64,000 nucleotides of DNA from Lysinibacillus fusiformis (GTDB lineage: Bacteria > Bacillota > Bacilli > Bacillales_A > Planococcaceae): NCBI RefSeq assembly GCF_002845985.1, contig NZ_PDFK01000008.1, forward strand, positions 1 to 64,000, read 5' to 3'. Both the position numbers and the translations under genes were made by a program. Shown piece after piece: positions 1-64,000 of this stretch. The first letter of the stretch is position 1; the number at the start of each line of letters is the position of its first letter. The notes under the pieces were generated by a model. It ran no database searches and was not told the origin of the DNA. It was given only the letters and a program-made list of their open reading frames with translations.

Positions 1-92
1 GGACGCCCCCTGGAAAGGACGCTGGCGGAACGGAAATCAACCCCTCGCCTTACCACATTGCTTATTATGCCGTTGACATTACCTTTTTTCAA
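1..92 (-). repeat. Edge-truncated copy of intergenic repeat
   Basis: Bases 1-89 align without gaps to 24259-24347, including the core gacgccccctggaaagg, the gcggaacggaaatcaacc end and the ttgacatyacctttttt tail. This is one end of the repeat family described at 23849-24300. The rest of the copy lies left of the window. Confidence 0.75.
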
Positions 93-263
93 CAACAAGT
101 CAAGCAAATATAGATAACTATAATTGCTTGACTTTTATAGTTTATCGTATTTAATTCTTTAGAAAAGCCAGCTATTTCTCTAACAGTTTTGATAGTCCTC
201 TTTACTATCGATTTCCCCCGCCGGATGATGATTTGATAACGTCTGCCTTTATTTAGCAAACAC

Positions 264-294
264 AAAAAAGGCTAAGGATTTCCCCGAGCCTTTC
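264..294 (-). terminator. Rho-independent terminator after first AraC/SBP gene
   Basis: Read on the minus strand, AAAGGCT and AGCCTTT pair around a C/G-rich loop and are followed directly by a T tract. It lies just past the stop codon at 303. Bases 93-263 show no gene that I can support. Confidence 0.8.
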
Positions 295-302
295 TAGTTT
301 AC

Positions 303-2252
303 TTATTTTTTCAGTATATTTGGAAATTCCTCTAACAGCATGTTACTTGTTGTCATATCATCATAATTCCATTTATCCTCAATAAAGTGAACTTTATTGT
401 TCTTCACGGCAGGTAAGGAGTTCCACAATGGCTCTTGTGTTAATTCATCAAATGCCTTTTGTGCCTCTTTATCTCCAGAAATTAATACAAATAATTGATC
501 ACCCACAAGTGTCTCATGCAGTGTTTCTTTAGTAATTTCAATATATGGCCCACTATTTGGCTGTAATGCCTGTACCTTTTCGTCCATAGTATATCCTTTG
601 TCTTGATACAGCAAGCCTGCTACCCCGCCTGTTTTCATCACGAACATTTTTTTATTCCAAAAAAATTGGAATACGACAGCCGTTTCTCCTTCAGCCACCT
701 TACCATTTGCGCGAAGCTGTTCCCACATTGCATCGGCATCTTCATTATATTTCCTCAGTAGCTGCTCTCCCTCTTCCTTTTTACCAACAATATCAGCAAC
801 GACTGGGAATCGATCCTTTAATGGCTGCATACCATCGAAAACAACGGTTGGTGCAATTTTAGAAGCTTCTTCAACCTCATTATCCATAATATATGACAGC
901 ATAATCAAATCGGGCTTTAACGTCAGTACCTTCTCTAAATTTGTTGGAAAGCCGATATCTGTTGAACTAATTTTCCCGTTATCTTCTAAAACACCGCTCT
1001 CGATGAAACGACGATCTACCCCAACAGGCTCTATACCTAATGCTATTAAATCACCAATTGCATTACCCTGAAGGACAATTCGTTCTGGATTTGTAGGAAT
1101 GTCTACTTCTGTCCCTTGAAGGTCTTTGTAAACCCTTGTCTCAGTAGAGCTAGCTGACTGACTTTCTACTACAGTCTGATTTTGTCCAGTAGTTTCATTG
1201 TTTAGATTAACAGTACCTCCCGTACATGCTGATAATAGTAACGTAATACAAAGTAGTGCCATTGCTGTGAATGAAGCTCTTGAACCTCTATGCATATGTA
1301 TAACTTCCTCTCGCTTATATTGATAATGATTATCACTATCAATATATCGCCATATTGGTCTCCAAACAATGGACGATTCAATGCTATTTTGAGGACGATG
1401 TATAGCATTTTTTCTTTCTTGTTTTCTAAAGCGTAATGGCGTAACACCCCTATGCTTTTTAAAAAGACGGCTCAAATAATAAGGGTCCTTATAGCCCACA
1501 TTTTCGGCAATTTCCTTCAATGTGGCATCCGTTTCTACTAATAAATTTGCCGCTATATCAAGGCGAATCTGAATCAAATAGTCAATTACACTATAACCCG
1601 TTTTCTTTTTAAAAATGGACGCTAAATAAGGAACGCTATAATTCAAATTGGCTGCAATAGATTCTAGTGTCAAAGCCTGTGCATAATGCTCTTGTAAATA
1701 TTTCATTACCTGTCCTACAAGGTCGGGCTTCATCATATCTATACCTTGGCTATGTAGTTGCTGTAGCAGATTATGAACAAATTGATAGAATAATGATTTC
1801 ACATGAAAGCGATCTATTCCACCAGACTTCCTCCACTCCTGCTCCATCAATTTAACTTTGTGAAAAATAGCAATCGGGTAACTGGGTATATAGCTATATT
1901 GCAGTTGAAATGGATTACTTTTATCCATTAGGCGTAATACTTCCGGGCGCATAGGATTAGGCATGGTCGCTTTATAAAAAATCAAATAATACGCCAACTC
2001 ATCCTCCGTTAGAAAAATATCTAAAATAGTCCCTTTGCTACCATGTATGACTTGAAACTGCTGAATAATATACTCGATTTGATTGAGCTGAACTTGCGCC
2101 CTTCCTCGAGAAACAAAAATAAAGCCATTAGCTGGCATTTTATAAGACTGTAATGTTTCTCCCATCCTCATAATCTGATGCCGAACATCTAGCACTTTGA
2201 TAGCAGCATGATCCCACAGGTATATATGGTCATCAACATTCATAATGCACAT
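303..2252 (-). CDS. AraC-type regulator fused in frame to iron-siderophore binding lipoprotein
   Basis: The 649-residue frame has two halves. Residues 1-290 are an AraC-type regulator: a cupin-like N-terminal part, then two helix-turn-helix units at about 185-285 (LTLESIAANLNYSVPYL and TLKEIAENVGYKDPYYLSRL). Residues 320-649 are a type II signal peptide (LLLSAC, Cys343) and a helical-backbone substrate-binding domain of the FhuD/FeuA class (PERIVLQGNAIGDLIALGI). A Fur box at 1321-1335 and a ribosome binding site (GAGGAAG) precede an in-frame Met320 at 1295, so a 330-residue lipoprotein could be made separately from 303-1295. B. subtilis Btr is a known AraC-SBP fusion but, as I recall, has no internal lipobox. 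The long form would put the DNA-binding half in the cytoplasm and the receptor outside. No permease or ATPase gene is adjacent. The next gene (2359-4281) is a paralogue. Confidence 0.85.
   Translation of the reverse strand: MCIMNVDDHIYLWDHAAIKVLDVRHQIMRMGETLQSYKMPANGFIFVSRGRAQVQLNQIEYIIQQFQVIHGSKGTILDIFLTEDELAYYLIFYKATMPNPMRPEVLRLMDKSNPFQLQYSYIPSYPIAIFHKVKLMEQEWRKSGGIDRFHVKSLFYQFVHNLLQQLHSQGIDMMKPDLVGQVMKYLQEHYAQALTLESIAANLNYSVPYLASIFKKKTGYSVIDYLIQIRLDIAANLLVETDATLKEIAENVGYKDPYYLSRLFKKHRGVTPLRFRKQERKNAIHRPQNSIESSIVWRPIWRYIDSDNHYQYKREEVIHMHRGSRASFTAMALLCITLLLSACTGGTVNLNNETTGQNQTVVESQSASSTETRVYKDLQGTEVDIPTNPERIVLQGNAIGDLIALGIEPVGVDRRFIESGVLEDNGKISSTDIGFPTNLEKVLTLKPDLIMLSYIMDNEVEEASKIAPTVVFDGMQPLKDRFPVVADIVGKKEEGEQLLRKYNEDADAMWEQLRANGKVAEGETAVVFQFFWNKKMFVMKTGGVAGLLYQDKGYTMDEKVQALQPNSGPYIEITKETLHETLVGDQLFVLISGDKEAQKAFDELTQEPLWNSLPAVKNNKVHFIEDKWNYDDMTTSNMLLEEFPNILKK
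1293..1335 (-). promoter_or_regulatory. Fur box plus RBS and internal start inside the AraC/SBP frame
   Basis: TGATAATGATTATCA at 1321-1335 matches the 7-1-7 Fur consensus TGATAATNATTATCA at every defined base. On the minus strand it is followed by GAGGAAG, 8 bases, then ATG at 1295. That ATG opens a typical lipoprotein signal peptide. The box itself is translated as part of SDNHYQYK. No clear -35/-10 was assigned. Confidence 0.8.
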
Positions 2253-2292
2253 AATTCCTCCTACCTATCTTTTTTACTACTATCATTATAAT

Positions 2293-2307
2293 TGAAAATG
2301 ATTCTCA
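2293..2307 (-). promoter_or_regulatory. Fur box upstream of first AraC/SBP gene
   Basis: Minus-strand TGAGAATCATTTTCA matches the 7-1-7 Fur consensus with two mismatches. It lies about 40 bases upstream of the start at 2252, consistent with iron repression of the whole gene. Confidence 0.65.
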
Positions 2308-2314
2308 AATGAAA

Positions 2315-2341
2315 GCCAAACTACATTGATGGTAGTTTGGC
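2315..2341 (-). terminator. Terminator between the two AraC/SBP genes
   Basis: A perfect 10-bp stem, GCCAAACTAC with GTAGTTTGGC, has a 7-base loop. On the minus strand it is followed by TTTCATTT. It lies just after the stop codon at 2359. Confidence 0.75.
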
Positions 2342-2358
2342 TTCCGAAAATATTCATG

Positions 2359-4281
2359 TTATTTATTTTTATCCATTTTGTTAAAGGCTTCTACTACAAT
2401 ATCAAGCTGCTTCTCTAATGAAACGGGATCATTAAAGTAGGAAGCATCACTATCTAATATAGTGACCTTGTTATTTTTCACCGCAGGTAGCTCATTCCAT
2501 AAAATACTTTCCTTTAGAAATGCAAGTGCTGTATCTTCTACAAAAATAAAATCTCCTGCATAATCCAGCAAACGTTCAATGGAAAATGCAACTCCCCATT
2601 CTTTCGACTCAAGTGCTTCTTTTTGAACCAAGGCTGGCGCATTTAGCTGGAACTCCCCATAAATAATTTCTCCACCTCTAGAATAATGATCACCATATAT
2701 GTAAACCTCTTTGTCAGTACCACCCATTAGAGAAACGGTCTGATCTCCAACAACCTCTTGGATAGTTGACTTGTTGTCGGCAATTTTTTCATCCCAATTA
2801 TTTATCCATTGAGCGGCTTCTTTTTCTCTATTAAGCATCTTACCAAACTCTACTAATTGTTCACGGTAACTCATGGCGCCATACTTAATGCCAACAGTTG
2901 GCGCAATCTTTTCAAAGTTTTCAAAGCCTTCCATGCCATCAAAAGCAATAATTAAATCTGGTTTCAATTCCAAGATTTTTTCAATCGATTTGTTGTCACC
3001 AATACTTTCAATGCCATCTATTTTACCTTCAAAATAAGGATTACTTAACGCAAAATCAGACATACCAATAGGTTTAATGCCCAATGCCAATAAATAACCC
3101 GCATAACTGTCTGCTACAACTACAATACGTTTCGGATTTTTGGGAATCTCCACTTCTCTATTCGCCGCCTTATAAACGATGGTTGCTTGTGTTACTTCGG
3201 TAGTCTGTCCTTGTGTCTTGGACTGTGGGTTTGTGCCATTCGAACAAGCACCCAATAGTAGTGTTAGACAAAGCAATACTATCGCTGCAAAGTTTGTTTT
3301 ATGTTTCTGAGACATTGGAATATTTTCTCCTTTTTTATATTGATAATGATTATCATTAACAATATATCGTTGAAACATTTCCCCTTCAATAGAGGATTCC
3401 ATGATGATTTGTGGAGTATCTTCTAGTATGCCTTGTTCCATTACTCGTTTTCTATATTTCCCTGGTGATATTCCTAGATGTCTTTTAAAAATACGATTAA
3501 AATAATGAACATCTGTATAGCCAACACTTGTCGCAATATCCTTTAAAGACACGTTTGTTGATTTTAATAGAGCTACAGCCTTTTTCATTCTTGTATGCAT
3601 GACATATTCGATAAAGCTATAGTTGGTCTCTCTTTTAAATACTGCCGATATATGTGATACACTGTAATTTAAATGCTCTGCAAGAGACTCTAGCTTTATC
3701 GAATCTGCATAATGCTCATCCACATACCTCTTTATTTGACTTACTAAATCTGTTTCTTTTACATAGCTCTCTTGGCTACATAACTCTTGATATATACTTA
3801 ATATAATTTGATAGAATAATGTTTTAACTTGCAAACGTTCCAGCCACCGTGATTGTTGCCAGCTTTCGTACATAAGCTGCACTTTTTCATAAATAGTTAC
3901 CGGATATTTCGGTACCAAGCTAAACTGGATTTGAAATGCATTTCTTTTCTCAAACAGCTGAAGAATCCTTTGACCAACAGGATAAGGAACAGAACCTTTA
4001 TAAAAAATAAGGTAGCACTCTAGTTCATTAGTTATTTGATTAATTTCTAAAGCTGCCCCTTTACCGCTATGTATCATTTGAAACTGAATCACGTGATAAT
4101 TAGTTTGATCCAAATGCACTTGCGCTGTTCCACGCGTGATTACTATAAGTACACTTGTTGGCAATTTATAAGGCTGTAATGTATCCCCTATCCTCATTAC
4201 TCTATGACGAACGTCTAATACCTTGATAGAAGCGTAATTCCAGAGTAGTAGATGTTCTTCTATATTCATGTCGACTTTCAC
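2359..4281 (-). CDS. AraC-type regulator fused in frame to iron-siderophore binding lipoprotein (paralogue)
   Basis: The 640-residue frame has the same plan as its downstream neighbour. An AraC sensor part is followed by helix-turn-helix units at about 190-285 (IKLESLAEHLNYSVSHI, SLKDIATSVGYTDVHYFNRI). A junction encoding NDNHYQYKKGE is followed by a type II signal peptide (LLLGAC, Cys346) and an FhuD/FeuA-like binding domain (IPKNPKRIVVVADSYAGYLL). An internal Met323 at 3315 has AAAAAAGGAG about 11 bases ahead, so 2359-3315 could encode a separate 318-residue lipoprotein. The N-terminal halves of the two paralogues are clearly similar, so this is probably an old tandem duplication. Divergence of the binding domains suggests different ferri-siderophores. 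It has its own upstream and internal Fur boxes. Confidence 0.85.
   Translation of the reverse strand: MKVDMNIEEHLLLWNYASIKVLDVRHRVMRIGDTLQPYKLPTSVLIVITRGTAQVHLDQTNYHVIQFQMIHSGKGAALEINQITNELECYLIFYKGSVPYPVGQRILQLFEKRNAFQIQFSLVPKYPVTIYEKVQLMYESWQQSRWLERLQVKTLFYQIILSIYQELCSQESYVKETDLVSQIKRYVDEHYADSIKLESLAEHLNYSVSHISAVFKRETNYSFIEYVMHTRMKKAVALLKSTNVSLKDIATSVGYTDVHYFNRIFKRHLGISPGKYRKRVMEQGILEDTPQIIMESSIEGEMFQRYIVNDNHYQYKKGENIPMSQKHKTNFAAIVLLCLTLLLGACSNGTNPQSKTQGQTTEVTQATIVYKAANREVEIPKNPKRIVVVADSYAGYLLALGIKPIGMSDFALSNPYFEGKIDGIESIGDNKSIEKILELKPDLIIAFDGMEGFENFEKIAPTVGIKYGAMSYREQLVEFGKMLNREKEAAQWINNWDEKIADNKSTIQEVVGDQTVSLMGGTDKEVYIYGDHYSRGGEIIYGEFQLNAPALVQKEALESKEWGVAFSIERLLDYAGDFIFVEDTALAFLKESILWNELPAVKNNKVTILDSDASYFNDPVSLEKQLDIVVEAFNKMDKNK
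3313..3358 (-). promoter_or_regulatory. Fur box plus RBS and internal start inside second AraC/SBP frame
   Basis: TGATAATGATTATCA at 3341-3355 is a perfect 7-1-7 Fur box. The surrounding minus-strand 19-mer differs from the classic GATAATGATAATCATTATC at one base. A strong ribosome binding site (AAGGAG) and ATG at 3315 follow at the lipoprotein signal peptide. The site occupies the same place in the frame as in the paralogue. Confidence 0.82.
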
Positions 4282-4304
4282 CCTCCTCCACTATGTATTA
4301 TAAA

Positions 4305-4319
4305 TGATATTGATTATCA
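4305..4319 (-). promoter_or_regulatory. Fur box upstream of second AraC/SBP gene
   Basis: TGATATTGATTATCA matches TGATAATNATTATCA with one mismatch. It lies about 24 bases upstream of the start codon at 4281. Confidence 0.72.
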
Positions 4320-4350
4320 TCCACTTTTAAAATAACGTGTTTAAGTAAAT

Positions 4351-4390
4351 AAAAAACACTAGCTATTAGAATTGATAGCTAGTGTTTTTA
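4351..4390 (-). terminator. Terminator after the SLH surface-protein gene
   Basis: AAACACTAGCTAT pairs with ATAGCTAGTGTTT around a short loop and is flanked by A and T runs. It lies just past the stop at 4395 and could work in both directions. Confidence 0.85.
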
Positions 4391-4394
4391 TATT

Positions 4395-7300
4395 CTATTG
4401 AGTTCTAGGTTGGATTAAGACATAGTTTGGAGCTGTTGGAGATGTAGATTCCTTCGCATAAACTATATTTCCGTATTTATCCTTCGTAAATAAATATATT
4501 TTTTGATCCTTTTGGAATATGTTTGTAGAATTTGGATCAGTGCTTGTTTGAATAGCCGTAAATGTTTTTTCAGAACTTGCATCTGAAGGTTTTGTTATTT
4601 GTCCCTTACCATAAGATATTATTCCTCCGCCAGGAATGTCTGTGTAATTATTGCTATCAGCTCTTTCGATAATATCTTTAATATTAGCTATTGTTAAGTC
4701 ACCCTGGTTTTTTGAAAGAACTGCATAATAGTAATGCTGATTCCATGTTATATCTGCATCTAAGTTAGCAATAACTCGAACCTGCTTAGAAATATTTAAG
4801 TCACCTGGGTACTGTATATCAGGTACTAACGTTGCTGAAGTAATTGTATTCACTTTTGTTGGATATTTGTATTCTGCTTTTAATTTACTGAATGCCCATC
4901 CGCCTTTATCCTTCGCGGTAGCATTGATTGTCATATCAAAGCTTTGTGTAACTTCATTTGCAAATGTTAGTATCATTTTACGTGGCTTCCATTCATCAAT
5001 TTCATCTACCTTATCCTGCCACTTCCATGAAGCATAAGTAGGAGTAATTGCAGTGCCTGTTTCAGGATTCACTAATTGGAAATCTGAATCTTTTAATTCA
5101 ATAGCCTCAGAAAAAGTCACTTCTAATGTTTTTCCATCAAGCTGTTTAACGATCGGATCCTCTACCTTTGGTGGTGTACCATCTGAGAAGAATTTATATG
5201 CCATTACACCTTTGTCAGTTTCGCCTGGTGTCAAAGTAATTGTTTTATTTTGCTGTTCATCAAAAGTATATACTTTTGACTCTGTACCTACTTGAAGCAT
5301 TGTTGCATTTTTATATCTATCTTTTACCGCAACATAAAGCTCATAATTTTGATGGGGTTCTAAAGAGGTAAAATTAATTTCATTAGTACCCTTTCGCATA
5401 TTGCTAGCTCTTCCTCTTTCAATAACCTCCTCAGCACTTGAAGGTACTGGAACTGTTGCATCGCCAGCTTTTCTAAGAATATAGTGATACGTACCATCTT
5501 CATCTGACATAAATTTGAAGGTAGCATTCTTATCTCCTTGAGCTATCTTTATCGATGTATTTTCAATTTTCGGTGGTGTTTGGTCATCGATTACATGTCT
5601 AGTCTCAATATCTGAAACATTTCCTGAACGATCGCGCAATACCATATAGATAGAGTAGCTCTTAAACGGATTTAAATTTGCTGTTGGTAATGGGATTACT
5701 ACCTTTTGTTTTCCTAGTTGAGCAGGTTTATTACCTCCGCTCCCAACAATATCGATTTCTTCTGTTCCAACCTTAAATTTTGTTTCATTTAATTGGACAG
5801 CTTCAATTAAACGTAAGCGGTCATCACGTGTAAGAGTTATATCTGACTCCATAATTAGATAATGATACGTTCCTGCTTTTGAAGCATTAAACTCAAGAAG
5901 TGTTTGGTCCTTTGTATTATTAATTACTGGTTCTCCTATAATTGTGAGGACTGGTAATTCAATATCGTTATGAATGTATTCGGCTGTGTTTCGCGGAACA
6001 GTATTATTTGGAATGTTATTGATATTTTCAAATTCGATATCAGCCAAATCTTTAACATTCGGTGATATTGTAACAACTAGATTATCCCCGTTTACAAAGC
6101 CTGTTAGTGATGGAATGGTGAAAATTAATCTTTTCTGAGCTTTATTATAGACAACCTTTGTAGGATGTATCGGTTGCTGTGCACCTTGATTGACTATCCC
6201 TGTACCTGAAAGATCATAGTTCTCTATTTTTTCAGCAGAAATAGGATCTAAATCCTCACTCACGGTTAGATAAAATTCATTTTTAATCTCATCTAGTAAT
6301 ACAAGTTGTCCACCTACAACATATGGTGGGATATTATCAAGCTCACCAGTTTTAAACTCTTTAACCGCCTCTTTAGGTATAGGATCTACCGAGAAGTTGC
6401 CTGAATCATCCTTCATGACAACATAAAGTTGATATTCGGTTTCAGCATCTAATTCTGTTAAAATTCCTGTTATTCCAAGTTCTCCAGCTTTTGCCTTCCC
6501 TTTACCTGTTGGGTTTGCGACGATATCTGCCGTTGTTGGGTCAGCTGCTGTTGTTTTCTTACGTACATAATAGTAATAATCTCCAGGTTCACTTGCTGCA
6601 AACTTGAATTCAGCACGTGTTCCTCCATGTAAAGGCGTAACTTGTAGAGATTTAACTACTGGTGGAGTTGCATCTTTCATTTGGAATGCTTGAGAGACAA
6701 TATCAGATGCATTTTTCGAGCCGTCTACAACCATGATGTAGATGACATATTCTTTTTTCTCACCTAGATTTGAAACTTTTATTGAGTTTGTGCCTTTGAT
6801 TGCCGCACTACTTCCGTATGCAACGTTTTCAATTGAAAGATGGTTTACCATTTCACGTTTATTAGGTGCCTCTGCTCCCTTTTCACGCACAATATAGTAG
6901 TACGTACCTACCTCATCAGATGTGAAATCTGCTTGAATCTCACTGCCATTGAGCACTTTGACATTTGTAATACTTACAATAGGCTTTGTTTTATCATCTG
7001 GATTCTGATTCTCGTTTTCGTCTTTATCGATTGGTTTGCCATCTGGATCTGTGATATTTCCGATATTGTCTTTATCATCTAGGAAATCATCAAAGATATT
7101 ATTTGGAGATTCATCTTTAGGTAAAATGACTTTGTCGATATACGTATAGTCCCCAATGTCAACCTTGCCGTATGAATTATCAACATATAGAGTACCGATA
7201 CGGCCATCTATATACAGCTCTAAATCTGTATAACTGTTGTAGTTTATCCAATCAATATTGCCATCTCCATAGATCGTTAACTTTGTTTCGGTATCCAGAT

Positions 7301-8651
7301 TTAATGTTCCAATATAGCCTTGAATTTCAAATTCGCGAACACTTCCGATGATGTCTACACGTGGTAGTTTCATATTGGATTCGATTTTTGTCCCTGTTTG
7401 TGATACTACTAGTCTCGAAACAGTGCTGTTATAAAATTCAAGATGCTTTTCAACATTTTTCATTTCTTGTTTTTCTTTTGACCAGTTGACAAATGGCTTA
7501 TCTTTATCAGGATTTTGGTTCGTCCAATTTTGAAGATCGTTTGTTGAATTGTTATTAGATGGACCATCGCCTTTAGTATTATCTGGATTCGACCAGTTGA
7601 TAAAAGAAATATTATTGCTCGCCACACGCCCAATGGATAATGGTTGATTGTTAGTAGCACCTAAATGCAATGGTGGTCGAACTGTTTCATTGACGAACAT
7701 AGTACCTGTCATCTTCAGATTCGAAAATTCAATATAGTTGCCATTAACTACAATGGTTGCACCTAATGAACCATAATCACCATCAAAATCAAGGAATTTT
7801 GAGCTTGTTCCGCTTGCATTTAATGTTAGTTTAGAGATGGATCGAACCTTCTTACCAGAAAGATCACCCTCAATATAAGCACCCTTTAAGACAGGTGCAT
7901 TATCGTCATTAAAAATATGTGAAAGGCTTTCTGGAACTGCATAGGCTTCACCATTTATATAAACGGCATCATCATCTACATCTATAATTTTGAAAGATGT
8001 TTCATTGTTCTTTTTCTCTTGTGAACGAACCACAAAAGAAGCAAACTGTCCACGATTTACAGCATCAAACGGAGAGAATGTCACAGGTGTTGTGCCTTCA
8101 GTAATATTTAAATCGATAAGTGTTTGAATATAGATAGCATTGCTTGATTGGCTATCTACATCTTTAAAAATATTGTTGTAACTAGGAGATACCTCCAAAT
8201 GGAATGCTAATACTAATATTTTTGCTAATTCGCCACGAGTCATCACTTCGTTTGGCATAAATGTGCCATTAGAATACCCAGACATAATGCCCGCGTTTTG
8301 CAATGCTGCGACAAATTTATAAAATTCGCTACCCTTCGGTACATCCTTATAATAAGGATTTTGGACATTTCTCGTATCCAATTTTAATGCCGTTGCAATC
8401 ATTTTTGCTGCTTGTCCACGTGTTACATTGACATCCGGACGGAAGGTTTTATCGGCAAACCCGTTAATCACACCCTGAGAATATAATTTTAATATATCGT
8501 TATAATGAACTGAGTATTGGTCGATGTCTGTAAAGGGAGAAGTAGCCGCTGCCGCTTTTTGTGGTGGAGGTACTACAACAGCAATCCCACTTGTAGCAAA
8601 TACTGTTGCTATCAAGGCTTTATTTACTTTTTGGATTTTAGATTTATCCAT
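4395..8651 (-). CDS. Large SLH-domain cell-surface protein with Ig/FN3-like repeats
   Basis: The start was placed at MDKSKIQKVN (8651), because AAAGGAAG lies 7-8 bases ahead. An upstream in-frame ATG at 8690 has no comparable site. The protein is about 1418 residues. A signal peptide ends near AAAA/TSPF. Three SLH modules follow at about 35-205 (FTDIDQ, YYKDVPKGSEFYKFV, NIFKDVD), which in this family bind pyruvylated secondary cell-wall polymer. The middle (about 210-560) is rich in short beta-type repeats, followed by an acidic DPDGKPIDKDENE linker. At least four Ig/FN3-like units share an EAxGTYHYLxxx pattern (for example DEVGTYYYIVREKG, ASEPGDYYYYVRKK, DEDGTYHYILRKAG). Near the C-terminus is an SbsA-like Ig unit (VEDPIVKQLDGKTLEVTFSE). 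No catalytic domain was recognised. It is probably structural, adhesive or S-layer-associated. Confidence 0.85.
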   Translation of the reverse strand: MDKSKIQKVNKALIATVFATSGIAVVVPPPQKAAAATSPFTDIDQYSVHYNDILKLYSQGVINGFADKTFRPDVNVTRGQAAKMIATALKLDTRNVQNPYYKDVPKGSEFYKFVAALQNAGIMSGYSNGTFMPNEVMTRGELAKILVLAFHLEVSPSYNNIFKDVDSQSSNAIYIQTLIDLNITEGTTPVTFSPFDAVNRGQFASFVVRSQEKKNNETSFKIIDVDDDAVYINGEAYAVPESLSHIFNDDNAPVLKGAYIEGDLSGKKVRSISKLTLNASGTSSKFLDFDGDYGSLGATIVVNGNYIEFSNLKMTGTMFVNETVRPPLHLGATNNQPLSIGRVASNNISFINWSNPDNTKGDGPSNNNSTNDLQNWTNQNPDKDKPFVNWSKEKQEMKNVEKHLEFYNSTVSRLVVSQTGTKIESNMKLPRVDIIGSVREFEIQGYIGTLNLDTETKLTIYGDGNIDWINYNSYTDLELYIDGRIGTLYVDNSYGKVDIGDYTYIDKVILPKDESPNNIFDDFLDDKDNIGNITDPDGKPIDKDENENQNPDDKTKPIVSITNVKVLNGSEIQADFTSDEVGTYYYIVREKGAEAPNKREMVNHLSIENVAYGSSAAIKGTNSIKVSNLGEKKEYVIYIMVVDGSKNASDIVSQAFQMKDATPPVVKSLQVTPLHGGTRAEFKFAASEPGDYYYYVRKKTTAADPTTADIVANPTGKGKAKAGELGITGILTELDAETEYQLYVVMKDDSGNFSVDPIPKEAVKEFKTGELDNIPPYVVGGQLVLLDEIKNEFYLTVSEDLDPISAEKIENYDLSGTGIVNQGAQQPIHPTKVVYNKAQKRLIFTIPSLTGFVNGDNLVVTISPNVKDLADIEFENINNIPNNTVPRNTAEYIHNDIELPVLTIIGEPVINNTKDQTLLEFNASKAGTYHYLIMESDITLTRDDRLRLIEAVQLNETKFKVGTEEIDIVGSGGNKPAQLGKQKVVIPLPTANLNPFKSYSIYMVLRDRSGNVSDIETRHVIDDQTPPKIENTSIKIAQGDKNATFKFMSDEDGTYHYILRKAGDATVPVPSSAEEVIERGRASNMRKGTNEINFTSLEPHQNYELYVAVKDRYKNATMLQVGTESKVYTFDEQQNKTITLTPGETDKGVMAYKFFSDGTPPKVEDPIVKQLDGKTLEVTFSEAIELKDSDFQLVNPETGTAITPTYASWKWQDKVDEIDEWKPRKMILTFANEVTQSFDMTINATAKDKGGWAFSKLKAEYKYPTKVNTITSATLVPDIQYPGDLNISKQVRVIANLDADITWNQHYYYAVLSKNQGDLTIANIKDIIERADSNNYTDIPGGGIISYGKGQITKPSDASSEKTFTAIQTSTDPNSTNIFQKDQKIYLFTKDKYGNIVYAKESTSPTAPNYVLIQPRTQ

Positions 8652-9034
8652 CCCACTCTTCCTTTCGCTTATGTATTTTGATACGTACAAATATCATTTC
8701 CTCATACTCTTTATATCGGCTCGTAGCTAACGAACCTTCATAGATAAATCTAAATTAGTCAGGTAAATTTCTTGATTAATCAAATGACCTTTCTATTTCT
8801 GAAATGGTGATTAATTTTTCAGTTTGCTAACTGAGTGATTCGCCATTTTGACTCACCTTTCTATTTCTTTTGGAATGATAGCCCTTCTTAATGAGCATCT
8901 TTTCCCACTTTTAGAACGGGCTCTACACTTTGACGAGCTCTTCCATGTGATATCACCACTTCTCTCCTCTTCAAACCATTGTGGCCACGTTTTACCCTCA
9001 CTAATAACAAAATAAATTCCCTTCATCCACACAA

Positions 9035-9072
9035 CAAAAAAGCCAAGGAGCATCGGTGCTCGCTTGGCTTTT
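9035..9072 (-). terminator. Strong terminator downstream of diguanylate cyclase
   Basis: AAAAGCCAAG-GAGCA and TGCTC-(G)-CTTGGCTTTT form about 15 bp of stem around a 4-base loop, with T runs on the minus-strand side. It lies about 236 bases past the stop at 9308, so that transcript would carry a long structured 3' region. The stem also suits the plus strand. Confidence 0.8.
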
Positions 9073-9175
9073 CACGATATATAGGCATACATCTAGTCGT
9101 CCTTGGGGTGTCATAAGGGAAAGGGGGATAACCTTACGTCTTGTCAAGTCGATCAAGAGATGTGACCCGAGTTAC

Positions 9176-9243
9176 ATATCATTTGAACATGGTTTAGGAA
9201 GTCATATGGCGGATGACTTACAAGTAGCTTGCCCAAATGATGT
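9176..9243 (-). ncRNA. Candidate structured RNA segment (nested hairpins), unassigned
   Basis: ATCATTTG (9178-9185) can pair with CAAATGAT (9234-9241). Inside it, AAGTCAT (9199-9205) pairs with ATGACTT (9213-9219). A strong terminator follows on the minus strand at 9072-9035, as in a riboswitch or 3'-UTR small RNA. It does not match the SAM, c-di-GMP-I, guanidine or FMN aptamers as I remember them. The strand is inferred from the terminator. Confidence 0.3.
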
Positions 9244-9307
9244 TTGCATTAATCAATTACCCCGAAATTCAAAATTGTAAGCCCCTTTGTTTCATTTTTT
9301 ACTGCAT

Positions 9308-10867
9308 TTATATTTCCGCAACCTTTACTTGATTGCGTCCCTCTTGTTTCGCAAGGTATAGTGCATCGTCAGCTGCTTTAATTAGTTCCTCTGTTGAATC
9401 TGCCATTGCTGGATAGGCAGCTATTCCTGCAGATAATGTTATGGGTCTGCCACATGGACTTTCTGTTGTTGCCAAAATTTCTCGTAGTTGTTCAGCCACT
9501 TGTGCTGCCTCTTCTGCTGCCGTATTTGGTAGCAGTATGACAAATTCCTCGCCACCATATCGACAGCATACATCTCCTTCACGAGCCACAGCTTCCATAT
9601 GACTGGCTAAAAATTGCAAAACTTTATCGCCTACTGCATGACCATATGTGTCGTTCACACTTTTAAAGTGATCTAAATCTAGTAAAATAATTGCATGTGG
9701 TACATTGTTCGTTAACCATTCGGCAAGCATCGAATCCATTGTACGTCGATTCGTAACTCCCGTCAGTGGATCAACAGTAGATTGATCCTTGAAAAACGAG
9801 ACCTGTCCATGTAAAAATGATAAACTCCGAACCAAGGCATTCTTCAAAGAATAAGCTTCAAAGTACCATCCACTTACAGATTTTAAACCTTCTACATTTT
9901 TCTTATCTAAACTTTCCTCCGTTAAATTTGCTAGTTGCTGCAAAGGGTTGGCAATGCGTGCTGCCGCCCAAAGTACAATGATAATAGATAGAATCATAAG
10001 GGGTACAGATTTAATAATGACTTCCTGCACACGATCAAAGGAAGGGGCTAGTGCTACGTCTAAAGGTTTCTGGGCGACAACGCCCCATCCTGTTGATGGG
10101 ACTGTACTATAGCCAGCAAGCATTTTCACTCTTTCTGTGTTCTCAACAAGTTGAGCACCACTCTTTCCTGATATCACCGATTGAACGACTTTATTTTTCG
10201 TTACCACATCATTAATCCGACTTGGGTCTTGATGATAGATAACACGCCCATCTGAATCAACTACATATACGTAAGAGCCGTCCTTACTATAATGCTCTCC
10301 CAGTAAAGTTTTAAAGGCATTTGGTTCCTTTAAATAAATAGTCCCTGCTATCATTCCTAAATACTCATTGGAGTCGGAAAAAATAGGATGAGAAATAAAA
10401 ATGATGAGACGTCCTGTCATCGCCTCATATGGTTTAGAGATAAGTGGTGTCCTTTTGGATAACGCCTCTTTAGCACCGATTGATGTTAAAATTTCTCCCT
10501 TTATTTCAATAGATGGTGGAGAGACGGATAAAACCAATCCTTCTGCATTTGTTATTACTACAGAATTAAACATTTGATTTTGCAATCTCAAACGTTCTGT
10601 TTCCTGATTCAATGCTTGCGCATCGTCCATCTTTGCTTGTATCTGAGTTGCACTATAACCTAATATTTGGAAAGATTCATGTAGATAAGAATCCGCAGTA
10701 GATGCCAATTTTTGAGCATAAACCCTATTCGTTTCTAGTGTATTTTCCTTTATCGAGTCAATATTCATTCTGTATCCGCCCCAAACACTACCAAGGCTCG
10801 TGAAAAAGAATGCTGCCATCGCAACTCCCATAATTAAATGCTTTAGTTTTAATTGATGTGATTTCAT
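9308..10867 (-). CDS. Membrane diguanylate cyclase with extracellular Cache sensor
   Basis: The start is MKSHQLKLKH at 10867, with AGGAGAG 5 bases ahead; an in-frame ATG at 10951 lacks a site. The protein is 519 residues. TM1 at about 12-32 is followed by a dCache-type extracytoplasmic sensor (about 40-280), TM2 (about 290-310), a short linker and a C-terminal GGDEF domain (about 375-519). The active-site loop is RYGGEEF and the inhibitory I-site REGD lies five residues before it. The enzyme should therefore make c-di-GMP from two GTP and be product-inhibited. The Cache domain would sense a small external ligand. It is monocistronic, with no EAL domain. An SLH surface protein lies downstream, but a regulatory link is only a guess. 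Confidence 0.92.
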   Translation of the reverse strand: MKSHQLKLKHLIMGVAMAAFFFTSLGSVWGGYRMNIDSIKENTLETNRVYAQKLASTADSYLHESFQILGYSATQIQAKMDDAQALNQETERLRLQNQMFNSVVITNAEGLVLSVSPPSIEIKGEILTSIGAKEALSKRTPLISKPYEAMTGRLIIFISHPIFSDSNEYLGMIAGTIYLKEPNAFKTLLGEHYSKDGSYVYVVDSDGRVIYHQDPSRINDVVTKNKVVQSVISGKSGAQLVENTERVKMLAGYSTVPSTGWGVVAQKPLDVALAPSFDRVQEVIIKSVPLMILSIIIVLWAAARIANPLQQLANLTEESLDKKNVEGLKSVSGWYFEAYSLKNALVRSLSFLHGQVSFFKDQSTVDPLTGVTNRRTMDSMLAEWLTNNVPHAIILLDLDHFKSVNDTYGHAVGDKVLQFLASHMEAVAREGDVCCRYGGEEFVILLPNTAAEEAAQVAEQLREILATTESPCGRPITLSAGIAAYPAMADSTEELIKAADDALYLAKQEGRNQVKVAEI

Positions 10868-11349
10868 TTCTTCTCTCCTATTTACGTTAATTTTATATGT
10901 ATTTTTTGAGAGATACTTTATTAATAAATGGGGTAATAGTATCATTTCCAAATTGCGTAAGAAGAATCCAATACACCACTAGGATTGTATCAATAAAAAG
11001 GGTCGTATCATATAGCTAGCTAGTAAACAAAATTCTACAATTTATTTTTTTAAATTAAATATTCTAACAACTGACAACTATTGTCTGAAATTTGATAAAA
11101 AATCTAAATTCTAAATTTTTTTACTTTTATTGTTATTCTGACATATGAAAGTTGAAATGTTTATTTTATAATGAAAAATAGCATAGGCAAGTTAAGGTCT
11201 ATTCTGTTATAATACTCTTTAAAATAAAATAAACTGTATTAATACAGAATCGAACGTTACGCTTTTCACACAATGGGGATTATGAGAAAAGCGCTACGCT
11301 TCCATCAATGGGATGGTCGTGTAGCCTACACAAAAAGGGGTTGGAAGAT
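10868..11349. other. AT-rich intergenic region upstream of CoA-transferase
   Basis: This is the divergent promoter region for the cyclase and the CoA-transferase. TATTGTCTGAAATTT at 11079-11093 resembles the CodY box AATTTTCWGAAAATT with three mismatches, a weak match. A pair of GAAAAGCGC/GCGTAACG-like segments lies near 11255-11300. No small gene was recognised. Confidence 0.4.
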
Positions 11350-12534
11350 TTGGGCATTTTACAAGGGTTAAAAATTCTCGATTTTTCTGCATTACTACCA
11401 GGGCCAATGGCGACAATGATTTTTGCTGATTTAGGAGCAGATGTCATCCATGTTGAATCTTCAAAGCGCGTTGATTTAACACGAATTATGCCTCCCTATG
11501 ATGAAGATCATGAGGCTTACATTCATCAACATTTAAATCGATCTAAAAAATCAATTACATTAAATCTTAAATCACCAGAGGCTATAGACATTGTAAAATC
11601 ACTGGTGCAAGAGTATGACGTTATTATCGAAGGTTTTCGGCCTGGTGTCATGCAACGCCTTGGCATTGGCTATGAAGCTCTAAAGGAAATAAATCCAAAG
11701 GTTATCTATTGTGCGATTACTGGTTACGGACAAACTGGACCTTATAGCAATCGACCTGGACACGATAATAACTATTTATCTTTAGCAGGCTTACTCGATT
11801 ATTCACGCCATAAGGATAAAAAGCCTGTCTCCATGGGGGTTCAACTAGCTGATATAGCTGGAGGGACAATGCATGCCGCAATTGGGGTACTGGCTGCTGC
11901 CCTTCATCGTGAAAAAACAGGCGAAGGACAATTCATAGATATTAGTATGACAGATGCTGTCTTTTCGCTGAATGCTATGTATGGTGCTGCGTTTATTGGG
12001 GGTGGTCGTGTACCACAGCCAGAGCAAGAAATTTTAAACGGAGGCAGTTACTATGATTTTTACAAAACAAAAGATGGACGCTTCTTCTCTGTCGGTAGCT
12101 TAGAACCTCAATTTCGTAAACTGCTCTGTGAAGCACTCGACATTCCTGAGTTGATTGATAATACCTTTAATGATTCTTACTATACGCAAATACGCTTTAA
12201 AGAGGCTGTTCATGATGCCTTTCTATCAAAGACATATGAGGAATGGCTTGAGGTATTTAACGAGGATTTTGAAGGTTGTGTAGAGCCTGTACTCACTTTT
12301 CCAGAAGCATGTGAGCATCCACAGTTGAAGGCTCGCGGCATGATCGTCGATATTCCAAAAAGCGATGGCACCATGCAACAGCAAATTGCTTCTGCCTTTA
12401 AATTTGATGGCACTGAGCCTGAGTACAAGTATGTCGGTGCCAAGCTTGGAGAGCATAATGAAGAAGTATTAACTGCACTTGGCTATAATGATGAACAAAT
12501 TGCTAGTTTACGAGAAAAGGGCGTTTTAGAATAA
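11350..12534 (+). CDS. CaiB/BaiF-type (class III) CoA-transferase
   Basis: This family moves CoA between carboxylic acids. The N-terminus LQGLKILDFSALLPGPMATM and the segment LGADVIHVES are characteristic. Further family blocks are INPKVIYCAITGYGQTGPY, the glycine-rich ADIAGGTMHAAIGVLAA and a GQFIDISMTDAVF segment. The best start is TTG at 11350 (AAGGGG about 9 bases ahead), giving 394 residues and the usual M-G-x-LQG-x-K-LDFS opening. An ATG at 11308 would add 14 unusual residues. It stands alone with its own terminator, and no acyl-CoA dehydrogenase or ligase is nearby. The substrate cannot be read from the sequence; members act on carnitine, formate/oxalate, bile acids or 2-methylacyl-CoA. 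Confidence 0.9.
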   Translation: MGILQGLKILDFSALLPGPMATMIFADLGADVIHVESSKRVDLTRIMPPYDEDHEAYIHQHLNRSKKSITLNLKSPEAIDIVKSLVQEYDVIIEGFRPGVMQRLGIGYEALKEINPKVIYCAITGYGQTGPYSNRPGHDNNYLSLAGLLDYSRHKDKKPVSMGVQLADIAGGTMHAAIGVLAAALHREKTGEGQFIDISMTDAVFSLNAMYGAAFIGGGRVPQPEQEILNGGSYYDFYKTKDGRFFSVGSLEPQFRKLLCEALDIPELIDNTFNDSYYTQIRFKEAVHDAFLSKTYEEWLEVFNEDFEGCVEPVLTFPEACEHPQLKARGMIVDIPKSDGTMQQQIASAFKFDGTEPEYKYVGAKLGEHNEEVLTALGYNDEQIASLREKGVLE

Positions 12535-12537
12535 CGG

Positions 12538-12584
12538 AAAGGTTCAATTTGGAAGTAGGCAATTTTCAAATTGAACCTTTTTAT
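12538..12584 (+). terminator. Terminator after CoA-transferase
   Basis: AAAGGTTCAATTTG pairs with CAAATTGAACCTTT around a 14-base loop and is followed by a T-rich run. Confidence 0.85.
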
Positions 12585-12719
12585 GGCTGCCTGCTCATTG
12601 ACATCCTCAGTAACATAAGCATAAATTATTTCACTAGAAAAAACGCGGCTACCAATGTACTCCTGCTGTTATAACAGTAAATGGATTTATTTTTCTAATA
12701 AAACTTTTTAAAAGAAATG

Positions 12720-12748
12720 TTGACATATAATTCATCAAGCATTATAGT
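12720..12748 (+). promoter_or_regulatory. Sigma-A promoter of the metNIQ riboswitch transcript
   Basis: TTGACA at 12720-12725, a 17-base spacer and TATAGT at 12743-12748 form a near-consensus sigma-A promoter. Transcription would begin near 12755, about 35 bases before the SAM aptamer. Confidence 0.8.
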
Positions 12749-12787
12749 ATTGTTTAAATCTTAACAGACAATTAAATACGATAATTT

Positions 12788-12912
12788 CTTCTTATCCAGA
12801 GAGACTGAGGGACAGGCCCAATGAAGTCTCGGCAGCGGGTTATTAACATAATACCGTGCCAATTCCTGCAAATGTACTTACATTTGAAAGATGAGAAGGA
12901 AGTAGTTTCTTC
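12788..12912 (+). promoter_or_regulatory. SAM-I riboswitch (S-box) aptamer
   Basis: The conserved S-box blocks appear in order: CTTATCCAGAG, CTGAGGGACAGGCCCAATGA, AGTCTCGGCAGCGGG, GTGCCAATTCCTGCA and GAAAGATGAGAAGG. In this family SAM binding stabilises the aptamer and frees the downstream terminator, so metNIQ is expressed when methionine/SAM is low. Confidence 0.95.
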
Positions 12913-12920
12913 AATAGTGG

Positions 12921-12972
12921 GGACCTTCCTTTTTTCTTAATCGATAAGAACAAAAGGAAGGTCCTTTTTGTT
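12921..12972 (+). terminator. SAM-riboswitch expression-platform terminator
   Basis: GGACCTTCCTTTT pairs with AAAAGGAAGGTCC and is followed by TTTTTGTTCTTT. The 5' arm can alternatively pair with AAGGAAG at the aptamer's end (about 12896-12904), which is the expected antiterminator arrangement. Confidence 0.88.
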
Positions 12973-13004
12973 CTTTATTTTTAAATAGGGAGTTGAGCAA
13001 GTAA

Positions 13005-14030
13005 ATGATTGAATTTCAGAATGTAGCGAAAACCTTTAAATTTGGTGATCGTGAAGTGAATGCAGTGAAAGATGTATCTCTTTCAATTCAGCAGGGAGAG
13101 ATTTTTGGAATTATTGGATTTAGTGGTGCAGGAAAGAGCACATTATTGCGACTTGTGAATCTATTAGAAAGTCCAACCCATGGCACTGTTCAAGTACAAG
13201 GTGTTGATATTAATTCGCTCACACCAAAAGAGGTAAGAAAGCTGAGAAGAAGAATCGGCATGATTTTTCAAAATTTCAACTTATTCTCCTCAAGAACGGT
13301 AGCTGGAAATGTAGCCTATCCACTTAAGCTGGCGGGAGTGCCTAAAAAAGAAATTAATGAAAGAGTTGCAGAACTTCTTAGTTTTGTTGGTCTTACAGAA
13401 AAAGCGAACGATTACCCTGAGCAATTATCTGGAGGCCAAAAACAGCGGGTTGGCATTGCGAGGGCGCTTGCTACCTCCCCTGATATATTAATTTGTGATG
13501 AAGCAACCTCAGCGCTTGATCCAGATACAACTGGGGAAATTCTCCGCCTTCTCAAAAAAGTAAACAAGGATTTAGGAATCACTATTTTGCTAATCACACA
13601 TGAGATGAATGTCATCCAACAAATATGTGACAGAGTAGCAGTCATGGAAAATGGAGCAGTAATTGAATCTAATTCAGTTTTTGATATTTTTACAAATCCA
13701 CAGCATTTAACGACTCAACGGTTTATTCAATCGGTTCAGCAAGATCGACCATCTGCATCTCTATTAGAGGAATGGAGAAAAAAAGGCGGCAAAAATTTAT
13801 ACCGTGTTATTTTTAAAGGTGATATTGCTAGCGATCCTATCCTTTCTCGCGTAACAAGAAAATTTGATGTGGACGTTAATATCGTCTATGGCTCTGTCCG
13901 AGAAATTCAGGAGAAGTTCTATGGGAACTTGCTCGTCTCATTTGAGGGACATAGCGATAAAATACCTAGTGTTCTTACTGAATTACAAGACATTGTAACT
14001 GTTGAGGAGGTAAAATTCAATGAAGGTTGA
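13005..14030 (+). CDS. metN: Methionine ABC transporter ATP-binding protein
   Basis: A 341-residue cytoplasmic ATPase of the MetNIQ importer. It has Walker A (GFSGAGKST), a Q-loop (FQNFNLF), the signature LSGGQKQR, Walker B (ILICDEATSALD) and the H-loop (LLITHEMNV). Residues about 265-341 form the NIL/ACT-like domain that in E. coli MetN binds methionine and gives trans-inhibition. GGGAG precedes the ATG. The last 11 bases overlap metI. It lies directly behind the SAM riboswitch, which supports methionine (possibly D- and L-) uptake. Confidence 0.96.
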   Translation: MIEFQNVAKTFKFGDREVNAVKDVSLSIQQGEIFGIIGFSGAGKSTLLRLVNLLESPTHGTVQVQGVDINSLTPKEVRKLRRRIGMIFQNFNLFSSRTVAGNVAYPLKLAGVPKKEINERVAELLSFVGLTEKANDYPEQLSGGQKQRVGIARALATSPDILICDEATSALDPDTTGEILRLLKKVNKDLGITILLITHEMNVIQQICDRVAVMENGAVIESNSVFDIFTNPQHLTTQRFIQSVQQDRPSASLLEEWRKKGGKNLYRVIFKGDIASDPILSRVTRKFDVDVNIVYGSVREIQEKFYGNLLVSFEGHSDKIPSVLTELQDIVTVEEVKFNEG

Positions 14031-14682
14031 TTGGACGACTTTTTGGCCCCGTATTTTTGAATCTACGGGTGAAACGATTTTAATGGTTATTATAACCCTT
14101 ATCTTCGGTTCTATTCTTGGTATAACAATAGGTTTACTACTATATGTGACACGAAAAGGAAATATTTTAGAGAACAAATTCGTGTTTCAATTGTTAAATT
14201 TTTTAATTAATATTATTCGCCCAGTTCCATTTATTATTTTTCTAGTGGCCATTAGCCCATTAACAAGAATGGTTGTTGGAACAACGATTGGTACGTGGGC
14301 AGCAATCTTTCCAATGACGATTGCCTCATCATTTGGTATTGCGAGAGTAGTAGAGAATAACTTAGTTAGCATTGACCCTGGGGTAATTGAAGCCGCAAAG
14401 GCAATGGGAGCAAGTCCTCTACAAATTATTTTTACTGTATTAATTCCAGAGGCACTTGGACCGTTAATTTTAGGCTTAACGTTTGTGACAGTCGGTTTAA
14501 TAGATTTCTCTGCAATGGCTGGTACAGTTGGCGGAGGCGGTTTAGGTCATATTGCAATGACATATGGTTATCAACGCTTTGATGGAAGTGTCATGCTTGT
14601 GACCGTTATTATTCTTATTATTCTTGTACAAATTGCGCAGTGGATTGGGAATAAGCTATCAAGAAAAATTATGCGACGGTAA
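14020..14682 (+). CDS. metI: Methionine ABC transporter permease
   Basis: A 220-residue inner-membrane permease with about five membrane segments. The EAA-type coupling motif is IEAAKAMGASPLQIIFTVLI, and the MetI block GTVGGGGLGHIAMTYGYQRF is near the C-terminus. It starts inside the metN stop region with GAGGAGG a few bases ahead. It forms the channel of MetNIQ with MetN and MetQ. Confidence 0.96.
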   Translation: MKVDWTTFWPRIFESTGETILMVIITLIFGSILGITIGLLLYVTRKGNILENKFVFQLLNFLINIIRPVPFIIFLVAISPLTRMVVGTTIGTWAAIFPMTIASSFGIARVVENNLVSIDPGVIEAAKAMGASPLQIIFTVLIPEALGPLILGLTFVTVGLIDFSAMAGTVGGGGLGHIAMTYGYQRFDGSVMLVTVIILIILVQIAQWIGNKLSRKIMRR

Positions 14683-14729
14683 GAAGGACATTTTTCATTT
14701 GAATAAAACAACGAAAGAGGAGATTAATA

Positions 14730-15590
14730 ATGAAAAAGTGGTTTAGTATTTTATTAGTTTTAACAGCCGTATTAGCATTGGCTGCCTGTGGGTCTGATTC
14801 AGCTACAGATAATGCTAAAAAAGAAGAAAAAGTAAAGATTGGTGTAACTGGAACAGATGGTGAAGTATGGCCGATTTTAAAAGAGAAAGCTAAAAAGGAA
14901 GGGATTGAAATTGAGCTTGTTGAGTTCTCTGACTATACATTGCCGAATCAGGCATTAGCAAATAAAGAAATTGATATTAATTCCTTTCAGCATATCGCGT
15001 TTCTAACACAATTTACTAAAGAAAATAATGTCGATTTAGTTCCAATTGGTGCTACTGTTATTGCTCCAATGGGAATATATTCAGAGAAAGTGAAGGATGT
15101 TAACGAAATTAAAAAAGGTGACAAAATTGCTATCCCTGATGACCCTTCCAACCAGGCTCGTGCATTAAGATTATTAGAATCAGCTGGCTTAATTAAATTG
15201 GCAGATGATTTTGGTCTCTTCGGTGACCCAAGTAAAATCGTCGACAACCCGAAAGATTTAGACATTTTACCGATTGTAGCTCAACAAACACCACGTGTAT
15301 TACCAGATGTAGTTGCATCCGTTATTAATAATGGAGTTGCTGGACAAGCTGGGTTTGATCCCGTAAAGGACCCCATTTATCTTGAAGATGCCAACGATCC
15401 AAACGCCTTACCTTATGTGAACATTTTTGCTGCACGAGCAGATGATCAAGATAATAAAACATATCAGAGAATTGTCGAGCTGTATCATGAGGAAGACGTA
15501 ATGAAGGCAGTCGAGGCAGAAACAAATGGAGGATCTATTGTTGTTGATTTATCAAAAGATGAGTTAATAAAACAAAGCAAAGGACTATAG
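14730..15590 (+). CDS. metQ: Methionine-binding lipoprotein
   Basis: A 286-residue NlpA/MetQ-family substrate-binding lipoprotein. A signal peptide ends in the lipobox LAAC (Cys20). Family blocks include KIGVTGTDGEVWPILKEKA, LPNQALANKEIDINSFQH and KIAIPDDPSNQARALRLL. It delivers methionine to MetNI at the outer face of the membrane. AGAGGAG precedes the ATG. It sits between metI and an M20 hydrolase, 12 bases from the latter. Confidence 0.95.
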   Translation: MKKWFSILLVLTAVLALAACGSDSATDNAKKEEKVKIGVTGTDGEVWPILKEKAKKEGIEIELVEFSDYTLPNQALANKEIDINSFQHIAFLTQFTKENNVDLVPIGATVIAPMGIYSEKVKDVNEIKKGDKIAIPDDPSNQARALRLLESAGLIKLADDFGLFGDPSKIVDNPKDLDILPIVAQQTPRVLPDVVASVINNGVAGQAGFDPVKDPIYLEDANDPNALPYVNIFAARADDQDNKTYQRIVELYHEEDVMKAVEAETNGGSIVVDLSKDELIKQSKGL

Positions 15591-15602
15591 GGGGAGATAA
15601 AT

Positions 15603-16808
15603 ATGAGCAAAACTTTATCGGGAATTGAACTAATCCAGGAATCCATTGAAACAAATCAAGCATTGTATATTGAAACTAGCCAGGCAATCCATGCCAATCC
15701 AGAAATAGGGAATCAGGAGTTTTTCGCAAGTCAAAAGCATGTAGAAATCTTGACGAATGCAGGATTTAAAGTAGACACAGCCGTTGCTGGACATGAAACC
15801 TCCTTTTATGCAGTGAAAGACAGTGGAAAACCTGGTTCAACAATTGCCTTTCTTGCTGAATATGACGCTCTTCCAGGTTTAGGGCATGCCTGTGGTCATA
15901 ATATTATCGGAACAACGAGTGTCGCAGCCGGAATTGCTCTTTCTAAAACATTAGATGAAACCGGTGGAAGTGTCGTCGTCTTAGGAACACCTGCTGAAGA
16001 GGGTGGTCCAAACGGCAGTGCAAAGGGAAGCTTTGTAGCACATGGCTATTTAAAGGAAGTAGATGTCGCTTTAATGATTCATCCAGCAGGAAAAACATCT
16101 CTAACAAGCGAAACACTTGCCGTTGATCCACTTGATTTTCATTTTTACGGGAAAGCCGCACATGCATCAGGGGCTCCTGAGGAAGGAATTAATGCATTAG
16201 ATGCAGTGATCCAGCTTTTTGTTGGGATTAATGCTCTACGCCAGCAGCTTCCTACAGATGTTCGAATTCATGGAATTATTACACATGGTGGGGATGCACC
16301 AAACATTATTCCTGAATATGCAGCAGCAAGATTCTTCATTCGTGCGGATTCATGGAAAAAAACAGAGGAGGTATCAGTAAAGGTACGTGCAATTGCTGAA
16401 GGTGCTGCACTAGCAACCGGGGCAACGGTAAAAATTGAACGATTCCAAAATGAAGTAAAGGATTTTGTGCTAAATCCTGTACTAGATAATATTTTACAAG
16501 AGGAGTTAGAGGCTTTAGGAGAAAAGGTTTGGACAATTCGAGGACAAGGCAAAGGTTCAACAGATGCTGGGAATATTAGCTACGAGGTTCCAACAGCACA
16601 TCCATATATAAAAATTGGCCCAGACGATCTAATTGGGCATACAAATGAATTTAGAGAAGCTGCTAAATCCCCTGAAGGTGATGCAGCTTTAATAAAAGGA
16701 GCAAAAGCACTTGCTTCAGCTGGCTATCGCTTATTAAAAGATAGTGATCTTTTAAGTGAAATAAAAGCTTCTTTTGAGACAGCGAAGGCACAGAAAGAAA
16801 ACTTCTAA
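15603..16808 (+). CDS. M20-family amidohydrolase / N-acyl-amino-acid hydrolase
   Basis: A 401-residue metallo-amidohydrolase of the AbgB/HipO/N-acyl-L-amino acid hydrolase group. Visible features are the metal-ligand block YDALPGLGHACGHN, GTPAEEGGPNGSAKG and the lid/dimerisation domain around 185-290 (GKAAHASGAPEEGINALDA). The conserved STDAGNISYEVPTAHPYI lies near the C-terminus. GGGGGAG precedes the ATG. It is the last gene of the riboswitch-controlled met operon, so a role in freeing methionine or another sulfur amino acid from an N-acyl or peptide-like precursor is likely. That substrate is inferred from position only. No signal peptide is seen, so it is cytoplasmic. Confidence 0.9.
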   Translation: MSKTLSGIELIQESIETNQALYIETSQAIHANPEIGNQEFFASQKHVEILTNAGFKVDTAVAGHETSFYAVKDSGKPGSTIAFLAEYDALPGLGHACGHNIIGTTSVAAGIALSKTLDETGGSVVVLGTPAEEGGPNGSAKGSFVAHGYLKEVDVALMIHPAGKTSLTSETLAVDPLDFHFYGKAAHASGAPEEGINALDAVIQLFVGINALRQQLPTDVRIHGIITHGGDAPNIIPEYAAARFFIRADSWKKTEEVSVKVRAIAEGAALATGATVKIERFQNEVKDFVLNPVLDNILQEELEALGEKVWTIRGQGKGSTDAGNISYEVPTAHPYIKIGPDDLIGHTNEFREAAKSPEGDAALIKGAKALASAGYRLLKDSDLLSEIKASFETAKAQKENF

Positions 16809-16838
16809 AACTCATTCTAACATTATTTGCATATGGAA

Positions 16839-16893
16839 CAGGGCTGTACCAGAAAGTTGCCGAAGATCAACTTTTTGGACAGCCCTACTTTTA
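16839..16893 (+). terminator. Terminator after the met operon
   Basis: AGGGCTGT and ACAGCCCT form the outer stem and AAAGTTG/CAACTTT the inner stem, followed by ACTTTT. It overlaps the 3' end of the convergent gene at 16891 and may serve both. Confidence 0.8.
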
Positions 16894-18366
16894 TACATAT
16901 GCACTTATAAATACTCGTAGCTTTTCAAAATGATCGTCAATCAATAAATACTTTTTGTAGATTTCCATTAATTTCTCAAAAAGCTCATAGTGCTCTGTTA
17001 CAAATAAAATCTTTAAAATATTTAATAGATGGAGAGAGGCACTTTGAGCTACAAAATAATAAGGAGCCTCTGATTGGCGATAATGTTGACGCCATTCTTC
17101 CACAGATAACCCAATATGCTGTAATGAATTATTAACGTGTAATGCAATATCCTGCTGAACATATGCCTCAATTGCAATCAATTGTTCATTGCTACAACTC
17201 CCCTCCACTAATGCTGCATGTATTTTTTTATTGGATGCTAGTACATGCTCTTTTAAAAGGACTAACCCCTCTTGATAACGTCCCATTCTTACGTAATGAT
17301 CCAGCAATATAGCATACAAATTCTCTAAAAAATTTAGTTCATAGTTTTTAATAATTGCAGGAGGAGTCGGCTTACGATTTGGTAGTAACTCTTTATATTC
17401 AAGCATTATCTCGATTGCATAATTATTAAGTCGCTCATCCTCTAATAAATATTCCCCATATTGAATAACTAATTCATTATCCTTCTCCTGATGTGCTATA
17501 TGAAATAGTAGATAGGCTATTAACACTTTTTCCTTCTCCGTTAATGCATACATTGAATAGCGCCAATCCGCCTCAAAGGACGTAATAAGTGCCTTCACAC
17601 AGTTATTATCTCCCTCAGCCAATCGGTAGTGTACAACAATTTGATAAAGACGTAACTGTTTTTTTGCCAAACAGCTAGCATTGTGCTTATCCACATGAGT
17701 TATACACTTATCCAGTATCGTTTTATAGTTATTCACAAAGTTATCCACATGTTCACAATTTTCTTTCATAGATTGCTCAAAATGTCCCATTATTTCATAA
17801 AGAAATGTGAATTGCTCTAAGGGTCTGTGGATAAGCAGTGAATAAACCTTTTTTGTAAAAAGCCAATGCCAAAAAGATGCATGCTCTTTATACATCATAT
17901 GCACTAAATATTCATCTTGAAATTTATATAAAATAATTGTTTGTAGTTCATTAACTGGCATTGCTATTTGCATTCGTTTCCCAAAAACTAGCCAAATTAG
18001 TCGTTCTAAGTCTATTGTGTGTTGCGCAAAGAGTTGCTCAAAAAAAGTTTCTTTTCCTTTTTGTGTATAAAAAAAAGCATTGAGCCGTTCATTCACAAAT
18101 TTTGCATCTAAGCCATATTTGTCAAAATACATTTGCATTTCTGTTGATACACGACCCCAATATTTACGAGCTGTGGAAAAGGCAATATTCTTAGCCGTTT
18201 CTTCATTTACTAAAAATAGCTTTGGTGAAAGCGAAGTACCAAGTATTTTTGGATCTTCCTGCAGATTTGACTCTGCCTCCAGCCATGTTGCTAGTAAATT
18301 TTCAGCACCCTTTTCACTTTTTTGTTTATAAGCCATGAATAATTGCTCATCACAGTCCAACAGCAT
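16891..18366 (-). CDS. Hypothetical alpha-helical protein; gene carries a DnaA-box cluster
   Basis: I do not recognise this protein of about 491 residues. The start at MLLDCDEQLF (18366) has GGGAGG about 10 bases ahead; an upstream ATG at 18417 has no good site. It is almost wholly helical with no signal peptide or membrane segment. The second half (about 250-490) has TPR-like antiparallel helices (VVHYRLAEGDNN, AYLLFHIAHQEKDNELVIQYGEYLLEDERL, LYAILLDHYVRMGRYQEGL). A TPR-like scaffold or phosphatase/regulator role is conceivable but unproven. It has no operon partner. Its coding sequence contains three perfect TTATCCACA sites within 150 bases (see 17688-17834). Confidence 0.75.
   Translation of the reverse strand: MLLDCDEQLFMAYKQKSEKGAENLLATWLEAESNLQEDPKILGTSLSPKLFLVNEETAKNIAFSTARKYWGRVSTEMQMYFDKYGLDAKFVNERLNAFFYTQKGKETFFEQLFAQHTIDLERLIWLVFGKRMQIAMPVNELQTIILYKFQDEYLVHMMYKEHASFWHWLFTKKVYSLLIHRPLEQFTFLYEIMGHFEQSMKENCEHVDNFVNNYKTILDKCITHVDKHNASCLAKKQLRLYQIVVHYRLAEGDNNCVKALITSFEADWRYSMYALTEKEKVLIAYLLFHIAHQEKDNELVIQYGEYLLEDERLNNYAIEIMLEYKELLPNRKPTPPAIIKNYELNFLENLYAILLDHYVRMGRYQEGLVLLKEHVLASNKKIHAALVEGSCSNEQLIAIEAYVQQDIALHVNNSLQHIGLSVEEWRQHYRQSEAPYYFVAQSASLHLLNILKILFVTEHYELFEKLMEIYKKYLLIDDHFEKLRVFISAYV
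17688..17834. promoter_or_regulatory. DnaA-box cluster inside hypothetical gene
   Basis: Perfect DnaA boxes TTATCCACA occur at 17688-17696 (+), 17741-17749 (+) and 17826-17834 (-, as TGTGGATAA). Close variants are TTATTCACA at 17729-17737, TTATACACT at 17700-17708 and TTATCCAGT at 17708-17716. Three perfect copies in about 150 bases is far above chance; roughly one copy is expected in the whole window. B. subtilis has DnaA-box clusters away from oriC that titrate DnaA, and this may be one. No dnaA, dnaN or AT-rich unwinding element is adjacent. Confidence 0.55.
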
Positions 18367-18526
18367 AAAATTGGAGCCTCCCATCAAATTCGGCCAACAA
18401 AGATCTTCCCCTATCATTCAAATACATGTTTTTAACACTCTTTCTTCAATATAACAAATCTTAAGTAAAATATGCTAAAAAATTAGTGATATGCCTAGCT
18501 AAAATGTTCTCAAACAAAAAAGAACC

Positions 18527-18560
18527 ACCTATCAAGTGAATACACTTCATAGATGGAAAT
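18527..18560 (-). terminator. Terminator after HPP-family gene
   Basis: On the minus strand CCATCTATGAAGTG pairs with CACTTGATAGGTGG (a few mismatches), followed by TTCTTTTTTG. Confidence 0.75.
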
Positions 18561-18565
18561 CTCCA

Positions 18566-19120
18566 TCACCAAAATAGTGGATATTTTCTTTTTTCACGTA
18601 AATTATTTATCAACAATCCGAAAAATACAATAATGACAGCTCCAATTAACACAGGTGTTACTAAATAACTCCAACCATAGCCTCCTAAAATAATAATTAT
18701 AGGATTGGCACCTGCCGGCGGATGGATAATGCCCAGGAAGGCCATAAAAAATATTGTTAGCCCTACGCCTAAACTAATAGACAGCATACTCGAGCCTAAT
18801 AGTGCATACATAGCCAAACCAATAAAGGCGGAAATGAAATGGCCGCCAATAATATTTCGAGGCTGAGATAACGGTGCATTCCAGACGACAAATACAAGTA
18901 CACAGCTACCACCAAGTGAAGCCATTAGCCAAGGTGCCTCTGTAAAATTTGTTAGCCATAGCAAAACAAAAATACATATTAAGCCGCCTATTGCTCCCGT
19001 GATGGCATCAGCAAAATTTGTTCGAGAGGGGGCATGTCCCCCTCCTCTCATTTTTAATATAAAAGGTTTTATACTATTCTTTTTCTCTATTTTATTTTCC
19101 ACACCAAAAAACTCTGTCAT
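18566..19120 (-). CDS. HPP-family membrane protein
   Basis: A 184-residue membrane protein with about four to five helices after a cytoplasmic N-terminus. The family-defining block HPPAGANP is near residue 135, with the AP-LSQPRNIIGGH segment before it. HPP proteins have been linked to nitrite transport in plants and cyanobacteria; the bacterial role is mostly undefined. It is monocistronic with its own terminator. The upstream ribosome binding site is weak (GTTGGTG). A nitrogen-compound transport role beside the formamidase-family gene is only a guess. Confidence 0.85.
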   Translation of the reverse strand: MTEFFGVENKIEKKNSIKPFILKMRGGGHAPSRTNFADAITGAIGGLICIFVLLWLTNFTEAPWLMASLGGSCVLVFVVWNAPLSQPRNIIGGHFISAFIGLAMYALLGSSMLSISLGVGLTIFFMAFLGIIHPPAGANPIIIILGGYGWSYLVTPVLIGAVIIVFFGLLINNLREKRKYPLFW

Positions 19121-19270
19121 TCGACACCAACTTTTCTATGCTACGTTCTATTTAAATTCGGTTAGGCTAATCATTTTTAAACTTTACCTATTATATCAAC
19201 ACAACATTAGAATTCAATCTAAACTTCATATTTCAGACAAATTCTTACTTTGCCACCCCATAACCCATAC

Positions 19271-19303
19271 AAAAAAGCAAACCTTTAACAGTTTGCTTTA
19301 GAA
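19271..19303 (-). terminator. Terminator after acetamidase/formamidase gene
   Basis: On the minus strand AAAGCAAAC pairs with GTTTGCTTT around an 8-base loop, followed by a T run. Confidence 0.8.
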
Positions 19304-19315
19304 TGAATTCATCTA

Positions 19316-20674
19316 TTAATCATATTGCTTTTTCACTGTCTTATAAATTCGTACCTTTTTCAATATCGTTTTAGGTACTTGGAAGGTTGCTGTGACAACT
19401 CCTGGATGACGTCCAATTTCAATGGAACCTGTTATCGTCGCTCTATTTAATACTTCTGGCTCACTCATCTCAAATAACTTTGCAGCTCTCTGGACTGCAT
19501 TATCCGTAGCCTCATTTAGCGTTTTTCCAGAACCAATCATAGATACAGGGAATGCTTCCTCTACCTGTTTCACACCGAACTCCTCTGCTAGCTCTCGTGC
19601 ACGGCGCTTTTCTTCCTTCGTAAAGGGCTTTGCTGTATAAGGTAAATCTTCTTCGTTTGGTAATAACACTGGGCCTTCCAATGCTACTTTTTTCAAGACA
19701 CTAACTTGTAGCTGTACAATACCAGCTACATCTGTTGTATGCCCTGCAACCTCCCCATCTCCCTGCATAGCATGCATATCCCCAATATAGACACCGCCAC
19801 CTGGAACCTTTACAGGACAAATAATCGTTGCCCCTTCGCGTACTCTACTTATATCCATATGACCATCGGTACGATGTAAATCCAATTCATCTTGTGTAAA
19901 GGCATATTCATGCGGTGCTCCAATTAAGAACGAACCAAAATCACCAGCATTATGAGAATCCGGCATTGCTTTTGAAGGGGTTGTACCAAGCTGTCCTAAA
20001 AAAGGTCGCATTCTCGCCATTATACCTACTAGGTCGCTTGGTGCTAATGCAACAACTGGATTTTGTACAGAATTTTCAGGTGTTCTCATGTAATTTTTAG
20101 CATCAAGGGCGATACGGCGAGCCCCCTCTCTTCCAACAGTGACACCTATTTGGCCTTTTTGATCAAGGGCCATTGTATAGCCGTTTATCATTTTAAATGG
20201 TGCCGTTTCTGTATCACAGGTTGAACAGCGAATCGCTTGTGGACCTATCCCTTTGACAATTGTGCTTGGATGTAACTTGCCACAACCTGGGCATTTGACA
20301 GAAACGAACGGGTCGCCAATGAATCGATCTATAATCGCCTCATCGTAACCTGACGAGGTTGCCAGAGATGTGACCTGAATAGATTTAATTTTTATGACGA
20401 TGGCGTCACCCACCTCAGCGCCTTCTACAAAAACAGGCTTTGTTACTTCGTGTCCCCCACGAATAGTAGGTGTAAGCATTGGTCCCCAGCATCCAGGTGC
20501 TGTATTGGCAATGATCGTTCCACCGTCTTTAATGGGCCCTAACATCTTCTGTGAAGGATCTAAAATACCATCAATGAACTCATTTACGAACAATGTCTCA
20601 GCGGCTTGCGGTTGCTGTATAAAGTCATCATTTTCTAATCCTTCCTTTTCAAGCACATGCAATTCGTTTGTCAT
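19316..20674 (-). CDS. Acetamidase/formamidase-family protein with zinc-ribbon-like insert
   Basis: A 452-residue FmdA/AmdA-family protein, predicted to hydrolyse short-chain amides (formamide or acetamide) to ammonia and the acid. Family blocks are APGCWGPMLTPTIRGG, GGVYIGDMHAMQGDGEV and GHTTDVAG. An unusual segment carries CPGC (128-131) and CSTC (150-153), which looks like a small zinc ribbon inserted in the N-terminal half. Many family members I recall lack it. AGGAGTG precedes the ATG. It is monocistronic with no amide transporter adjacent. The substrate may differ from simple amides. Confidence 0.85.
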   Translation of the reverse strand: MTNELHVLEKEGLENDDFIQQPQAAETLFVNEFIDGILDPSQKMLGPIKDGGTIIANTAPGCWGPMLTPTIRGGHEVTKPVFVEGAEVGDAIVIKIKSIQVTSLATSSGYDEAIIDRFIGDPFVSVKCPGCGKLHPSTIVKGIGPQAIRCSTCDTETAPFKMINGYTMALDQKGQIGVTVGREGARRIALDAKNYMRTPENSVQNPVVALAPSDLVGIMARMRPFLGQLGTTPSKAMPDSHNAGDFGSFLIGAPHEYAFTQDELDLHRTDGHMDISRVREGATIICPVKVPGGGVYIGDMHAMQGDGEVAGHTTDVAGIVQLQVSVLKKVALEGPVLLPNEEDLPYTAKPFTKEEKRRARELAEEFGVKQVEEAFPVSMIGSGKTLNEATDNAVQRAAKLFEMSEPEVLNRATITGSIEIGRHPGVVTATFQVPKTILKKVRIYKTVKKQYD

Positions 20675-20724
20675 TTTTCGTCACACTCCTGGTTCTAATT
20701 TTTATGTAAGTGTTATATGTTAAA

Positions 20725-20754
20725 AACGCTCTCCACATTTGCAGAGAGCTATTT
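20725..20754 (-). terminator. Terminator after YvbH-like gene
   Basis: GCTCTC and GAGAGC form a stem around a 10-base loop. On the minus strand a GTTTTTAAC run follows. Confidence 0.7.
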
Positions 20755-20757
20755 TTA

Positions 20758-21372
20758 TCAATTGTTTATGTATAAATCAAAAATATGTGAGAAGTCTTCT
20801 TTTTTGTACTTATCTTTATGATCGATCATCCAAGTACTCGCAAAGCGTGTGATTTCCTCGAATGACGTAGATGGGGAAATGTTATCATTGCCCATCCGTC
20901 CAAGTGATGAAGAAGCAATGTTTAAGCTTTTTTCTGCTACCTCTAGCTTATAGGCATTGTGTTTTTGCTCATAGCTAATAGCATGTAGTGCTTTATAGAG
21001 GTCTTTAATGTCATCAATAAAGCGTTTATGGATGTCGATGGATAGTGGAGAATTACCAATTGTAAACTTAATTTCGACATCAAGGTCAATTGTTCCTGCT
21101 GTTTCTAGAAAAACATCTGTAATGGCATACATAGAATAGTCATAGCGTCGCAATAATCTTTTTTTACTCATGGCACTCTCGCCATCTACATGAATAATGG
21201 CACGATTCGTAAAGCAGTACTCATCTGCCTTCGTTTTAATTAAAAAATATATTTTTTCGTCAATTTCATGTAAGATAAAATCATCTGCATCTGTTTTATC
21301 ATAATCCACTTGTGGCACAACTACTCCAATATCTGAAAGTCCAAGTGCATCTGCTGCTATTTTTTTGAACAC
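20758..21372 (-). CDS. PH-domain protein, YvbH family
   Basis: A protein of about 204 residues. AGGAGG lies only one base from the first ATG (21378) but 7 bases from a GTG at 21372. I use the GTG, giving MFKKIAADALGLSDIG, the typical YvbH opening. Residues about 10-125 fit a bacterial pleckstrin-homology domain (IGVVVPQVDYDKTDADDF, YFLIKTKADEYCFTNRAII). The C-terminal helical part (about 130-204) fits the YvbH oligomerisation region. No enzymatic role is known. It is cytoplasmic, perhaps a membrane-associated stress protein. Confidence 0.75.
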   Translation of the reverse strand: MFKKIAADALGLSDIGVVVPQVDYDKTDADDFILHEIDEKIYFLIKTKADEYCFTNRAIIHVDGESAMSKKRLLRRYDYSMYAITDVFLETAGTIDLDVEIKFTIGNSPLSIDIHKRFIDDIKDLYKALHAISYEQKHNAYKLEVAEKSLNIASSSLGRMGNDNISPSTSFEEITRFASTWMIDHKDKYKKEDFSHIFDLYINN

Positions 21373-21555
21373 CGTCATTCCTCCTAAATCGTCATACTCC
21401 TTTTACGCTTTAGAAACTGTAAAAGTTTCATAACACATTCCCCTACTGTATACAAATTTTCATATAATCAATACTTCATTTCCTCTTTCATGTATATTTC
21501 ATTTATAATGATTGTCAGAAAAGGATTCTTCCAAATCGAAAGGTCGTGTGAATAA

Positions 21556-22278
21556 GTGCAAGAACCAACTATATTAGTAGTGGATGATGAGGCTGATTTA
21601 GCTAATCTGTTAAAAGTAAGCTTACAAAAAGAGGGCTACAAACAAATTTATACGGCTGGCTCCATTCATGATGCTTGGACAAGCTTTCAACTAACAAAAC
21701 CAGATATTGTACTGCTAGATGTCATGCTTCCAGATGGTGAGGGCTACGATTTATGTAGACGTATCCGTGAAGTCTCACATGTGCCTGTACTTTTCATGTC
21801 TGCTAAAAACGAGGAAATTGATAAAATTTTAGGGCTAGCCATTGGTGGAGACGATTACATTACTAAGCCTTTTAGCCCTAAAGAGGTTGCCTATCGTGTA
21901 AAGGCCCAATTACGAAGAGCTGGCTACCAAACTCAAGATACTGCTCCGAGCCTTACCAAGAAAGCACTACAGCATGGACCATTCCAGCTGAATACCGATG
22001 AAACTGAAGTTCATAAAGATGGCGTTTTATTGGAGTTAACGGCAAAGGAAATTGGTTTAATGGCGTGCTTTATGCACAATCCTAATCGAATTTTAAGTAA
22101 AGAAACGCTGTTCGAACGTGTCTGGGGAGAGGACTTTTTCGGTTCAGATAATACAGTCATGGTGCATATCCGTCGTTTGCGTGAAAAAATCGAGCAGGAT
22201 GCCTCAAAACCTCTGTATATCACCACTGTTAAAGGACTTGGTTATAAATTCGTCGTACCAAAAGAGGCACAAGAATGA
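21556..22278 (+). CDS. OmpR/PhoB-family response regulator
   Basis: A 240-residue response regulator starting at GTG. The receiver domain (1-120) has the acidic pair D10/D11, phospho-acceptor Asp55 (VLLDVMLPDG) and the lysine block YITKPFSPKE. The C-terminal winged helix (about 140-235) has KEIGLMACFMHNPNRILSKE and VMVHIRRLREKIE. It overlaps the downstream kinase by four bases (ATGA), so the two are translationally coupled. The neighbouring yxdLM-yxeA genes are separated by the repeat region and read on the other strand, so they are not clearly its targets. Confidence 0.94.
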   Translation: MQEPTILVVDDEADLANLLKVSLQKEGYKQIYTAGSIHDAWTSFQLTKPDIVLLDVMLPDGEGYDLCRRIREVSHVPVLFMSAKNEEIDKILGLAIGGDDYITKPFSPKEVAYRVKAQLRRAGYQTQDTAPSLTKKALQHGPFQLNTDETEVHKDGVLLELTAKEIGLMACFMHNPNRILSKETLFERVWGEDFFGSDNTVMVHIRRLREKIEQDASKPLYITTVKGLGYKFVVPKEAQE

Positions 22279-23660
22279 AGTGGAGATTAACAGCGCGTTT
22301 CCTCCTTTCTGTACTTTCTATTGTCATCATCGTTATTTTTGTCAATACTGCCATTCTAGTAGGTCTGCTCACTTATCGGTTAGCTACTGATTCTGATGGT
22401 GCTTCTGCAACTAAAGAAGAAAACTTTGTACGCGAATTCCAAAAATATATCGAAATTAAAAATGGGGTTCCCTCAATAAGTGCAGATGGGCTTGAACATT
22501 TGCATCTGCGAAATGCTTGGATTCAATTACTTGATGTAAATGGTCAAGTTATTGACGCCCATTTTGTACCAGAAAAAGCACTCTCGCACTATACACCCAT
22601 CGACTTAATTCAGGTATATAAATATAAAGAATTTGATTCTAATACTACGGTTTATATTGGCAATAAGGATGATTTTAGTTATTTAATTGGCATTCAAGGT
22701 AGTGGTGTTACAAGATATGTTATGCATTTTTCTGGCACATCAATCTTACAGTTTATCGGGAAATTCGGCTTGTTCATCGTTATTGCGGACTTGTTAGTAG
22801 CAACATTGGTAGGCTGGCTTTTTGGGCGCACATTAACGAAGCCTCTTTATGCGATGATTGAACGAATTCACCATTTAAAAGATCATAAACATTCGTCCGA
22901 CAAAGCGCCTGGAGGAGTTTACAAGCCTGTTTTTGAAAATCTAAATGAAGTATCACTAGAACTAGCTGCCCATGAACAAGAGAGAAAGAGACTAGAAGTT
23001 ATGCGTGAGGAATGGATTAGTAATGTTTCACACGATATGAAAACACCACTTGCCTCTATTCGTGGCTACGCAGAGCTATTGAATGATGAAAAATTGCCAC
23101 CTAGTGAGCAAACAGAGTACGCAAAAATTATAGAAAAACAATCATTGCATATGCAAGATCTATTAGATGATTTAAATTTAACAATGCGTTTAAGACATCA
23201 ACGGCTTCCTCTCACATTAAAAAAAGTGAATATGGTGCCATTTATTCGTGAAATTGTAATCGATACATTGAATACACCACAATATGAGCTTGCTAATCTT
23301 GAGTTTGAGACAGCCACCGAGGACAGTCTGCATCAAATTGACGAGCACTTTATGCGCAGAGCTATTATGAACTTTTTACACAATGCCATCCTTCATAATG
23401 CTCCTGATGTTTCCGTACTTGTGTCAGTTGATGAAGATTCTATTACGATTTCCGATAATGGTAGAGGGATCGCAGCAGAGGATCTGGAACATATTTTTGA
23501 ACGCTATTACCGAGGTACAAATACGGAAAAAACAACTGGCACTGGTTTAGGTACAGCTATTGCTAGAGATATTATCGAGGCCCATGGAGGAACCGTAAGT
23601 ATCAGCTCTGAAGAAGGGAAAGGTACAAGCGTTAACATTTATTTAAAAAGGAATACCTAA
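22275..23660 (+). CDS. HAMP-containing sensor histidine kinase
   Basis: A 461-residue membrane kinase, partner of the preceding response regulator. TM1 at about 10-33, an extracytoplasmic sensor of about 120 residues (40-155), TM2 at about 160-184 and a HAMP domain precede the HisKA box (SNVSHDMKTPLASIRGYAEL, His253). The ATPase domain carries N (FLHNAILHN), G1 (DNGRGI), F and G2 (TGTGLGTAIA) boxes. The large outer domain argues against a Bce/Yxd-type intramembrane kinase, so it is unlikely to be the dedicated sensor for the nearby Yxd-like transporter. The signal is unknown. Confidence 0.93.
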   Translation: MKWRLTARFLLSVLSIVIIVIFVNTAILVGLLTYRLATDSDGASATKEENFVREFQKYIEIKNGVPSISADGLEHLHLRNAWIQLLDVNGQVIDAHFVPEKALSHYTPIDLIQVYKYKEFDSNTTVYIGNKDDFSYLIGIQGSGVTRYVMHFSGTSILQFIGKFGLFIVIADLLVATLVGWLFGRTLTKPLYAMIERIHHLKDHKHSSDKAPGGVYKPVFENLNEVSLELAAHEQERKRLEVMREEWISNVSHDMKTPLASIRGYAELLNDEKLPPSEQTEYAKIIEKQSLHMQDLLDDLNLTMRLRHQRLPLTLKKVNMVPFIREIVIDTLNTPQYELANLEFETATEDSLHQIDEHFMRRAIMNFLHNAILHNAPDVSVLVSVDEDSITISDNGRGIAAEDLEHIFERYYRGTNTEKTTGTGLGTAIARDIIEAHGGTVSISSEEGKGTSVNIYLKRNT

Positions 23661-23763
23661 TAAACGAAAACCCAAAATTTAACTAGCAGCATTCTTTGAA
23701 AAACGATAAATTTCAAACATACTTTTGGCACTGGCGCTTCGTAACACTTCGCTTTCGTGCAGA

Positions 23764-23797
23764 AAAGGGGTGTCTCAAATAACTTTTGAGACACCCC
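23764..23797 (-). terminator. Long hairpin terminator
   Basis: GGGGTGTCTCAAA and TTTGAGACACCCC form a perfect 13-bp stem with a 5-base loop. The T-rich side (TTTTCT) is on the minus strand, so it could end transcription of the yxd operon after the repeats. It may also catch read-through from the kinase gene. Confidence 0.75.
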
Positions 23798-23848
23798 TCA
23801 GAGTGTTGAAAAACAAAACTATCCATAGCATTTTTGTGAAAGGTGAAA

Positions 23849-23980
23849 ATGGATTTCCGCTGCAGGCTACTTGCTTTCCTGTGGGCGAGCGCCGAGCCGC
23901 TTCCTCCGCTACCGCTCCGTTTAGAGGCTCGCCTGTCTCGCTATCCCACGGGAGTCAAGTAGCCCTCCACTCTAATCCAC
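23849..23980 (+). repeat. Bacillaceae intergenic repeat, copy A
   Basis: It begins GGATTTCCGCTGCAGG, has an internal GAGCCGCTTCCTCCGCTACC, and ends near CTCCACTCTAATCCAC. It matches the reverse complement of 24167-24300 along its length (shared ATTTCCG, GAGCCGCTTC, CTCCACTC-AATC blocks). I recall similar GC-rich repeats scattered between genes in Bacillus and Lysinibacillus genomes. They are not an IS: there is no transposase and no clear target duplication. Confidence 0.75.
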
Positions 23981-24166
23981 AAAAGTGTTACCTTTTTAGC
24001 AAAGGTTTTTAAATAAAGTGAAGGTGTTCACTTCTCTTTATGGAGAGGTGTTGTCACGTATCACTTCTCCACATTGAAAATAAGAGCTTATCCCCTCTAA
24101 GAATACAGATAATGGGCTATTTGATCGCTATACTCCTATGAAAAAAGTAAAGACACTTTGCAGAAT

Positions 24167-24300
24167 GGTTGATTGGAGTGGAGCCAGCGTCACTCCTAGG
24201 GGATTTAGCGTCACAGATGAGACCCTGGAACGAGCGTAATTGAGTGAAGCGGCTCATCGGACGCCCCCTGGAAAGGGCGCTGGCGGAACGGAAATCAACC
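24167..24300 (-). repeat. Bacillaceae intergenic repeat, copy B (inverted)
   Basis: Its reverse complement begins GGTTGATTTCCGTTCCGCC and ends CTCCACTCCAATCAACC, aligned to copy A with many substitutions. Its end plus the flank to 24347 is almost identical to bases 1-89. It ends almost at the yxeA stop codon (24349). Confidence 0.75.
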
Positions 24301-24348
24301 TCTCACCTTGCTAAAGATTCTTTTTCTGCTATTGACATCACCTTTTTG

Positions 24349-24708
24349 CTATTTCATTTGATCTTGCACCTTTGCAGGTAACTCGTGGAATTTTACTTCA
24401 TCAAATGAAGAGACTTCCGTTTCCTTTTTCACGTAAAGCTTTAAATAAGCATCCTGGCGTAAATTTTTGTGGGCTGAAAACTTTAATGTTTTTTCTTCGC
24501 CATTTTTATTGTAAGCAGGTAGCTCGTACCAGTACATTTTAAAGATTTCACCGCTATCAACCTTATACTCCTCTACTTCTCCCTCAGCTGTAATATGGAC
24601 ATAGTATGTGTCTTTATTTAACCGATTAAAGTCTACAGTCATCAATACAACCAATCCTGCCACGAATAAGATGAACAATGCACCTATTCCGAAAAATACT
24701 TTTTTCAT
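24349..24708 (-). CDS. yxeA: YxeA-family small secreted/membrane protein
   Basis: A 119-residue DUF1093/YxeA-family protein with an N-terminal hydrophobic segment (about 5-25) and an extracellular domain of about 90 residues (TYYVHITAEGEVEEYK, YEYKVDSG-type beta pattern). It follows the permease by two bases. The order ATPase-permease-yxeA matches the B. subtilis yxdLM-yxeA cluster, induced by cationic peptides such as LL-37. The function of YxeA itself is not established. The C-terminus abuts repeat copy B. Confidence 0.85.
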   Translation of the reverse strand: MKKVFFGIGALFILFVAGLVVLMTVDFNRLNKDTYYVHITAEGEVEEYKVDSGEIFKMYWYELPAYNKNGEEKTLKFSAHKNLRQDAYLKLYVKKETEVSSFDEVKFHELPAKVQDQMK

Positions 24709-24710
24709 AT

Positions 24711-26579
24711 TTAATTCCCCTGTCTCACTATTTTATAGAACGAACGCACGGTAAAGATATAATAAATAAAGTAAATAGCTGAATATGCAACAATCCACAA
24801 CATAACTGGCTTTGTAATATTCATACCAAATAGCTGTGAAAATGCTAGTAACGCAAAAGCACTATGCACAATGCCGACGATAAGTGGAGCACTAAAGATC
24901 ACAGCCACCTGTCCTGCAACTGTCTTTAAAATTTGCTTACTATTCACACCAATTTTATTTAATATAGCGTATTTCGCCTGATCTTCCTCAGCTTCCGTTA
25001 AAATTTTGAAATAGATAATACTGCCTGTTGCCGCTAGGAAAACGAGACCTAAGAAGCTTCCCACAAACAATAGTGCACCAACTGTTGCTAAACCATCCTC
25101 ATAGCTTTGTGGAACACTAGAGAAAGTTTCTTGTTGTTCAGTAGGTAATTGTTTATAAATATCTTGTGAAACGTTCTGTTGTTTCAAATCATTGTCCAAT
25201 CCAACAACCTGCATGATGAGCTCTTCGGCATTTGTAGTCGCAAATTCCTGATCATTCACAACGAGTACTGTTCCCGCTGCTATAAAGTTTAGCACGCTTT
25301 CCTTGTACATTTTCTCTACATGGAAGGAATCTCCGTTTTGTAGCTTAAAGTCCTCACCCGTAAAATCATGTGAAAATCGTTCATCATAGGCTGCATCAAG
25401 TAAAACTGTAGAGCCATCTGCAATGTGCAGTTCTTCATCCTTACCTTGTAATTTCGCTAAACGATTATAATCAGATTCCTTCAATAATGTATATTCGAAA
25501 AACGAGAATTCATTATCAACACGTAAATTTTTCACAGCCACTGCTTCATTATATAAGACATCTTCTTGAGAAAATTCTACTGTCTCGCCTTTCCACATAA
25601 ATGTATTTGGCAGCATCTGACGCACACTTGCTTCTGCATTGTAATACATGCCGAAGACACCGCCACCTGCTGTAATCGTTGTTGCACTTAAAATTGCAAT
25701 GATCGACAGCGATTTAGCATTAGCTCGAATACGATATAATAACTGAGAAACACCGATTAAATTTAAGCCTTTCCATGACCATGATGTGGCTTTTTTTAAT
25801 GCTGTTAACACAAAAACACTCACACTATGGAATAAAAGATATGTTCCTGCAATCGTTACACCTATGACCATTAATGGCGTACCTAACATAGTGAAGAATT
25901 TCCATATTTCACTCGTAAACATATCAGAGGCAGCTGTATAATATCCAAATGCAATTAGCGCAGTACCGAGTAAAGCAGCTACTAAAGAGGCACGTGGAAT
26001 TTGCTCACCCTGTTTGTCAGCGTGAAATAAATCAATTAGCTTAAATTGATAAATAACACGATAGCCTTGCAATGATGTGAATAAAAACAGTAGTGTAAAT
26101 ATGCCAGTCGTATTAATTAATGCCTCCATCGAAAATGTCAGACTACCAACCACTTCATAGCCCATTAAGCGTACTAAGATCATTAACAGCCCTTGTGACA
26201 TAAAGAACCCTAGAATGATACCAAGTATTAGAGAAACAAGTCCTATAACTAAATTCTCAAAAAAGAGCATTAAGCCAATTTTTTGCTTACGCACACCTAG
26301 CAATGAATAGAGGGCTACTTCCTTTTTCCGCTTCTTCATAAAAAATGAATTGGAATAGGCCATAAAGATGACAATAAAGAATAATAGCACTACTGACGAT
26401 GCACTCATCAATCCCTTTATTTGTTGTGATGATTGTTTTAAGGCCGAAAGATCATCATTATATTTGAGCGTCACAAATGTAAAGTAAATAACGATACTAA
26501 ATACCATCGAGGCAATATATAAAAAGTAATTCGACAAATTGCGTTGAATATTTTTGCGCGCTAAACTAAATAACGTCAT
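24711..26579 (-). CDS. yxdM: Bce/Yxd-type peptide-resistance ABC permease
   Basis: A 622-residue FtsX/BceB-type permease with ten predicted membrane segments. A large extracellular domain of about 190 residues (about 310-500) lies between TM7 and TM8, the hallmark of peptide-antibiotic sensing/detoxifying transporters. The N-terminal LARKNIQRNLSNYFLY and FMKKRKKEVALYSLLGVRK segments are typical. It overlaps the ATPase gene by 14 bases. In this family it removes antimicrobial peptides from their lipid targets and signals flux to a BceS-type kinase. No such kinase is adjacent here. Confidence 0.9.
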   Translation of the reverse strand: MTLFSLARKNIQRNLSNYFLYIASMVFSIVIYFTFVTLKYNDDLSALKQSSQQIKGLMSASSVVLLFFIVIFMAYSNSFFMKKRKKEVALYSLLGVRKQKIGLMLFFENLVIGLVSLILGIILGFFMSQGLLMILVRLMGYEVVGSLTFSMEALINTTGIFTLLFLFTSLQGYRVIYQFKLIDLFHADKQGEQIPRASLVAALLGTALIAFGYYTAASDMFTSEIWKFFTMLGTPLMVIGVTIAGTYLLFHSVSVFVLTALKKATSWSWKGLNLIGVSQLLYRIRANAKSLSIIAILSATTITAGGGVFGMYYNAEASVRQMLPNTFMWKGETVEFSQEDVLYNEAVAVKNLRVDNEFSFFEYTLLKESDYNRLAKLQGKDEELHIADGSTVLLDAAYDERFSHDFTGEDFKLQNGDSFHVEKMYKESVLNFIAAGTVLVVNDQEFATTNAEELIMQVVGLDNDLKQQNVSQDIYKQLPTEQQETFSSVPQSYEDGLATVGALLFVGSFLGLVFLAATGSIIYFKILTEAEEDQAKYAILNKIGVNSKQILKTVAGQVAVIFSAPLIVGIVHSAFALLAFSQLFGMNITKPVMLWIVAYSAIYFIYYIFTVRSFYKIVRQGN

Positions 26580-27333
26580 TTACTCCACCCCCGATGCTAG
26601 ACAGCACCTGCAAGATCTCTTGGAAAAATTGCTTCCTTGTTAGAGTCCCACGTTGAATTTCCTTAGAAAGCTGTCCATCTTGAATAAATAGTATCCGCTG
26701 GCAGAAGCTAGCTGCAAAAGCATCATGGGTAACCATCATAATCGTTGCGGCTTGAGATTGGTTTAGATCGCTTAAGCTTTCTAGTAAATCTGTTGCAGAT
26801 TTTGAATCAAGTGCACCTGTAGGCTCATCCGCAAAGATTAGCTTTGGCTCTGTCACTAATGCTCGTGACGACGCAGTACGCTGCTTTTGTCCTCCTGAAA
26901 TTTGATAAGGATATTTATCAAGCAAGTCACTTATACCAAATAATGCAGCAATCCGCTCAACCCTTGCGTTGATAGCCTTTGTTGGCATCTTCGCAATAGC
27001 TAGTGGTAAAACAATATTTTCTCGCACTGTCAAAGAATCGAGTAAATTATAATCTTGAAAAATAAATCCTAAATTATCGCGACGAAAATCCGCTAATTCG
27101 GCATCCTTCATACGTGCTAAATTAGTATTCCCAATAATTATTTCACCAGTCGTTGGCGTATCAATCGTTGCTAATACATTTAAAAGGGTAGATTTCCCGG
27201 CTCCAGAAGGACCCATTACACCAACAAACTCTCCTTTTTCTACTTCAAATGATATATTCGATAGCGCTGTAAAAGTATTTGCGCCTTTGCCGTAAGTTTT
27301 TCCAACGTTTTGTACCTTTAATAATGGCGTCAT
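26566..27333 (-). CDS. yxdL: Bce/Yxd-type ABC transporter ATP-binding protein
   Basis: A 255-residue ATPase with Walker A ([10 protein letters not shown]), signature SGGQKQR, Walker B ([12 protein letters not shown]) and H-loop ([13 protein letters not shown]). It is close to BceA/YxdL/PsdA. It is the first gene of the operon and has AGAGGTG ahead of the start. Upstream are two 14-base direct repeats and a TATACT -10 element, which suggest response-regulator control. Confidence 0.92.
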
Positions 27334-27360
27334 ATACGCTCACCTCTTCTTTCTGACTTT

Positions 27361-27408
27361 AGTATACGACCTCAAACTTACAACAAATTTGTCGCAAGCT
27401 TACAGCAA
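27361..27408 (-). promoter_or_regulatory. Direct-repeat regulator site and -10 of yxdLM-yxeA
   Basis: On the minus strand TTGCTGTAAGCTTG (27395-27408) and TTGTTGTAAGTTTG (27373-27386) are direct repeats 22 bases apart, two helical turns, with 12 of 14 bases identical. TATACT (27361-27366) follows as a -10 with no proper -35. This is the layout expected for activation by an OmpR-family regulator. Confidence 0.65.
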
Positions 27409-27499
27409 CCTTAAATCAATCGCTAGTTTTCGATTAATTCATACGTTTTATCGAAGCCATTCCCTTTTGTATTCCCCAACTTTTAAAATTGATTGACAT

Positions 27500-27541
27500 A
27501 AAAAAAGATTCATACACAAATAACTGTGCATGAACCATTTT
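27500..27541 (-). terminator. Terminator after glutathione peroxidase
   Basis: On the minus strand GGTTCATGCACA pairs with TGTGTATGAATC around a 6-base loop, followed by TTTTTTTATG. Confidence 0.85.
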
Positions 27542-27544
27542 AAT

Positions 27545-28021
27545 CTATTGTTCTAAAACCTTTTGAATATCGTCCTCAAAGCTACTTGGCTTATCTGCTG
27601 AGGCGTAGCGCCCTACAACCTCACCATTGCGATTTACAAGGAATTTTGTAAAATTCCACTTCACGCTACTGCCTAAAAATCCTTTGGAGTGAGAAGTTAG
27701 ATAATCGAAAATAGGATGTGCTTCTTTTCCATTTACCTTAACTATCTCATGCATCGGGAAAGTCACTCCATATGTCAGACGACACTGTGATGCAGCTTCT
27801 TCAGCAGTCGCTAGCTCTTGTTTAAATTGATTTGAAGGGAAACCAAGTACCACAAGACCTTCCTCCTGATATTTTTCATAAAGACCTTCTAATTCTTCAA
27901 ATTGCGGTGTAAAGCCACATTTGGAGGCTGTATTGACAATTAGCAAAGGCTTTCCCTTATAACGTTCGAGGCTATAGACAGTACCATCTTCTAAAGTTAC
28001 GTTAATATCATAAATGCTCAT
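27545..28021 (-). CDS. Glutathione-peroxidase-family thiol peroxidase
   Basis: A 158-residue enzyme from MSIYDINVTL; AGGAGG lies 7 bases before the ATG at 28021, while an upstream ATG (28081) would intrude into the preceding gene. The peroxidatic Cys35 is in VNTASKCGFTPQ. Gln is in GFPSNQF and Trp/Asn in KWNFTKFLV, completing the catalytic tetrad. Bacterial Cys-GPx enzymes of this type usually draw electrons from thioredoxin or bacillithiol rather than glutathione. It is 14 bases behind a CoA-disulfide reductase-like gene, which suggests a joint thiol-redox operon. Confidence 0.93.
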   Translation of the reverse strand: MSIYDINVTLEDGTVYSLERYKGKPLLIVNTASKCGFTPQFEELEGLYEKYQEEGLVVLGFPSNQFKQELATAEEAASQCRLTYGVTFPMHEIVKVNGKEAHPIFDYLTSHSKGFLGSSVKWNFTKFLVNRNGEVVGRYASADKPSSFEDDIQKVLEQ

Positions 28022-28035
28022 CTTTCTACCTCCTA

Positions 28036-29370
28036 TTATAAACGTCCATTCATTCGTGCCACCTGCTGTAATGGGTCCCAAACACCATTGAACGGTGGTG
28101 CATAGGCTAAATCTAAATCTAGTAAATCAGGTAATGTCATTTTACTATACAATGCCGTAGCAAATACATCGATACGCTTATCAACTCCTGCTGGACCTAC
28201 GATTTGTGCGCCTAATAGCAGCTGGTCCCGCTTGCGAACAACCACCTTAATATACATACGTTGTGCACCTGGATAATAGCCAGCAATATGACGTGCAGAT
28301 AGTTTAAATGCCTCATAGTCAAAGCCAAGCTCTTTCGCCTTACGCTCATTGATGCCTGTCGTAGCAATGGTTAAATTGAAAAACTTTAAGATAGAAGTTC
28401 CCACGATTCCTCTAAACGGCGCAAACTTGCCTGACATATTAAGGCCTGCTAAACGACCTTGCTTATTAGCAGTCGTTCCTAAAGGTACGTAATCTAAACG
28501 CTCCTTCACAATATTAAAATGGGTTGCACAATCTCCTGCTGCATAAATATTTTCAATAGAAGTCTCTAAATGGCGATTCACAATAATTGCTCCATTTTTC
28601 GCAAGTGCTATTCCAGTATTCTTTAAAAACTGCGTATTTGGTTGAATGCCTGAAGCGACAATCACTAAATCTGTTTCTAAAATACTGTTATCTGTGACGA
28701 CACGCTCGACCCGTTTACTCCCTTCAAATGCTTCCACACTTGTATTTAATAAGAGTTCCACATCGTTCTTTTTTGCTTCCTCATGAACATGTTGGGCAAG
28801 CTCTTCATCTAAAATTCGTGCTACATGGCTTCCTCGTTGAACTAGCCTTACTTTTTTCCCGCAGGCGTGTAGCGTTTCAGCCATTTCTAATCCAATATAG
28901 CCACCACCTATGATGGTTACCTGTTCAATATCTGGCGTTAAATCAGCCAGTAAATCCTCCAACTGAGGAATCGTTTTTACCGTGTGGATACCTTCTAATT
29001 CAATCCCCTCTTGCACAGGTACTACTGGACTAGCTCCCGTAGCAATAAGAAGCTTATCATAGGGAATCTCAAATGCTTCACCACTCGCCTGTGTCCCCGT
29101 AATAAATTTCTTCTCTATATCTACATTTTCTACCTCATAGCCAACTCTTGCATCAATGCCATACTTATCTCTAAAAGTCTCGACATCTCGTGCAATTAAA
29201 CGTTTGGTTGATGAAATACGTCCATCTACAACATAAGGCAATCCACATTGCCCATATGAATAAATAAAACCACGTTCTAAAGTAGTTATTTCTGCCCCTG
29301 GCACATTACGATAGATTTCCATTGCTGCAGACATACCTGCAGCATCTCCCCCAATGATGACGTATTTCAT
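28036..29370 (-). CDS. CoA-disulfide reductase-like FAD/NAD(P)-dependent oxidoreductase
   Basis: A 444-residue flavoenzyme of the single-cysteine CoADR/NADH oxidase/NADH peroxidase group. It has an N-terminal FAD motif (VIIGGDAAGMSAA), redox Cys42 in SYGQCGLPYVV, a second Rossmann motif for NAD(P)H (VTIIGGGYIGLEMAE), and the FAD block NIYAAGDCATH. The C-terminal dimerisation domain follows (about 330-444). The SYxxCGLPY motif fits CoA-disulfide reductase better than Npr/Nox, but the substrate cannot be fixed by reading. It is the first gene of the pair with the GPx-type peroxidase. Confidence 0.88.
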   Translation of the reverse strand: MKYVIIGGDAAGMSAAMEIYRNVPGAEITTLERGFIYSYGQCGLPYVVDGRISSTKRLIARDVETFRDKYGIDARVGYEVENVDIEKKFITGTQASGEAFEIPYDKLLIATGASPVVPVQEGIELEGIHTVKTIPQLEDLLADLTPDIEQVTIIGGGYIGLEMAETLHACGKKVRLVQRGSHVARILDEELAQHVHEEAKKNDVELLLNTSVEAFEGSKRVERVVTDNSILETDLVIVASGIQPNTQFLKNTGIALAKNGAIIVNRHLETSIENIYAAGDCATHFNIVKERLDYVPLGTTANKQGRLAGLNMSGKFAPFRGIVGTSILKFFNLTIATTGINERKAKELGFDYEAFKLSARHIAGYYPGAQRMYIKVVVRKRDQLLLGAQIVGPAGVDKRIDVFATALYSKMTLPDLLDLDLAYAPPFNGVWDPLQQVARMNGRL

Positions 29371-29383
29371 TCTACAAGCCCCC

Positions 29384-30529
29384 TTATTTTTTCCTTGTTG
29401 CCATTAAATCTGCATATTGATCGATATACAAACGTCGTTTTCCTCCACTTACGATGACACGTATTATATGGATGGCTATAATCATTGTAAGTGCAAAACC
29501 TGCTGTTGCGGCTAGTAGAGAAATGACAATTTGCAGAACATAAAATGATGAATCCATATTTAATTGAATACTACCAAACGTTGAAATGGCTTCGAATAGA
29601 CTAGCCGTAGCGACAATAGCGATACAGCGACGCCACGATTGCTTTACAATACTTTTGCCATTCTTGTTGGCCATTGTAAAACGCATAATCTTCATACCTA
29701 GCGTTGCACCATTCATCATACTTGGGATCACGCCAAAGAGGATCATGTACAAGACCATGTTCACCAAGAACTCGAATGTACCACTATACCCTGTCAGACC
29801 GCCAACCATAATCCATATCATTTGTGCGATACATAAATCAATGACGAGTGCCAGCAAAATAGAGATGGGCTTAACAATATCCATTTTTTCCATTTCAGCA
29901 GCTTTTGCCTCAACCTCTTCATGCGAAGGGAATAGTGCCCATATGATTGGTGCTAAAAAGAATCCTAGTAACGCGCCTACACTGTTCAGTAATAAATCGT
30001 CCACATCAAAGATGCGGTAGGCACAATTAAAGATGCCGTAAATACCTGTTCTTTGTGTGACCTCATAAAACAATGTTAGCAAAAAGCTAATTAAAAATGC
30101 ACGTTTCCAGTACCTTCTTTCTTTAAGAAAATATCGCAAGTAAACGCCAAACGGCATCAGTAGCAAGAAATTAAAGAACGCTTGAAAAAATGCCTGCTGT
30201 TTCGTTATAGCAAGCCATGTAGAGGGATTTGTTACTACAACCCCGCTGTCCTTTAAAATATCCTCAACAAATTGAAAAAGTCGCAAATTAGTATGAACAG
30301 TGTCTGCGGATTGGAGTGAGCATGTATCTCTTGTAGATGGAAATGGCAGTAATACTAAACATAGTGCGGATAAAAAATAAAAAATAAATGAGAACATAAT
30401 AATGGTTTTGGACATAGATAAATATCCATATTTACGATACGTATAAATAAGCCATGGAATAAAAAGTACAAATGATAAAATAATCGTTATAAAAAACGCT
30501 ATTAAAATGGAATCTGTGTAAGTTGACAT
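29384..30529 (-). CDS. VanZ-family membrane protein with RDD domain
   Basis: A 381-residue polytopic membrane protein from MSTYTDSILI; GAGAGGTG lies ahead of the ATG at 30529, and the 24 residues upstream look untranslated. Residues about 1-200 form a VanZ-like domain (VLLPFPSTRD, FFNFLLLMPFGVYLRYF, FDVDDLLLNSVGALLG). Residues about 225-370 form an RDD domain (GATLGMKIMRFTMANKNG). VanZ itself gives low-level teicoplanin resistance; the role of this two-domain form is unknown. It is 14 bases upstream of the CoADR gene on the same strand, so it may share that transcript. Confidence 0.85.
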   Translation of the reverse strand: MSTYTDSILIAFFITIILSFVLFIPWLIYTYRKYGYLSMSKTIIMFSFIFYFLSALCLVLLPFPSTRDTCSLQSADTVHTNLRLFQFVEDILKDSGVVVTNPSTWLAITKQQAFFQAFFNFLLLMPFGVYLRYFLKERRYWKRAFLISFLLTLFYEVTQRTGIYGIFNCAYRIFDVDDLLLNSVGALLGFFLAPIIWALFPSHEEVEAKAAEMEKMDIVKPISILLALVIDLCIAQMIWIMVGGLTGYSGTFEFLVNMVLYMILFGVIPSMMNGATLGMKIMRFTMANKNGKSIVKQSWRRCIAIVATASLFEAISTFGSIQLNMDSSFYVLQIVISLLAATAGFALTMIIAIHIIRVIVSGGKRRLYIDQYADLMATRKK

Positions 30530-30712
30530 ATAAGCACCTCTCTCTTTAAAATGCCCGTTTTTATGAACACTAAAACTAAGTTTAGTTCTCCAATACAACA
30601 TATTTATTTCAGTAAGCTTACATAATCCTTAATTCAATCAAATATGGCTGATACGTACGAGGAGTAGTTAATCTAAAGAAATCATGTCCTGTGGCAGCTA
30701 CTACAACAAAAT

Positions 30713-30750
30713 AAAAAACAGGTAAAGAATATACTCTCTACCTGCTCCCA
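30713..30750 (-). terminator. Terminator after DUF6509-like gene
   Basis: On the minus strand GCAGGTAGAGA pairs with TTCTTTACCTGT (one or two mismatches) and is followed by a T run. Confidence 0.75.
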
Positions 30751-30754
30751 TTTA

Positions 30755-31042
30755 TTATAATTTAGCAATTTCTTCTTTACAGAATGTCAGAATTTCCTCT
30801 AGTTCATCATCCTCTAAAGCAAAATCTAAGTATTCACCTTCAGCCTTTTCCAGAATGAAGTAATTTAAAATAAATGGCGATTCGCCCTTTTCACCGATGA
30901 GGACACGAATTTCAATGCCAGCTTCGTGATATAATTCGTCCTCTTCATCAATTTCTACATCCAAAATAAATTCATAGCGCTTACCCTCAATAATATTTGT
31001 AGGGTCTAAAATTTCTTCCATTGTGAATTGTGTAATTTCCAT
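30755..31042 (-). CDS. Small acidic DUF6509-like protein
   Basis: A 95-residue very acidic cytoplasmic protein (IDEEDELYHEAGIEIRVL, ALEDDELEEILTFCKEE). The N-terminus MEITQFTMEEILDPTNIIEG and the FILDVEI segment resemble the DUF6509 family of Firmicutes as I recall it. A good ribosome binding site (AAAGGAG) precedes it. Function is unknown. It is monocistronic and faces away from the alaX-like gene. Confidence 0.7.
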   Translation of the reverse strand: MEITQFTMEEILDPTNIIEGKRYEFILDVEIDEEDELYHEAGIEIRVLIGEKGESPFILNYFILEKAEGEYLDFALEDDELEEILTFCKEEIAKL

Positions 31043-31199
31043 TGTTCTAGCTCCTTTTTCTTTAGCTGTTCCTTTTTATATTAAATCAATTTCAGCATGG
31101 GTCAACTAGAAAAGCCGTATACACGTGTAAGTAATTATGCCAGAATAAAATGGAATTGTTTTAGAATTAAGAATCCCTACATAAAAAGGAGGCTTTTTC

Positions 31200-32378
31200 A
31201 TGAAAGAGCTATTATATTATCAAGACGTTATGTTACACGAGTTTAATGCTAATTTTGTAAGCAAAGGAATGGATGAAGCTGGTCGTCATTATGTTGTCCT
31301 ATCCAATACCGCATTCTATCCAACTGGTGGCGGACAGCCTCACGATACAGGCACTTTGAATAATGTAGATGTCATAGATGTTGAAAAAGTGGATGATGAA
31401 ATTCGTCACTATATTCAAGGAGATCCATCAACTTTAGACGGTGTAGTACGTGGCAAAATCAATTGGTCAAGACGATTCGATCATATGCAGCAGCATGCTG
31501 GACAACATATTTTAACAGCGGCATTTATAGAGCTTTTTAATGCACAGACTGTAAGCTTTCACCTAGGTAGTGAGCAGGTCACAATTGATATTGCTATAGA
31601 TACGCTGACTGAACAGCAGCTTGCAGCGGCGGAAGCAAGAGCCAATGACATCATTTTAGAAAATCGTCCAATTCAAACAACATGGATTACAGAAAATGAG
31701 CTTGTTAACTATAATCTTCGGAAAGAAGTTGCTGTGACGGGGGACATTCGACTGGTCATTATCCCTGATTTTGATTATAACGGCTGTGGTGGCACTCATC
31801 CAACATCCACAGGGCAGGTCAGTGCTATTAAAATACTAAGCACTGAAAAAATGAAAGGCAATGTGCGCGTTTCTTTTGTCTGTGGACAACGTGTTTTAGC
31901 CGAGCTTGCCATGCGGAAAAAAGTATTAGCAGATGTTGCTCGACAATTAAGTGTTCCAGAGATTGAGGCTGCTACAGCACTTACAAAAGTTCTATCTGTC
32001 CAAAAAACTACGGAGAAAGCACTTGCTACTGCGAAAGAGGAGTTACTAACTTACGAAGCAAAGGCACTGGTGGCTAATAGTGAAGGTGTAGTAACGACTG
32101 CTTTTCATCAACGAACAATGCAGGAGCTACAAAAAATCGCTCGTCTGATTGTCTCTGACCAGTCAGATGCTATGACCTTACTAGTTTCTGAAAATGAAGG
32201 CAAACTACAATTTGTTGCAGCAAAAGGTAAAAATGTTACCAAAAGCATGAAAGATATTGCCGCGAAGGCATTACCTCTTATTAATGGTAAGGGCGGCGGA
32301 AGTGACCAAATGGTCCAAGGCGGTGGCGATTGTATGATTTCCAAAGAAGAACTACTGCTAGCTATGGAAAAAGCTTAA
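31200..32378 (+). CDS. Alanyl-tRNA editing protein AlaX, long (DHHA1) form
   Basis: A 392-residue stand-alone editing protein that hydrolyses mischarged Ser-tRNA(Ala) or Gly-tRNA(Ala). The N-terminal part (FYPTGGGQPHDTG) resembles the AlaRS editing core. The zinc site is HAGQH (about 99-103) with CGGTH (about 197-201). A coiled coil (about 240-290) and a DHHA1-like C-terminus (GKGGGSDQMVQGGGD) follow, making this the long AlaX-L type. AAGGAGG precedes the ATG. It is monocistronic. Confidence 0.92.
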   Translation: MKELLYYQDVMLHEFNANFVSKGMDEAGRHYVVLSNTAFYPTGGGQPHDTGTLNNVDVIDVEKVDDEIRHYIQGDPSTLDGVVRGKINWSRRFDHMQQHAGQHILTAAFIELFNAQTVSFHLGSEQVTIDIAIDTLTEQQLAAAEARANDIILENRPIQTTWITENELVNYNLRKEVAVTGDIRLVIIPDFDYNGCGGTHPTSTGQVSAIKILSTEKMKGNVRVSFVCGQRVLAELAMRKKVLADVARQLSVPEIEAATALTKVLSVQKTTEKALATAKEELLTYEAKALVANSEGVVTTAFHQRTMQELQKIARLIVSDQSDAMTLLVSENEGKLQFVAAKGKNVTKSMKDIAAKALPLINGKGGGSDQMVQGGGDCMISKEELLLAMEKA

Positions 32379-32387
32379 TTCTACTAT

Positions 32388-32427
32388 GAAAAAGGAGCCG
32401 TCATTATGAGACAGCTCCTCCTTTTTA
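32388..32427. terminator. Bidirectional terminator between alaX-like and chemoreceptor genes
   Basis: AAAAAGGAGC pairs with GCTCCTccTTTTT between two convergent genes, with A/T runs on both sides. Confidence 0.82.
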
Positions 32428-34437
32428 ATACTTAAATTTTTGAATGGCTCCATATAACCGTTTCGCCATTTCTGATAGTTTTTCAGTTTGACCGTTCATC
32501 GTTTCTACTGTATTCAACTGTTCTGTTGTTGCATCTGTTACCTCATGCACATAATCACTTGCTGCATGTGCGGTTGCTGCCATTTCTTCCATAGATGCTG
32601 AAACTTCCTCTGTATTTGCAGACATTTGTTCAGCTGAAGCGTTCATTTCTTCAATTTGACCTGCTATCTCACCTACCGCTCGAACCATTTCCTCAAAACG
32701 TTCACCAACTGCCTCAATAGAAGCTAATCCGCGTTCAACATGAACTTCGCCCGATTCTGCCGCCTTTACTACCTCTAATGTGTAGGATTGAACGCTTTCA
32801 ATTAATACATTAATTTTGGTAGCTGACTCTGCCGTCTGCTCCGAAAGCTTGCGAACTTCATCCGCTACAACAGCAAATCCTTTACCTGCCTCTCCTGCAC
32901 GAGCTGCTTCGATGGAGGCATTCAATGCTAATAAATTTGTTTGATCAGAAATATCTGTAATCATTTTAGAAATTAAACTAATTTCCTCTGACTCTCTTTC
33001 TAGCTTGTGAATAATTGTTAGCTCAGCTGTTGTCCCCTCCTGAATCTCATTCATACGGCGCATAGATTGCTGGACAGCTTCATTGCTCTCACTAATTTTC
33101 TGGGAAATAAAATCTGTATTGCAGGCAATAGCTGAGGCTACTTCGGCAACATTTTGTATACCCATAGCCATTTGTTCCATTGCAGAGGCACTTTCTTCTG
33201 CCATCACGGTTTGACTCTGTGCCCCCCTGTCTACTTCACTGATTGCACTAGCTATTTGCTTAGAATGCTTTGTCACAGCAGTGACATCTCCCATTAAATC
33301 ACACGAGGCTTCATTCACTGCAGTTGCTTCCTGACTCACTTTCGCTACCATTTCTCGCATATTATCAATCATGCGATCTAATGCACGCGCCATTGTCCCC
33401 ATCTCATCAATACGCTTTAAATACTTCTCAGGGATCTCCTGTGTAAAGTCACCTTCTGATAAGCCTTCACTAATACGAAGCACATGACGAAGTGGTCTAC
33501 TGACCGAACGTGAAATAGCAAATGAGATGAATAGTCCTAGTATCGAAACAATGATGGTCGTGACAATAAAGTTCGTCTTAAGCTTAGAAAGTCCTGAGAA
33601 CATCTCATTTTCTAATGCAATAACCCCCATTTTCCAACCATTATCAAGGGTATGGTAGCCCATTAAGTTCGTACCAGCATCCTCTGTTTCGAACGAAAAA
33701 TAGCCACTTTCATTGGTAATCATTTCTTTTGCAGCTAATGCCCTGCCCGTCATAACACCTGTTTCTTCCGCTTCTTCGATTGGATTATTTTGCTCCTTCA
33801 CATAGGAATGATTATTATGTCCAATAATCGTTCCTTGAGCATCCAGCATAAATGCATAGCCACTGTCTCCAACCTTAATGTCCTCGACAATATTAGATAA
33901 ATAATAACCATCAATACGAGCCAATAATAGTGCTTTTTCACCTGTAGCTGTAGTAATTGGTGAAACAATTAAAATAACTGGCTCGCCGGTTACACGGCTA
34001 ATCGTTATTTCAGACATGACAGACTTGCCAGTAAAACCTTCTTTTACATAATCACGATCGCCTAATTCAGCAGTTGTATCATCTAGATAATGGGCTACCC
34101 CATCAGCTTTTATAATGCCAAAACCTAAGTAGTTCTTATTATTAGCAAGGCGTTTTGACAAATATTGTTTTTGTTTTTCAAAGTCCATACTACGAACTGC
34201 CTCTTGCTCTGCGATTGCTTCTACCTCTACCAGTGTTAGTTGGAAGTGTTCTTCTATGTATTGTGAAACATCCTCTGCTCTAGATACTAAATTGGATTCC
34301 ACTTGCTCATTCATTGCATTCGTACTATTGATCCAAGTAGATAGTCCAAGTGTGCCGCAAGTTACAAAAACAAGAGCAATAATTGCAATAATTAATTTAC
34401 CACCAATACCTTTTATCCACATATCCCTTTTTCTCAC
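32425..34437 (-). CDS. Methyl-accepting chemotaxis protein with dCache sensor
   Basis: A 670-residue chemoreceptor. TM1 at about 12-32, an extracellular dCache domain (about 35-275, with [17 protein letters not shown] and [19 protein letters not shown]), TM2 at about 285-305 and HAMP (about 306-360) precede the signalling domain. The hairpin tip is [20 protein letters not shown]. It passes a ligand signal to CheA/CheW. dCache receptors often bind amino acids or organic acids; the ligand here is unknown. No chemotaxis operon is in the window. Confidence 0.94.
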
Positions 34438-34750
34438 TTCTTCCGTTTTTAGCTATATTATTCGAATATTTATGCATAACTTCAGAGTAAAGTCACAAAA
34501 AGTAGAAGTCAACAAAAGTTTTCCAATATGATTAATAAATGTATAATAATACCATTTTCACTATTTATATAGTGCTAACAATTTTCTACAAATTTTTTAA
34601 TTCATAGATATAGTTTGCTATAGAAAGACAGAATACTCGCTACATTGGATGAAATTAAAACATTTTCCAATAAAAATTGATTATAATTCACAATTTTTGC
34701 TGATTATTAACAATAGGATCGGTTTAAAACATTTTGAGGGGAGGATTTCT
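34438..34750. other. AT-rich intergenic region between chemoreceptor and Tat operon
   Basis: This is the divergent promoter region. An in-frame ATG at 34649 would extend the next gene by 34 residues, but that stretch lacks a ribosome binding site and would bury the Tat signal, so I treat it as untranslated. No clear operator was recognised. Confidence 0.5.
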
Positions 34751-35497
34751 ATGAGTTCAGACAAAAACAATGTTTCTCGTCGAGACTTTTTGAAAACAAC
34801 AGGTATTGCTGCTGGTACATTAGTCGGTGGTGGATTAATAGGAGGGCTAGTAGGCTACAACATCCAAGGTAAAGGGACTTCCACTCTGGAGCATGGTGGG
34901 CATGAAACGAATGAGGCTACTGGTTCGCCTAAGGCTAAGATGTTTTTTAGAAATGAAAAAGATTTTAGTATCTTATCAAAGGCTACAGAGCGTATCTTCC
35001 CAGAAGATGATTTAGGGCCCGGCGCTATAGGCTTAGATGTTCCCTATTTTATCGATCATCAACTGGCAGGAAATTATGGGAGTAACTCTAAAGAATATAT
35101 GCAAGCTCCATTTGACGTAGGTGCCCCTACACAAGGCTATCAAAGTCGTTTAACACGAGCAGAAATTTTCAGGCAGGGCATTCAAAAATTAGAGGACGAA
35201 GCTCAAAAGCGTTATCAAAAGAGCTTTAATGATTTAGAAGGTAAACAGATGGATGAAATTTTAACAGCCTTTCAAAAGGGTGACATAGAAATGGTTGGGG
35301 TGACATCCGCATTCTTCTTTACACTGCTGCGTGCGGCTACATTAGAGGGTGCCTATTCTGACCCTATGTATGGCGGAAATCGTAATATGGATGGCTGGCG
35401 CATGAAAGGCTTCCCTGGCCACCAAATGGCTTATATTACACAAATAGAAGATGCGAAATTCCAAAAAATTGAGCCTAATCCATTAGGCAATCATTAA
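34751..35497 (+). CDS. Tat-exported gluconate 2-dehydrogenase subunit 3-like protein
   Basis: A 248-residue protein from MSSDKNNVSRRDFLK, with GGGGAGG ahead of the ATG at 34751. The twin-arginine motif SRRDFLK and the hydrophobic GIAAGTLVGGGLIGG stretch form a clear Tat signal. The mature part fits the gluconate 2-dehydrogenase subunit 3 family (AKMFFRNEKDFSILSKATE, RIFPEDDLGPGA, FPGHQ). In known enzymes this small subunit partners a GMC flavoprotein. It precedes such a gene by 13 bases, and tatA/tatC follow. It probably carries the signal that exports the whole complex. Confidence 0.9.
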   Translation: MSSDKNNVSRRDFLKTTGIAAGTLVGGGLIGGLVGYNIQGKGTSTLEHGGHETNEATGSPKAKMFFRNEKDFSILSKATERIFPEDDLGPGAIGLDVPYFIDHQLAGNYGSNSKEYMQAPFDVGAPTQGYQSRLTRAEIFRQGIQKLEDEAQKRYQKSFNDLEGKQMDEILTAFQKGDIEMVGVTSAFFFTLLRAATLEGAYSDPMYGGNRNMDGWRMKGFPGHQMAYITQIEDAKFQKIEPNPLGNH

Positions 35498-35510
35498 GGG
35501 GGGTTAGAAA

Positions 35511-37223
35511 ATGGCTAAAACATTACCTAGTGTAGACGTTGTAACAGTTGGCGTAGGTTGGACAGGCGGTATCGTTGCTGCTGAATGTGCAAAAGCCGGC
35601 TTAAAGGTGGTCGGTTTAGAGCGTGGTCAAAAGCGCGGTACCGAAGATTATTTAAATGTTCACGATGAATACCGTTATGCCATTCGATATGATTTGATGC
35701 AAAATCTATCTAAAGAAACGGTAAGCTTTCGAAATGATCGCAATATGAAGGCATTGCCAATGCGACAGCTTGGCTCCTTCCTACTTGGAGAGGGTCTTGG
35801 AGGATCAGGAACGCACTGGAATGGTATGACCTATCGATTTTTACCCTATGATTTTCAAATAAAAACATTAACAGATAAACGTTATGGACCAAACAAGCTT
35901 GGACCAGATTATCTAATACAGGATTGGGGTTTAACATACGATCAACTAGAGCCCTATTTCGATAAATTTGAAAAAACAGCAGGTATTTCAGGTGATGATA
36001 AAAATCCATTTAGCGGCAAGCGTTCAAATCCCTATCCTACACCACCTATGAAAAAAACACCTATGCTTACGCAGTTTGAGAAAGCGGCACAAAGCTTAAA
36101 GCTTACACCTTATATGGTGCCATCTGCCAACGTATCCGAGGTTTATAAAAATCCTGATGGTGAAACGATCAATGCTTGTCAATATTGTGGTTTCTGTGAA
36201 CGATTTGGCTGTGAATATGGCGCAAAATCTTCTGCAGAAATTACAGTCGTCCCTACCGCTTTAAAGACAGGAAACTTTGATTTACGCTTTAATTCCAATG
36301 TTGTCGAAATTTTAAAGCAGGGCAATAAGGCTACTGGTGTAAGATATATCGATACTGTGTCGGGAGAAGAATTTATTCAGCCTGCTAATGCGGTTGTATT
36401 GACTAGCTATGTCTTTAATAATGCCAAGCTGTTAATGGTCTCAGACATCGGTGAACGATATGATCCTACTACTGGTAAAGGCACACTTGGCAGAAACTAT
36501 TGCTATCAAATCTTACCCGGTGCTGCGGGGTTCTTCGATGAACAATACAATACATTTATGGGCGCAGGTTCATTAGGCATGTGTATAGACGACTTCAATG
36601 GGGATAATTTTGACCATAGTGATTTAGATTTTATTCACGGAGGAAATATTGCTCTTACACAGACAGGTACTCGACCAATCGGTTCCAATCCAACACCACC
36701 AGATACGCCTACTTGGGGACCTGAATTTAAAAAGCAGTCTATTTATTACTATACACGCTCATTCGGTATTGGTGCGCAAGGAGCATCTATGCCACATAAG
36801 CAAAACTATTTATCACTGGACCCTACCTATAAAGATGCTTATGGCTTGCCATTAATACAATTAACGTACAATTTTACTGAGCAGGATCGTGCACTTCATA
36901 AATATATTTCCGCAAGAGCAGCTGACATTATGAAAGAGATGGGTGCAAAAACAATTGTTCCTAACGCTGAAATTACCGACTACAATATCGTACCTTACCA
37001 AACAACGCATAACACAGGTGGGACAGTCATGAGTTCAACGCCAGAGCAAGGTGTCGTGAATAATTACCTACAGCATTGGGATGTTGATAATCTGTTCGCG
37101 GTAAGTGCAGGCAATTTTGCACACAATAGCGGCTACAATCCAACAGGTACATTAGGAGCACTTGCTTATCGCTGTGCAGAGGGAGTTATTAAATATAGTC
37201 AATCAGGCGGTTCTTTAGTGTAA
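35511..37223 (+). CDS. GMC-family FAD oxidoreductase (gluconate-dehydrogenase large-subunit type)
   Basis: A 570-residue flavoprotein with an N-terminal FAD-binding motif ([20 protein letters not shown]), the [12 protein letters not shown] block and a C-terminal GMC_oxred_C region ([31 protein letters not shown]). A cysteine-rich segment ([15 protein letters not shown], about 223-237) is conserved in sorbitol/gluconate-type members. It has no signal peptide of its own, so it is likely exported by hitch-hiking on the Tat-signal subunit encoded just upstream. The usual cytochrome c subunit is not in the operon. The substrate, an alcohol or sugar acid, and the electron acceptor are unknown. Confidence 0.9.
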
Positions 37224-37252
37224 AAAACTTAAATTTAAAGGAGGCAAGGCTT

Positions 37253-37456
37253 ATGGGAGGTCTTGGAGCAATTGGAGTACCTGGCTTAATCATTATTTTG
37301 GTCATTGTATTAATTGTATTTGGTCCGAAGAAATTGCCAGAAATCGGCGGAGCAGTTGGCAAAACGTTTGCAGAATTTAAAAAGTCCACTAAAGGGCTTA
37401 TAGATGATGAGGACGATTCCGAGAAAAAGGTCGAAAAAAAATCTGATGCTTCGTAG
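37253..37456 (+). CDS. tatA: Sec-independent translocase subunit TatA
   Basis: A 67-residue TatA/TatE protein: one membrane helix ([13 protein letters not shown]), the [10 protein letters not shown] hinge, an amphipathic helix ([18 protein letters not shown]) and a charged tail. AAAGGAGG precedes the ATG. It forms the pore-like part of the Tat machinery. Linkage to a Tat substrate operon recalls B. subtilis phoD-tatAd-tatCd. Confidence 0.95.
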
Positions 37457-37467
37457 GAGGGGTTCCT

Positions 37468-38313
37468 ATGGATCCATATGAAGACGGAAAAAGAAAATAT
37501 TTAAGCCCCCTTGATAAACCACAAGTTGAGCTTCCATCACCCGTGGAGGCTTTAGCTGAAATACCTGTAGTAGCAATTGAAGAAGATCATGTAGCAGATG
37601 AACCTCTGATACCTGTTACCTCATTATTGGAACATCTTTCTGAGTTGCGTAAGCAAATTATAAAAGGGCTAACAATTTTCATTTTATTTTTTATTGTAGT
37701 CTTTTCGACTATAAATATTTGGTTTCCATTCATAACTCGAGGTCATTCTCTCGTTATTTTAGGGCCGCTTGAGGTTGTTAAATTTTATATGACTATTTCT
37801 ACTACTTTAGCATTTGGTCTTGCAATGCCTTTTCTCGTTCATTTTCTGTGGAGCTTTGTAAAGCCTGGCTTAAAGGAAGAGGAAAGTCGATTTTTAGGTC
37901 TCTATGCACCGATTATGCTAGTTCTTTTTTTAATAGGAATAGCTTTTGGCTACTTTGTTGTCAATCCACTTAGCTATACCTTCTTAGTAAGTCTCGGAGC
38001 TACCAATTTCGATGTTATGGTATCAGCTAGTGAATATCTGCATTTTTTAATCATGACCACCGTACCGCTCGGTTTATTATTCGAGTTACCCATTGTTGCT
38101 CTCTTTTTATCAGCCATTGGTGTACTAACTGCTGAATCCATGAAAAAAATACGAGGCTGGTCTTATATCGCAATGGGCGTAGGCTCTGCTGTTATCACGC
38201 CACCCGATTTTATCAGTCAGCTACTCGTATTAATACCTATGATTATTTTGTATGAAATTAGTATCTATCTTGTGAGACGTACAGAACGTAAACAAATTGA
38301 AAGCACTGCGTAA
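37468..38313 (+). CDS. tatC: Sec-independent translocase subunit TatC
   Basis: A 281-residue TatC with six membrane helices after an N-terminal cytoplasmic extension of about 50 residues that is longer than usual. Family blocks are HLSELRKQIIKGL (signal-peptide contact), FYMTISTTLAFGLAMPF and the late segment AVITPPDFISQLLVLIPM. It recognises twin-arginine signals. GGAGGGG precedes the ATG. It is the last gene of the four-gene Tat/oxidoreductase operon, 11 bases after tatA. Confidence 0.95.
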   Translation: MDPYEDGKRKYLSPLDKPQVELPSPVEALAEIPVVAIEEDHVADEPLIPVTSLLEHLSELRKQIIKGLTIFILFFIVVFSTINIWFPFITRGHSLVILGPLEVVKFYMTISTTLAFGLAMPFLVHFLWSFVKPGLKEEESRFLGLYAPIMLVLFLIGIAFGYFVVNPLSYTFLVSLGATNFDVMVSASEYLHFLIMTTVPLGLLFELPIVALFLSAIGVLTAESMKKIRGWSYIAMGVGSAVITPPDFISQLLVLIPMIILYEISIYLVRRTERKQIESTA

Positions 38314-38339
38314 ACTTTAACGCAGTGCTTATTTTTTCT
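38300..38339. terminator. Terminator between tatC and metallophosphoesterase
   Basis: AGCACTGCG pairs with CGCAGTGCT across the tatC stop codon, followed by ATTTTTT. It lies between convergent genes and overlaps the end of the minus-strand gene. Confidence 0.8.
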
Positions 38340-39150
38340 TTAATTCCATCACAATAATTTCCGGAAGATTAAAAATGCGATATGGTACTGAGCTATTTCC
38401 TAGCCCACGACTAACCACCATTTCAGTCGATCCTGCTTCGTAGACACCAGCTGTATATTTTGGAAACAGCCCCTGTCCTGGCGCAACAAGTCCACCAAGT
38501 CCAGGAATACGAACTTGCCCACCATGCGCATGTCCCGAAAATACTAAATCCATGTGATACTTTACATACGTATTAAACACCTCAGGTCGATGTGCCAGTA
38601 ACAGCTTAAACATATCGTTTGGTAAATAAGCTGTTGCTATGTCTAGCATGTCTGCCGTGGATCTACCCATTAACGGATCCTCAATTCCAACAATCGCCAA
38701 GCGCTCCCCGTCGCGCTCTAGTACGGTCGATTCATTGGCCAGTATATGTACCCCTAACGATGACAGCGCCTCATAAATTTCATCAACCTTATTCGTCGCT
38801 ACTTCATGGTTGCCCAGTACATAATAAACATCCGCTATTTCAACTAGTCCTTTTACTGCCTGTAGACTTTGCTTTAAATCGTAGCGATTGCTATCTATCA
38901 CATCACCTGTGATAAAGATATAGTCAGGATTTGTATCCTTAACCTTTGCAATCAGTCTTTGCTGATTGTCACCAAAGAGGGCATCATGTAAATCCGATAC
39001 CTGTACAATGCGTAGCCCTTCAAAGCTGGCAGGCACTTTTTCTGATTCGAACACATGCTTACTTACGACTAGCCAGTGATTGTTTACGTACAAAAAAATG
39101 ACTATAAACACAACAAAGCATACACTATATAATAATTTTTTCAATCGCAA
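38329..39150 (-). CDS. Membrane-anchored metallophosphoesterase (YkuE/YaeI-like)
   Basis: A 273-residue calcineurin-like phosphoesterase starting at TTG. One N-terminal membrane helix (LYSVCFVVFIVIFLYV) is followed by the catalytic metal motifs VSDLHD, GDVID, LGNHE and GHAHGGQ in order. It resembles YkuE, which in B. subtilis is a Tat-exported, wall-associated enzyme. Here the N-terminus has no twin arginines (MRLKK), so it is more likely Sec-inserted despite lying next to tatC. The substrate is unknown; UDP-sugar lipids are hydrolysed by some relatives. Confidence 0.88.
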   Translation of the reverse strand: MRLKKLLYSVCFVVFIVIFLYVNNHWLVVSKHVFESEKVPASFEGLRIVQVSDLHDALFGDNQQRLIAKVKDTNPDYIFITGDVIDSNRYDLKQSLQAVKGLVEIADVYYVLGNHEVATNKVDEIYEALSSLGVHILANESTVLERDGERLAIVGIEDPLMGRSTADMLDIATAYLPNDMFKLLLAHRPEVFNTYVKYHMDLVFSGHAHGGQVRIPGLGGLVAPGQGLFPKYTAGVYEAGSTEMVVSRGLGNSSVPYRIFNLPEIIVMELKKK

Positions 39151-39393
39151 TCGCTCACTTTGCGGCTACTTTGTTCAGAGAAAACTCTGACTTCCTTATT
39201 ATAAGCAAAAAACAGAGTGATTGTAAGCATATGCACTATAAATAAATAAAATGCACAAAATCCATCTAAAATGGACTCGTCACAATAGGCATTCACTCAC
39301 ATTTTAACTATTCTTAGTTTACTTTCACATGCTATACTGTAGGTATAATTACATATTATTTCCTTTAAATATAACAAGATTGAGAGAACCATA

Positions 39394-42300
39394 ATGAGAA
39401 AGCTAATACTTATTTCTATGGTCATTATTAGTGTAGTGATTATTGGTGTGGCGTCACAGTTACTCAAACATGAAAGAACCGACGCTCCTAAAGCTGTTGC
39501 TGGCGTAATAGACCTAAAACAATACGATTTGCACCACAATACAGTAAGTTTAGATGGAGAATGGGATTTCGTCCCCGATAAATTGTTGAATTATTCCGAT
39601 TTCGATAACCATCATTCCTATTTAGTAGAAGTCCCGTCACAATGGTCAAAGTATACGCTCGATAAAGAAAATTTCACCACTTTCGGCAGTGGTACTTATC
39701 GATTAAAAATTTTAATCAATAATCCCGATGATATTTTAGGTATCAAAACAGGGAATATTCGTATGTCCAATGCCATTTATATTGATGAAAAGCGTATTGG
39801 ACAAAGCGGTGTACCTGCTGAAGAGTCAATATATTTACAAAAGAATGTACCCTATGTTGCTTACTTTCAACCTAATAAAAACGAGTTAGAGCTGCTTATA
39901 CATGTGGCTAATTTTGATTATGCATCAGGTGGAGGAATTATTGGTTCCATTTTCATTGGAGATCAAGAAAGTATTGGAAAATTAAGAGAAAGCTCTCTTT
40001 TTTACGATTTGATAACGATTGCTGCTTTTTTTACAATGTTTATTTATTTTGCTGGTTCTTATCTCTATGCGAGACTCGATATCGAACAGCTTTATTTTTC
40101 CTTATTTTGTTTCATGGTCGGTTTATATAGCGTCTCCCATGGTGAAAAAATTTTAATGTCGTTACTCCCTGTTACCTATGAGTTCCTGATAAGAATTCAA
40201 ATTATTTCGAGTATCGGTACAGGTATCTTCATGCTGTTGTATTTTTACTATGCCCTTCAGCAATTTGCTTATGAAAAAATTGTAAAAATACTTTGTATAA
40301 TTGGCGTTTTATTATTAGCTACGGTTATGCTCCCCATATCCATTAGCTCATACTTACAATTTGTGTACTCTATTTATATTTTTATGAATATCTTTTATAT
40401 CCTTTATATTCAAATCATTGCTATCTTTAAACGATCAGTAGGAGCTATTTATTTATCGCTTAGTTCGATGGCTATTCTCATCTATATGGTCGTAGCTACT
40501 TTAAATCTGAATACTAATCTAGAAATCTATTCATTACCACCTTTACTTCCTTTTATTTGTTTAACGATGCTTTCTCTTTATATTTCCCATCGTTTTACTG
40601 ACTCTTATTTAGAGAAAGGACGAATAACAAGTGCTTTAATGCGAGTAGATAAATTAAAAGATGAGTTTCTCGCAAAAACTTCTCATGAATTTCGTACGCC
40701 CTTACATGGTGTAATTGCTATTTCTCAGTCCATGCTAGAGCCTCAGGAAAGCACCACATTAACGATGGAACAAAAAGAAAAAATATCGCTCATCTTTAAT
40801 ATCACAGAAAAGTTATCACATCTTGTTAATGATATATTAGATTTTTCAAAGATAAAAGAAGGTGAACTAAAACTACGTCTTACTAATGTTGATCTATATT
40901 CTGTAACCCATGTCATCGTTGAAATATTGTCGTACATCGGCAATAAAGACGTAAAAATTTATAATTATATTGAACGAGGTAAGTTTCTATTAGCTGACGA
41001 AGATAGGCTACGTCAAATTCTTTATAATCTAATTGAAAATGCTGTTAAATACACCAAGCAAGGAAAAGTTGAAATTTCATGCTACGAAGAACATAGATTC
41101 CTTGTTATTGAAGTAAGTGACACCGGGCGGGGTATTGCGCCAGAACATTTAGAGTCAATCTTTGAACCATTTCGGCAGTTAGAGGATGCAAGTAGAGGTG
41201 CAGGTCTAGGCCTAAATGTGACAAAAGAACTTGTGCAGTTGCATGGTGGAGAAATTACTGTTCATTCAGTTGTAGGTCAAGGAACAACTTTCTACGTTAA
41301 GCTACCTATTGAAGCAATAAAGAAAGAGCAGCAAGACAAGGAACATAGGAATAAAATTATACTAACTAAAGAATATTCTCCAGTAACCTTTCCTCATTTT
41401 GCGGGAAATAAAGTAGGGAAAAAAATTCTAATTGCTGATGATGACCATATTAACCTAAAAGTATTAATCGATATTCTAGAAAAGGAAAATTACTCTATCA
41501 TTGCTGTAGACGATAGCCAGCAAGTCTTTGAACAATTAACACTGCATCCAGCTATCGATTTATTAATTTTAGATATTATGATGCCTAAGTTGTCTGGCTA
41601 TGAGGTTTGCCAGCAAATTAGAAAAAGCTATTCTTCTGCGGAGCTACCAATACTAATGCTTACAGCCGCCATTCGTCCCGAGGATTTGATTGCTGCTTTC
41701 CAATCCGGAGCGAATGATTTTCTACATAAACCACTAGATACGGCTGAACTAAAGACAAGAGTTCGAAATCTTATTTTGTTAAAAGAATCTGCTGAAACAG
41801 CTATTAAAATGGAGACAGCTTTTTTACAAGCACAGATTAAACCTCACTTTATTTACAATGTGTTAAATTCGATTTTATCGCTCAGTTATTTAGATTTAGA
41901 TAAAGCACGGACAATGATTACCGATTTTGCAGCATTTTTAAGAAGCAGCTTCTCATTCGAAAATACTAATAGCTTAATTGCCTTAGATCAGGAACTCCAG
42001 CTTATACAGGCCTATGTCAATATTCATCGAATGAGATATCCAGAGCAGCTCGATTGGGAAATTCAGATGGAGGAACCATTCAATATATTGATTCCTCCTC
42101 TACTACTACAGCCTTTAGTTGAAAATGCTCTTTTTCACGGTTTAAAAAACAAACGAAACAATGGTCGAGTGACAATGAAAATAGCAAAAGAACAGCAAAT
42201 GATAAATATCCAGATTAGAGATAATGGTATTGGCATGACACAAGAAATGTTAGACAAAATTTTATCAGAAGAACCTTCAGTTCATCAGAGCGTTGGGATT

Positions 42301-42420
42301 CGAAATATTGCCAAACGTATAAAAAAATATGAGAATGCCACCTTCCGTATCGATAGTGTTGTCGATGAAGGAACAACTGTACAAATAAATTTCCCACTAA
42401 TCCCGGATGAAAAGAGATGA
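39394..42420 (+). CDS. Hybrid sensor kinase with 7TM receptor, two kinase modules and receiver
   Basis: A 1008-residue sensor. Order of parts: N-terminal anchor; extracytoplasmic beta domain (about 35-190, 7TMR-DISM-type); seven membrane helices (about 200-400); HisKA (KTSHEFRTPLHG, His431) and ATPase (about 535-650, DTGRGIAPEHLESI, GAGLGLNV); receiver (about 685-800, Asp727 in LILDIMMPKLSG); then a LytS-type kinase core (IKPHFIYNVLNSIL, His818) with its own ATPase (DNGIGM). Two different kinase types in one chain are unusual. The gene is immediately followed by a response-regulator gene. The 7TM-DISM part suggests sensing of a carbohydrate-like ligand, which is an inference. Confidence 0.92.
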   Translation: MRKLILISMVIISVVIIGVASQLLKHERTDAPKAVAGVIDLKQYDLHHNTVSLDGEWDFVPDKLLNYSDFDNHHSYLVEVPSQWSKYTLDKENFTTFGSGTYRLKILINNPDDILGIKTGNIRMSNAIYIDEKRIGQSGVPAEESIYLQKNVPYVAYFQPNKNELELLIHVANFDYASGGGIIGSIFIGDQESIGKLRESSLFYDLITIAAFFTMFIYFAGSYLYARLDIEQLYFSLFCFMVGLYSVSHGEKILMSLLPVTYEFLIRIQIISSIGTGIFMLLYFYYALQQFAYEKIVKILCIIGVLLLATVMLPISISSYLQFVYSIYIFMNIFYILYIQIIAIFKRSVGAIYLSLSSMAILIYMVVATLNLNTNLEIYSLPPLLPFICLTMLSLYISHRFTDSYLEKGRITSALMRVDKLKDEFLAKTSHEFRTPLHGVIAISQSMLEPQESTTLTMEQKEKISLIFNITEKLSHLVNDILDFSKIKEGELKLRLTNVDLYSVTHVIVEILSYIGNKDVKIYNYIERGKFLLADEDRLRQILYNLIENAVKYTKQGKVEISCYEEHRFLVIEVSDTGRGIAPEHLESIFEPFRQLEDASRGAGLGLNVTKELVQLHGGEITVHSVVGQGTTFYVKLPIEAIKKEQQDKEHRNKIILTKEYSPVTFPHFAGNKVGKKILIADDDHINLKVLIDILEKENYSIIAVDDSQQVFEQLTLHPAIDLLILDIMMPKLSGYEVCQQIRKSYSSAELPILMLTAAIRPEDLIAAFQSGANDFLHKPLDTAELKTRVRNLILLKESAETAIKMETAFLQAQIKPHFIYNVLNSILSLSYLDLDKARTMITDFAAFLRSSFSFENTNSLIALDQELQLIQAYVNIHRMRYPEQLDWEIQMEEPFNILIPPLLLQPLVENALFHGLKNKRNNGRVTMKIAKEQQMINIQIRDNGIGMTQEMLDKILSEEPSVHQSVGIRNIAKRIKKYENATFRIDSVVDEGTTVQINFPLIPDEKR

Positions 42421-42424
42421 AAGA

Positions 42425-43120
42425 ATGTTAAAATCGATTATTGTGGACGATGAAATCTTAGCAATCCACTTATTAGAGGCTATGTTAAAGGACAATGAGA
42501 CAGTTGAGATTATTGGCAAGTTTACAAGTCCTCTAGAGGCTATAGACCATATTCCTAGGTTGAAGCCAGATATTCTTTTTTTAGATATTGAAATGGCTGA
42601 TATGAATGGCATTGAGGTTGCCAGTAAAGTAGAAGAATTAGCGCAATCAATGGATATTATCTTTATAACTGCCTACGAGCATTATGCTATTGAGGCGTTT
42701 GCAGTTCAAGCAGTAGACTATATTTTAAAACCGATTGAAAAAATGCGTTTACTGAAAACCATTGAAAGAATCGCTTTACGAAGGAAGCAAATACAATTAC
42801 TAGATAGGAAAGATGAGGATATTAGCATCATCGATAATTTTCACTTTCATGTTCATTCAAGAAGAGTCTATATTGAAGATATAGCATTAACATTATCAAC
42901 AAAGGAATTTCAAATTTTATTTTTTCTAGCACAACGCCCCGCGCAAATTTTCCATCCAACTGAATTGTACAAGCTGATTTGGGCTGAGGAAAGTATTGGA
43001 CAAACACAGGCATTGAAAGTGCATATTAGTAATTTACGAAAAAAGCTGGAGTTCGCCTCGGGTCATCGAGCAAAAATTGTTACTGTGAGAGGATCTGGTT
43101 ATCAGTTCCTTTTTGAATAA
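42425..43120 (+). CDS. Response regulator with OmpR-type winged helix, partner of hybrid kinase
   Basis: A protein of about 231 residues from MLKSIIVDDE, with AAAGAG 8 bases before the ATG at 42425. The 42407 ATG lies inside the kinase gene without a site. The receiver (1-120) has the phospho-acceptor in DILFLDIEMADMNG and AVDYILKPIEKMR, which looks more like LytTR/AlgR-type receivers. The C-terminus (about 140-231) is a winged helix (LSTKEFQILFFLAQRP, ALKVHISNLRKKLE) rather than LytTR. The mixed look matches the mixed HisKA/LytS partner. Regulated genes are unknown; the surface operon downstream is on the opposite strand. Confidence 0.9.
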   Translation: MLKSIIVDDEILAIHLLEAMLKDNETVEIIGKFTSPLEAIDHIPRLKPDILFLDIEMADMNGIEVASKVEELAQSMDIIFITAYEHYAIEAFAVQAVDYILKPIEKMRLLKTIERIALRRKQIQLLDRKDEDISIIDNFHFHVHSRRVYIEDIALTLSTKEFQILFFLAQRPAQIFHPTELYKLIWAEESIGQTQALKVHISNLRKKLEFASGHRAKIVTVRGSGYQFLFE

Positions 43121-43125
43121 AGTCA

Positions 43126-43161
43126 AAAAACACGACGATTGGAATAAACTCGTCGTGTTTT
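43126..43161. terminator. Bidirectional terminator
   Basis: AAAAACACGACGA pairs with TCGTCGTGTTTTT around an 11-base loop, between the response regulator and the convergent SLH gene. Confidence 0.88.
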
Positions 43162-43165
43162 TCAT

Positions 43166-46100
43166 TCATTTTTTTGCCGCTTCTTGAATCTCATTAAATG
43201 CCCAATGATTACTCAGAACATCTTTAAATATTGGCGTTTGAAGCTCTGTTGTTACTTGACGCTCAAACAAGTCATTTAATACTTTGACCGCTTCAGCACG
43301 TGATAAATAACCATCTGGATTAAATATATCCACCGTCATACCGTTCATAATGCCCAATCCATTGACAGCATTAATTGCTTTAACAGCCCAATGATTGACG
43401 CTCACATCTTTGAAAATCATACCTTGTGAGGTAGATTTACAAAATTCTACATTTGGACTGTCTGCGCAATGCCTTTCCATCCACCGAACTGCTACTGTCG
43501 CCATTTGTGCTCGTGTAATAAAGCCGTCTGGATGGAAGTTTGTCTCAGTAATGCCTTTAAATAAACCTGCATCCTTCGCAAATTCTATTGCATCTTTTGC
43601 ATCATGTTGTATTGTATCTGTATATGTCGCCCTCGCTTGGGGAATTGCATTACCTGTTAATTGACGAGCAAACATACTTGCCATTTGTGCTCTTGTAACA
43701 GGGGCATTCGGACGGAAGGTACCATCCGGATAGCCTTGAATATAAGGTGTATGTGTAACAGCGTCAGTAGTTGGTTCCTTTACATCTTCCTTTTCTGGTA
43801 CATAGAGAATAGAGAAAGTAGAGAACTTATTTACCTCAAACTGTAAGCCTGCTATTCCTTTTTGATATTCTACAACCTTCCCACGTACAACCTCTTTTGA
43901 GCCATCACTATGCTCGATAAAGATTGCCAAATGAGCTAGTTGTTCATCTGTTAAATCTGTAGGCAACGGCAATGTTAAAATAACAGGACGGTTTTGCATA
44001 TTTGTTTCAATTGTCATCGGGCGACCAAGCAACTCAACAACTGCACTTTCGACCAATTGCTGAACAACGATTTCCCTTTTGGCTCGTTCTTTGATTTCTA
44101 GTTGTTTATCTAGCTCTTTTATAGGAACAAGTCGGAAATAGAGGTCATCATTAAATATTTCCAATGAAGTTTTAGGCACTTCAATTCTAACGTTATCTGT
44201 GACAATTTCAAGATGAACTGCACCAGTTTTTAGAAGTGTCACTACATTATTTGGTATGGAAACATGAACTTGATTTACTTGATCCTTCTGGTCTGGAATG
44301 ATGACCCTTGCTGTATCATTTCCTTGTTCCTTTAATTTTTTAATCGTCTCTGTTGCGCTCTCTGCTGTTAATGTCACTTCATCCTTCATAGTGTTGTCTA
44401 CATTTTTTGTTCGTTTTATTGTTGTTTTAGAAACTAGGTTTCCATCACCAGACTCAACATCTATTACAATTTCCTCTACTTTGGTTGAAGGTATTGCTGA
44501 ACCTGGCTCAAGATTTGGTGATGGATCAGTATTGCCACCACCTGTATTATTACTAATCCATTTAGCATAGATCACTGTGTTCGCTGTAATTACATTATCA
44601 AAAGTATATGGTGTTGTGTAGGCACTACTCGTATACCAGCCACCAAATGTATAGCCAGCTTTCGTTGGCACTTGCGTCGGCTGACTTGCTTTTCCTCTAT
44701 GTGCCACCACCTGATTTGAAACGACACTTCCTCCCGCTACATCAAAGCTCACAGTATAATGATTAATTGTCCATTGTGCAAAAAGTGTGACATTCTCTTT
44801 AGCCATTTTAAACGTCTCATTCGGCAAATAAGAAGTCCCTGTCCCATCCGCCTTTGTATTCCAGCCTATAAAAGAGTGCCCTATTTTAACGAGGTACCCA
44901 CCATTTGCAGCTACAATAATATTGTCATTTTGACTATATGTTGCATTATCTTGGGGTGCAGTTCCACCCGTACTACCATTACCATTGTATAAAACCGTAT
45001 AAGTTAAAGGTGTTATAATTTTTGCTGATGATGATACCCCTTGATCCCCATCTAAAATTAGTAATTCATCACCTTTTGGCTGAACAGTAAAAGTATAGCT
45101 TCCTATGCTATTTGTTTGGAACGCGGTAGTAAAATCAACACCTTCATTGATATTTCCAGCTAATACATTCGCTGCTGTTCCAACTGCCGTTCCTTCCTTA
45201 TACAGAAGCACATCATAGCTCAACGCATTAGGAATAGTCTGCCATTTTGCAATATTTCCATCCCAGCTCAAGCCATTTGTAATGCTTGCTAGCTTAATAA
45301 CCGTTTGTGTATTGGAATGGCTTGACGGAACTCCATCTAAATATACTAGCCCGTCTCCCTTGGCAGTTACGGTTACTGTATATGTCCCCACTCCAGCTGC
45401 ACGCATTGCTGGTAAGAAATTATGCGTTGTTGTATCTGCTGATATGTCAACGATACTACCAATCGGAGAGCCATCTTTTAAGAGCTGCACAGCATAGCAA
45501 GATTCGCCTGTTAAATCTGTCCATGTTGCAATACCACTAGGGCTTAAAGCAACATTGTCTACTTGTTCGAGAGTAGGTAATGCTCTTATCACCGTAAGGG
45601 TATATGTTTTGGTTGCTACTCCGTTTTCAGCAGTCACAACAATGGTAATTGTGTTACTGCCTACATTTAGAGGTATTGTGTTCAATAGCCCACTTGCAAT
45701 GGCGGAACCATTTACTGTAAGAGTTGCGCTACTATTTGCAGTTGTCGGCATTATACCAATATTTTCAACATTATGAGCCACGTTGATCTGATAATCCAAT
45801 ATACTATCTGTAAAATTTGGACTTAAACTGCCTGGTGAAATAACTAAATTACTTAAATAGGCATTATTACTAGGAGGTAAAGTGGTAAAACTCCATATAT
45901 TTTTTGCTGTTATGCCAGCTACACCTTGATTGGATGTATCAACGAAAGTTCCATCATCCATCAATACATAATAAGTTGTTGCTTTTATTAAATTATTTGT
46001 TAATTGAATTGACACGTTACTGCCATTCACTGTCACATTTGTTGCAGTGGCTTCTATTGTTTCTATTAAATTATTATCTTGATCATAGATACGAAGATGT

Positions 46101-47752
46101 TTTCCTGCAATACCACTCACACTCTTGCTAAAATTTAGCGTTAGCATAGGATTAATAGAAGCATTTGTCATCTTGTTAACTGGTACGGTTGATACCAGTG
46201 TGGGAATCGGAACTTCATTGACATCTGTCACCGAAATAGTAAACACTTTTTCAAAAGATAAGTCGCCTTGATCTGTCACCCTAATCCGTACACTGTAGCT
46301 ATTTTTTGTTTCATAATCAAATGGACTATTCGTTTGTAGTTTATCCCCAGCTATACTAAAGCCACTATTATCTGTTGACCCAGCACCACCTACTAAACTA
46401 TACGTAAAAGAGGAACCTGCATCAGGATCAGTGGCACTTAATGTACCCACTTTGGTTCCTGATGGTTGATTTTCTTCTACTGATGTTGGGCTTAATGAAA
46501 TATCTGTTGGAGCTTCATTGACATCTGAAATATTTATAGTGAATGCTTTTTCATATAAATTATTGGCACTATCGGATACTTGAATCCGCACACTGTAATT
46601 ATTCTTTGCTTCATAATCAAATATTCCTGCTGTTTTTAGCTGATTCCCATCGACGGTAAAGCTACTGTTATCTGTAGCTCCTGTGCCAGCCACTAAACTG
46701 TAAGTAAACGTTTCTCCAACATTTGGATCAGTTGCGCTAAATGTACCAACAACCGTTCCTACTGGCTGATTTTCTGCTACTGTCAGCGAGCTCAGTACAA
46801 TATCAGTTGGACGCTCATTTAATTTTGTCACCGAAATGGTGAATATTTTTTCAAAGGTTAATCCTCCATTATCCGTTACCTGAATTCGAACACTATAGCT
46901 GTTCTTTGCTTGATAATCAAATGAACTATTCGTTCGTAGTTCATTTCCTACTATGCTAAAACTACTATTATCTGTTGACCCGGATCCTCCTACTAGACTA
47001 TACGTAAAAGAGGAAACTGTATCAGGGTCAGCGGCACTTAATGTCCCTACTTTGGTTCCTGATGGTTGACTTTCTATTACTGAAGTCGAACTTAATGTTA
47101 TGTCGGTAGGTGCACTATTTTGCACATCACCATACGTAATCTCTAAGTATGGGCCCAATTCGGGTGCAATTGGATTTTCTGATTTTACAATTACCATATT
47201 TTTAGCGTCGCTGCTCAGTAAAAATGTAATCTGTTGTGTATCAATTGCAGAGGGATTTTTCAATAACTCTTTTACATCAATTGATACATTAATTGGCTCG
47301 CCTGACGTATCCTTCAAAACCGATACTTTTTCAGAAGGTATATCTAAATTATTTGGAAAACTACCATCGTTCCAGTTACTTGATCCAACTCTTATTACTA
47401 AATCGGAAACTGGCATATCATTAATATTATCATTATCATTTGTAACATTTAAAATAAGGTTAGCCGAAATAATGCTTTTAGTTGTATTAATATTATTAAA
47501 TTTCACAGCAGCTACACGTGTTTTATTATCAGTAGTCTTTGAAACATCTAAATAAATCTCTTCGTTAATATATTTTTCGAAGTTGCCATTACTATCGTTT
47601 AGTGCATTCAACTGTGCTACTGGAAGTAACGGCGGTACTGTAGAACTAGCACTTGCAGGTTGTATTCCTAAGGTTGAGAAAACCATTGCCAAAATGGTTA
47701 AAATTATTAATATTTTATATACTGCTGTTTTTATAAAAGATACTAAATCCAT
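43166..47752 (-). CDS. Giant SLH-anchored surface protein with cadherin and InlB-type repeats
   Basis: About 1528 residues from the ATG at 47752 (AAGGAGG 7 bases ahead). Order of parts: signal peptide; DNRLRE/CBM96-like domain (about 40-210, NEEIYLDVSKT, WNDGSFPNN); three cadherin-type repeats of about 100 residues (215-520, PTDIxLSxxSVxENQPxGT); SbsA-like Ig domain (about 520-635); cadherin-like beta-sandwich (AYLSNLVISPGSLSPNF); two Ig-like units; InlB/Flg_new-type repeats (about 925-1070, GHSFIGWNTKADGTG, GYTFGGWYTSSAYTTPY); a linker; and three C-terminal SLH modules (about 1345-1528). The SLH block should bind the secondary wall polymer. It lies 15 bases after three tail-collar genes in one likely operon. 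It is probably an adhesin or scaffold. Confidence 0.88.
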   Translation of the reverse strand: MDLVSFIKTAVYKILIILTILAMVFSTLGIQPASASSTVPPLLPVAQLNALNDSNGNFEKYINEEIYLDVSKTTDNKTRVAAVKFNNINTTKSIISANLILNVTNDNDNINDMPVSDLVIRVGSSNWNDGSFPNNLDIPSEKVSVLKDTSGEPINVSIDVKELLKNPSAIDTQQITFLLSSDAKNMVIVKSENPIAPELGPYLEITYGDVQNSAPTDITLSSTSVIESQPSGTKVGTLSAADPDTVSSFTYSLVGGSGSTDNSSFSIVGNELRTNSSFDYQAKNSYSVRIQVTDNGGLTFEKIFTISVTKLNERPTDIVLSSLTVAENQPVGTVVGTFSATDPNVGETFTYSLVAGTGATDNSSFTVDGNQLKTAGIFDYEAKNNYSVRIQVSDSANNLYEKAFTINISDVNEAPTDISLSPTSVEENQPSGTKVGTLSATDPDAGSSFTYSLVGGAGSTDNSGFSIAGDKLQTNSPFDYETKNSYSVRIRVTDQGDLSFEKVFTISVTDVNEVPIPTLVSTVPVNKMTNASINPMLTLNFSKSVSGIAGKHLRIYDQDNNLIETIEATATNVTVNGSNVSIQLTNNLIKATTYYVLMDDGTFVDTSNQGVAGITAKNIWSFTTLPPSNNAYLSNLVISPGSLSPNFTDSILDYQINVAHNVENIGIMPTTANSSATLTVNGSAIASGLLNTIPLNVGSNTITIVVTAENGVATKTYTLTVIRALPTLEQVDNVALSPSGIATWTDLTGESCYAVQLLKDGSPIGSIVDISADTTTHNFLPAMRAAGVGTYTVTVTAKGDGLVYLDGVPSSHSNTQTVIKLASITNGLSWDGNIAKWQTIPNALSYDVLLYKEGTAVGTAANVLAGNINEGVDFTTAFQTNSIGSYTFTVQPKGDELLILDGDQGVSSSAKIITPLTYTVLYNGNGSTGGTAPQDNATYSQNDNIIVAANGGYLVKIGHSFIGWNTKADGTGTSYLPNETFKMAKENVTLFAQWTINHYTVSFDVAGGSVVSNQVVAHRGKASQPTQVPTKAGYTFGGWYTSSAYTTPYTFDNVITANTVIYAKWISNNTGGGNTDPSPNLEPGSAIPSTKVEEIVIDVESGDGNLVSKTTIKRTKNVDNTMKDEVTLTAESATETIKKLKEQGNDTARVIIPDQKDQVNQVHVSIPNNVVTLLKTGAVHLEIVTDNVRIEVPKTSLEIFNDDLYFRLVPIKELDKQLEIKERAKREIVVQQLVESAVVELLGRPMTIETNMQNRPVILTLPLPTDLTDEQLAHLAIFIEHSDGSKEVVRGKVVEYQKGIAGLQFEVNKFSTFSILYVPEKEDVKEPTTDAVTHTPYIQGYPDGTFRPNAPVTRAQMASMFARQLTGNAIPQARATYTDTIQHDAKDAIEFAKDAGLFKGITETNFHPDGFITRAQMATVAVRWMERHCADSPNVEFCKSTSQGMIFKDVSVNHWAVKAINAVNGLGIMNGMTVDIFNPDGYLSRAEAVKVLNDLFERQVTTELQTPIFKDVLSNHWAFNEIQEAAKK
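46201..47115 (-). repeat. Three tandem cadherin-repeat units at DNA level
   Basis: Three units of about 300 bases each begin with a PTDI-type block and end with a SVTxxNE-type block. Units one and three are closely similar even in DNA (for example GTAAAAGAGGAA and TTTGGTTCCTGATGGTTG segments), which suggests recent duplication or gene conversion. Confidence 0.75.
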
Positions 47753-47767
47753 TCTCACTCCTCCTTG

Positions 47768-48292
47768 TTAGGGCTTCTGAGGATATATTCCTTCTAAACA
47801 AATAATAAAATTCATTGCTACAAAAGGCTGCATATTATTATGTGGCTGATTTCCTCCTTGTGGCTTTACTATGTCCACTTTCATTGCAACTGGATTTTTC
47901 ACATTAACATATGGCTTTGCCGAAAGTGCTGACTCACTTCCCCAAATGGCATTAGTGGGGTTGTCAATTCCACCTGCTACTACAGAGGAACCCTGTGCGC
48001 TATGTGTATGAATAGGCATTTGCATTTCATTAAGTGTTACTGTGCTCGATCCTATTGATTGTGCAAATGTCCTTGGCGTTAAATTAGGACCATCGCCATA
48101 ATGCATAGGGGCATGTCCCCTTAAATCAGGTAATTTAAATGTTGTCTTGCCATCTCCACCATAAGTTATGCCGATAATGGAATATAGAGCATTATATTGA
48201 GCAATAGATAATAGACTGCCATCACATAATGCCCAGTCCCTCGGAGCATAGTTTCCTGCGAAAATTCTAATTTCACCTAAATACGGATCCAT
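47768..48292 (-). CDS. Tail-collar domain protein 1 (microcystin-dependent-protein type)
   Basis: A 174-residue phage tail-collar/MdpB-type protein. The N-terminal block LGEIRIFAGNYAPRDWALCD and YGGDGKTTFKLPDLRGHAPMH are diagnostic. A polar middle and a C-terminal NMQPFVAMNFIICLEGIYP strand follow. AAGGAGG precedes the ATG. No other phage gene is nearby, so this is a domesticated chromosomal form. It is the third of three tandem paralogues, just before the cadherin/SLH gene. Confidence 0.88.
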   Translation of the reverse strand: MDPYLGEIRIFAGNYAPRDWALCDGSLLSIAQYNALYSIIGITYGGDGKTTFKLPDLRGHAPMHYGDGPNLTPRTFAQSIGSSTVTLNEMQMPIHTHSAQGSSVVAGGIDNPTNAIWGSESALSAKPYVNVKNPVAMKVDIVKPQGGNQPHNNMQPFVAMNFIICLEGIYPQKP

Positions 48293-48306
48293 TCTCTAAT
48301 TCCTCC

Positions 48307-48807
48307 TTATACTCTACTTGGAAAGATGCCCATTGTTGCGATACAAAAAGATACGCTTAAATAGGGTTGCATATTATTATGTCCTTTATTCTGCCCTGTC
48401 ATTGACAAAGCAGCTTCATTCATGGCTGTATTATCTTTTTTAGCATAAATATTCTTTCCATTAACTGCACCCCATGTATTATCTTTGGGGGAGGGCTTAT
48501 CTGTTGTTGATGAATCTGCTGTTATTTGATGTGTATGAGCAGGTATCTCGTTAACTGTCAATGTATGTGTTGCTTCTCCTCCTATTGATCCATAGGCAAT
48601 CTGATTACCTGAATGTAATGGTACCTTCCCCTGTAAATTGGGAATCGCAAAAATTGTCTTACCATCCCCTCCATATGTAAATCCTAACAATGAAAAAAGT
48701 GCAGTATTTGTAGCTACCGGTAAAAGTTGACCATTACAAGGAAGCCACCCATTCGGTATTTTATTGAAACTAAAAAGACGTATTTCTCCTAAAAATGGCT
48801 CTGCCAT
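48307..48807 (-). CDS. Tail-collar domain protein 2
   Basis: A 166-residue paralogue from MAEPFLGEIRLF; AAAGGAG lies 8 bases before the ATG at 48807. Diagnostic blocks are GWLPCNGQLLPVATNTALF, YGGDGKTIFAIPNLQGKVP and the final NNMQPYLSVSFCIATMGIFP. It lies 14 bases from each neighbour in the tail-collar trio. It has no signal peptide, and how it reaches the surface, if it does, is not visible. Confidence 0.87.
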   Translation of the reverse strand: MAEPFLGEIRLFSFNKIPNGWLPCNGQLLPVATNTALFSLLGFTYGGDGKTIFAIPNLQGKVPLHSGNQIAYGSIGGEATHTLTVNEIPAHTHQITADSSTTDKPSPKDNTWGAVNGKNIYAKKDNTAMNEAALSMTGQNKGHNNMQPYLSVSFCIATMGIFPSRV

Positions 48808-48822
48808 TATACTCACTCCTTT

Positions 48823-49335
48823 TTATTGAAAATCGGGATAAAGACCATTCGTTGCAATAATAAAATTAATAACAAATGATGGCATAATGTTACTATGGGA
48901 TTGAGTTCCACCTACATTAGAAACTAACTTGTTATTCATTTGTACAATATTACTGGAAACACTTGTTTGGTAGTTGCTGAGGCTTGATACACCCCATGTA
49001 TTATTAGCTGGTGAATTTTCTGTTGCTTCATTTGTTATATTATTGGCATAAACGCCATGAGTATGTGCAGGTAGATGTTCCTCGGTTAACATAACTGTCT
49101 CCACTCCACCTTTACTTGCCCATGGATACTGAGAACAATTATGAATCGGTAATCTTCCACGTAAATCAGGTAAAGCAAAATTCGTTGCACCGTCTCCCCC
49201 GTATTTGACACCTATTAATGAAAAAAGTGCCTCATTACCTGTAATAGTTAATAATTGACCATTGCATAGTTCCCACCCTACTGGGGCATATTTACCGCTA
49301 AACATGCGAATTTCTCCTATATATTGATCTGACAT
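48823..49335 (-). CDS. Tail-collar domain protein 3
   Basis: A 170-residue paralogue and the first gene of the trio. It has IGEIRMFSGKYAPVGWELCN, YGGDGATNFALPDLRGRLP and HSNIMPSFVINFIIATNGLYP. GGGAGGGG precedes the ATG. A promoter probably lies in the 182-base gap upstream. The three paralogues are diverged, not identical copies, so they may form a heteromeric fibre tip or have distinct ligands; this is inferred from the trimeric collar domains of phage fibres. Confidence 0.87.
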   Translation of the reverse strand: MSDQYIGEIRMFSGKYAPVGWELCNGQLLTITGNEALFSLIGVKYGGDGATNFALPDLRGRLPIHNCSQYPWASKGGVETVMLTEEHLPAHTHGVYANNITNEATENSPANNTWGVSSLSNYQTSVSSNIVQMNNKLVSNVGGTQSHSNIMPSFVINFIIATNGLYPDFQ

Positions 49336-49517
49336 TATGCAACCCCTCCCTTATTGTAATTTCAATGAGTGCTATAAAAACGCATTAAGCAATACTCGCT
49401 AACACATCTTTATGTGCTTCTTGAATAGACTCTACTTTCATATCTACTTCGATGCGAAATATTTAGAAAATGATAGGTACATAATCTTGAGCTTTTTGAA
49501 ATTGAAAGATTTCTTTC

Positions 49518-49982
49518 TTACTGCCATGTCATTTTCAAATATATTTCATCTGCTGACGATATTTGAAATCCTAATCTCTCATAAAGATTTTTCGCAGGAT
49601 TTGTATGAAAAACTTGCAATATAACTGGCTTATTCCCTTCTCTTGCCTTCTGTTGAAGTTGAGTAATTAAAAATGTACCTATCCCTTTACCTTGGTAACT
49701 TGGTAAAATTGAAATATCAATAAGATGATGATAATCTGATAATTCTTCCGTTAGTAATCTCCCTACGTATTGTTCACCTACAGCAATGATAGAATGACTT
49801 GCCCCTGGAAATTGCTGATGATAGGAAGCTTGCTGTGCGCGCCATTGCATTTCTAAAAAAAGCTTCTTTTGTTCAGCTGACCATCCCCATGAATCTATTT
49901 CTTGATTTCTTGTAGATGCATAGATTTCGAAAAGAAATGCTTCATCTTCCTTTGTAATAGATTTAAGCTCGATTTTCATCAC
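49518..49982 (-). CDS. GNAT-family N-acetyltransferase
   Basis: A 154-residue acetyltransferase. The acetyl-CoA site is in ISILPSYQGKGIGTFLITQL (Q-x-x-G-x-G type), followed by the C-terminal FHTNPAKNLYERLGFQIS. The start is GTG at 49982 or ATG at 49979. It lies 17 bases after the small aegerolysin-like gene and before the tail-collar trio on the same strand. The substrate is unknown; protein modification of neighbouring products is possible but unsupported. Confidence 0.88.
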   Translation of the reverse strand: MMKIELKSITKEDEAFLFEIYASTRNQEIDSWGWSAEQKKLFLEMQWRAQQASYHQQFPGASHSIIAVGEQYVGRLLTEELSDYHHLIDISILPSYQGKGIGTFLITQLQQKAREGNKPVILQVFHTNPAKNLYERLGFQISSADEIYLKMTWQ

Positions 49983-49999
49983 ATTTGTTCCACTTTCTT

Positions 50000-50395
50000 T
50001 TAAACATACTTATTAGTCACAATGATAGATCTTACAAAGTTATGTCCTTTTTCAGGTAAGTCTTCCCAGCTATCTACATGCAATTGATGTTCAGTTAAGC
50101 ATTCAGCTCGATTTTTACTTTTTTGAGGTACGTCTAGGACTAGCGAGATTGTGCCATAGGATTTTTCGCCTGATGGGACTTTATCTCGCCATGAACAAGA
50201 GCATTCATAACCATTCGGACCCGTTGAAGCTTTTACTCCTAATGCCTGCAATATTGTATTTGGTGGAATACTAACTGGCTGCTTGTCCTCCTCATCATTG
50301 GTATTCCAGATTCCCCATTCCAACTGTGATTGAAAAACTTCAAGCTCACGGTCTGTTGCATTTGTAATCATTAATGAAAATGTCCAAGTCGCCAT
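50000..50395 (-). CDS. Stand-alone aegerolysin-like protein
   Basis: A 131-residue beta-rich protein with no signal peptide. Order of features that fit aegerolysins and the Cry34-type insecticidal subunit: ITNATDRELEVFQSQLEWG, IPPNTILQALGVKASTGPNG, CSCSW and YGTISLVLDVP. It is clearly paralogous to residues 1-130 of the upstream gene. Aegerolysins bind specific membrane lipids and often act with a separate pore-forming partner. The start is ATG at 50395 with GGGGAG ahead, one base after the upstream stop. The assignment is by eye; identity to known family members looks low. Confidence 0.6.
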   Translation of the reverse strand: MATWTFSLMITNATDRELEVFQSQLEWGIWNTNDEEDKQPVSIPPNTILQALGVKASTGPNGYECSCSWRDKVPSGEKSYGTISLVLDVPQKSKNRAECLTEHQLHVDSWEDLPEKGHNFVRSIIVTNKYV

Positions 50396-50396
50396 T

Positions 50397-51533
50397 TTAG
50401 TACTCTCCCCCTGTCGTCACTTTTTTCTTCGCGTTATCCATCACATCATATACATGTGTACGATGTAATACTGCATAATCCCATTCAGATGCGCCAATGA
50501 GTGTTGTGACATTATTATTGTCCGTTCGATAAAGAAGAATCATTTTACTAAAAATCCATGGCACAACGTCCATATCCTTATCGCTTGGGGCTTCAAAAAC
50601 TCTTTCCTTTGATTTTTTTTCAGTTTGCTGTTGCTCTTTTGTAACAGCGTTTAATATATTAAATTTTGCCTTTAATTCCGCCTGTAGTTCCTGCGCTACG
50701 CTCGCCTTCACTACTTTTTCTTCAGATACGGAGATCTTTTCAGTAAATTTAAAGGCTGTTTCAATAGTGCTAACCTTCTCCTCTACCACCTTACTAGCAG
50801 TAGATAATCCATACTCATCTTTAACTGTAATTTTCCCCTTTTTAGTAACAGTTTCAATCTTAGTAGCATCCGCTCTTAAACAAGTCACCTCTACAGAAAA
50901 ATACTGTTGCACTTCACGCTGCTTTAAATAAAGACTATCAAATTCTAAATCATTTACCCCGTCCCATAATATTTTAGAAATATTGAAGAGAGACGTTCGG
51001 AATAATGACATTTTTTCAAAATGAACACCACTCGGAATATATTGATTCAGATTTATATCTCTAACATCCTCAATTTCTTTCAATGTTTTGATTTTGGACC
51101 AGTCCGTAAACAAATTGTTACTTATTTCTTTTTGTCTCCATTTATCCAATTTGTTAGAAATTCGTATATTTCGAACAAAGTTATGACCATCATGTGTAAT
51201 ATCTTTCCACTCCGCTACTTCAAAATATCCATTTGCTCGACATCTAGCTTCATTAGGATCATTATAGGGAACATTTACATAAAGGCTTATTACCCCATAC
51301 GGTGCTTGATATTCATTATTTTTATCTTTCCAGGAACAAGAAAATTCATAACCATTTGGTCCAAAAGCTGATTTGGCGCCAACAGCTTGAATCGTTTCCC
51401 CCGCTTTAATAGATTGAGGTTCTTTATCCTCTTCACCACCTGTATTCCAATAACCCCAATGCAACTGTGATTCTACCAGCTCTAAATCTCGATCTGTGTC
51501 ATTCGTGACATTTAGATAGAAAGTCCATGTCAT
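50397..51533 (-). CDS. Aegerolysin-like domain fused to a possible pore-forming domain
   Basis: A 378-residue protein. Residues 1-130 are an aegerolysin-like domain (VTNDTDRDLELVESQLHWG, FGPNGYEFSCSWKD, YGVISLYVNVPYNDPN); the last block resembles Cry34. Residues about 135-378 are of another kind. A Ser/Thr/Lys-rich stretch (about 235-300, VSTIETAFKFTEKISVSEEK) is followed by KSKERVFEAPSDKDMDVVPW and a terminal beta-type segment, reminiscent of the membrane-inserting and C-terminal regions of aerolysin/ETX-MTX2 toxins. That second assignment is tentative. There is no signal peptide, as in many Bacillus insecticidal proteins released on lysis. GGGAGG precedes the ATG. It leads a small operon with its stand-alone paralogue. 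Confidence 0.6.
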   Translation of the reverse strand: MTWTFYLNVTNDTDRDLELVESQLHWGYWNTGGEEDKEPQSIKAGETIQAVGAKSAFGPNGYEFSCSWKDKNNEYQAPYGVISLYVNVPYNDPNEARCRANGYFEVAEWKDITHDGHNFVRNIRISNKLDKWRQKEISNNLFTDWSKIKTLKEIEDVRDINLNQYIPSGVHFEKMSLFRTSLFNISKILWDGVNDLEFDSLYLKQREVQQYFSVEVTCLRADATKIETVTKKGKITVKDEYGLSTASKVVEEKVSTIETAFKFTEKISVSEEKVVKASVAQELQAELKAKFNILNAVTKEQQQTEKKSKERVFEAPSDKDMDVVPWIFSKMILLYRTDNNNVTTLIGASEWDYAVLHRTHVYDVMDNAKKKVTTGGEY

Positions 51534-51555
51534 TGTTTGATCCTCCCGTTAATTG

Positions 51556-51570
51556 AATTTTCAGAATAAT
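51556..51570. promoter_or_regulatory. CodY-like box upstream of aegerolysin-like operon
   Basis: AATTTTCAGAATAAT matches the CodY consensus AATTTTCWGAAAATT with two mismatches. It lies 22 bases upstream of the start at 51533, where bound CodY would block expression in nutrient-rich cells. Confidence 0.45.
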
Positions 51571-51771
51571 TTACATGTAATTTTTTACTATCTGTATCCC
51601 ATGATGTCGATTATTGTATTTTTATGAGACTTTCTTACAGCTTTAATTATAGTATAGGTTCCATCTATTCTCTATAAAATAATTCCATTTTTTAGGTTAA
51701 TTTTTCTTAACCTTCACTTCATTATTTAGTTCAATTCAATCAGATTGAAACTTTTCACCTTATTAAAACAA

Positions 51772-51801
51772 CAAAAATCTGCAAAAGGTGCAGATTTTTA
51801 T
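51772..51801 (-). terminator. Terminator after LuxR-type regulator gene
   Basis: AAAAATCTGCA pairs with TGCAGATTTTT around a short loop, followed on the minus strand by a T-rich run. Confidence 0.85.
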
Positions 51802-51807
51802 TGTTTC

Positions 51808-52860
51808 CTATTCATTTATTTGAAAGCGAGAGAATATCTTCCAGACTAATTCATTACGGTCTCCCACACCTACTTTTTGAAAGATTAGCTTTAAATGATC
51901 TTGTACAGTGTAGCTAGAAATGCCAAGATTATATGCAATCACCTTTGTTGGTATGCCCCTCATCATTTCCACTACTACCTCTTTTTCTCTAGGTGTGAGT
52001 TGATAAGCAGTTAGTAAAAAAGCCAACATCTCTTTAGGAGACGCCTCATTTAATAAAATGGCTATTTGCTGCTGTAAATCGGTTGTCATAAGAAAAGACG
52101 CTTGGATTGTAATATATCCTTTGTCATGGATAGGCACTAGTAAGGAAATAGATGTATTGTCTTCAGCCTGTAACTTAGCGCAGGATGCCTGTATGGGCTT
52201 GGGTAATTGCCCATCCGACAAGCCCTCATTACTTCTTAAAAGTGCTAGTATTTGAGAAGCCTTCGTACTCATAGATAAAATATGATAATCCTTATCTAAA
52301 ATAACGATGCCACTCTCTCCTGCTTCTGTTGACAGCTGCTCTTCAATAATCGAATGGTAGAACGCCTTTAATGCCTCTCCCATCACTGGCATGAGTATTT
52401 TTATTTGTTCTAGCTCATCATCTTGAAAGATGGACTGTGCATTTTTCATCTTTTTAAAAAGGGTTAAAAAGCCATAACATTGCCCCTGAAACATTAATGC
52501 AGCTCGAATTTCGTCGCTAAAGCCATTGGGCACTAATATCTCCCTATAACGCAAGCTCTGACTACTTGCATCACTTAATCGTCCTATACATTGGCCACTT
52601 TCCACTAGCTTTCTATAGTTATTCACATCTTCAAATGCATATTCAAAAGTCATTATTTTTTGATGAACATCCTCAATCGATTGCTCTGTTACAGCACCGA
52701 TCGAAAAAAGGGTTTGCGTATCTGTCACTGAACAGCAATAGGCATCAAAATCAATGAATTTCCGTAATTCTTCTACCATCATTTGTCGATATTGAAATGA
52801 ATTTTGACTATTTTTTATACATCTCTCTGATATCCTTTGCCAATCATGACAATTTCTCAT
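51808..52860 (-). CDS. LuxR-family transcriptional regulator with GAF-like sensor
   Basis: About 350 residues from MRNCHDWQRI; GGGGAGGAG lies 4 bases before the ATG at 52860, while the 52902 ATG has none. The N-terminal two thirds look like a GAF/PAS-type ligand domain (FDAYCCSVTDTQTLFSIG, ALMFQGQCYGFLTLFK). The C-terminus (about 285-345) is a LuxR/GerE helix-turn-helix (LTPREKEVVVEMMRGIPTKV, YTVQDHLKLIFQKVGV). It is divergently transcribed from the methyltransferase/dehydrogenase pair, the usual position for a dedicated regulator. Confidence 0.88.
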   Translation of the reverse strand: MRNCHDWQRISERCIKNSQNSFQYRQMMVEELRKFIDFDAYCCSVTDTQTLFSIGAVTEQSIEDVHQKIMTFEYAFEDVNNYRKLVESGQCIGRLSDASSQSLRYREILVPNGFSDEIRAALMFQGQCYGFLTLFKKMKNAQSIFQDDELEQIKILMPVMGEALKAFYHSIIEEQLSTEAGESGIVILDKDYHILSMSTKASQILALLRSNEGLSDGQLPKPIQASCAKLQAEDNTSISLLVPIHDKGYITIQASFLMTTDLQQQIAILLNEASPKEMLAFLLTAYQLTPREKEVVVEMMRGIPTKVIAYNLGISSYTVQDHLKLIFQKVGVGDRNELVWKIFSRFQINE

Positions 52861-52915
52861 AAAACTCCTCCCCCCAGAATTATGGGATAGCACATTCTCC
52901 ATAAGTATTTATAAT

Positions 52916-52930
52916 TGAGAATAATTATTA
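52916..52930. promoter_or_regulatory. Fur/PerR-like box in the LuxR-methyltransferase divergent promoter
   Basis: TGAGAATAATTATTA matches the 7-1-7 Fur consensus with two mismatches and lies about 30 bases before the methyltransferase start. It also resembles PerR/Zur-type operators, and the region is very AT-rich, so chance is possible. Confidence 0.3.
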
Positions 52931-52959
52931 ATTATATTGTACAACACGGAGGTATAAAA

Positions 52960-53664
52960 ATGAAAAATCCACTACATGATTGGCACAGTCCCATTGTATC
53001 TACTTATCAAAATACCATTCGACAAAAAATTATAGGCTATGACCTCATCTATAACATGATGACAGATATACTTCGTGGTCACCCTGTCATTGATAACACT
53101 TTAGTAGTAGGTGCTGGCGGAGGTCAGGAACTTCTTACTCTAGGAGAAGCCTTCCCTTCCTCACATTTTACAGCCGTTGATACTTCAACAATCATGCGAC
53201 AGGCTGCTGATCAGCGCATACAGCAGCTTGATCAAGACCTTCATATTGATTGGTATGAGGATGATGTACTTTCCCTCAGATTCCACCATCCATATGATGT
53301 TACTACCTGCCATTTGGTTTTACATTTTATAAAGGATCTCGAACAAAAAAGGGCACTACTGCAAAAATTGGCAACAAGCCTACAGAATGGGGGCGTCTTA
53401 TTCATTTCTTCTATTAATGCTGATATGACAGACACAATATGCCAACAGCAGCTCAAGTATTGGCGAAATTCCATGTACCAAAATGATATTTCCGAAGAAG
53501 ATTGGTTACGTTTTGAGCAGTCCTTTGGCTCAACTATTTATCCAATTAAACTTGAATTATTGATTGACTTACTACATGAGGTTGGCTTCACAAAGATTGT
53601 TCCCTATTTTAAATCATATTTAGTCGATGCATTAGTAGCCACGAAGGAAGAGGTAAATAAATGA
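52960..53664 (+). CDS. Class I SAM-dependent methyltransferase
   Basis: About 234 residues from MKNPLHDWHSPI, with ACGGAGG ahead of the ATG at 52960. Motif I is TLVVGAGGGQELLTLGE with the acidic end of beta-2 in FTAVDTS. Motif II/III segments are YDVTTCHLVLHFIKDLEQK and LQNGGVLFISS. It transfers a methyl group from SAM to an unknown small molecule. It overlaps the next gene by four bases (ATGA), so the two proteins likely act in one pathway. A LuxR regulator is divergent. Confidence 0.88.
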   Translation: MKNPLHDWHSPIVSTYQNTIRQKIIGYDLIYNMMTDILRGHPVIDNTLVVGAGGGQELLTLGEAFPSSHFTAVDTSTIMRQAADQRIQQLDQDLHIDWYEDDVLSLRFHHPYDVTTCHLVLHFIKDLEQKRALLQKLATSLQNGGVLFISSINADMTDTICQQQLKYWRNSMYQNDISEEDWLRFEQSFGSTIYPIKLELLIDLLHEVGFTKIVPYFKSYLVDALVATKEEVNK

Positions 53665-54704
53665 GCAGAGAAAATATTTTAATTGTCGGAGGCTATGGTG
53701 AAGTCGGTAGTAAAATGGCAACTATGCTACTCACAAACTATCCAAACAAAATATGGATTGCAGGTCGAAACTTTGAAAAGGCAAAACAATTTTGCGCACA
53801 GCACCATCATCTTGCTAAGCCTATCCAAATGGATGTGTCCAAGACCGTAAACGCTCAGCAATTAGCCAATGTAGCACTTGTCATTATGTGTCTAGAGCAA
53901 AAAGATACTGCATTTGCACATCTCTGCTTGAAGGAAGGGATTATGTATATCGATATTACGGCAAGCTATGCCTTCCTAAAAAAATTAGAGGAACTCCATC
54001 CAATAGCTAAACAGAATAATGCAACAGCCGTTTTTAGTGTTGGTATGGCACCTGGATTGACTAATTTAATGGCTATGCATGCTGCACAGCAATTAGCCTC
54101 CATCGAGAAACTCCATATTTCTATTCTACTAGGAGCAGGCGATACACATGGAAACGCGGCTATTCTCTGGATATTACACCAACTAAACATTCCGTTTTAT
54201 AGTTATAAAAATAAAAAAACCACTAATTTTACTAATAGGAGAAAAGTTCCGTTTAAAGAGCTTGGCAAACGTAGTGTGTACCAATTTAACTTCTCAGACC
54301 AACATACATTAGCAAAGCATTTCCCTACTATTCCAATCATGACAAGATTGGGCTTTGATGTAGAGTCACTCAATTGGTTCGTATCCTTTTTGCAAAAAAG
54401 CCGAATTGTGAAATTGTTAAAATTCAGCAAAATACAAGCAACGCTCGCTTCTCTCATTCAAAAAATAAAAATTGGCTCAGAGGTATGTGGCATTCATGTA
54501 GAAGCCATTGGGAAAAAACATCACAAAGAAGCAGTCTTTACATTAGACTTTCTTGACCGTGATGAATCTCTCGTGACAGCAAAAGTTGCAACGGCGATTG
54601 CTAAAGAACTCCTGAACAACAAGCATCCCTTTGGAACTTATCATATTGAGGAACTGTTTACACTAGAAACATTACAAGCTCAATTCACATTTTCTTCCCA
54701 ATAA
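53661..54704 (+). CDS. Saccharopine-dehydrogenase-family NAD(P)-binding protein
   Basis: A 347-residue protein with an N-terminal Rossmann fold (ILIVGGYGEVGSKMATMLL) and the IWIAGRNFEKAKQF strand. The segments LVIMCLEQKDTAFAHLCLKE and FSVGMAPGLTNLMAMHAAQQ are typical of the saccharopine dehydrogenase NADP-binding family, which includes trans-acting enoyl-reductase-like members. The start overlaps the methyltransferase stop. The pair could modify or build a small amine or lipid-like metabolite; the actual substrate is unknown. Confidence 0.85.
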   Translation: MSRENILIVGGYGEVGSKMATMLLTNYPNKIWIAGRNFEKAKQFCAQHHHLAKPIQMDVSKTVNAQQLANVALVIMCLEQKDTAFAHLCLKEGIMYIDITASYAFLKKLEELHPIAKQNNATAVFSVGMAPGLTNLMAMHAAQQLASIEKLHISILLGAGDTHGNAAILWILHQLNIPFYSYKNKKTTNFTNRRKVPFKELGKRSVYQFNFSDQHTLAKHFPTIPIMTRLGFDVESLNWFVSFLQKSRIVKLLKFSKIQATLASLIQKIKIGSEVCGIHVEAIGKKHHKEAVFTLDFLDRDESLVTAKVATAIAKELLNNKHPFGTYHIEELFTLETLQAQFTFSSQ

Positions 54705-54705
54705 A

Positions 54706-54746
54706 AAAGCATTTAGCACTCGCCTATACGGGAGAGCTAAATGCCT
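54706..54746. terminator. Bidirectional terminator
   Basis: AGCATTTAGC pairs with GCTAAATGCT with further imperfect pairing inside. It lies between the dehydrogenase-like gene and the convergent ABC operon, with A and T runs on both sides. Confidence 0.8.
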
Positions 54747-54754
54747 CTTATTAT

Positions 54755-55477
54755 TTATAAAACTTTTTCCAAAAAATCCTTTGCACGCTGTGTTGACGGT
54801 GCTGTAAAAAACAATTCTGGTGGAGCATCCTCAATGAGCTTACCACCATCAAGGAAAAGAATACGATCAGCAACCTCACGAGCAAAGCCCATCTCATGTG
54901 TCACAATCAACATGGTCATACCTGAATCTGCGAGGCTTTTCATAACTGCTAATACCTCTTTTACCATTTCAGGATCAAGTGCTGATGTAGGCTCATCGAA
55001 TAATATAACTTTAGGGTCCATCGCAAGTGCTCGCGCAATGGCAACACGTTGCTTTTGTCCCCCAGATAATCGGTTTGGATATTCCTGGCGCTTCTCAAAC
55101 AGTCCTACTTTCTTCAGTAGTTCTTCTGCTTTGTTGATAGCAGCTGTTTTATCTAACCCCTTCACATTGATTGGGGCATATGTTAAATTTTCTAGTACTG
55201 TTTTATGAGGGAAGAGATGGAAATGCTGAAATACCATTCCTACTTCTGCACGTATTTTCATAATATTTGTCCCTTTATCCGTAAGGACATCCCCTGCAAT
55301 TGTTACCTTTCCACTCGTGGGGATTTCTAATAAGTTTAAGCAACGAAGGAATGTCGATTTACCAGATCCTGATGGTCCAATAATGGCGATTACTTCTTGT
55401 TCTTTGATTTCTGTAGAAATACCCTTTAGTACTTCATTTTGCCCATATGATTTGTGTAAATCTTCAATTTTAATCAC
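54755..55477 (-). CDS. Polar amino-acid ABC transporter ATP-binding protein
   Basis: A 240-residue GlnQ/ArtM-type ATPase. Walker A is [11 protein letters not shown]; the Q-loop is [15 protein letters not shown]; the signature [20 protein letters not shown] is diagnostic of the polar amino-acid subfamily. Walker B is [16 protein letters not shown] and the H-loop [14 protein letters not shown]. The start is GTG, overlapping the permease stop by eight bases. It is the last gene of the binding protein-permease-ATPase operon. Confidence 0.94.
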
Positions 55478-56129
55478 TTTTTCTCATTCCTTTCTCGATT
55501 CGTTTACCAAGGAACGTTAAAACAAGCGTCATAAGGTAATAAATTACTCCCGCAAAAAGTAATGGCTCAAGATAACGGTATGTTGAACCTCCTACAATAT
55601 AGGCACGACGCATAATATCTAATGCACTGATTACCGTCACAACGGCTGTTTCTTTATTTAATGTAATAAATTCATTAACTAAAGATGGTAAAATATTTTT
55701 TACTGCTTGTGGAATAATAATATCCTTCATCATTTTTGCATATGGAATACCAAGTGCTTGTGCCGCTTCCATTTGCCCTTTATCCACTGCATTAATACCA
55801 GCACGGATAATTTCTGAAATATAAGCACCAGAGTTTAAACCAAATGCAATAATCGCTGTAGGAATTGGTTCAATTTGAATATCCAGTAATTGTGGTACTG
55901 CATAATAAATAATCAATAATTGTAATACAAGTGGTGTACCACGGAAAATCGACGTATAGAAATCAGCAAACCAACGTAAAACATTGACCTTACCAATTTT
56001 ACATAATGCCAGTAGTATACCTACGATAAAACCGATGATGGATGCACCGATTGCAATTTGAAGTGTAACACCTATCCCTTTTAAAATATAAGGAATAGAG
56101 GGAACAATCGCCGTAAAATCTAAATTCAC
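55470..56129 (-). CDS. Polar amino-acid ABC transporter permease
   Basis: 219 residues from GTG at 56129, preceded by AGGAGG at 7 bases. Upstream in-frame codons back to 56237 run through hairpins and look untranslated. About five membrane helices are present. The HisMQ-type coupling loop is [20 protein letters not shown] with [18 protein letters not shown]. It forms the membrane channel of the importer. Confidence 0.92.
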
Positions 56130-56208
56130 AGCGCTCCCTCCTTTCTTTTTCATCTTGATACAGCTATTGTTTTTTGTACAGAAGGTGAAACGTCGAGCAT
56201 AGAAAACT

Positions 56209-56265
56209 CTCCCCTCTATAGGGGAGAAGAAAAGCACAAGCGATAGCCCAAATAAGAGCTATCGC
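56209..56265 (-). terminator. Twin hairpins between binding-protein and permease genes (attenuator)
   Basis: GCGATAGC/GCTATCGC (56240-56265) and CTCCCCT/AGGGGAG (56209-56226) form two stable hairpins, each followed on the minus strand by a T-rich run. They probably end part of the transcripts, keeping the binding protein in excess over permease and ATPase, as is common in such operons. Confidence 0.65.
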
Positions 56266-56274
56266 ACGCTTTAA

Positions 56275-57075
56275 TTATTCAACTTTTTCTAACCATTTTT
56301 CTTCTAACTCTTGAATTTTTCCTTCTTCTGCTAATTCTTTTAGTGCTTTGTTAATTTTATCTTTCAAATCGCTGCCCTTTGGAACTGCGATCGCTTTGAA
56401 ATCTTCCGGTTGTTCTTCTACAGGAAAGGCTTCTAATTGGTCATTTGTTTTTAAATAACCTTTCGCAACGCCACCCTCTAAAATACCTGCGTCTAAGCGT
56501 TTAGACATCATATCTTGAATAATCTCAGGGATACGTGTACGTCCTTCTACTGCTACATCTACTTTTTTTGCAATATCATTACCTAAATTTTCTTGAATAG
56601 ATGCTGTTTGTACACCAATCTTTTTTCCAGCCAAGTCAGCTTCTTTTTTAATGCCGCTATCCTTTTTAACAATGATTACTTGCTCTGTTTCATTGTATTG
56701 ATCAGAGAAATCAACCACTTTTTCACGATCTGGGTTTGGTGTCATACCCGAAATAACTACATCAATTTTCCCTGCTTGTAATGCTGGTACTAAACTGTTG
56801 AAGTCCATATCTTGCACTTGCATGTCAACGCCTATTTTTTCTCCAACTAATTTGATTAAATCAATATCAAATCCAATAATTTCTTCACCTTTAGCTGCAT
56901 CAACATATTCAAATGGAGCATAGTCAGCTGAAGTACCAACCTTTAATACTTGCTTGTTCCCTGTATCAGTATTAGATCCTGTATCGCTTGCATTATTATC
57001 TTTAGTGCCGCATGCTGCAAGTACACCTATAACAAGTACAAGCATTACCATGAATAACTTGTTCTTCATAATCAT
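56275..57075 (-). CDS. Polar amino-acid binding lipoprotein
   Basis: A 266-residue family-3 extracellular solute-binding lipoprotein. The signal peptide ends in the lipobox LAAC (about Cys22). Characteristic segments are KVGTSADYAPFEYVD, IIGFDIDLIKLVGEKIGVDM, NSLVPALQAGKIDVVISGMT and KIGVQTASIQENLGND. AAGGAG precedes the first ATG; a second ATG six bases later is also possible. The overall look is closest to arginine/lysine or glutamine-type receptors, but the ligand cannot be fixed here. Confidence 0.93.
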   Translation of the reverse strand: MIMKNKLFMVMLVLVIGVLAACGTKDNNASDTGSNTDTGNKQVLKVGTSADYAPFEYVDAAKGEEIIGFDIDLIKLVGEKIGVDMQVQDMDFNSLVPALQAGKIDVVISGMTPNPDREKVVDFSDQYNETEQVIIVKKDSGIKKEADLAGKKIGVQTASIQENLGNDIAKKVDVAVEGRTRIPEIIQDMMSKRLDAGILEGGVAKGYLKTNDQLEAFPVEEQPEDFKAIAVPKGSDLKDKINKALKELAEEGKIQELEEKWLEKVE

Positions 57076-57356
57076 TGATCTCCTTTTATTTATAATTTAT
57101 TGTGTATGAGAATTCATTTCTCGAAAATAGTTGATTGGATATTTATTCATACTTAAGAATAAAAAATCTATCTGCTAATTAAGATATACTCTTTTGAAAT
57201 AATAATCAAGATAAACTAAAAATATTTTAGCGAATTATTATATACATAATTTTCAGATAAGTCAATTTATTTATATTTCAATTGCTCTTTACTATACTAT
57301 TTTCCGAAAGCACAACAATTATCCCATAAATAATGAATTAAAAATAAATAAAAAAA
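57076..57356. other. Leader region of the amino-acid ABC operon
   Basis: An AT-rich region with an inverted repeat GAGAA-TTCAT-TTCTC near 57109-57122 and a CodY-like site at 57248-57262. No T-box or riboswitch blocks were recognised, and no small gene. Confidence 0.5.
57248..57262. promoter_or_regulatory. CodY-like box upstream of amino-acid ABC operon
   Basis: AATTTTCAGATAAGT matches AATTTTCWGAAAATT with two mismatches, about 170 bases upstream of the binding-protein start. CodY commonly represses amino-acid importers, which makes the site plausible. Confidence 0.4.
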
Positions 57357-57382
57357 GACCCCCAATGTAATGGAGGTCCTCC
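57355..57382 (-). terminator. Terminator of the mrp operon
   Basis: On the minus strand GACCTCC pairs with GGGGGTC (one G-T pair) around an 8-base loop, followed by TTTTTTTA. Confidence 0.8.
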
Positions 57383-57385
57383 AAT

Positions 57386-57748
57386 TTATTTTTCCTCAGG
57401 AAACAACTTTGTCTTTAGCTCGTCCTCTCCAGAGCCTTCTGCTAATGGAACATGCGAACGATAAGCTGCGCGGCAGATTAAATGTCCAGCAACTGGTGCT
57501 GTTACAAAGACGAAAAGAATACCTAAAATGAGGCGTACACTGACAAAACCATCATGCACCCAAAAATAGATAAACGTACCTAGTAAACAAGTTAACACTG
57601 ATAATGTAGAGCTTTTCGTAGCAGCATGTGATCGTGTATACACATCTGGTAAGCGAATCATGCCAAATGCGCTAATAACGCTCACTATTGAACCTATCAA
57701 AATAAGGATGACGGCCGCCCATTCAATCATTTGATTTACGTTCAACAA
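57386..57748 (-). CDS. mrpG: Mrp antiporter subunit G
   Basis: A 120-residue MnhG/MrpG protein with three membrane helices. The family block IRLPDVYTRSHAATKSSTLS is clear, with a charged C-terminal tail. The start is probably TTG at 57748 (AGAGGTG ahead) or an ATG six codons later. It overlaps the mrpF end. It is the last gene of the seven-gene operon. Confidence 0.93.
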   Translation of the reverse strand: MLNVNQMIEWAAVILILIGSIVSVISAFGMIRLPDVYTRSHAATKSSTLSVLTCLLGTFIYFWVHDGFVSVRLILGILFVFVTAPVAGHLICRAAYRSHVPLAEGSGEDELKTKLFPEEK

Positions 57749-58007
57749 TCACACCTCTTTCAATATATTTGGTAAAGGCAATTGTACCAATAAACGCTAA
57801 AATACCTAAAATAAGAATGGCCTCCAAATATGCCTTCGTCTTTAAAATAATCGAAACAATCGCAATGGCCGATAAAAGATTTACACCAATTGTATCGAGA
57901 GCTATGGCTCGATCAGGCATTGATGGACCACGGATGACTCTATACAGCGACAGCGCAATGGAAATACTAAAAAAAGCAAGCGCTAGCAGTAGAACATTGG
58001 TAATCAT
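57723..58007 (-). CDS. mrpF: Mrp antiporter subunit F
   Basis: A 94-residue MrpF protein with three membrane helices and the conserved RVIRGPSMPDRAIALDTIGV block. B. subtilis MrpF also takes part in bile-salt efflux. The start follows the mrpE stop directly, and the end overlaps mrpG by 26 bases. Confidence 0.94.
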   Translation of the reverse strand: MITNVLLLALAFFSISIALSLYRVIRGPSMPDRAIALDTIGVNLLSAIAIVSIILKTKAYLEAILILGILAFIGTIAFTKYIERGVIVERKSND

Positions 58008-58489
58008 TAGCGTGTCACCTCCATTATTGCTTGTTCAAATTTCCCAATTGAGCGTATGACAGCATCCTTAGACTGCTCAATGTCCATGGCATGGATATAA
58101 AAGACATCGCCCTCTTCTGATACTTCCATCACTACAGAGCCAGGTGTTAACGTTAGCAGTAAGGCAAGAGCTGTAATCTCCCAATCGCCCTTAAGTACCG
58201 TTTTATACGTGAAAATACCAGGTGTAATGTTAAGCCTTGGAGTAGTTATTTGTCTTATAACGCTATAACTTGATAAAAATAGCTCCCAATTAAACAGCCA
58301 TAATAATTTTAAGATTGAAAAGACACGTCGCAAATAAAATTGGGTGCCATAAAAGCGATGCATCGCATATAAAATACCCATACCTACAATAAAGCCCATT
58401 AAAAATGTCGAAAAATGTGGTGTCACTTCATCCTGTAAAAGTAACCAAAGTGTTGCGATAAATAAATTTAAGATAAACTGCATCGCCAT
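58007..58489 (-). CDS. mrpE: Mrp antiporter subunit E
   Basis: A 160-residue MrpE protein: two N-terminal membrane helices and a soluble C-terminal part with TALALLLTLTPGSVVMEVSE, the family signature, and FYIHAMDIEQSKDAV. The start overlaps the mrpD stop (TAATG). It supports assembly of the antiporter complex. Confidence 0.94.
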   Translation of the reverse strand: MAMQFILNLFIATLWLLLQDEVTPHFSTFLMGFIVGMGILYAMHRFYGTQFYLRRVFSILKLLWLFNWELFLSSYSVIRQITTPRLNITPGIFTYKTVLKGDWEITALALLLTLTPGSVVMEVSEEGDVFYIHAMDIEQSKDAVIRSIGKFEQAIMEVTR

Positions 58490-59994
58490 TATTTATTCAC
58501 CTCACCTTGCCATAAATCACCATCTAAAACAGCATCAATATAAATAGATGGTGTATAAAGTGTTTCCGCTGCATCTGTTACAAAAGGTGCCAATTTTTCA
58601 GCCCCAATACCTAAACCGAGTGTACATGCAGCCAATAGTGTTAATGGTAGCAGAATACGTTTTGGTAAAGGTTTTTCATCCTCTATACTAATGATGGTTT
58701 CTCCAAAAAAGGAAGAAAGAAATATTCGTAGCAGTGAATACAAAACAATTAAACTAGAGAAAAACCCTAGACCTAATAGAACAAAATTGCCACCTTCTAT
58801 CGCACCTTGTCCAATTAAAACTTTTCCTAGAAAACCGCTTAATGGCGGTATACCAGCTAAAGAACACATAGCTACAAAGAATAACCATCCAAAAAAAGGA
58901 TAATTTCGTATAAGTCCACTCATTTTATCTATTACTGTTTCCCCAGTGACATAAATCATCATACCAATTGCTAAAAACAGCATAGCCTTGGCTACCATAT
59001 CATGCATTAAATAGTAGACAACGCCTTGCAAGGCTGATTCTGTACCAATCGCTAGACCAGCTACTATAAAGCCAACACCAATCAGCACATTGTAGGAGGC
59101 AATCGTTCTGACATCTCGTCCTGAAAGAGCGCCGATACAGCCTGCTATAATCGTGACTCCAGCCATTATGCCGAGTGCCATGTGTGTGACTTCCGTATTG
59201 TTAGGGAAAAGCAATGTAAAAGTACGTACAAGTGCATAAATCCCTACCTTTGTTAATAAAGCAGCGAATAAAGCAGCAATAGCAGTTGGTGGTACACTAT
59301 AGGAGCCTGGCAACCAGAAGAATAATAAAAGTCCAGCCTTCAAGCTGAAGACAATTAAGAAAATAAGCGCCACTGTTGTAATAAGGGGATTAGTCCCTGC
59401 CTCCATCACACGAACAGATATATGGGCCATGTTTAATGTACCCACTGTGCCATATAGGAAAGCTAACGCCACTAAGAAAATCCAAGAGGCCACAATATTG
59501 ATGAGCACGTATTTCAATGCTTCACGCAGTTGAATTTTCTCGCCACCTAAGCTAATAAGTGCATAGGAAGCAAGCAGCATTACTTCAAAACATACAAATA
59601 AGTTAAAAATATCGCCCGTCAAAAATGAGCCGTTAACGCCCGCTACCATGAGTAAGGTAAATGGATAAAAATACATTTTTTCATACCTTAACTCCATCGT
59701 AAAAATTGCATATAGTATACAAATAACGGCCACAAGATTAGCAACTAACACTAATAATGTTGCAAATGAATCTGCCACAAATGAAATACCAAATGGCGGA
59801 GCCCAGCCACTAAAATCAATTCGCAATATACCTTGATGTTGAATCTCTAACAATAAAATAATGCTAATAATAACAATAAAGCTTAATGTCAATAAGCTGA
59901 TGATACGTTGTAACATCACATGCTCTTTTAAAAAAACCAGTAAAATAGCTGTAATTACCGGTACAATTAATGGTAAGACAATTATATTACTCAT
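58489..59994 (-). CDS. mrpD: Mrp antiporter subunit D
   Basis: A 501-residue proton-translocating subunit homologous to NuoM/NuoN with about fourteen membrane helices. TM5/TM7-type blocks are FNLFVCFEVMLLASYALISL (conserved Glu) and LKAGLLLFFWLPGSYSVPPT (conserved Lys). The start overlaps mrpC by eight bases. With MrpA it is thought to carry H+ in exchange for Na+. Confidence 0.95.
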   Translation of the reverse strand: MSNIIVLPLIVPVITAILLVFLKEHVMLQRIISLLTLSFIVIISIILLLEIQHQGILRIDFSGWAPPFGISFVADSFATLLVLVANLVAVICILYAIFTMELRYEKMYFYPFTLLMVAGVNGSFLTGDIFNLFVCFEVMLLASYALISLGGEKIQLREALKYVLINIVASWIFLVALAFLYGTVGTLNMAHISVRVMEAGTNPLITTVALIFLIVFSLKAGLLLFFWLPGSYSVPPTAIAALFAALLTKVGIYALVRTFTLLFPNNTEVTHMALGIMAGVTIIAGCIGALSGRDVRTIASYNVLIGVGFIVAGLAIGTESALQGVVYYLMHDMVAKAMLFLAIGMMIYVTGETVIDKMSGLIRNYPFFGWLFFVAMCSLAGIPPLSGFLGKVLIGQGAIEGGNFVLLGLGFFSSLIVLYSLLRIFLSSFFGETIISIEDEKPLPKRILLPLTLLAACTLGLGIGAEKLAPFVTDAAETLYTPSIYIDAVLDGDLWQGEVNK

Positions 59995-60325
59995 CCGGCG
60001 TACCTCTCAATTCATCAAAATTCCCTGAACCATTTGTCTTGTACGCACGATAGCCTAAAACTAAAACAAATGCAGTAACAGCAAAGCTAATCACAATAGC
60101 TGTTAAAATTAACGCTTGTGGTAACGCATCTGTATAAGGGCCCTCTGATTCCCCTAATAATGGTACAGCTCCTTTTTTAAGACCTCCCATTGTCAGAATC
60201 AGTAAGTGGGCAGCATGTGATAAAACAGCAGTGCCTAATATAACACGCAATAACTGTTTCGAGAGGATTAAGTACGTTGCAACAGCTACTAATATACCTA
60301 CTAAAACAAGTATTAAAGACTCCAT
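59987..60325 (-). CDS. mrpC: Mrp antiporter subunit C
   Basis: A 112-residue NuoK-like protein with three membrane helices. Characteristic segments are GTAVLSHAAHLLILTMGG and DALPQALILTAIVISFA. It lies three bases after mrpB and overlaps mrpD. Confidence 0.95.
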   Translation of the reverse strand: MESLILVLVGILVAVATYLILSKQLLRVILGTAVLSHAAHLLILTMGGLKKGAVPLLGESEGPYTDALPQALILTAIVISFAVTAFVLVLGYRAYKTNGSGNFDELRGTPDE

Positions 60326-60328
60326 TGG

Positions 60329-60751
60329 CTACTCATCCTCACTTATACTTAAAATAATTGTCACGACAACACCCACCACCGTTAAAGCTACACCCGCTTC
60401 AAAAATGGTTACGGTTGAAAAACCCATTTTCCCAAATATCGGCACATCAATATACGTATAGGCCTGTGTTAAAAACGGCACATCGAAAAACAACGAACCT
60501 ATTGCAGTTCCAGTTGCAAGCAATACGCCTAATGCTGCAACCTTTTTAAAGTCAAATGGCATTCCTTTATGCACAGTCTCAATATCATAGGCTAAGTATA
60601 ATAAAACAATGCCAGAAGCTAACACGAGGCCACCTATAAAGCCACCACCTGGCGCGTGATGTCCAGCAAAGAACAAATACACGCCAAGTGTTAAAATAAT
60701 GAACACGACTGTCTTTGTGACCGTCCTTAATATCACATCATTAATTTTCAC
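60329..60751 (-). CDS. mrpB: Mrp antiporter subunit B
   Basis: A 140-residue MrpB protein with four membrane helices. The block FAGHHAPGGGFIGGLVLASG is diagnostic. The start is GTG with AGGAAG ahead, overlapping the mrpA end by eleven bases. Confidence 0.95.
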   Translation of the reverse strand: MKINDVILRTVTKTVVFIILTLGVYLFFAGHHAPGGGFIGGLVLASGIVLLYLAYDIETVHKGMPFDFKKVAALGVLLATGTAIGSLFFDVPFLTQAYTYIDVPIFGKMGFSTVTIFEAGVALTVVGVVVTIILSISEDE

Positions 60752-63152
60752 GATCTGCTTCCTCCTTTCGTGGCTTAAGCTTTGTCAACATATAGACCCC
60801 TAAGCCAGCAATCAGAAGAACAACAACCTCTAACATCGTATCAAAGGCACGGAAATCCCCTAGAATTGTATTGACAATATTGGAACCCCCAGCCAATTCA
60901 TAGGAATCATTGAAGTAAGTGGACACTGGTTCAAAGCGATCGTAGTGTACGACTGCCAATCCAACCATTGTTACGGTTGCCCCAACAAAAATGGAGATCA
61001 TCGCTTTTGACCATTGAATCCTTTTGCGAGGAGCTTCCGGCATTAGATCTGGTAAATATTTAAAGCACAACAGGAATAAAGCCGTTGTTACCGATTCAAC
61101 AACCAATTGTGTTAAAGCTAGATCTGGTGCACGGAAAATGACAAAGAAGAAGGCAATGGAATAACCTAATACACCATTTAACAACATAGCTGTCACACGA
61201 CCTTTTGCAAAAATCATCCAAACAGCTGCAAAAATCATGACAAATACAAGAATTAGCTCATAGTATTCAACAGCAGAGTCCATGTCAAAATGAAAGGTCA
61301 TTGCGTCTGACCAAATAAAATAACCAGCAATAAGTGCAACGAAAAATACATATATATAGACAAAATAATGTGTTAAATTACCTGTCATATATTTACTAGT
61401 GAGCTTCTTAGAGCCGCTTTCACTCATCTCAATTATTCGATTGTAATACGTATTAAACGTATACTTTTGTGAAAATAGGCGATAAAGTGGCTTCCAGCTT
61501 TTTAATGTTTTGAATAAGATTATCCCAATAATAATGACACCTAGCGTCATTATTAATTCCGCATTGATGCCATGCCACGCATGGACATGTGGTGTTAATT
61601 CACTTGTTGTTGGGAATGTAGGATAAATACTTGCCATAGCAGGCTCTAAAATATAGTGACCTAGCACATTTGGGAAGAAAAAGATACCTATTACCAACAA
61701 GCATAAGATTATTGGTGAAATTAACATGCCAAACGGAGCTTCATGTGGTTTTCTATCCATCTTCTCTGGCTGTAGTTTACCCAAAAATGTACGGCTAATT
61801 AATATCAAACTGTAAACAAATGTAAAGACACTTGCCACCCATGCTACTAATGGGAAAAACAGCCCTACATCAGCAATTGAGAATGCCTCTACATCTCGAA
61901 TAGCCAATACCGCAGCAAAAAACATTTCCTTACTTAAGAAACCATTAAATGGCGGTAATCCTGCCATCGAGAAGCTACCGATAACTGCGATTGTAAATGT
62001 TATAGGCATTAAAGACATTAGGCCACCTAAACGGCGAATATCGCGAGTTCCCACTTCATGATCGACAATTCCAACCATCATGAATAAGGCTCCCTTAAAT
62101 GTCGAGTGATTCACAAGGTGAAATAACGCCGCAAAGCTTGCTTGTGTATAGAGAATAGAATTCTCTGCATAGCCATAATAATGACCAACAGATCCAAGAC
62201 CAAATAGACTCATAATTAAGCCCAGCTGACTCACTGTTGAAAAAGCTAATAAAGCTTTTAAATCCGTTTGACGAACAGCATTAAAGGAACCCCAGAATAG
62301 TGTAATTAGACCAACGACACTGACTAGCCAGAACCAAATGGCTTCTCCTCCAAAGACTGGTGAAAAACGGGCAACTAAATAAATTCCTGCCTTAACCATT
62401 GTCGCTGAGTGTAAGTAAGCACTAACAGGTGTTGGTGCTTCCATAGCATCTGGTAACCAAATATGGAATGGAAATTGAGCAGACTTTGTAAAAGCTCCTA
62501 GTAAAATTAAAATTAGCGCTGGCGTAAACAGAGAATGATCACGTATTACTTCTACATTAGCTACAATTTCACGAATACTAAATGTTTGAGAGGCCACGTA
62601 AAGCATTAAGAAGCCTGCAAGCATCGATAGACCACCAAAGACTGTAATCATCATCGCCTTTTTAGCTCCTGCGCGAGATGCTTTTCTATGGTGCCAAAAA
62701 GCAATTAATAGGAATGATGACACACTTGTTAGTTCCCAAAATGTGTATAATACCATTAGGTTATCTGAAAAAACAACGCCAAGCATAGCGCCCATGAATA
62801 GTAATAAATAGCAGTAAAAATGATGAAGAGATTCTTTCGTTGATAAATAAAAAATAGAATATAAAATGACTAAACTACCTACTCCTGTAATCAGTAAACC
62901 AAAAATCATACTGAGTCCATCAAGGTAAGTTGTGAAATTTATATTAAAAGAGGGAATCCACTCATATGTATGGATAAATGTTTTACCCTCGGCAAGTTGA
63001 GGAATATAGCGCGCGAGTAAAAGAAACAAGATAAGTGGAACAGATAAAACAAACCAGCCAAGATGTGTGACACGCCTTAGTCGCCTATAAAGCAATGGGA
63101 TTAGTGCAGCACAAACAATTGGCAAAAGTATTGCGATGAGAACAGTAACCAA
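60741..63152 (-). CDS. mrpA: Mrp antiporter subunit A
   Basis: An 803-residue NuoL-like subunit. I place the start at TTG 63152 because TAGGAGG lies 6-7 bases ahead; the ATG at 63179 is inside that leader and has no site. The length then matches B. subtilis MrpA (about 801). Key blocks are YTFWELTSVSSFLLIAFW (conserved Glu), HIWLPDAMEAPTPVSAYLHSATMVKAG (two overlapping parts), NHSTFKGALFMMVGIVDHEVG and the extra MrpA C-terminal domain (PDLALTQLVVESVTTALFLL). The complex exchanges Na+/Li+ for H+, giving alkali and salt tolerance. Confidence 0.95.
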   Translation of the reverse strand: MVTVLIAILLPIVCAALIPLLYRRLRRVTHLGWFVLSVPLILFLLLARYIPQLAEGKTFIHTYEWIPSFNINFTTYLDGLSMIFGLLITGVGSLVILYSIFYLSTKESLHHFYCYLLLFMGAMLGVVFSDNLMVLYTFWELTSVSSFLLIAFWHHRKASRAGAKKAMMITVFGGLSMLAGFLMLYVASQTFSIREIVANVEVIRDHSLFTPALILILLGAFTKSAQFPFHIWLPDAMEAPTPVSAYLHSATMVKAGIYLVARFSPVFGGEAIWFWLVSVVGLITLFWGSFNAVRQTDLKALLAFSTVSQLGLIMSLFGLGSVGHYYGYAENSILYTQASFAALFHLVNHSTFKGALFMMVGIVDHEVGTRDIRRLGGLMSLMPITFTIAVIGSFSMAGLPPFNGFLSKEMFFAAVLAIRDVEAFSIADVGLFFPLVAWVASVFTFVYSLILISRTFLGKLQPEKMDRKPHEAPFGMLISPIILCLLVIGIFFFPNVLGHYILEPAMASIYPTFPTTSELTPHVHAWHGINAELIMTLGVIIIGIILFKTLKSWKPLYRLFSQKYTFNTYYNRIIEMSESGSKKLTSKYMTGNLTHYFVYIYVFFVALIAGYFIWSDAMTFHFDMDSAVEYYELILVFVMIFAAVWMIFAKGRVTAMLLNGVLGYSIAFFFVIFRAPDLALTQLVVESVTTALFLLCFKYLPDLMPEAPRKRIQWSKAMISIFVGATVTMVGLAVVHYDRFEPVSTYFNDSYELAGGSNIVNTILGDFRAFDTMLEVVVLLIAGLGVYMLTKLKPRKEEADREN

Positions 63153-63719
63153 ATGAAAACCTCCTACTATCAAAATCATCTAGCAAATTTTTGTGGTGAT
63201 TGGAATGGTAAGTGCTAAGACTCTAGAAATTTGTTCAAGCTAAGTAACATATCAGATCTATTCTTGAAATTTTTTAAATGGAATGTGGTGGGGTGTGAAA
63301 AAGTGCCTTGTCGTTTATCAAAAATGGTTATGTTAGTTATTTAGTCACTTCTAACCCGATGCAAGCCTAAATAACTTGTGGAAAATCAGATAATTTATAC
63401 AGTTGTAACTTAGGTTATATCAGTACAATGAAGACACTTGACTATCTATTTAACACACTGCATAATAGTGTGGCATATGAAAGCAATTTTGCTCAGATGC
63501 ACATAATGCATAAATTAAATAATTTTAAATTATTGATTTAAGCTTAATCCTTCAAGGGTTTTCCAATATATTTCCGTTAACTTTTATACGTTTTTAAGTA
63601 TACAATATAAATGAGCATAATGCACTGTAACAGCATCAATTTTAGCTGTTTTAGGATAATTTTTTCGATACAACAGTGAAATTAACAAAATACCAACAGA
63701 TAAGAGGTGTACATTTTTT
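63153..63719. other. Intergenic region between mrp operon and KdpD-like gene
   Basis: A 567-bp AT-rich divergent promoter region. It has a palindrome AATAATTTTAAATTATT near 63518 and three scattered GCATAAT(G) motifs near 63463, 63507 and 63615. A weak AACAGC/GCTGTT hairpin lies near 63634-63660. No c-di-AMP (ydaO) riboswitch blocks were recognised, and no small gene. Confidence 0.5.
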
Positions 63720-64000
63720 ATGAAGCATGTAAAAGGGCGTTTGGATGAAAGTATATTAGTTTGTGTTTACTACGGCTTAAATGGCGAACGTTTAATACGT
63801 CGTGGTCATAAGATGGCCACAATGCTAGATTGTCCACTCTATATTCTTTCAGTCGATTCGCAACCCCTTGATGCATTTGACGCAGAAAAATCTAGTTATA
63901 TAGAGCAATGGAAGAAGCTATCAGATGAACTTGAGGTTGAAAAATTCATTTTGCAAGATAATGAAAAACGCCCCATTCAAAAAGTTATTGCAGAAGTCGC
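63720..64000 (+). CDS. KdpD/universal-stress-type sensor protein, 5' part
   Basis: The reading frame opens at ATG 63720 (AGAGGTG ahead) and runs off the window. The first 93 residues include SILVCVYYGLNGERLIRRGH, KMATMLDCPLYILSVDS and YIEQWKKLSDELEVEKF. This matches the USP-like domain of KdpD (ILVCV-GxxxERLIRR), the K+-sensing kinase. No Walker-type KdpD N-terminal domain precedes it, so it may be a short stand-alone KdpD-USP protein. It is divergent from the Mrp antiporter, so a role in K+/Na+ response is plausible. Confidence 0.75.
   Translation, partial: MKHVKGRLDESILVCVYYGLNGERLIRRGHKMATMLDCPLYILSVDSQPLDAFDAEKSSYIEQWKKLSDELEVEKFILQDNEKRPIQKVIAEV

Follow-up and report, generated by a model that had tools for sequence, protein, structure and literature searches.

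Internal Fur Boxes in AraC Regulator–Siderophore Receptor Fusion Genes of Lysinibacillus fusiformis and Other Bacilli Suggest a Nested Lipoprotein Gene

Btr (YbbB) of Bacillus subtilis is an AraC-type activator with a bacillibactin-binding domain, and its sensor domain is not known to carry a secretion signal. According to PMC6529636, it activates feuABC-ybbA. Genes in which two such domains occur together have been counted in siderophore clusters: in Table 1 of PMC13293324, 229 genes combine Peripla_BP_2 with another domain, which is HTH_18 in 98.7%, and Fur sites were sought in that study within the clusters and upstream of recognizer genes. For the genes carrying HTH_18 and Peripla_BP_2, sections 22 and 24 of that paper say nothing of a Fur site or a start inside the gene or of a nested lipoprotein. 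An in-frame internal start is described for SpaO and SpaO-short (PMC13059759), two products that share the C-terminal part, as is likewise proposed here; compared with SpaO, the internal start considered here would have a repressor operator and a promoter of its own, and its short product would be sent to another compartment. AraC-SBP fusions and in-frame internal starts are known, whereas a Fur operator that is both conserved and translated, combined with a nested lipoprotein, was not found described; in the literature searched, of partial coverage, neither an internal Fur box nor a nested lipoprotein was reported for AraC-SBP genes, which is weak evidence of absence.

The window analyzed here, a 64,000-nucleotide stretch of Lysinibacillus fusiformis DNA, carries two adjoining fused genes at the end of its contig. 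Sites were assigned by sequence, using the 7-1-7 consensus for Fur and the −35/−10 consensus for promoters, as follows.

303..2252, minus strand: fused ORF 1, AraC-type regulator plus siderophore-binding lipoprotein, a single open frame (649 codons, 649 aa)
1321..1335, no strand assigned: internal Fur box of ORF 1, perfect, TGATAATGATTATCA, translated within ..DNHYQ..
1337..1342, minus strand: −35-like TTGATA of ORF 1, 17 bp from the −10-like site
1314..1319, minus strand: −10-like TATAAG of ORF 1
1304..1312, minus strand: Shine-Dalgarno sequence of the internal start of ORF 1, GAGAGGAAG
303..1295, minus strand: proposed short form of ORF 1, a lipoprotein SBP (ATG 1295–1293; 330 aa before processing)
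2293..2307, no strand assigned: upstream Fur box of ORF 1, two mismatches, followed by TATAAT
2359..4281, minus strand: fused ORF 2, laid out as ORF 1 (640 aa), adjoining ORF 1
3341..3355, no strand assigned: internal Fur box of ORF 2, perfect
3334..3339, minus strand: −10-like TATAAA of ORF 2, with a −35-like TTGTTA at 3357–3362
3327..3333, minus strand: Shine-Dalgarno sequence of the internal start of ORF 2, AAAGGAG
2359..3315, minus strand: proposed short form of ORF 2 (ATG 3315–3313; lipobox Cys codon 3246–3244)
4305..4319, no strand assigned: upstream Fur box of ORF 2, one mismatch

The earlier note on this DNA had described the AraC and siderophore-receptor halves of ORF 1 as one open frame with a perfect 7-1-7 Fur box, a ribosome site, an ATG and a lipobox at the junction. 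This description was borne out, as the 649 codons run uninterrupted from 2252 to 303 on the minus strand and all of the junction elements are present; ORF 2 as a neighboring copy, the upstream Fur box of each ORF and the conservation of the layout in relatives are additional to it. An AraC HTH domain is followed by Peripla_BP_2 in one frame in both ORFs. In ORF 1, HTH_18 (AraC-type HTH) spans aa 199–278, the signal and lipobox aa 320–343 and Peripla_BP_2 aa 394–624, and the signal of the short form ends in LLLSAC, with the Cys codon at 1226–1224 of the minus strand. Read on the minus strand, the spacer of the promoter-like pair contains a perfect palindrome (1335–1321), TGATAATCATTATCA, and a 7-1-7 box lies at a promoter-like site, as in members of the Fur regulon. 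The fused genes are adjoined by a gene at 4395–8690 (minus strand) for a 1431-aa protein, whose N-terminal part resembles S-layer homology repeats by eye.

Both window proteins share with Btr the order of an AraC-type half and then a Peripla_BP_2-type domain, as well as a setting in iron uptake, and Btr was the best-scoring NCBIfam model for both, with 95.7 and 115.9 bits against a cut-off of 900 for NF049932. They differ from Btr in their lipoprotein signal, lipobox, internal Fur box and internal start between the halves. Because the scores lie far below the cut-off and the sensor carries a signal, which that of Btr is not known to do and which the Btr-like ORFs of this genome lack, the window proteins were not filed as Btr. 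The C-terminal part matches FhuD-, FeuA- and YfiY-type lipoproteins by sequence, and its predicted fold matches that of FhuD2 (4b8y; Foldseek E 5.6e-17). The short form shares the lipobox and both SBP glutamates with FhuD/FeuA-type lipoproteins, and it has the Peripla_BP_2 domain, solved-structure relatives, start with a Shine-Dalgarno sequence, signal and lipobox expected of that type; in contrast to FhuD, FeuA and YfiY, the frame of the window fusions continues upstream into an AraC-type regulator.

Only two perfect Fur boxes were found in the 64 kb, both at the fusion junctions, against 0.01 expected from 100 dinucleotide shuffles. Enrichment was mild for sites with up to three mismatches (20 versus 12.7 expected, with 3 of 100 shuffles reaching 20). 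Across the genome, 55 sites with at most one mismatch were found versus 3 for a reversed-pattern control. An origin of the box by chance was ruled out by the shuffles together with this genome-wide control. Elsewhere in the window, a Fur-like site with two mismatches (21503–21517) lies about 40 bp before a response-regulator-like gene (21556–22278, plus strand), which is followed by a sensor-kinase-like gene, as judged by eye.

When ORF 1 was used as a query in its own genome, 60 matches were obtained, and eight full-length lipobox fusions were identified among the matches looked at, all eight with an upstream and an internal Fur box. The internal boxes have at most two mismatches (two in L004 and in L008) and always lie in one codon phase. 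The stretches read also contained 10 Btr-like AraC-SBP ORFs without a lipobox, none of which has an internal box with two or fewer mismatches, so that, as far as the Btr-like proteins encoded here are concerned, the contrast with Btr drawn in the earlier note is borne out. Nine of these 10 ORFs adjoin a separate lipoprotein SBP gene with a Fur box at its start; no such gene was present in the 4 kb read beside the tenth (L224). In the lipobox fusions, the receptor gene, including its promoter-like region, lies inside the frame of the regulator. A FecCD permease lies within 5 kb of one of the eight fused genes, and 25 FecCD matches occur across the genome. Contigs C6 and C24 of this genome (G000; the window is C24:1–64000) carry siderophore-receptor genes and have no FecCD match on the same contig; the receptors may have importers in common that are encoded at a distance.

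The distribution of the fusions was examined at three levels. Matches were found in 13 of 32 genomes of the genus at E ≤ 1e-70 and, at E ≤ 1e-100, in 21 of 200 genomes of an order sample and 41 of 398 of a class sample, the three samples overlapping. Named carriers are Lysinibacillus sphaericus OT4b.31, Lysinibacillus sp. ZYM-1 and L. parviboronicapiens and, outside the genus, Cohnella sp. WQ 127256 and Paenibacillus sp. SYP-B3998. The 183 fused candidate ORFs were reduced to 163 distinct ones; 148 of these, from several families of Bacilli and with the own genome included, have a lipobox by rule, and 15 do not, although L179 among the 15 does carry a box and a lipobox. A further genome of the same species as the window (G033) was covered only where the searches gave loci, with two of its stretches (L216 and L217) and, besides these, L215 added later, and loci known only from searches with the AraC half were sampled in part. 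A search of relatives for AraC-SBP ORFs with a Fur box at the junction had been suggested in the earlier note: 147 of the 148 lipobox fusions carry a junction box with at most three mismatches, always in codon phase 2 (56 perfect, 46 with one mismatch, 30 with two and 15 with three; six in the remaining one, L186). Outside the junction, the closest match within each ORF has zero to three mismatches in 23 cases, four in 81, five in 43 and six in one. An upstream box with two or fewer mismatches lies at the 5′ end of 126 of the 148, as against 2 of 460 control stretches inside ORFs. The fusing of two genes by a sequencing or annotation accident was ruled out by the 148-ORF set and the AraC-half search described below. 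L186, the lone lipobox fusion without a junction box, has kept its upstream box (one mismatch). Two of the 15 ORFs without a lipobox by rule, L175 (about aa 340–380) and L184 (about aa 320–345), have a junction box with two mismatches and no recognizable lipobox, and no hydrophobic signal was seen by eye at the junction of L184.

The internal start is similarly conserved. When it was picked without regard to the Shine-Dalgarno sequence, which removed the bias of selecting for one, it was an ATG in 147 of 147 cases, and 138 of these 147 have a Shine-Dalgarno match of 4 nt or more, compared with 31% of 1952 other in-frame ATGs. A −35/−10 pair (at least 4/6 each, 17 bp) coincides with the box in 52 of 147 ORFs versus 0.34% of same-phase positions, a count that partly overlaps the conservation of the box and the peptide. 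The −10-like site abuts the Shine-Dalgarno sequence, and a transcript would begin at or within the latter, so that the true start may differ. What the comparison shows to be conserved is the open frame together with the Fur box, the ribosome-binding site and its start codon, the lipobox and two glutamates of the SBP domain.

The reading that we favor, with a probability of roughly three in four, is a nested gene, in which a Fur-controlled upstream promoter would give a long sensor-regulator and an internal Fur-controlled start a transport lipoprotein. The earlier note had proposed a long regulator-receptor and a short lipoprotein with Fur acting within the coding sequence, and this is the reading best supported by the comparisons: the box, Shine-Dalgarno sequence and ATG are conserved in the DNA, no stop interrupts the long frame, and fusions that have no lipobox lack the box. 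For these genes we infer Fur binding, internal transcription, the existence of both proteins, a division of labor between them and importer docking. The upstream promoter would drive a long protein made of an AraC-type DNA-binding half and a siderophore-binding domain; within its gene, a sigma-A-like promoter with a Fur box in the spacer, a Shine-Dalgarno sequence, an ATG and a lipoprotein signal would give the binding domain alone, as a membrane lipoprotein docking on an ABC importer. Upon iron limitation, Fur would leave both operators; the short form would then import the ferric siderophore, while the long form would, like Btr, report the presence of that siderophore. The internal Fur operator would itself be translated as a linker peptide. 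Because sensor and receptor would contain the same binding domain, their ligand specificity would be identical by construction. If this is true, one stretch of DNA is operator, promoter and ribosome-binding site and at the same time encodes a protein linker, and it has been kept as such across several bacterial families, and the automatically shared specificity would match regulation to uptake in bacteria with dozens of siderophore receptors. Surveys of receptors may miss or misname siderophore receptors that lie inside ORFs starting as AraC regulators.

A helix was predicted at aa 325–343 of the long form in a low-confidence structure model (mean pLDDT 65.6, with the signal region partly below 50), which was used for domain layout only. 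As the long form holds the signal helix, it may span the membrane through this helix or be cleaved at the lipobox; alternatively, it may stay in the cytosol. In one explanation, which we consider improbable, only the long protein is made, is inserted into the membrane through the internal signal and is split by lipoprotein signal peptidase, with the box acting in roadblock repression and no transcript starting there. Such processing would fit the constant presence of a complete signal and lipobox inside a long frame that is kept open, but it leaves unexplained both the conserved Shine-Dalgarno sequence with its ATG and the −35/−10-like pair at the box. Within the nested-gene reading, a more elaborate version can be put forward tentatively, and we regard it as less likely than not: the long form would be an AraC activator that spans the membrane and senses, on the outside, through the transport receptor itself, which would share its codons with the free lipoprotein, and the lipoprotein signal would be its anchor; signal peptidase may release or silence the DNA-binding half, and the translated Fur operator would set the ratio of sensor to receptor.

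A second explanation holds that the short lipoprotein is the sole working product of the 3′ half, the frame being a relic or serving only to keep ribosomes moving across the promoter region and the AraC half functioning in truncated form. The box, Shine-Dalgarno sequence, ATG, signal and SBP glutamates do resemble those of a free receptor gene, but the state of the frame makes this explanation quite unlikely. The spacing from box to ATG takes 12 values between 19 and 64 nt, all of them 1 mod 3, so that it shifts only by multiples of three. Since the 148 ORFs had been selected as fused, a search was also made with the AraC half alone, in which 68 of 69 matches in the genus lay in frames of at least 602 codons and 79 of 87 in the class sample in frames of at least 588 codons. 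Among the eight short matches of the class sample, the frames of L198 and L200 are interrupted within the SBP part; L199, L201 and L202 are disrupted such that AraC and SBP segments no longer share a frame; and L203–L205 encode AraC proteins that do not continue into an SBP, as does L206, the lone short match in the genus. None of these nine short matches is a clean pair of AraC stop, Fur box and lipoprotein. In 28 lineage representatives, one for each lineage, the stretch that begins 35 codons ahead of the box and ends at the internal Met is free of stops, as against a chance of about 2% per lineage in shuffles, and the linker before the box has a pN/pS of 0.26–0.67 in five orthologue groups. 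Fused genes with broken frames do occur in some genomes (L198–L202, L134 and L187), and receptor repertoires seem to decay.

The constraint at the box is, as far as codon usage and substitution patterns tell, one that acts on DNA. Box columns were anchored on the protein alignment, which avoids choosing the box by its own match, and the anchor coincides with the box in 121 of 148 ORFs. In these columns, T occupies the third base of 491 of 499 codons whose residue permits it, compared with 10,090 of 13,744 (73%) D/N/H/Y codons in other parts of these ORFs; in the few ORFs with a GC3 over 0.6, the box-anchored count was 12 of 12 versus 37% elsewhere. The linker encoded by the operator reads (D/E)N(H/Y/D/N)YQ. 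Its third residue is mainly H (CAT), and otherwise Y, R (CGT), G (GGT), D or N, which is the variation predicted for a codon whose first base falls on the free center of the Fur consensus; 10 alignment rows with Q at this residue show the columns to be imperfectly aligned. When the protein was kept and codons were redrawn from the same ORF, 13 perfect boxes were expected against the 56 observed, and 84.8 boxes with two or fewer mismatches against 132 (n = 148). Single genes were rarely significant in this comparison, as at least 5% of recodings matched equally well in 136 of 148, and only the pooled excess is strong. Over the box codons, pS was 0.000 in four orthologue groups and 0.167 in the fifth, compared with 0.35–0.64 in the AraC and SBP parts of the same five groups. 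That the box is merely a by-product of a DNHYQ linker kept for protein reasons, whose AT-rich codons mimic a Fur box, gains something from the many boxes that recoding still returns within two mismatches, but it is very unlikely in view of the third-position T, also in GC-rich ORFs, the pooled excess of perfect boxes, the variable residue that tracks the free center base and the lack of a box with two or fewer mismatches in fusions without a lipobox.

These last fusions formed a contrast group of 18 ORFs, which includes near-copies from the same species (nine ORFs remain after reduction at 62% identity). A box with two or fewer mismatches within the 330 nt before the SBP part was present in 0 of 18, compared with 132 of the 148 lipobox fusions; the best site in this stretch had three mismatches in one ORF, four in seven, five in nine and six in one. 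Glutamates of the kind found in these SBP domains dock the importer in FhuD and BtuF. The first, in the NLEKV..KPDL motif, is kept by all 148 lipobox fusions and by all 36 free lipoproteins (37 before the removal of one that was part of a fused ORF) but by only 2 of 18 contrast ORFs; the second is present in all of the former two groups and in 8 of 18 contrast ORFs. Six AraC-SBP fusions of 588–609 aa (L207–L212) have neither a lipobox nor an internal Fur box with two or fewer mismatches. One of them, the Paenibacillus-like L209, falls into a four-row clade of the SBP tree (support 100/99) with the fusions L118, L173 and L175, although its sister placement is weak (92/58) and L175, too, is without a lipobox. 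In L209 the lipobox, the box and the first glutamate are all absent, as if lipoprotein start, operator and SBP glutamate had been lost together. A single origin of the fusion was not supported by the SBP tree. In this tree of 66 rows, one of which (S_L045) is a mislabeled piece of a fusion, fused receptors are scattered among free ones with 14 label changes for the fused group, at least 12 of them forced by well-supported branches, a pattern pointing to probable repeated fusion, splitting or receptor swapping.
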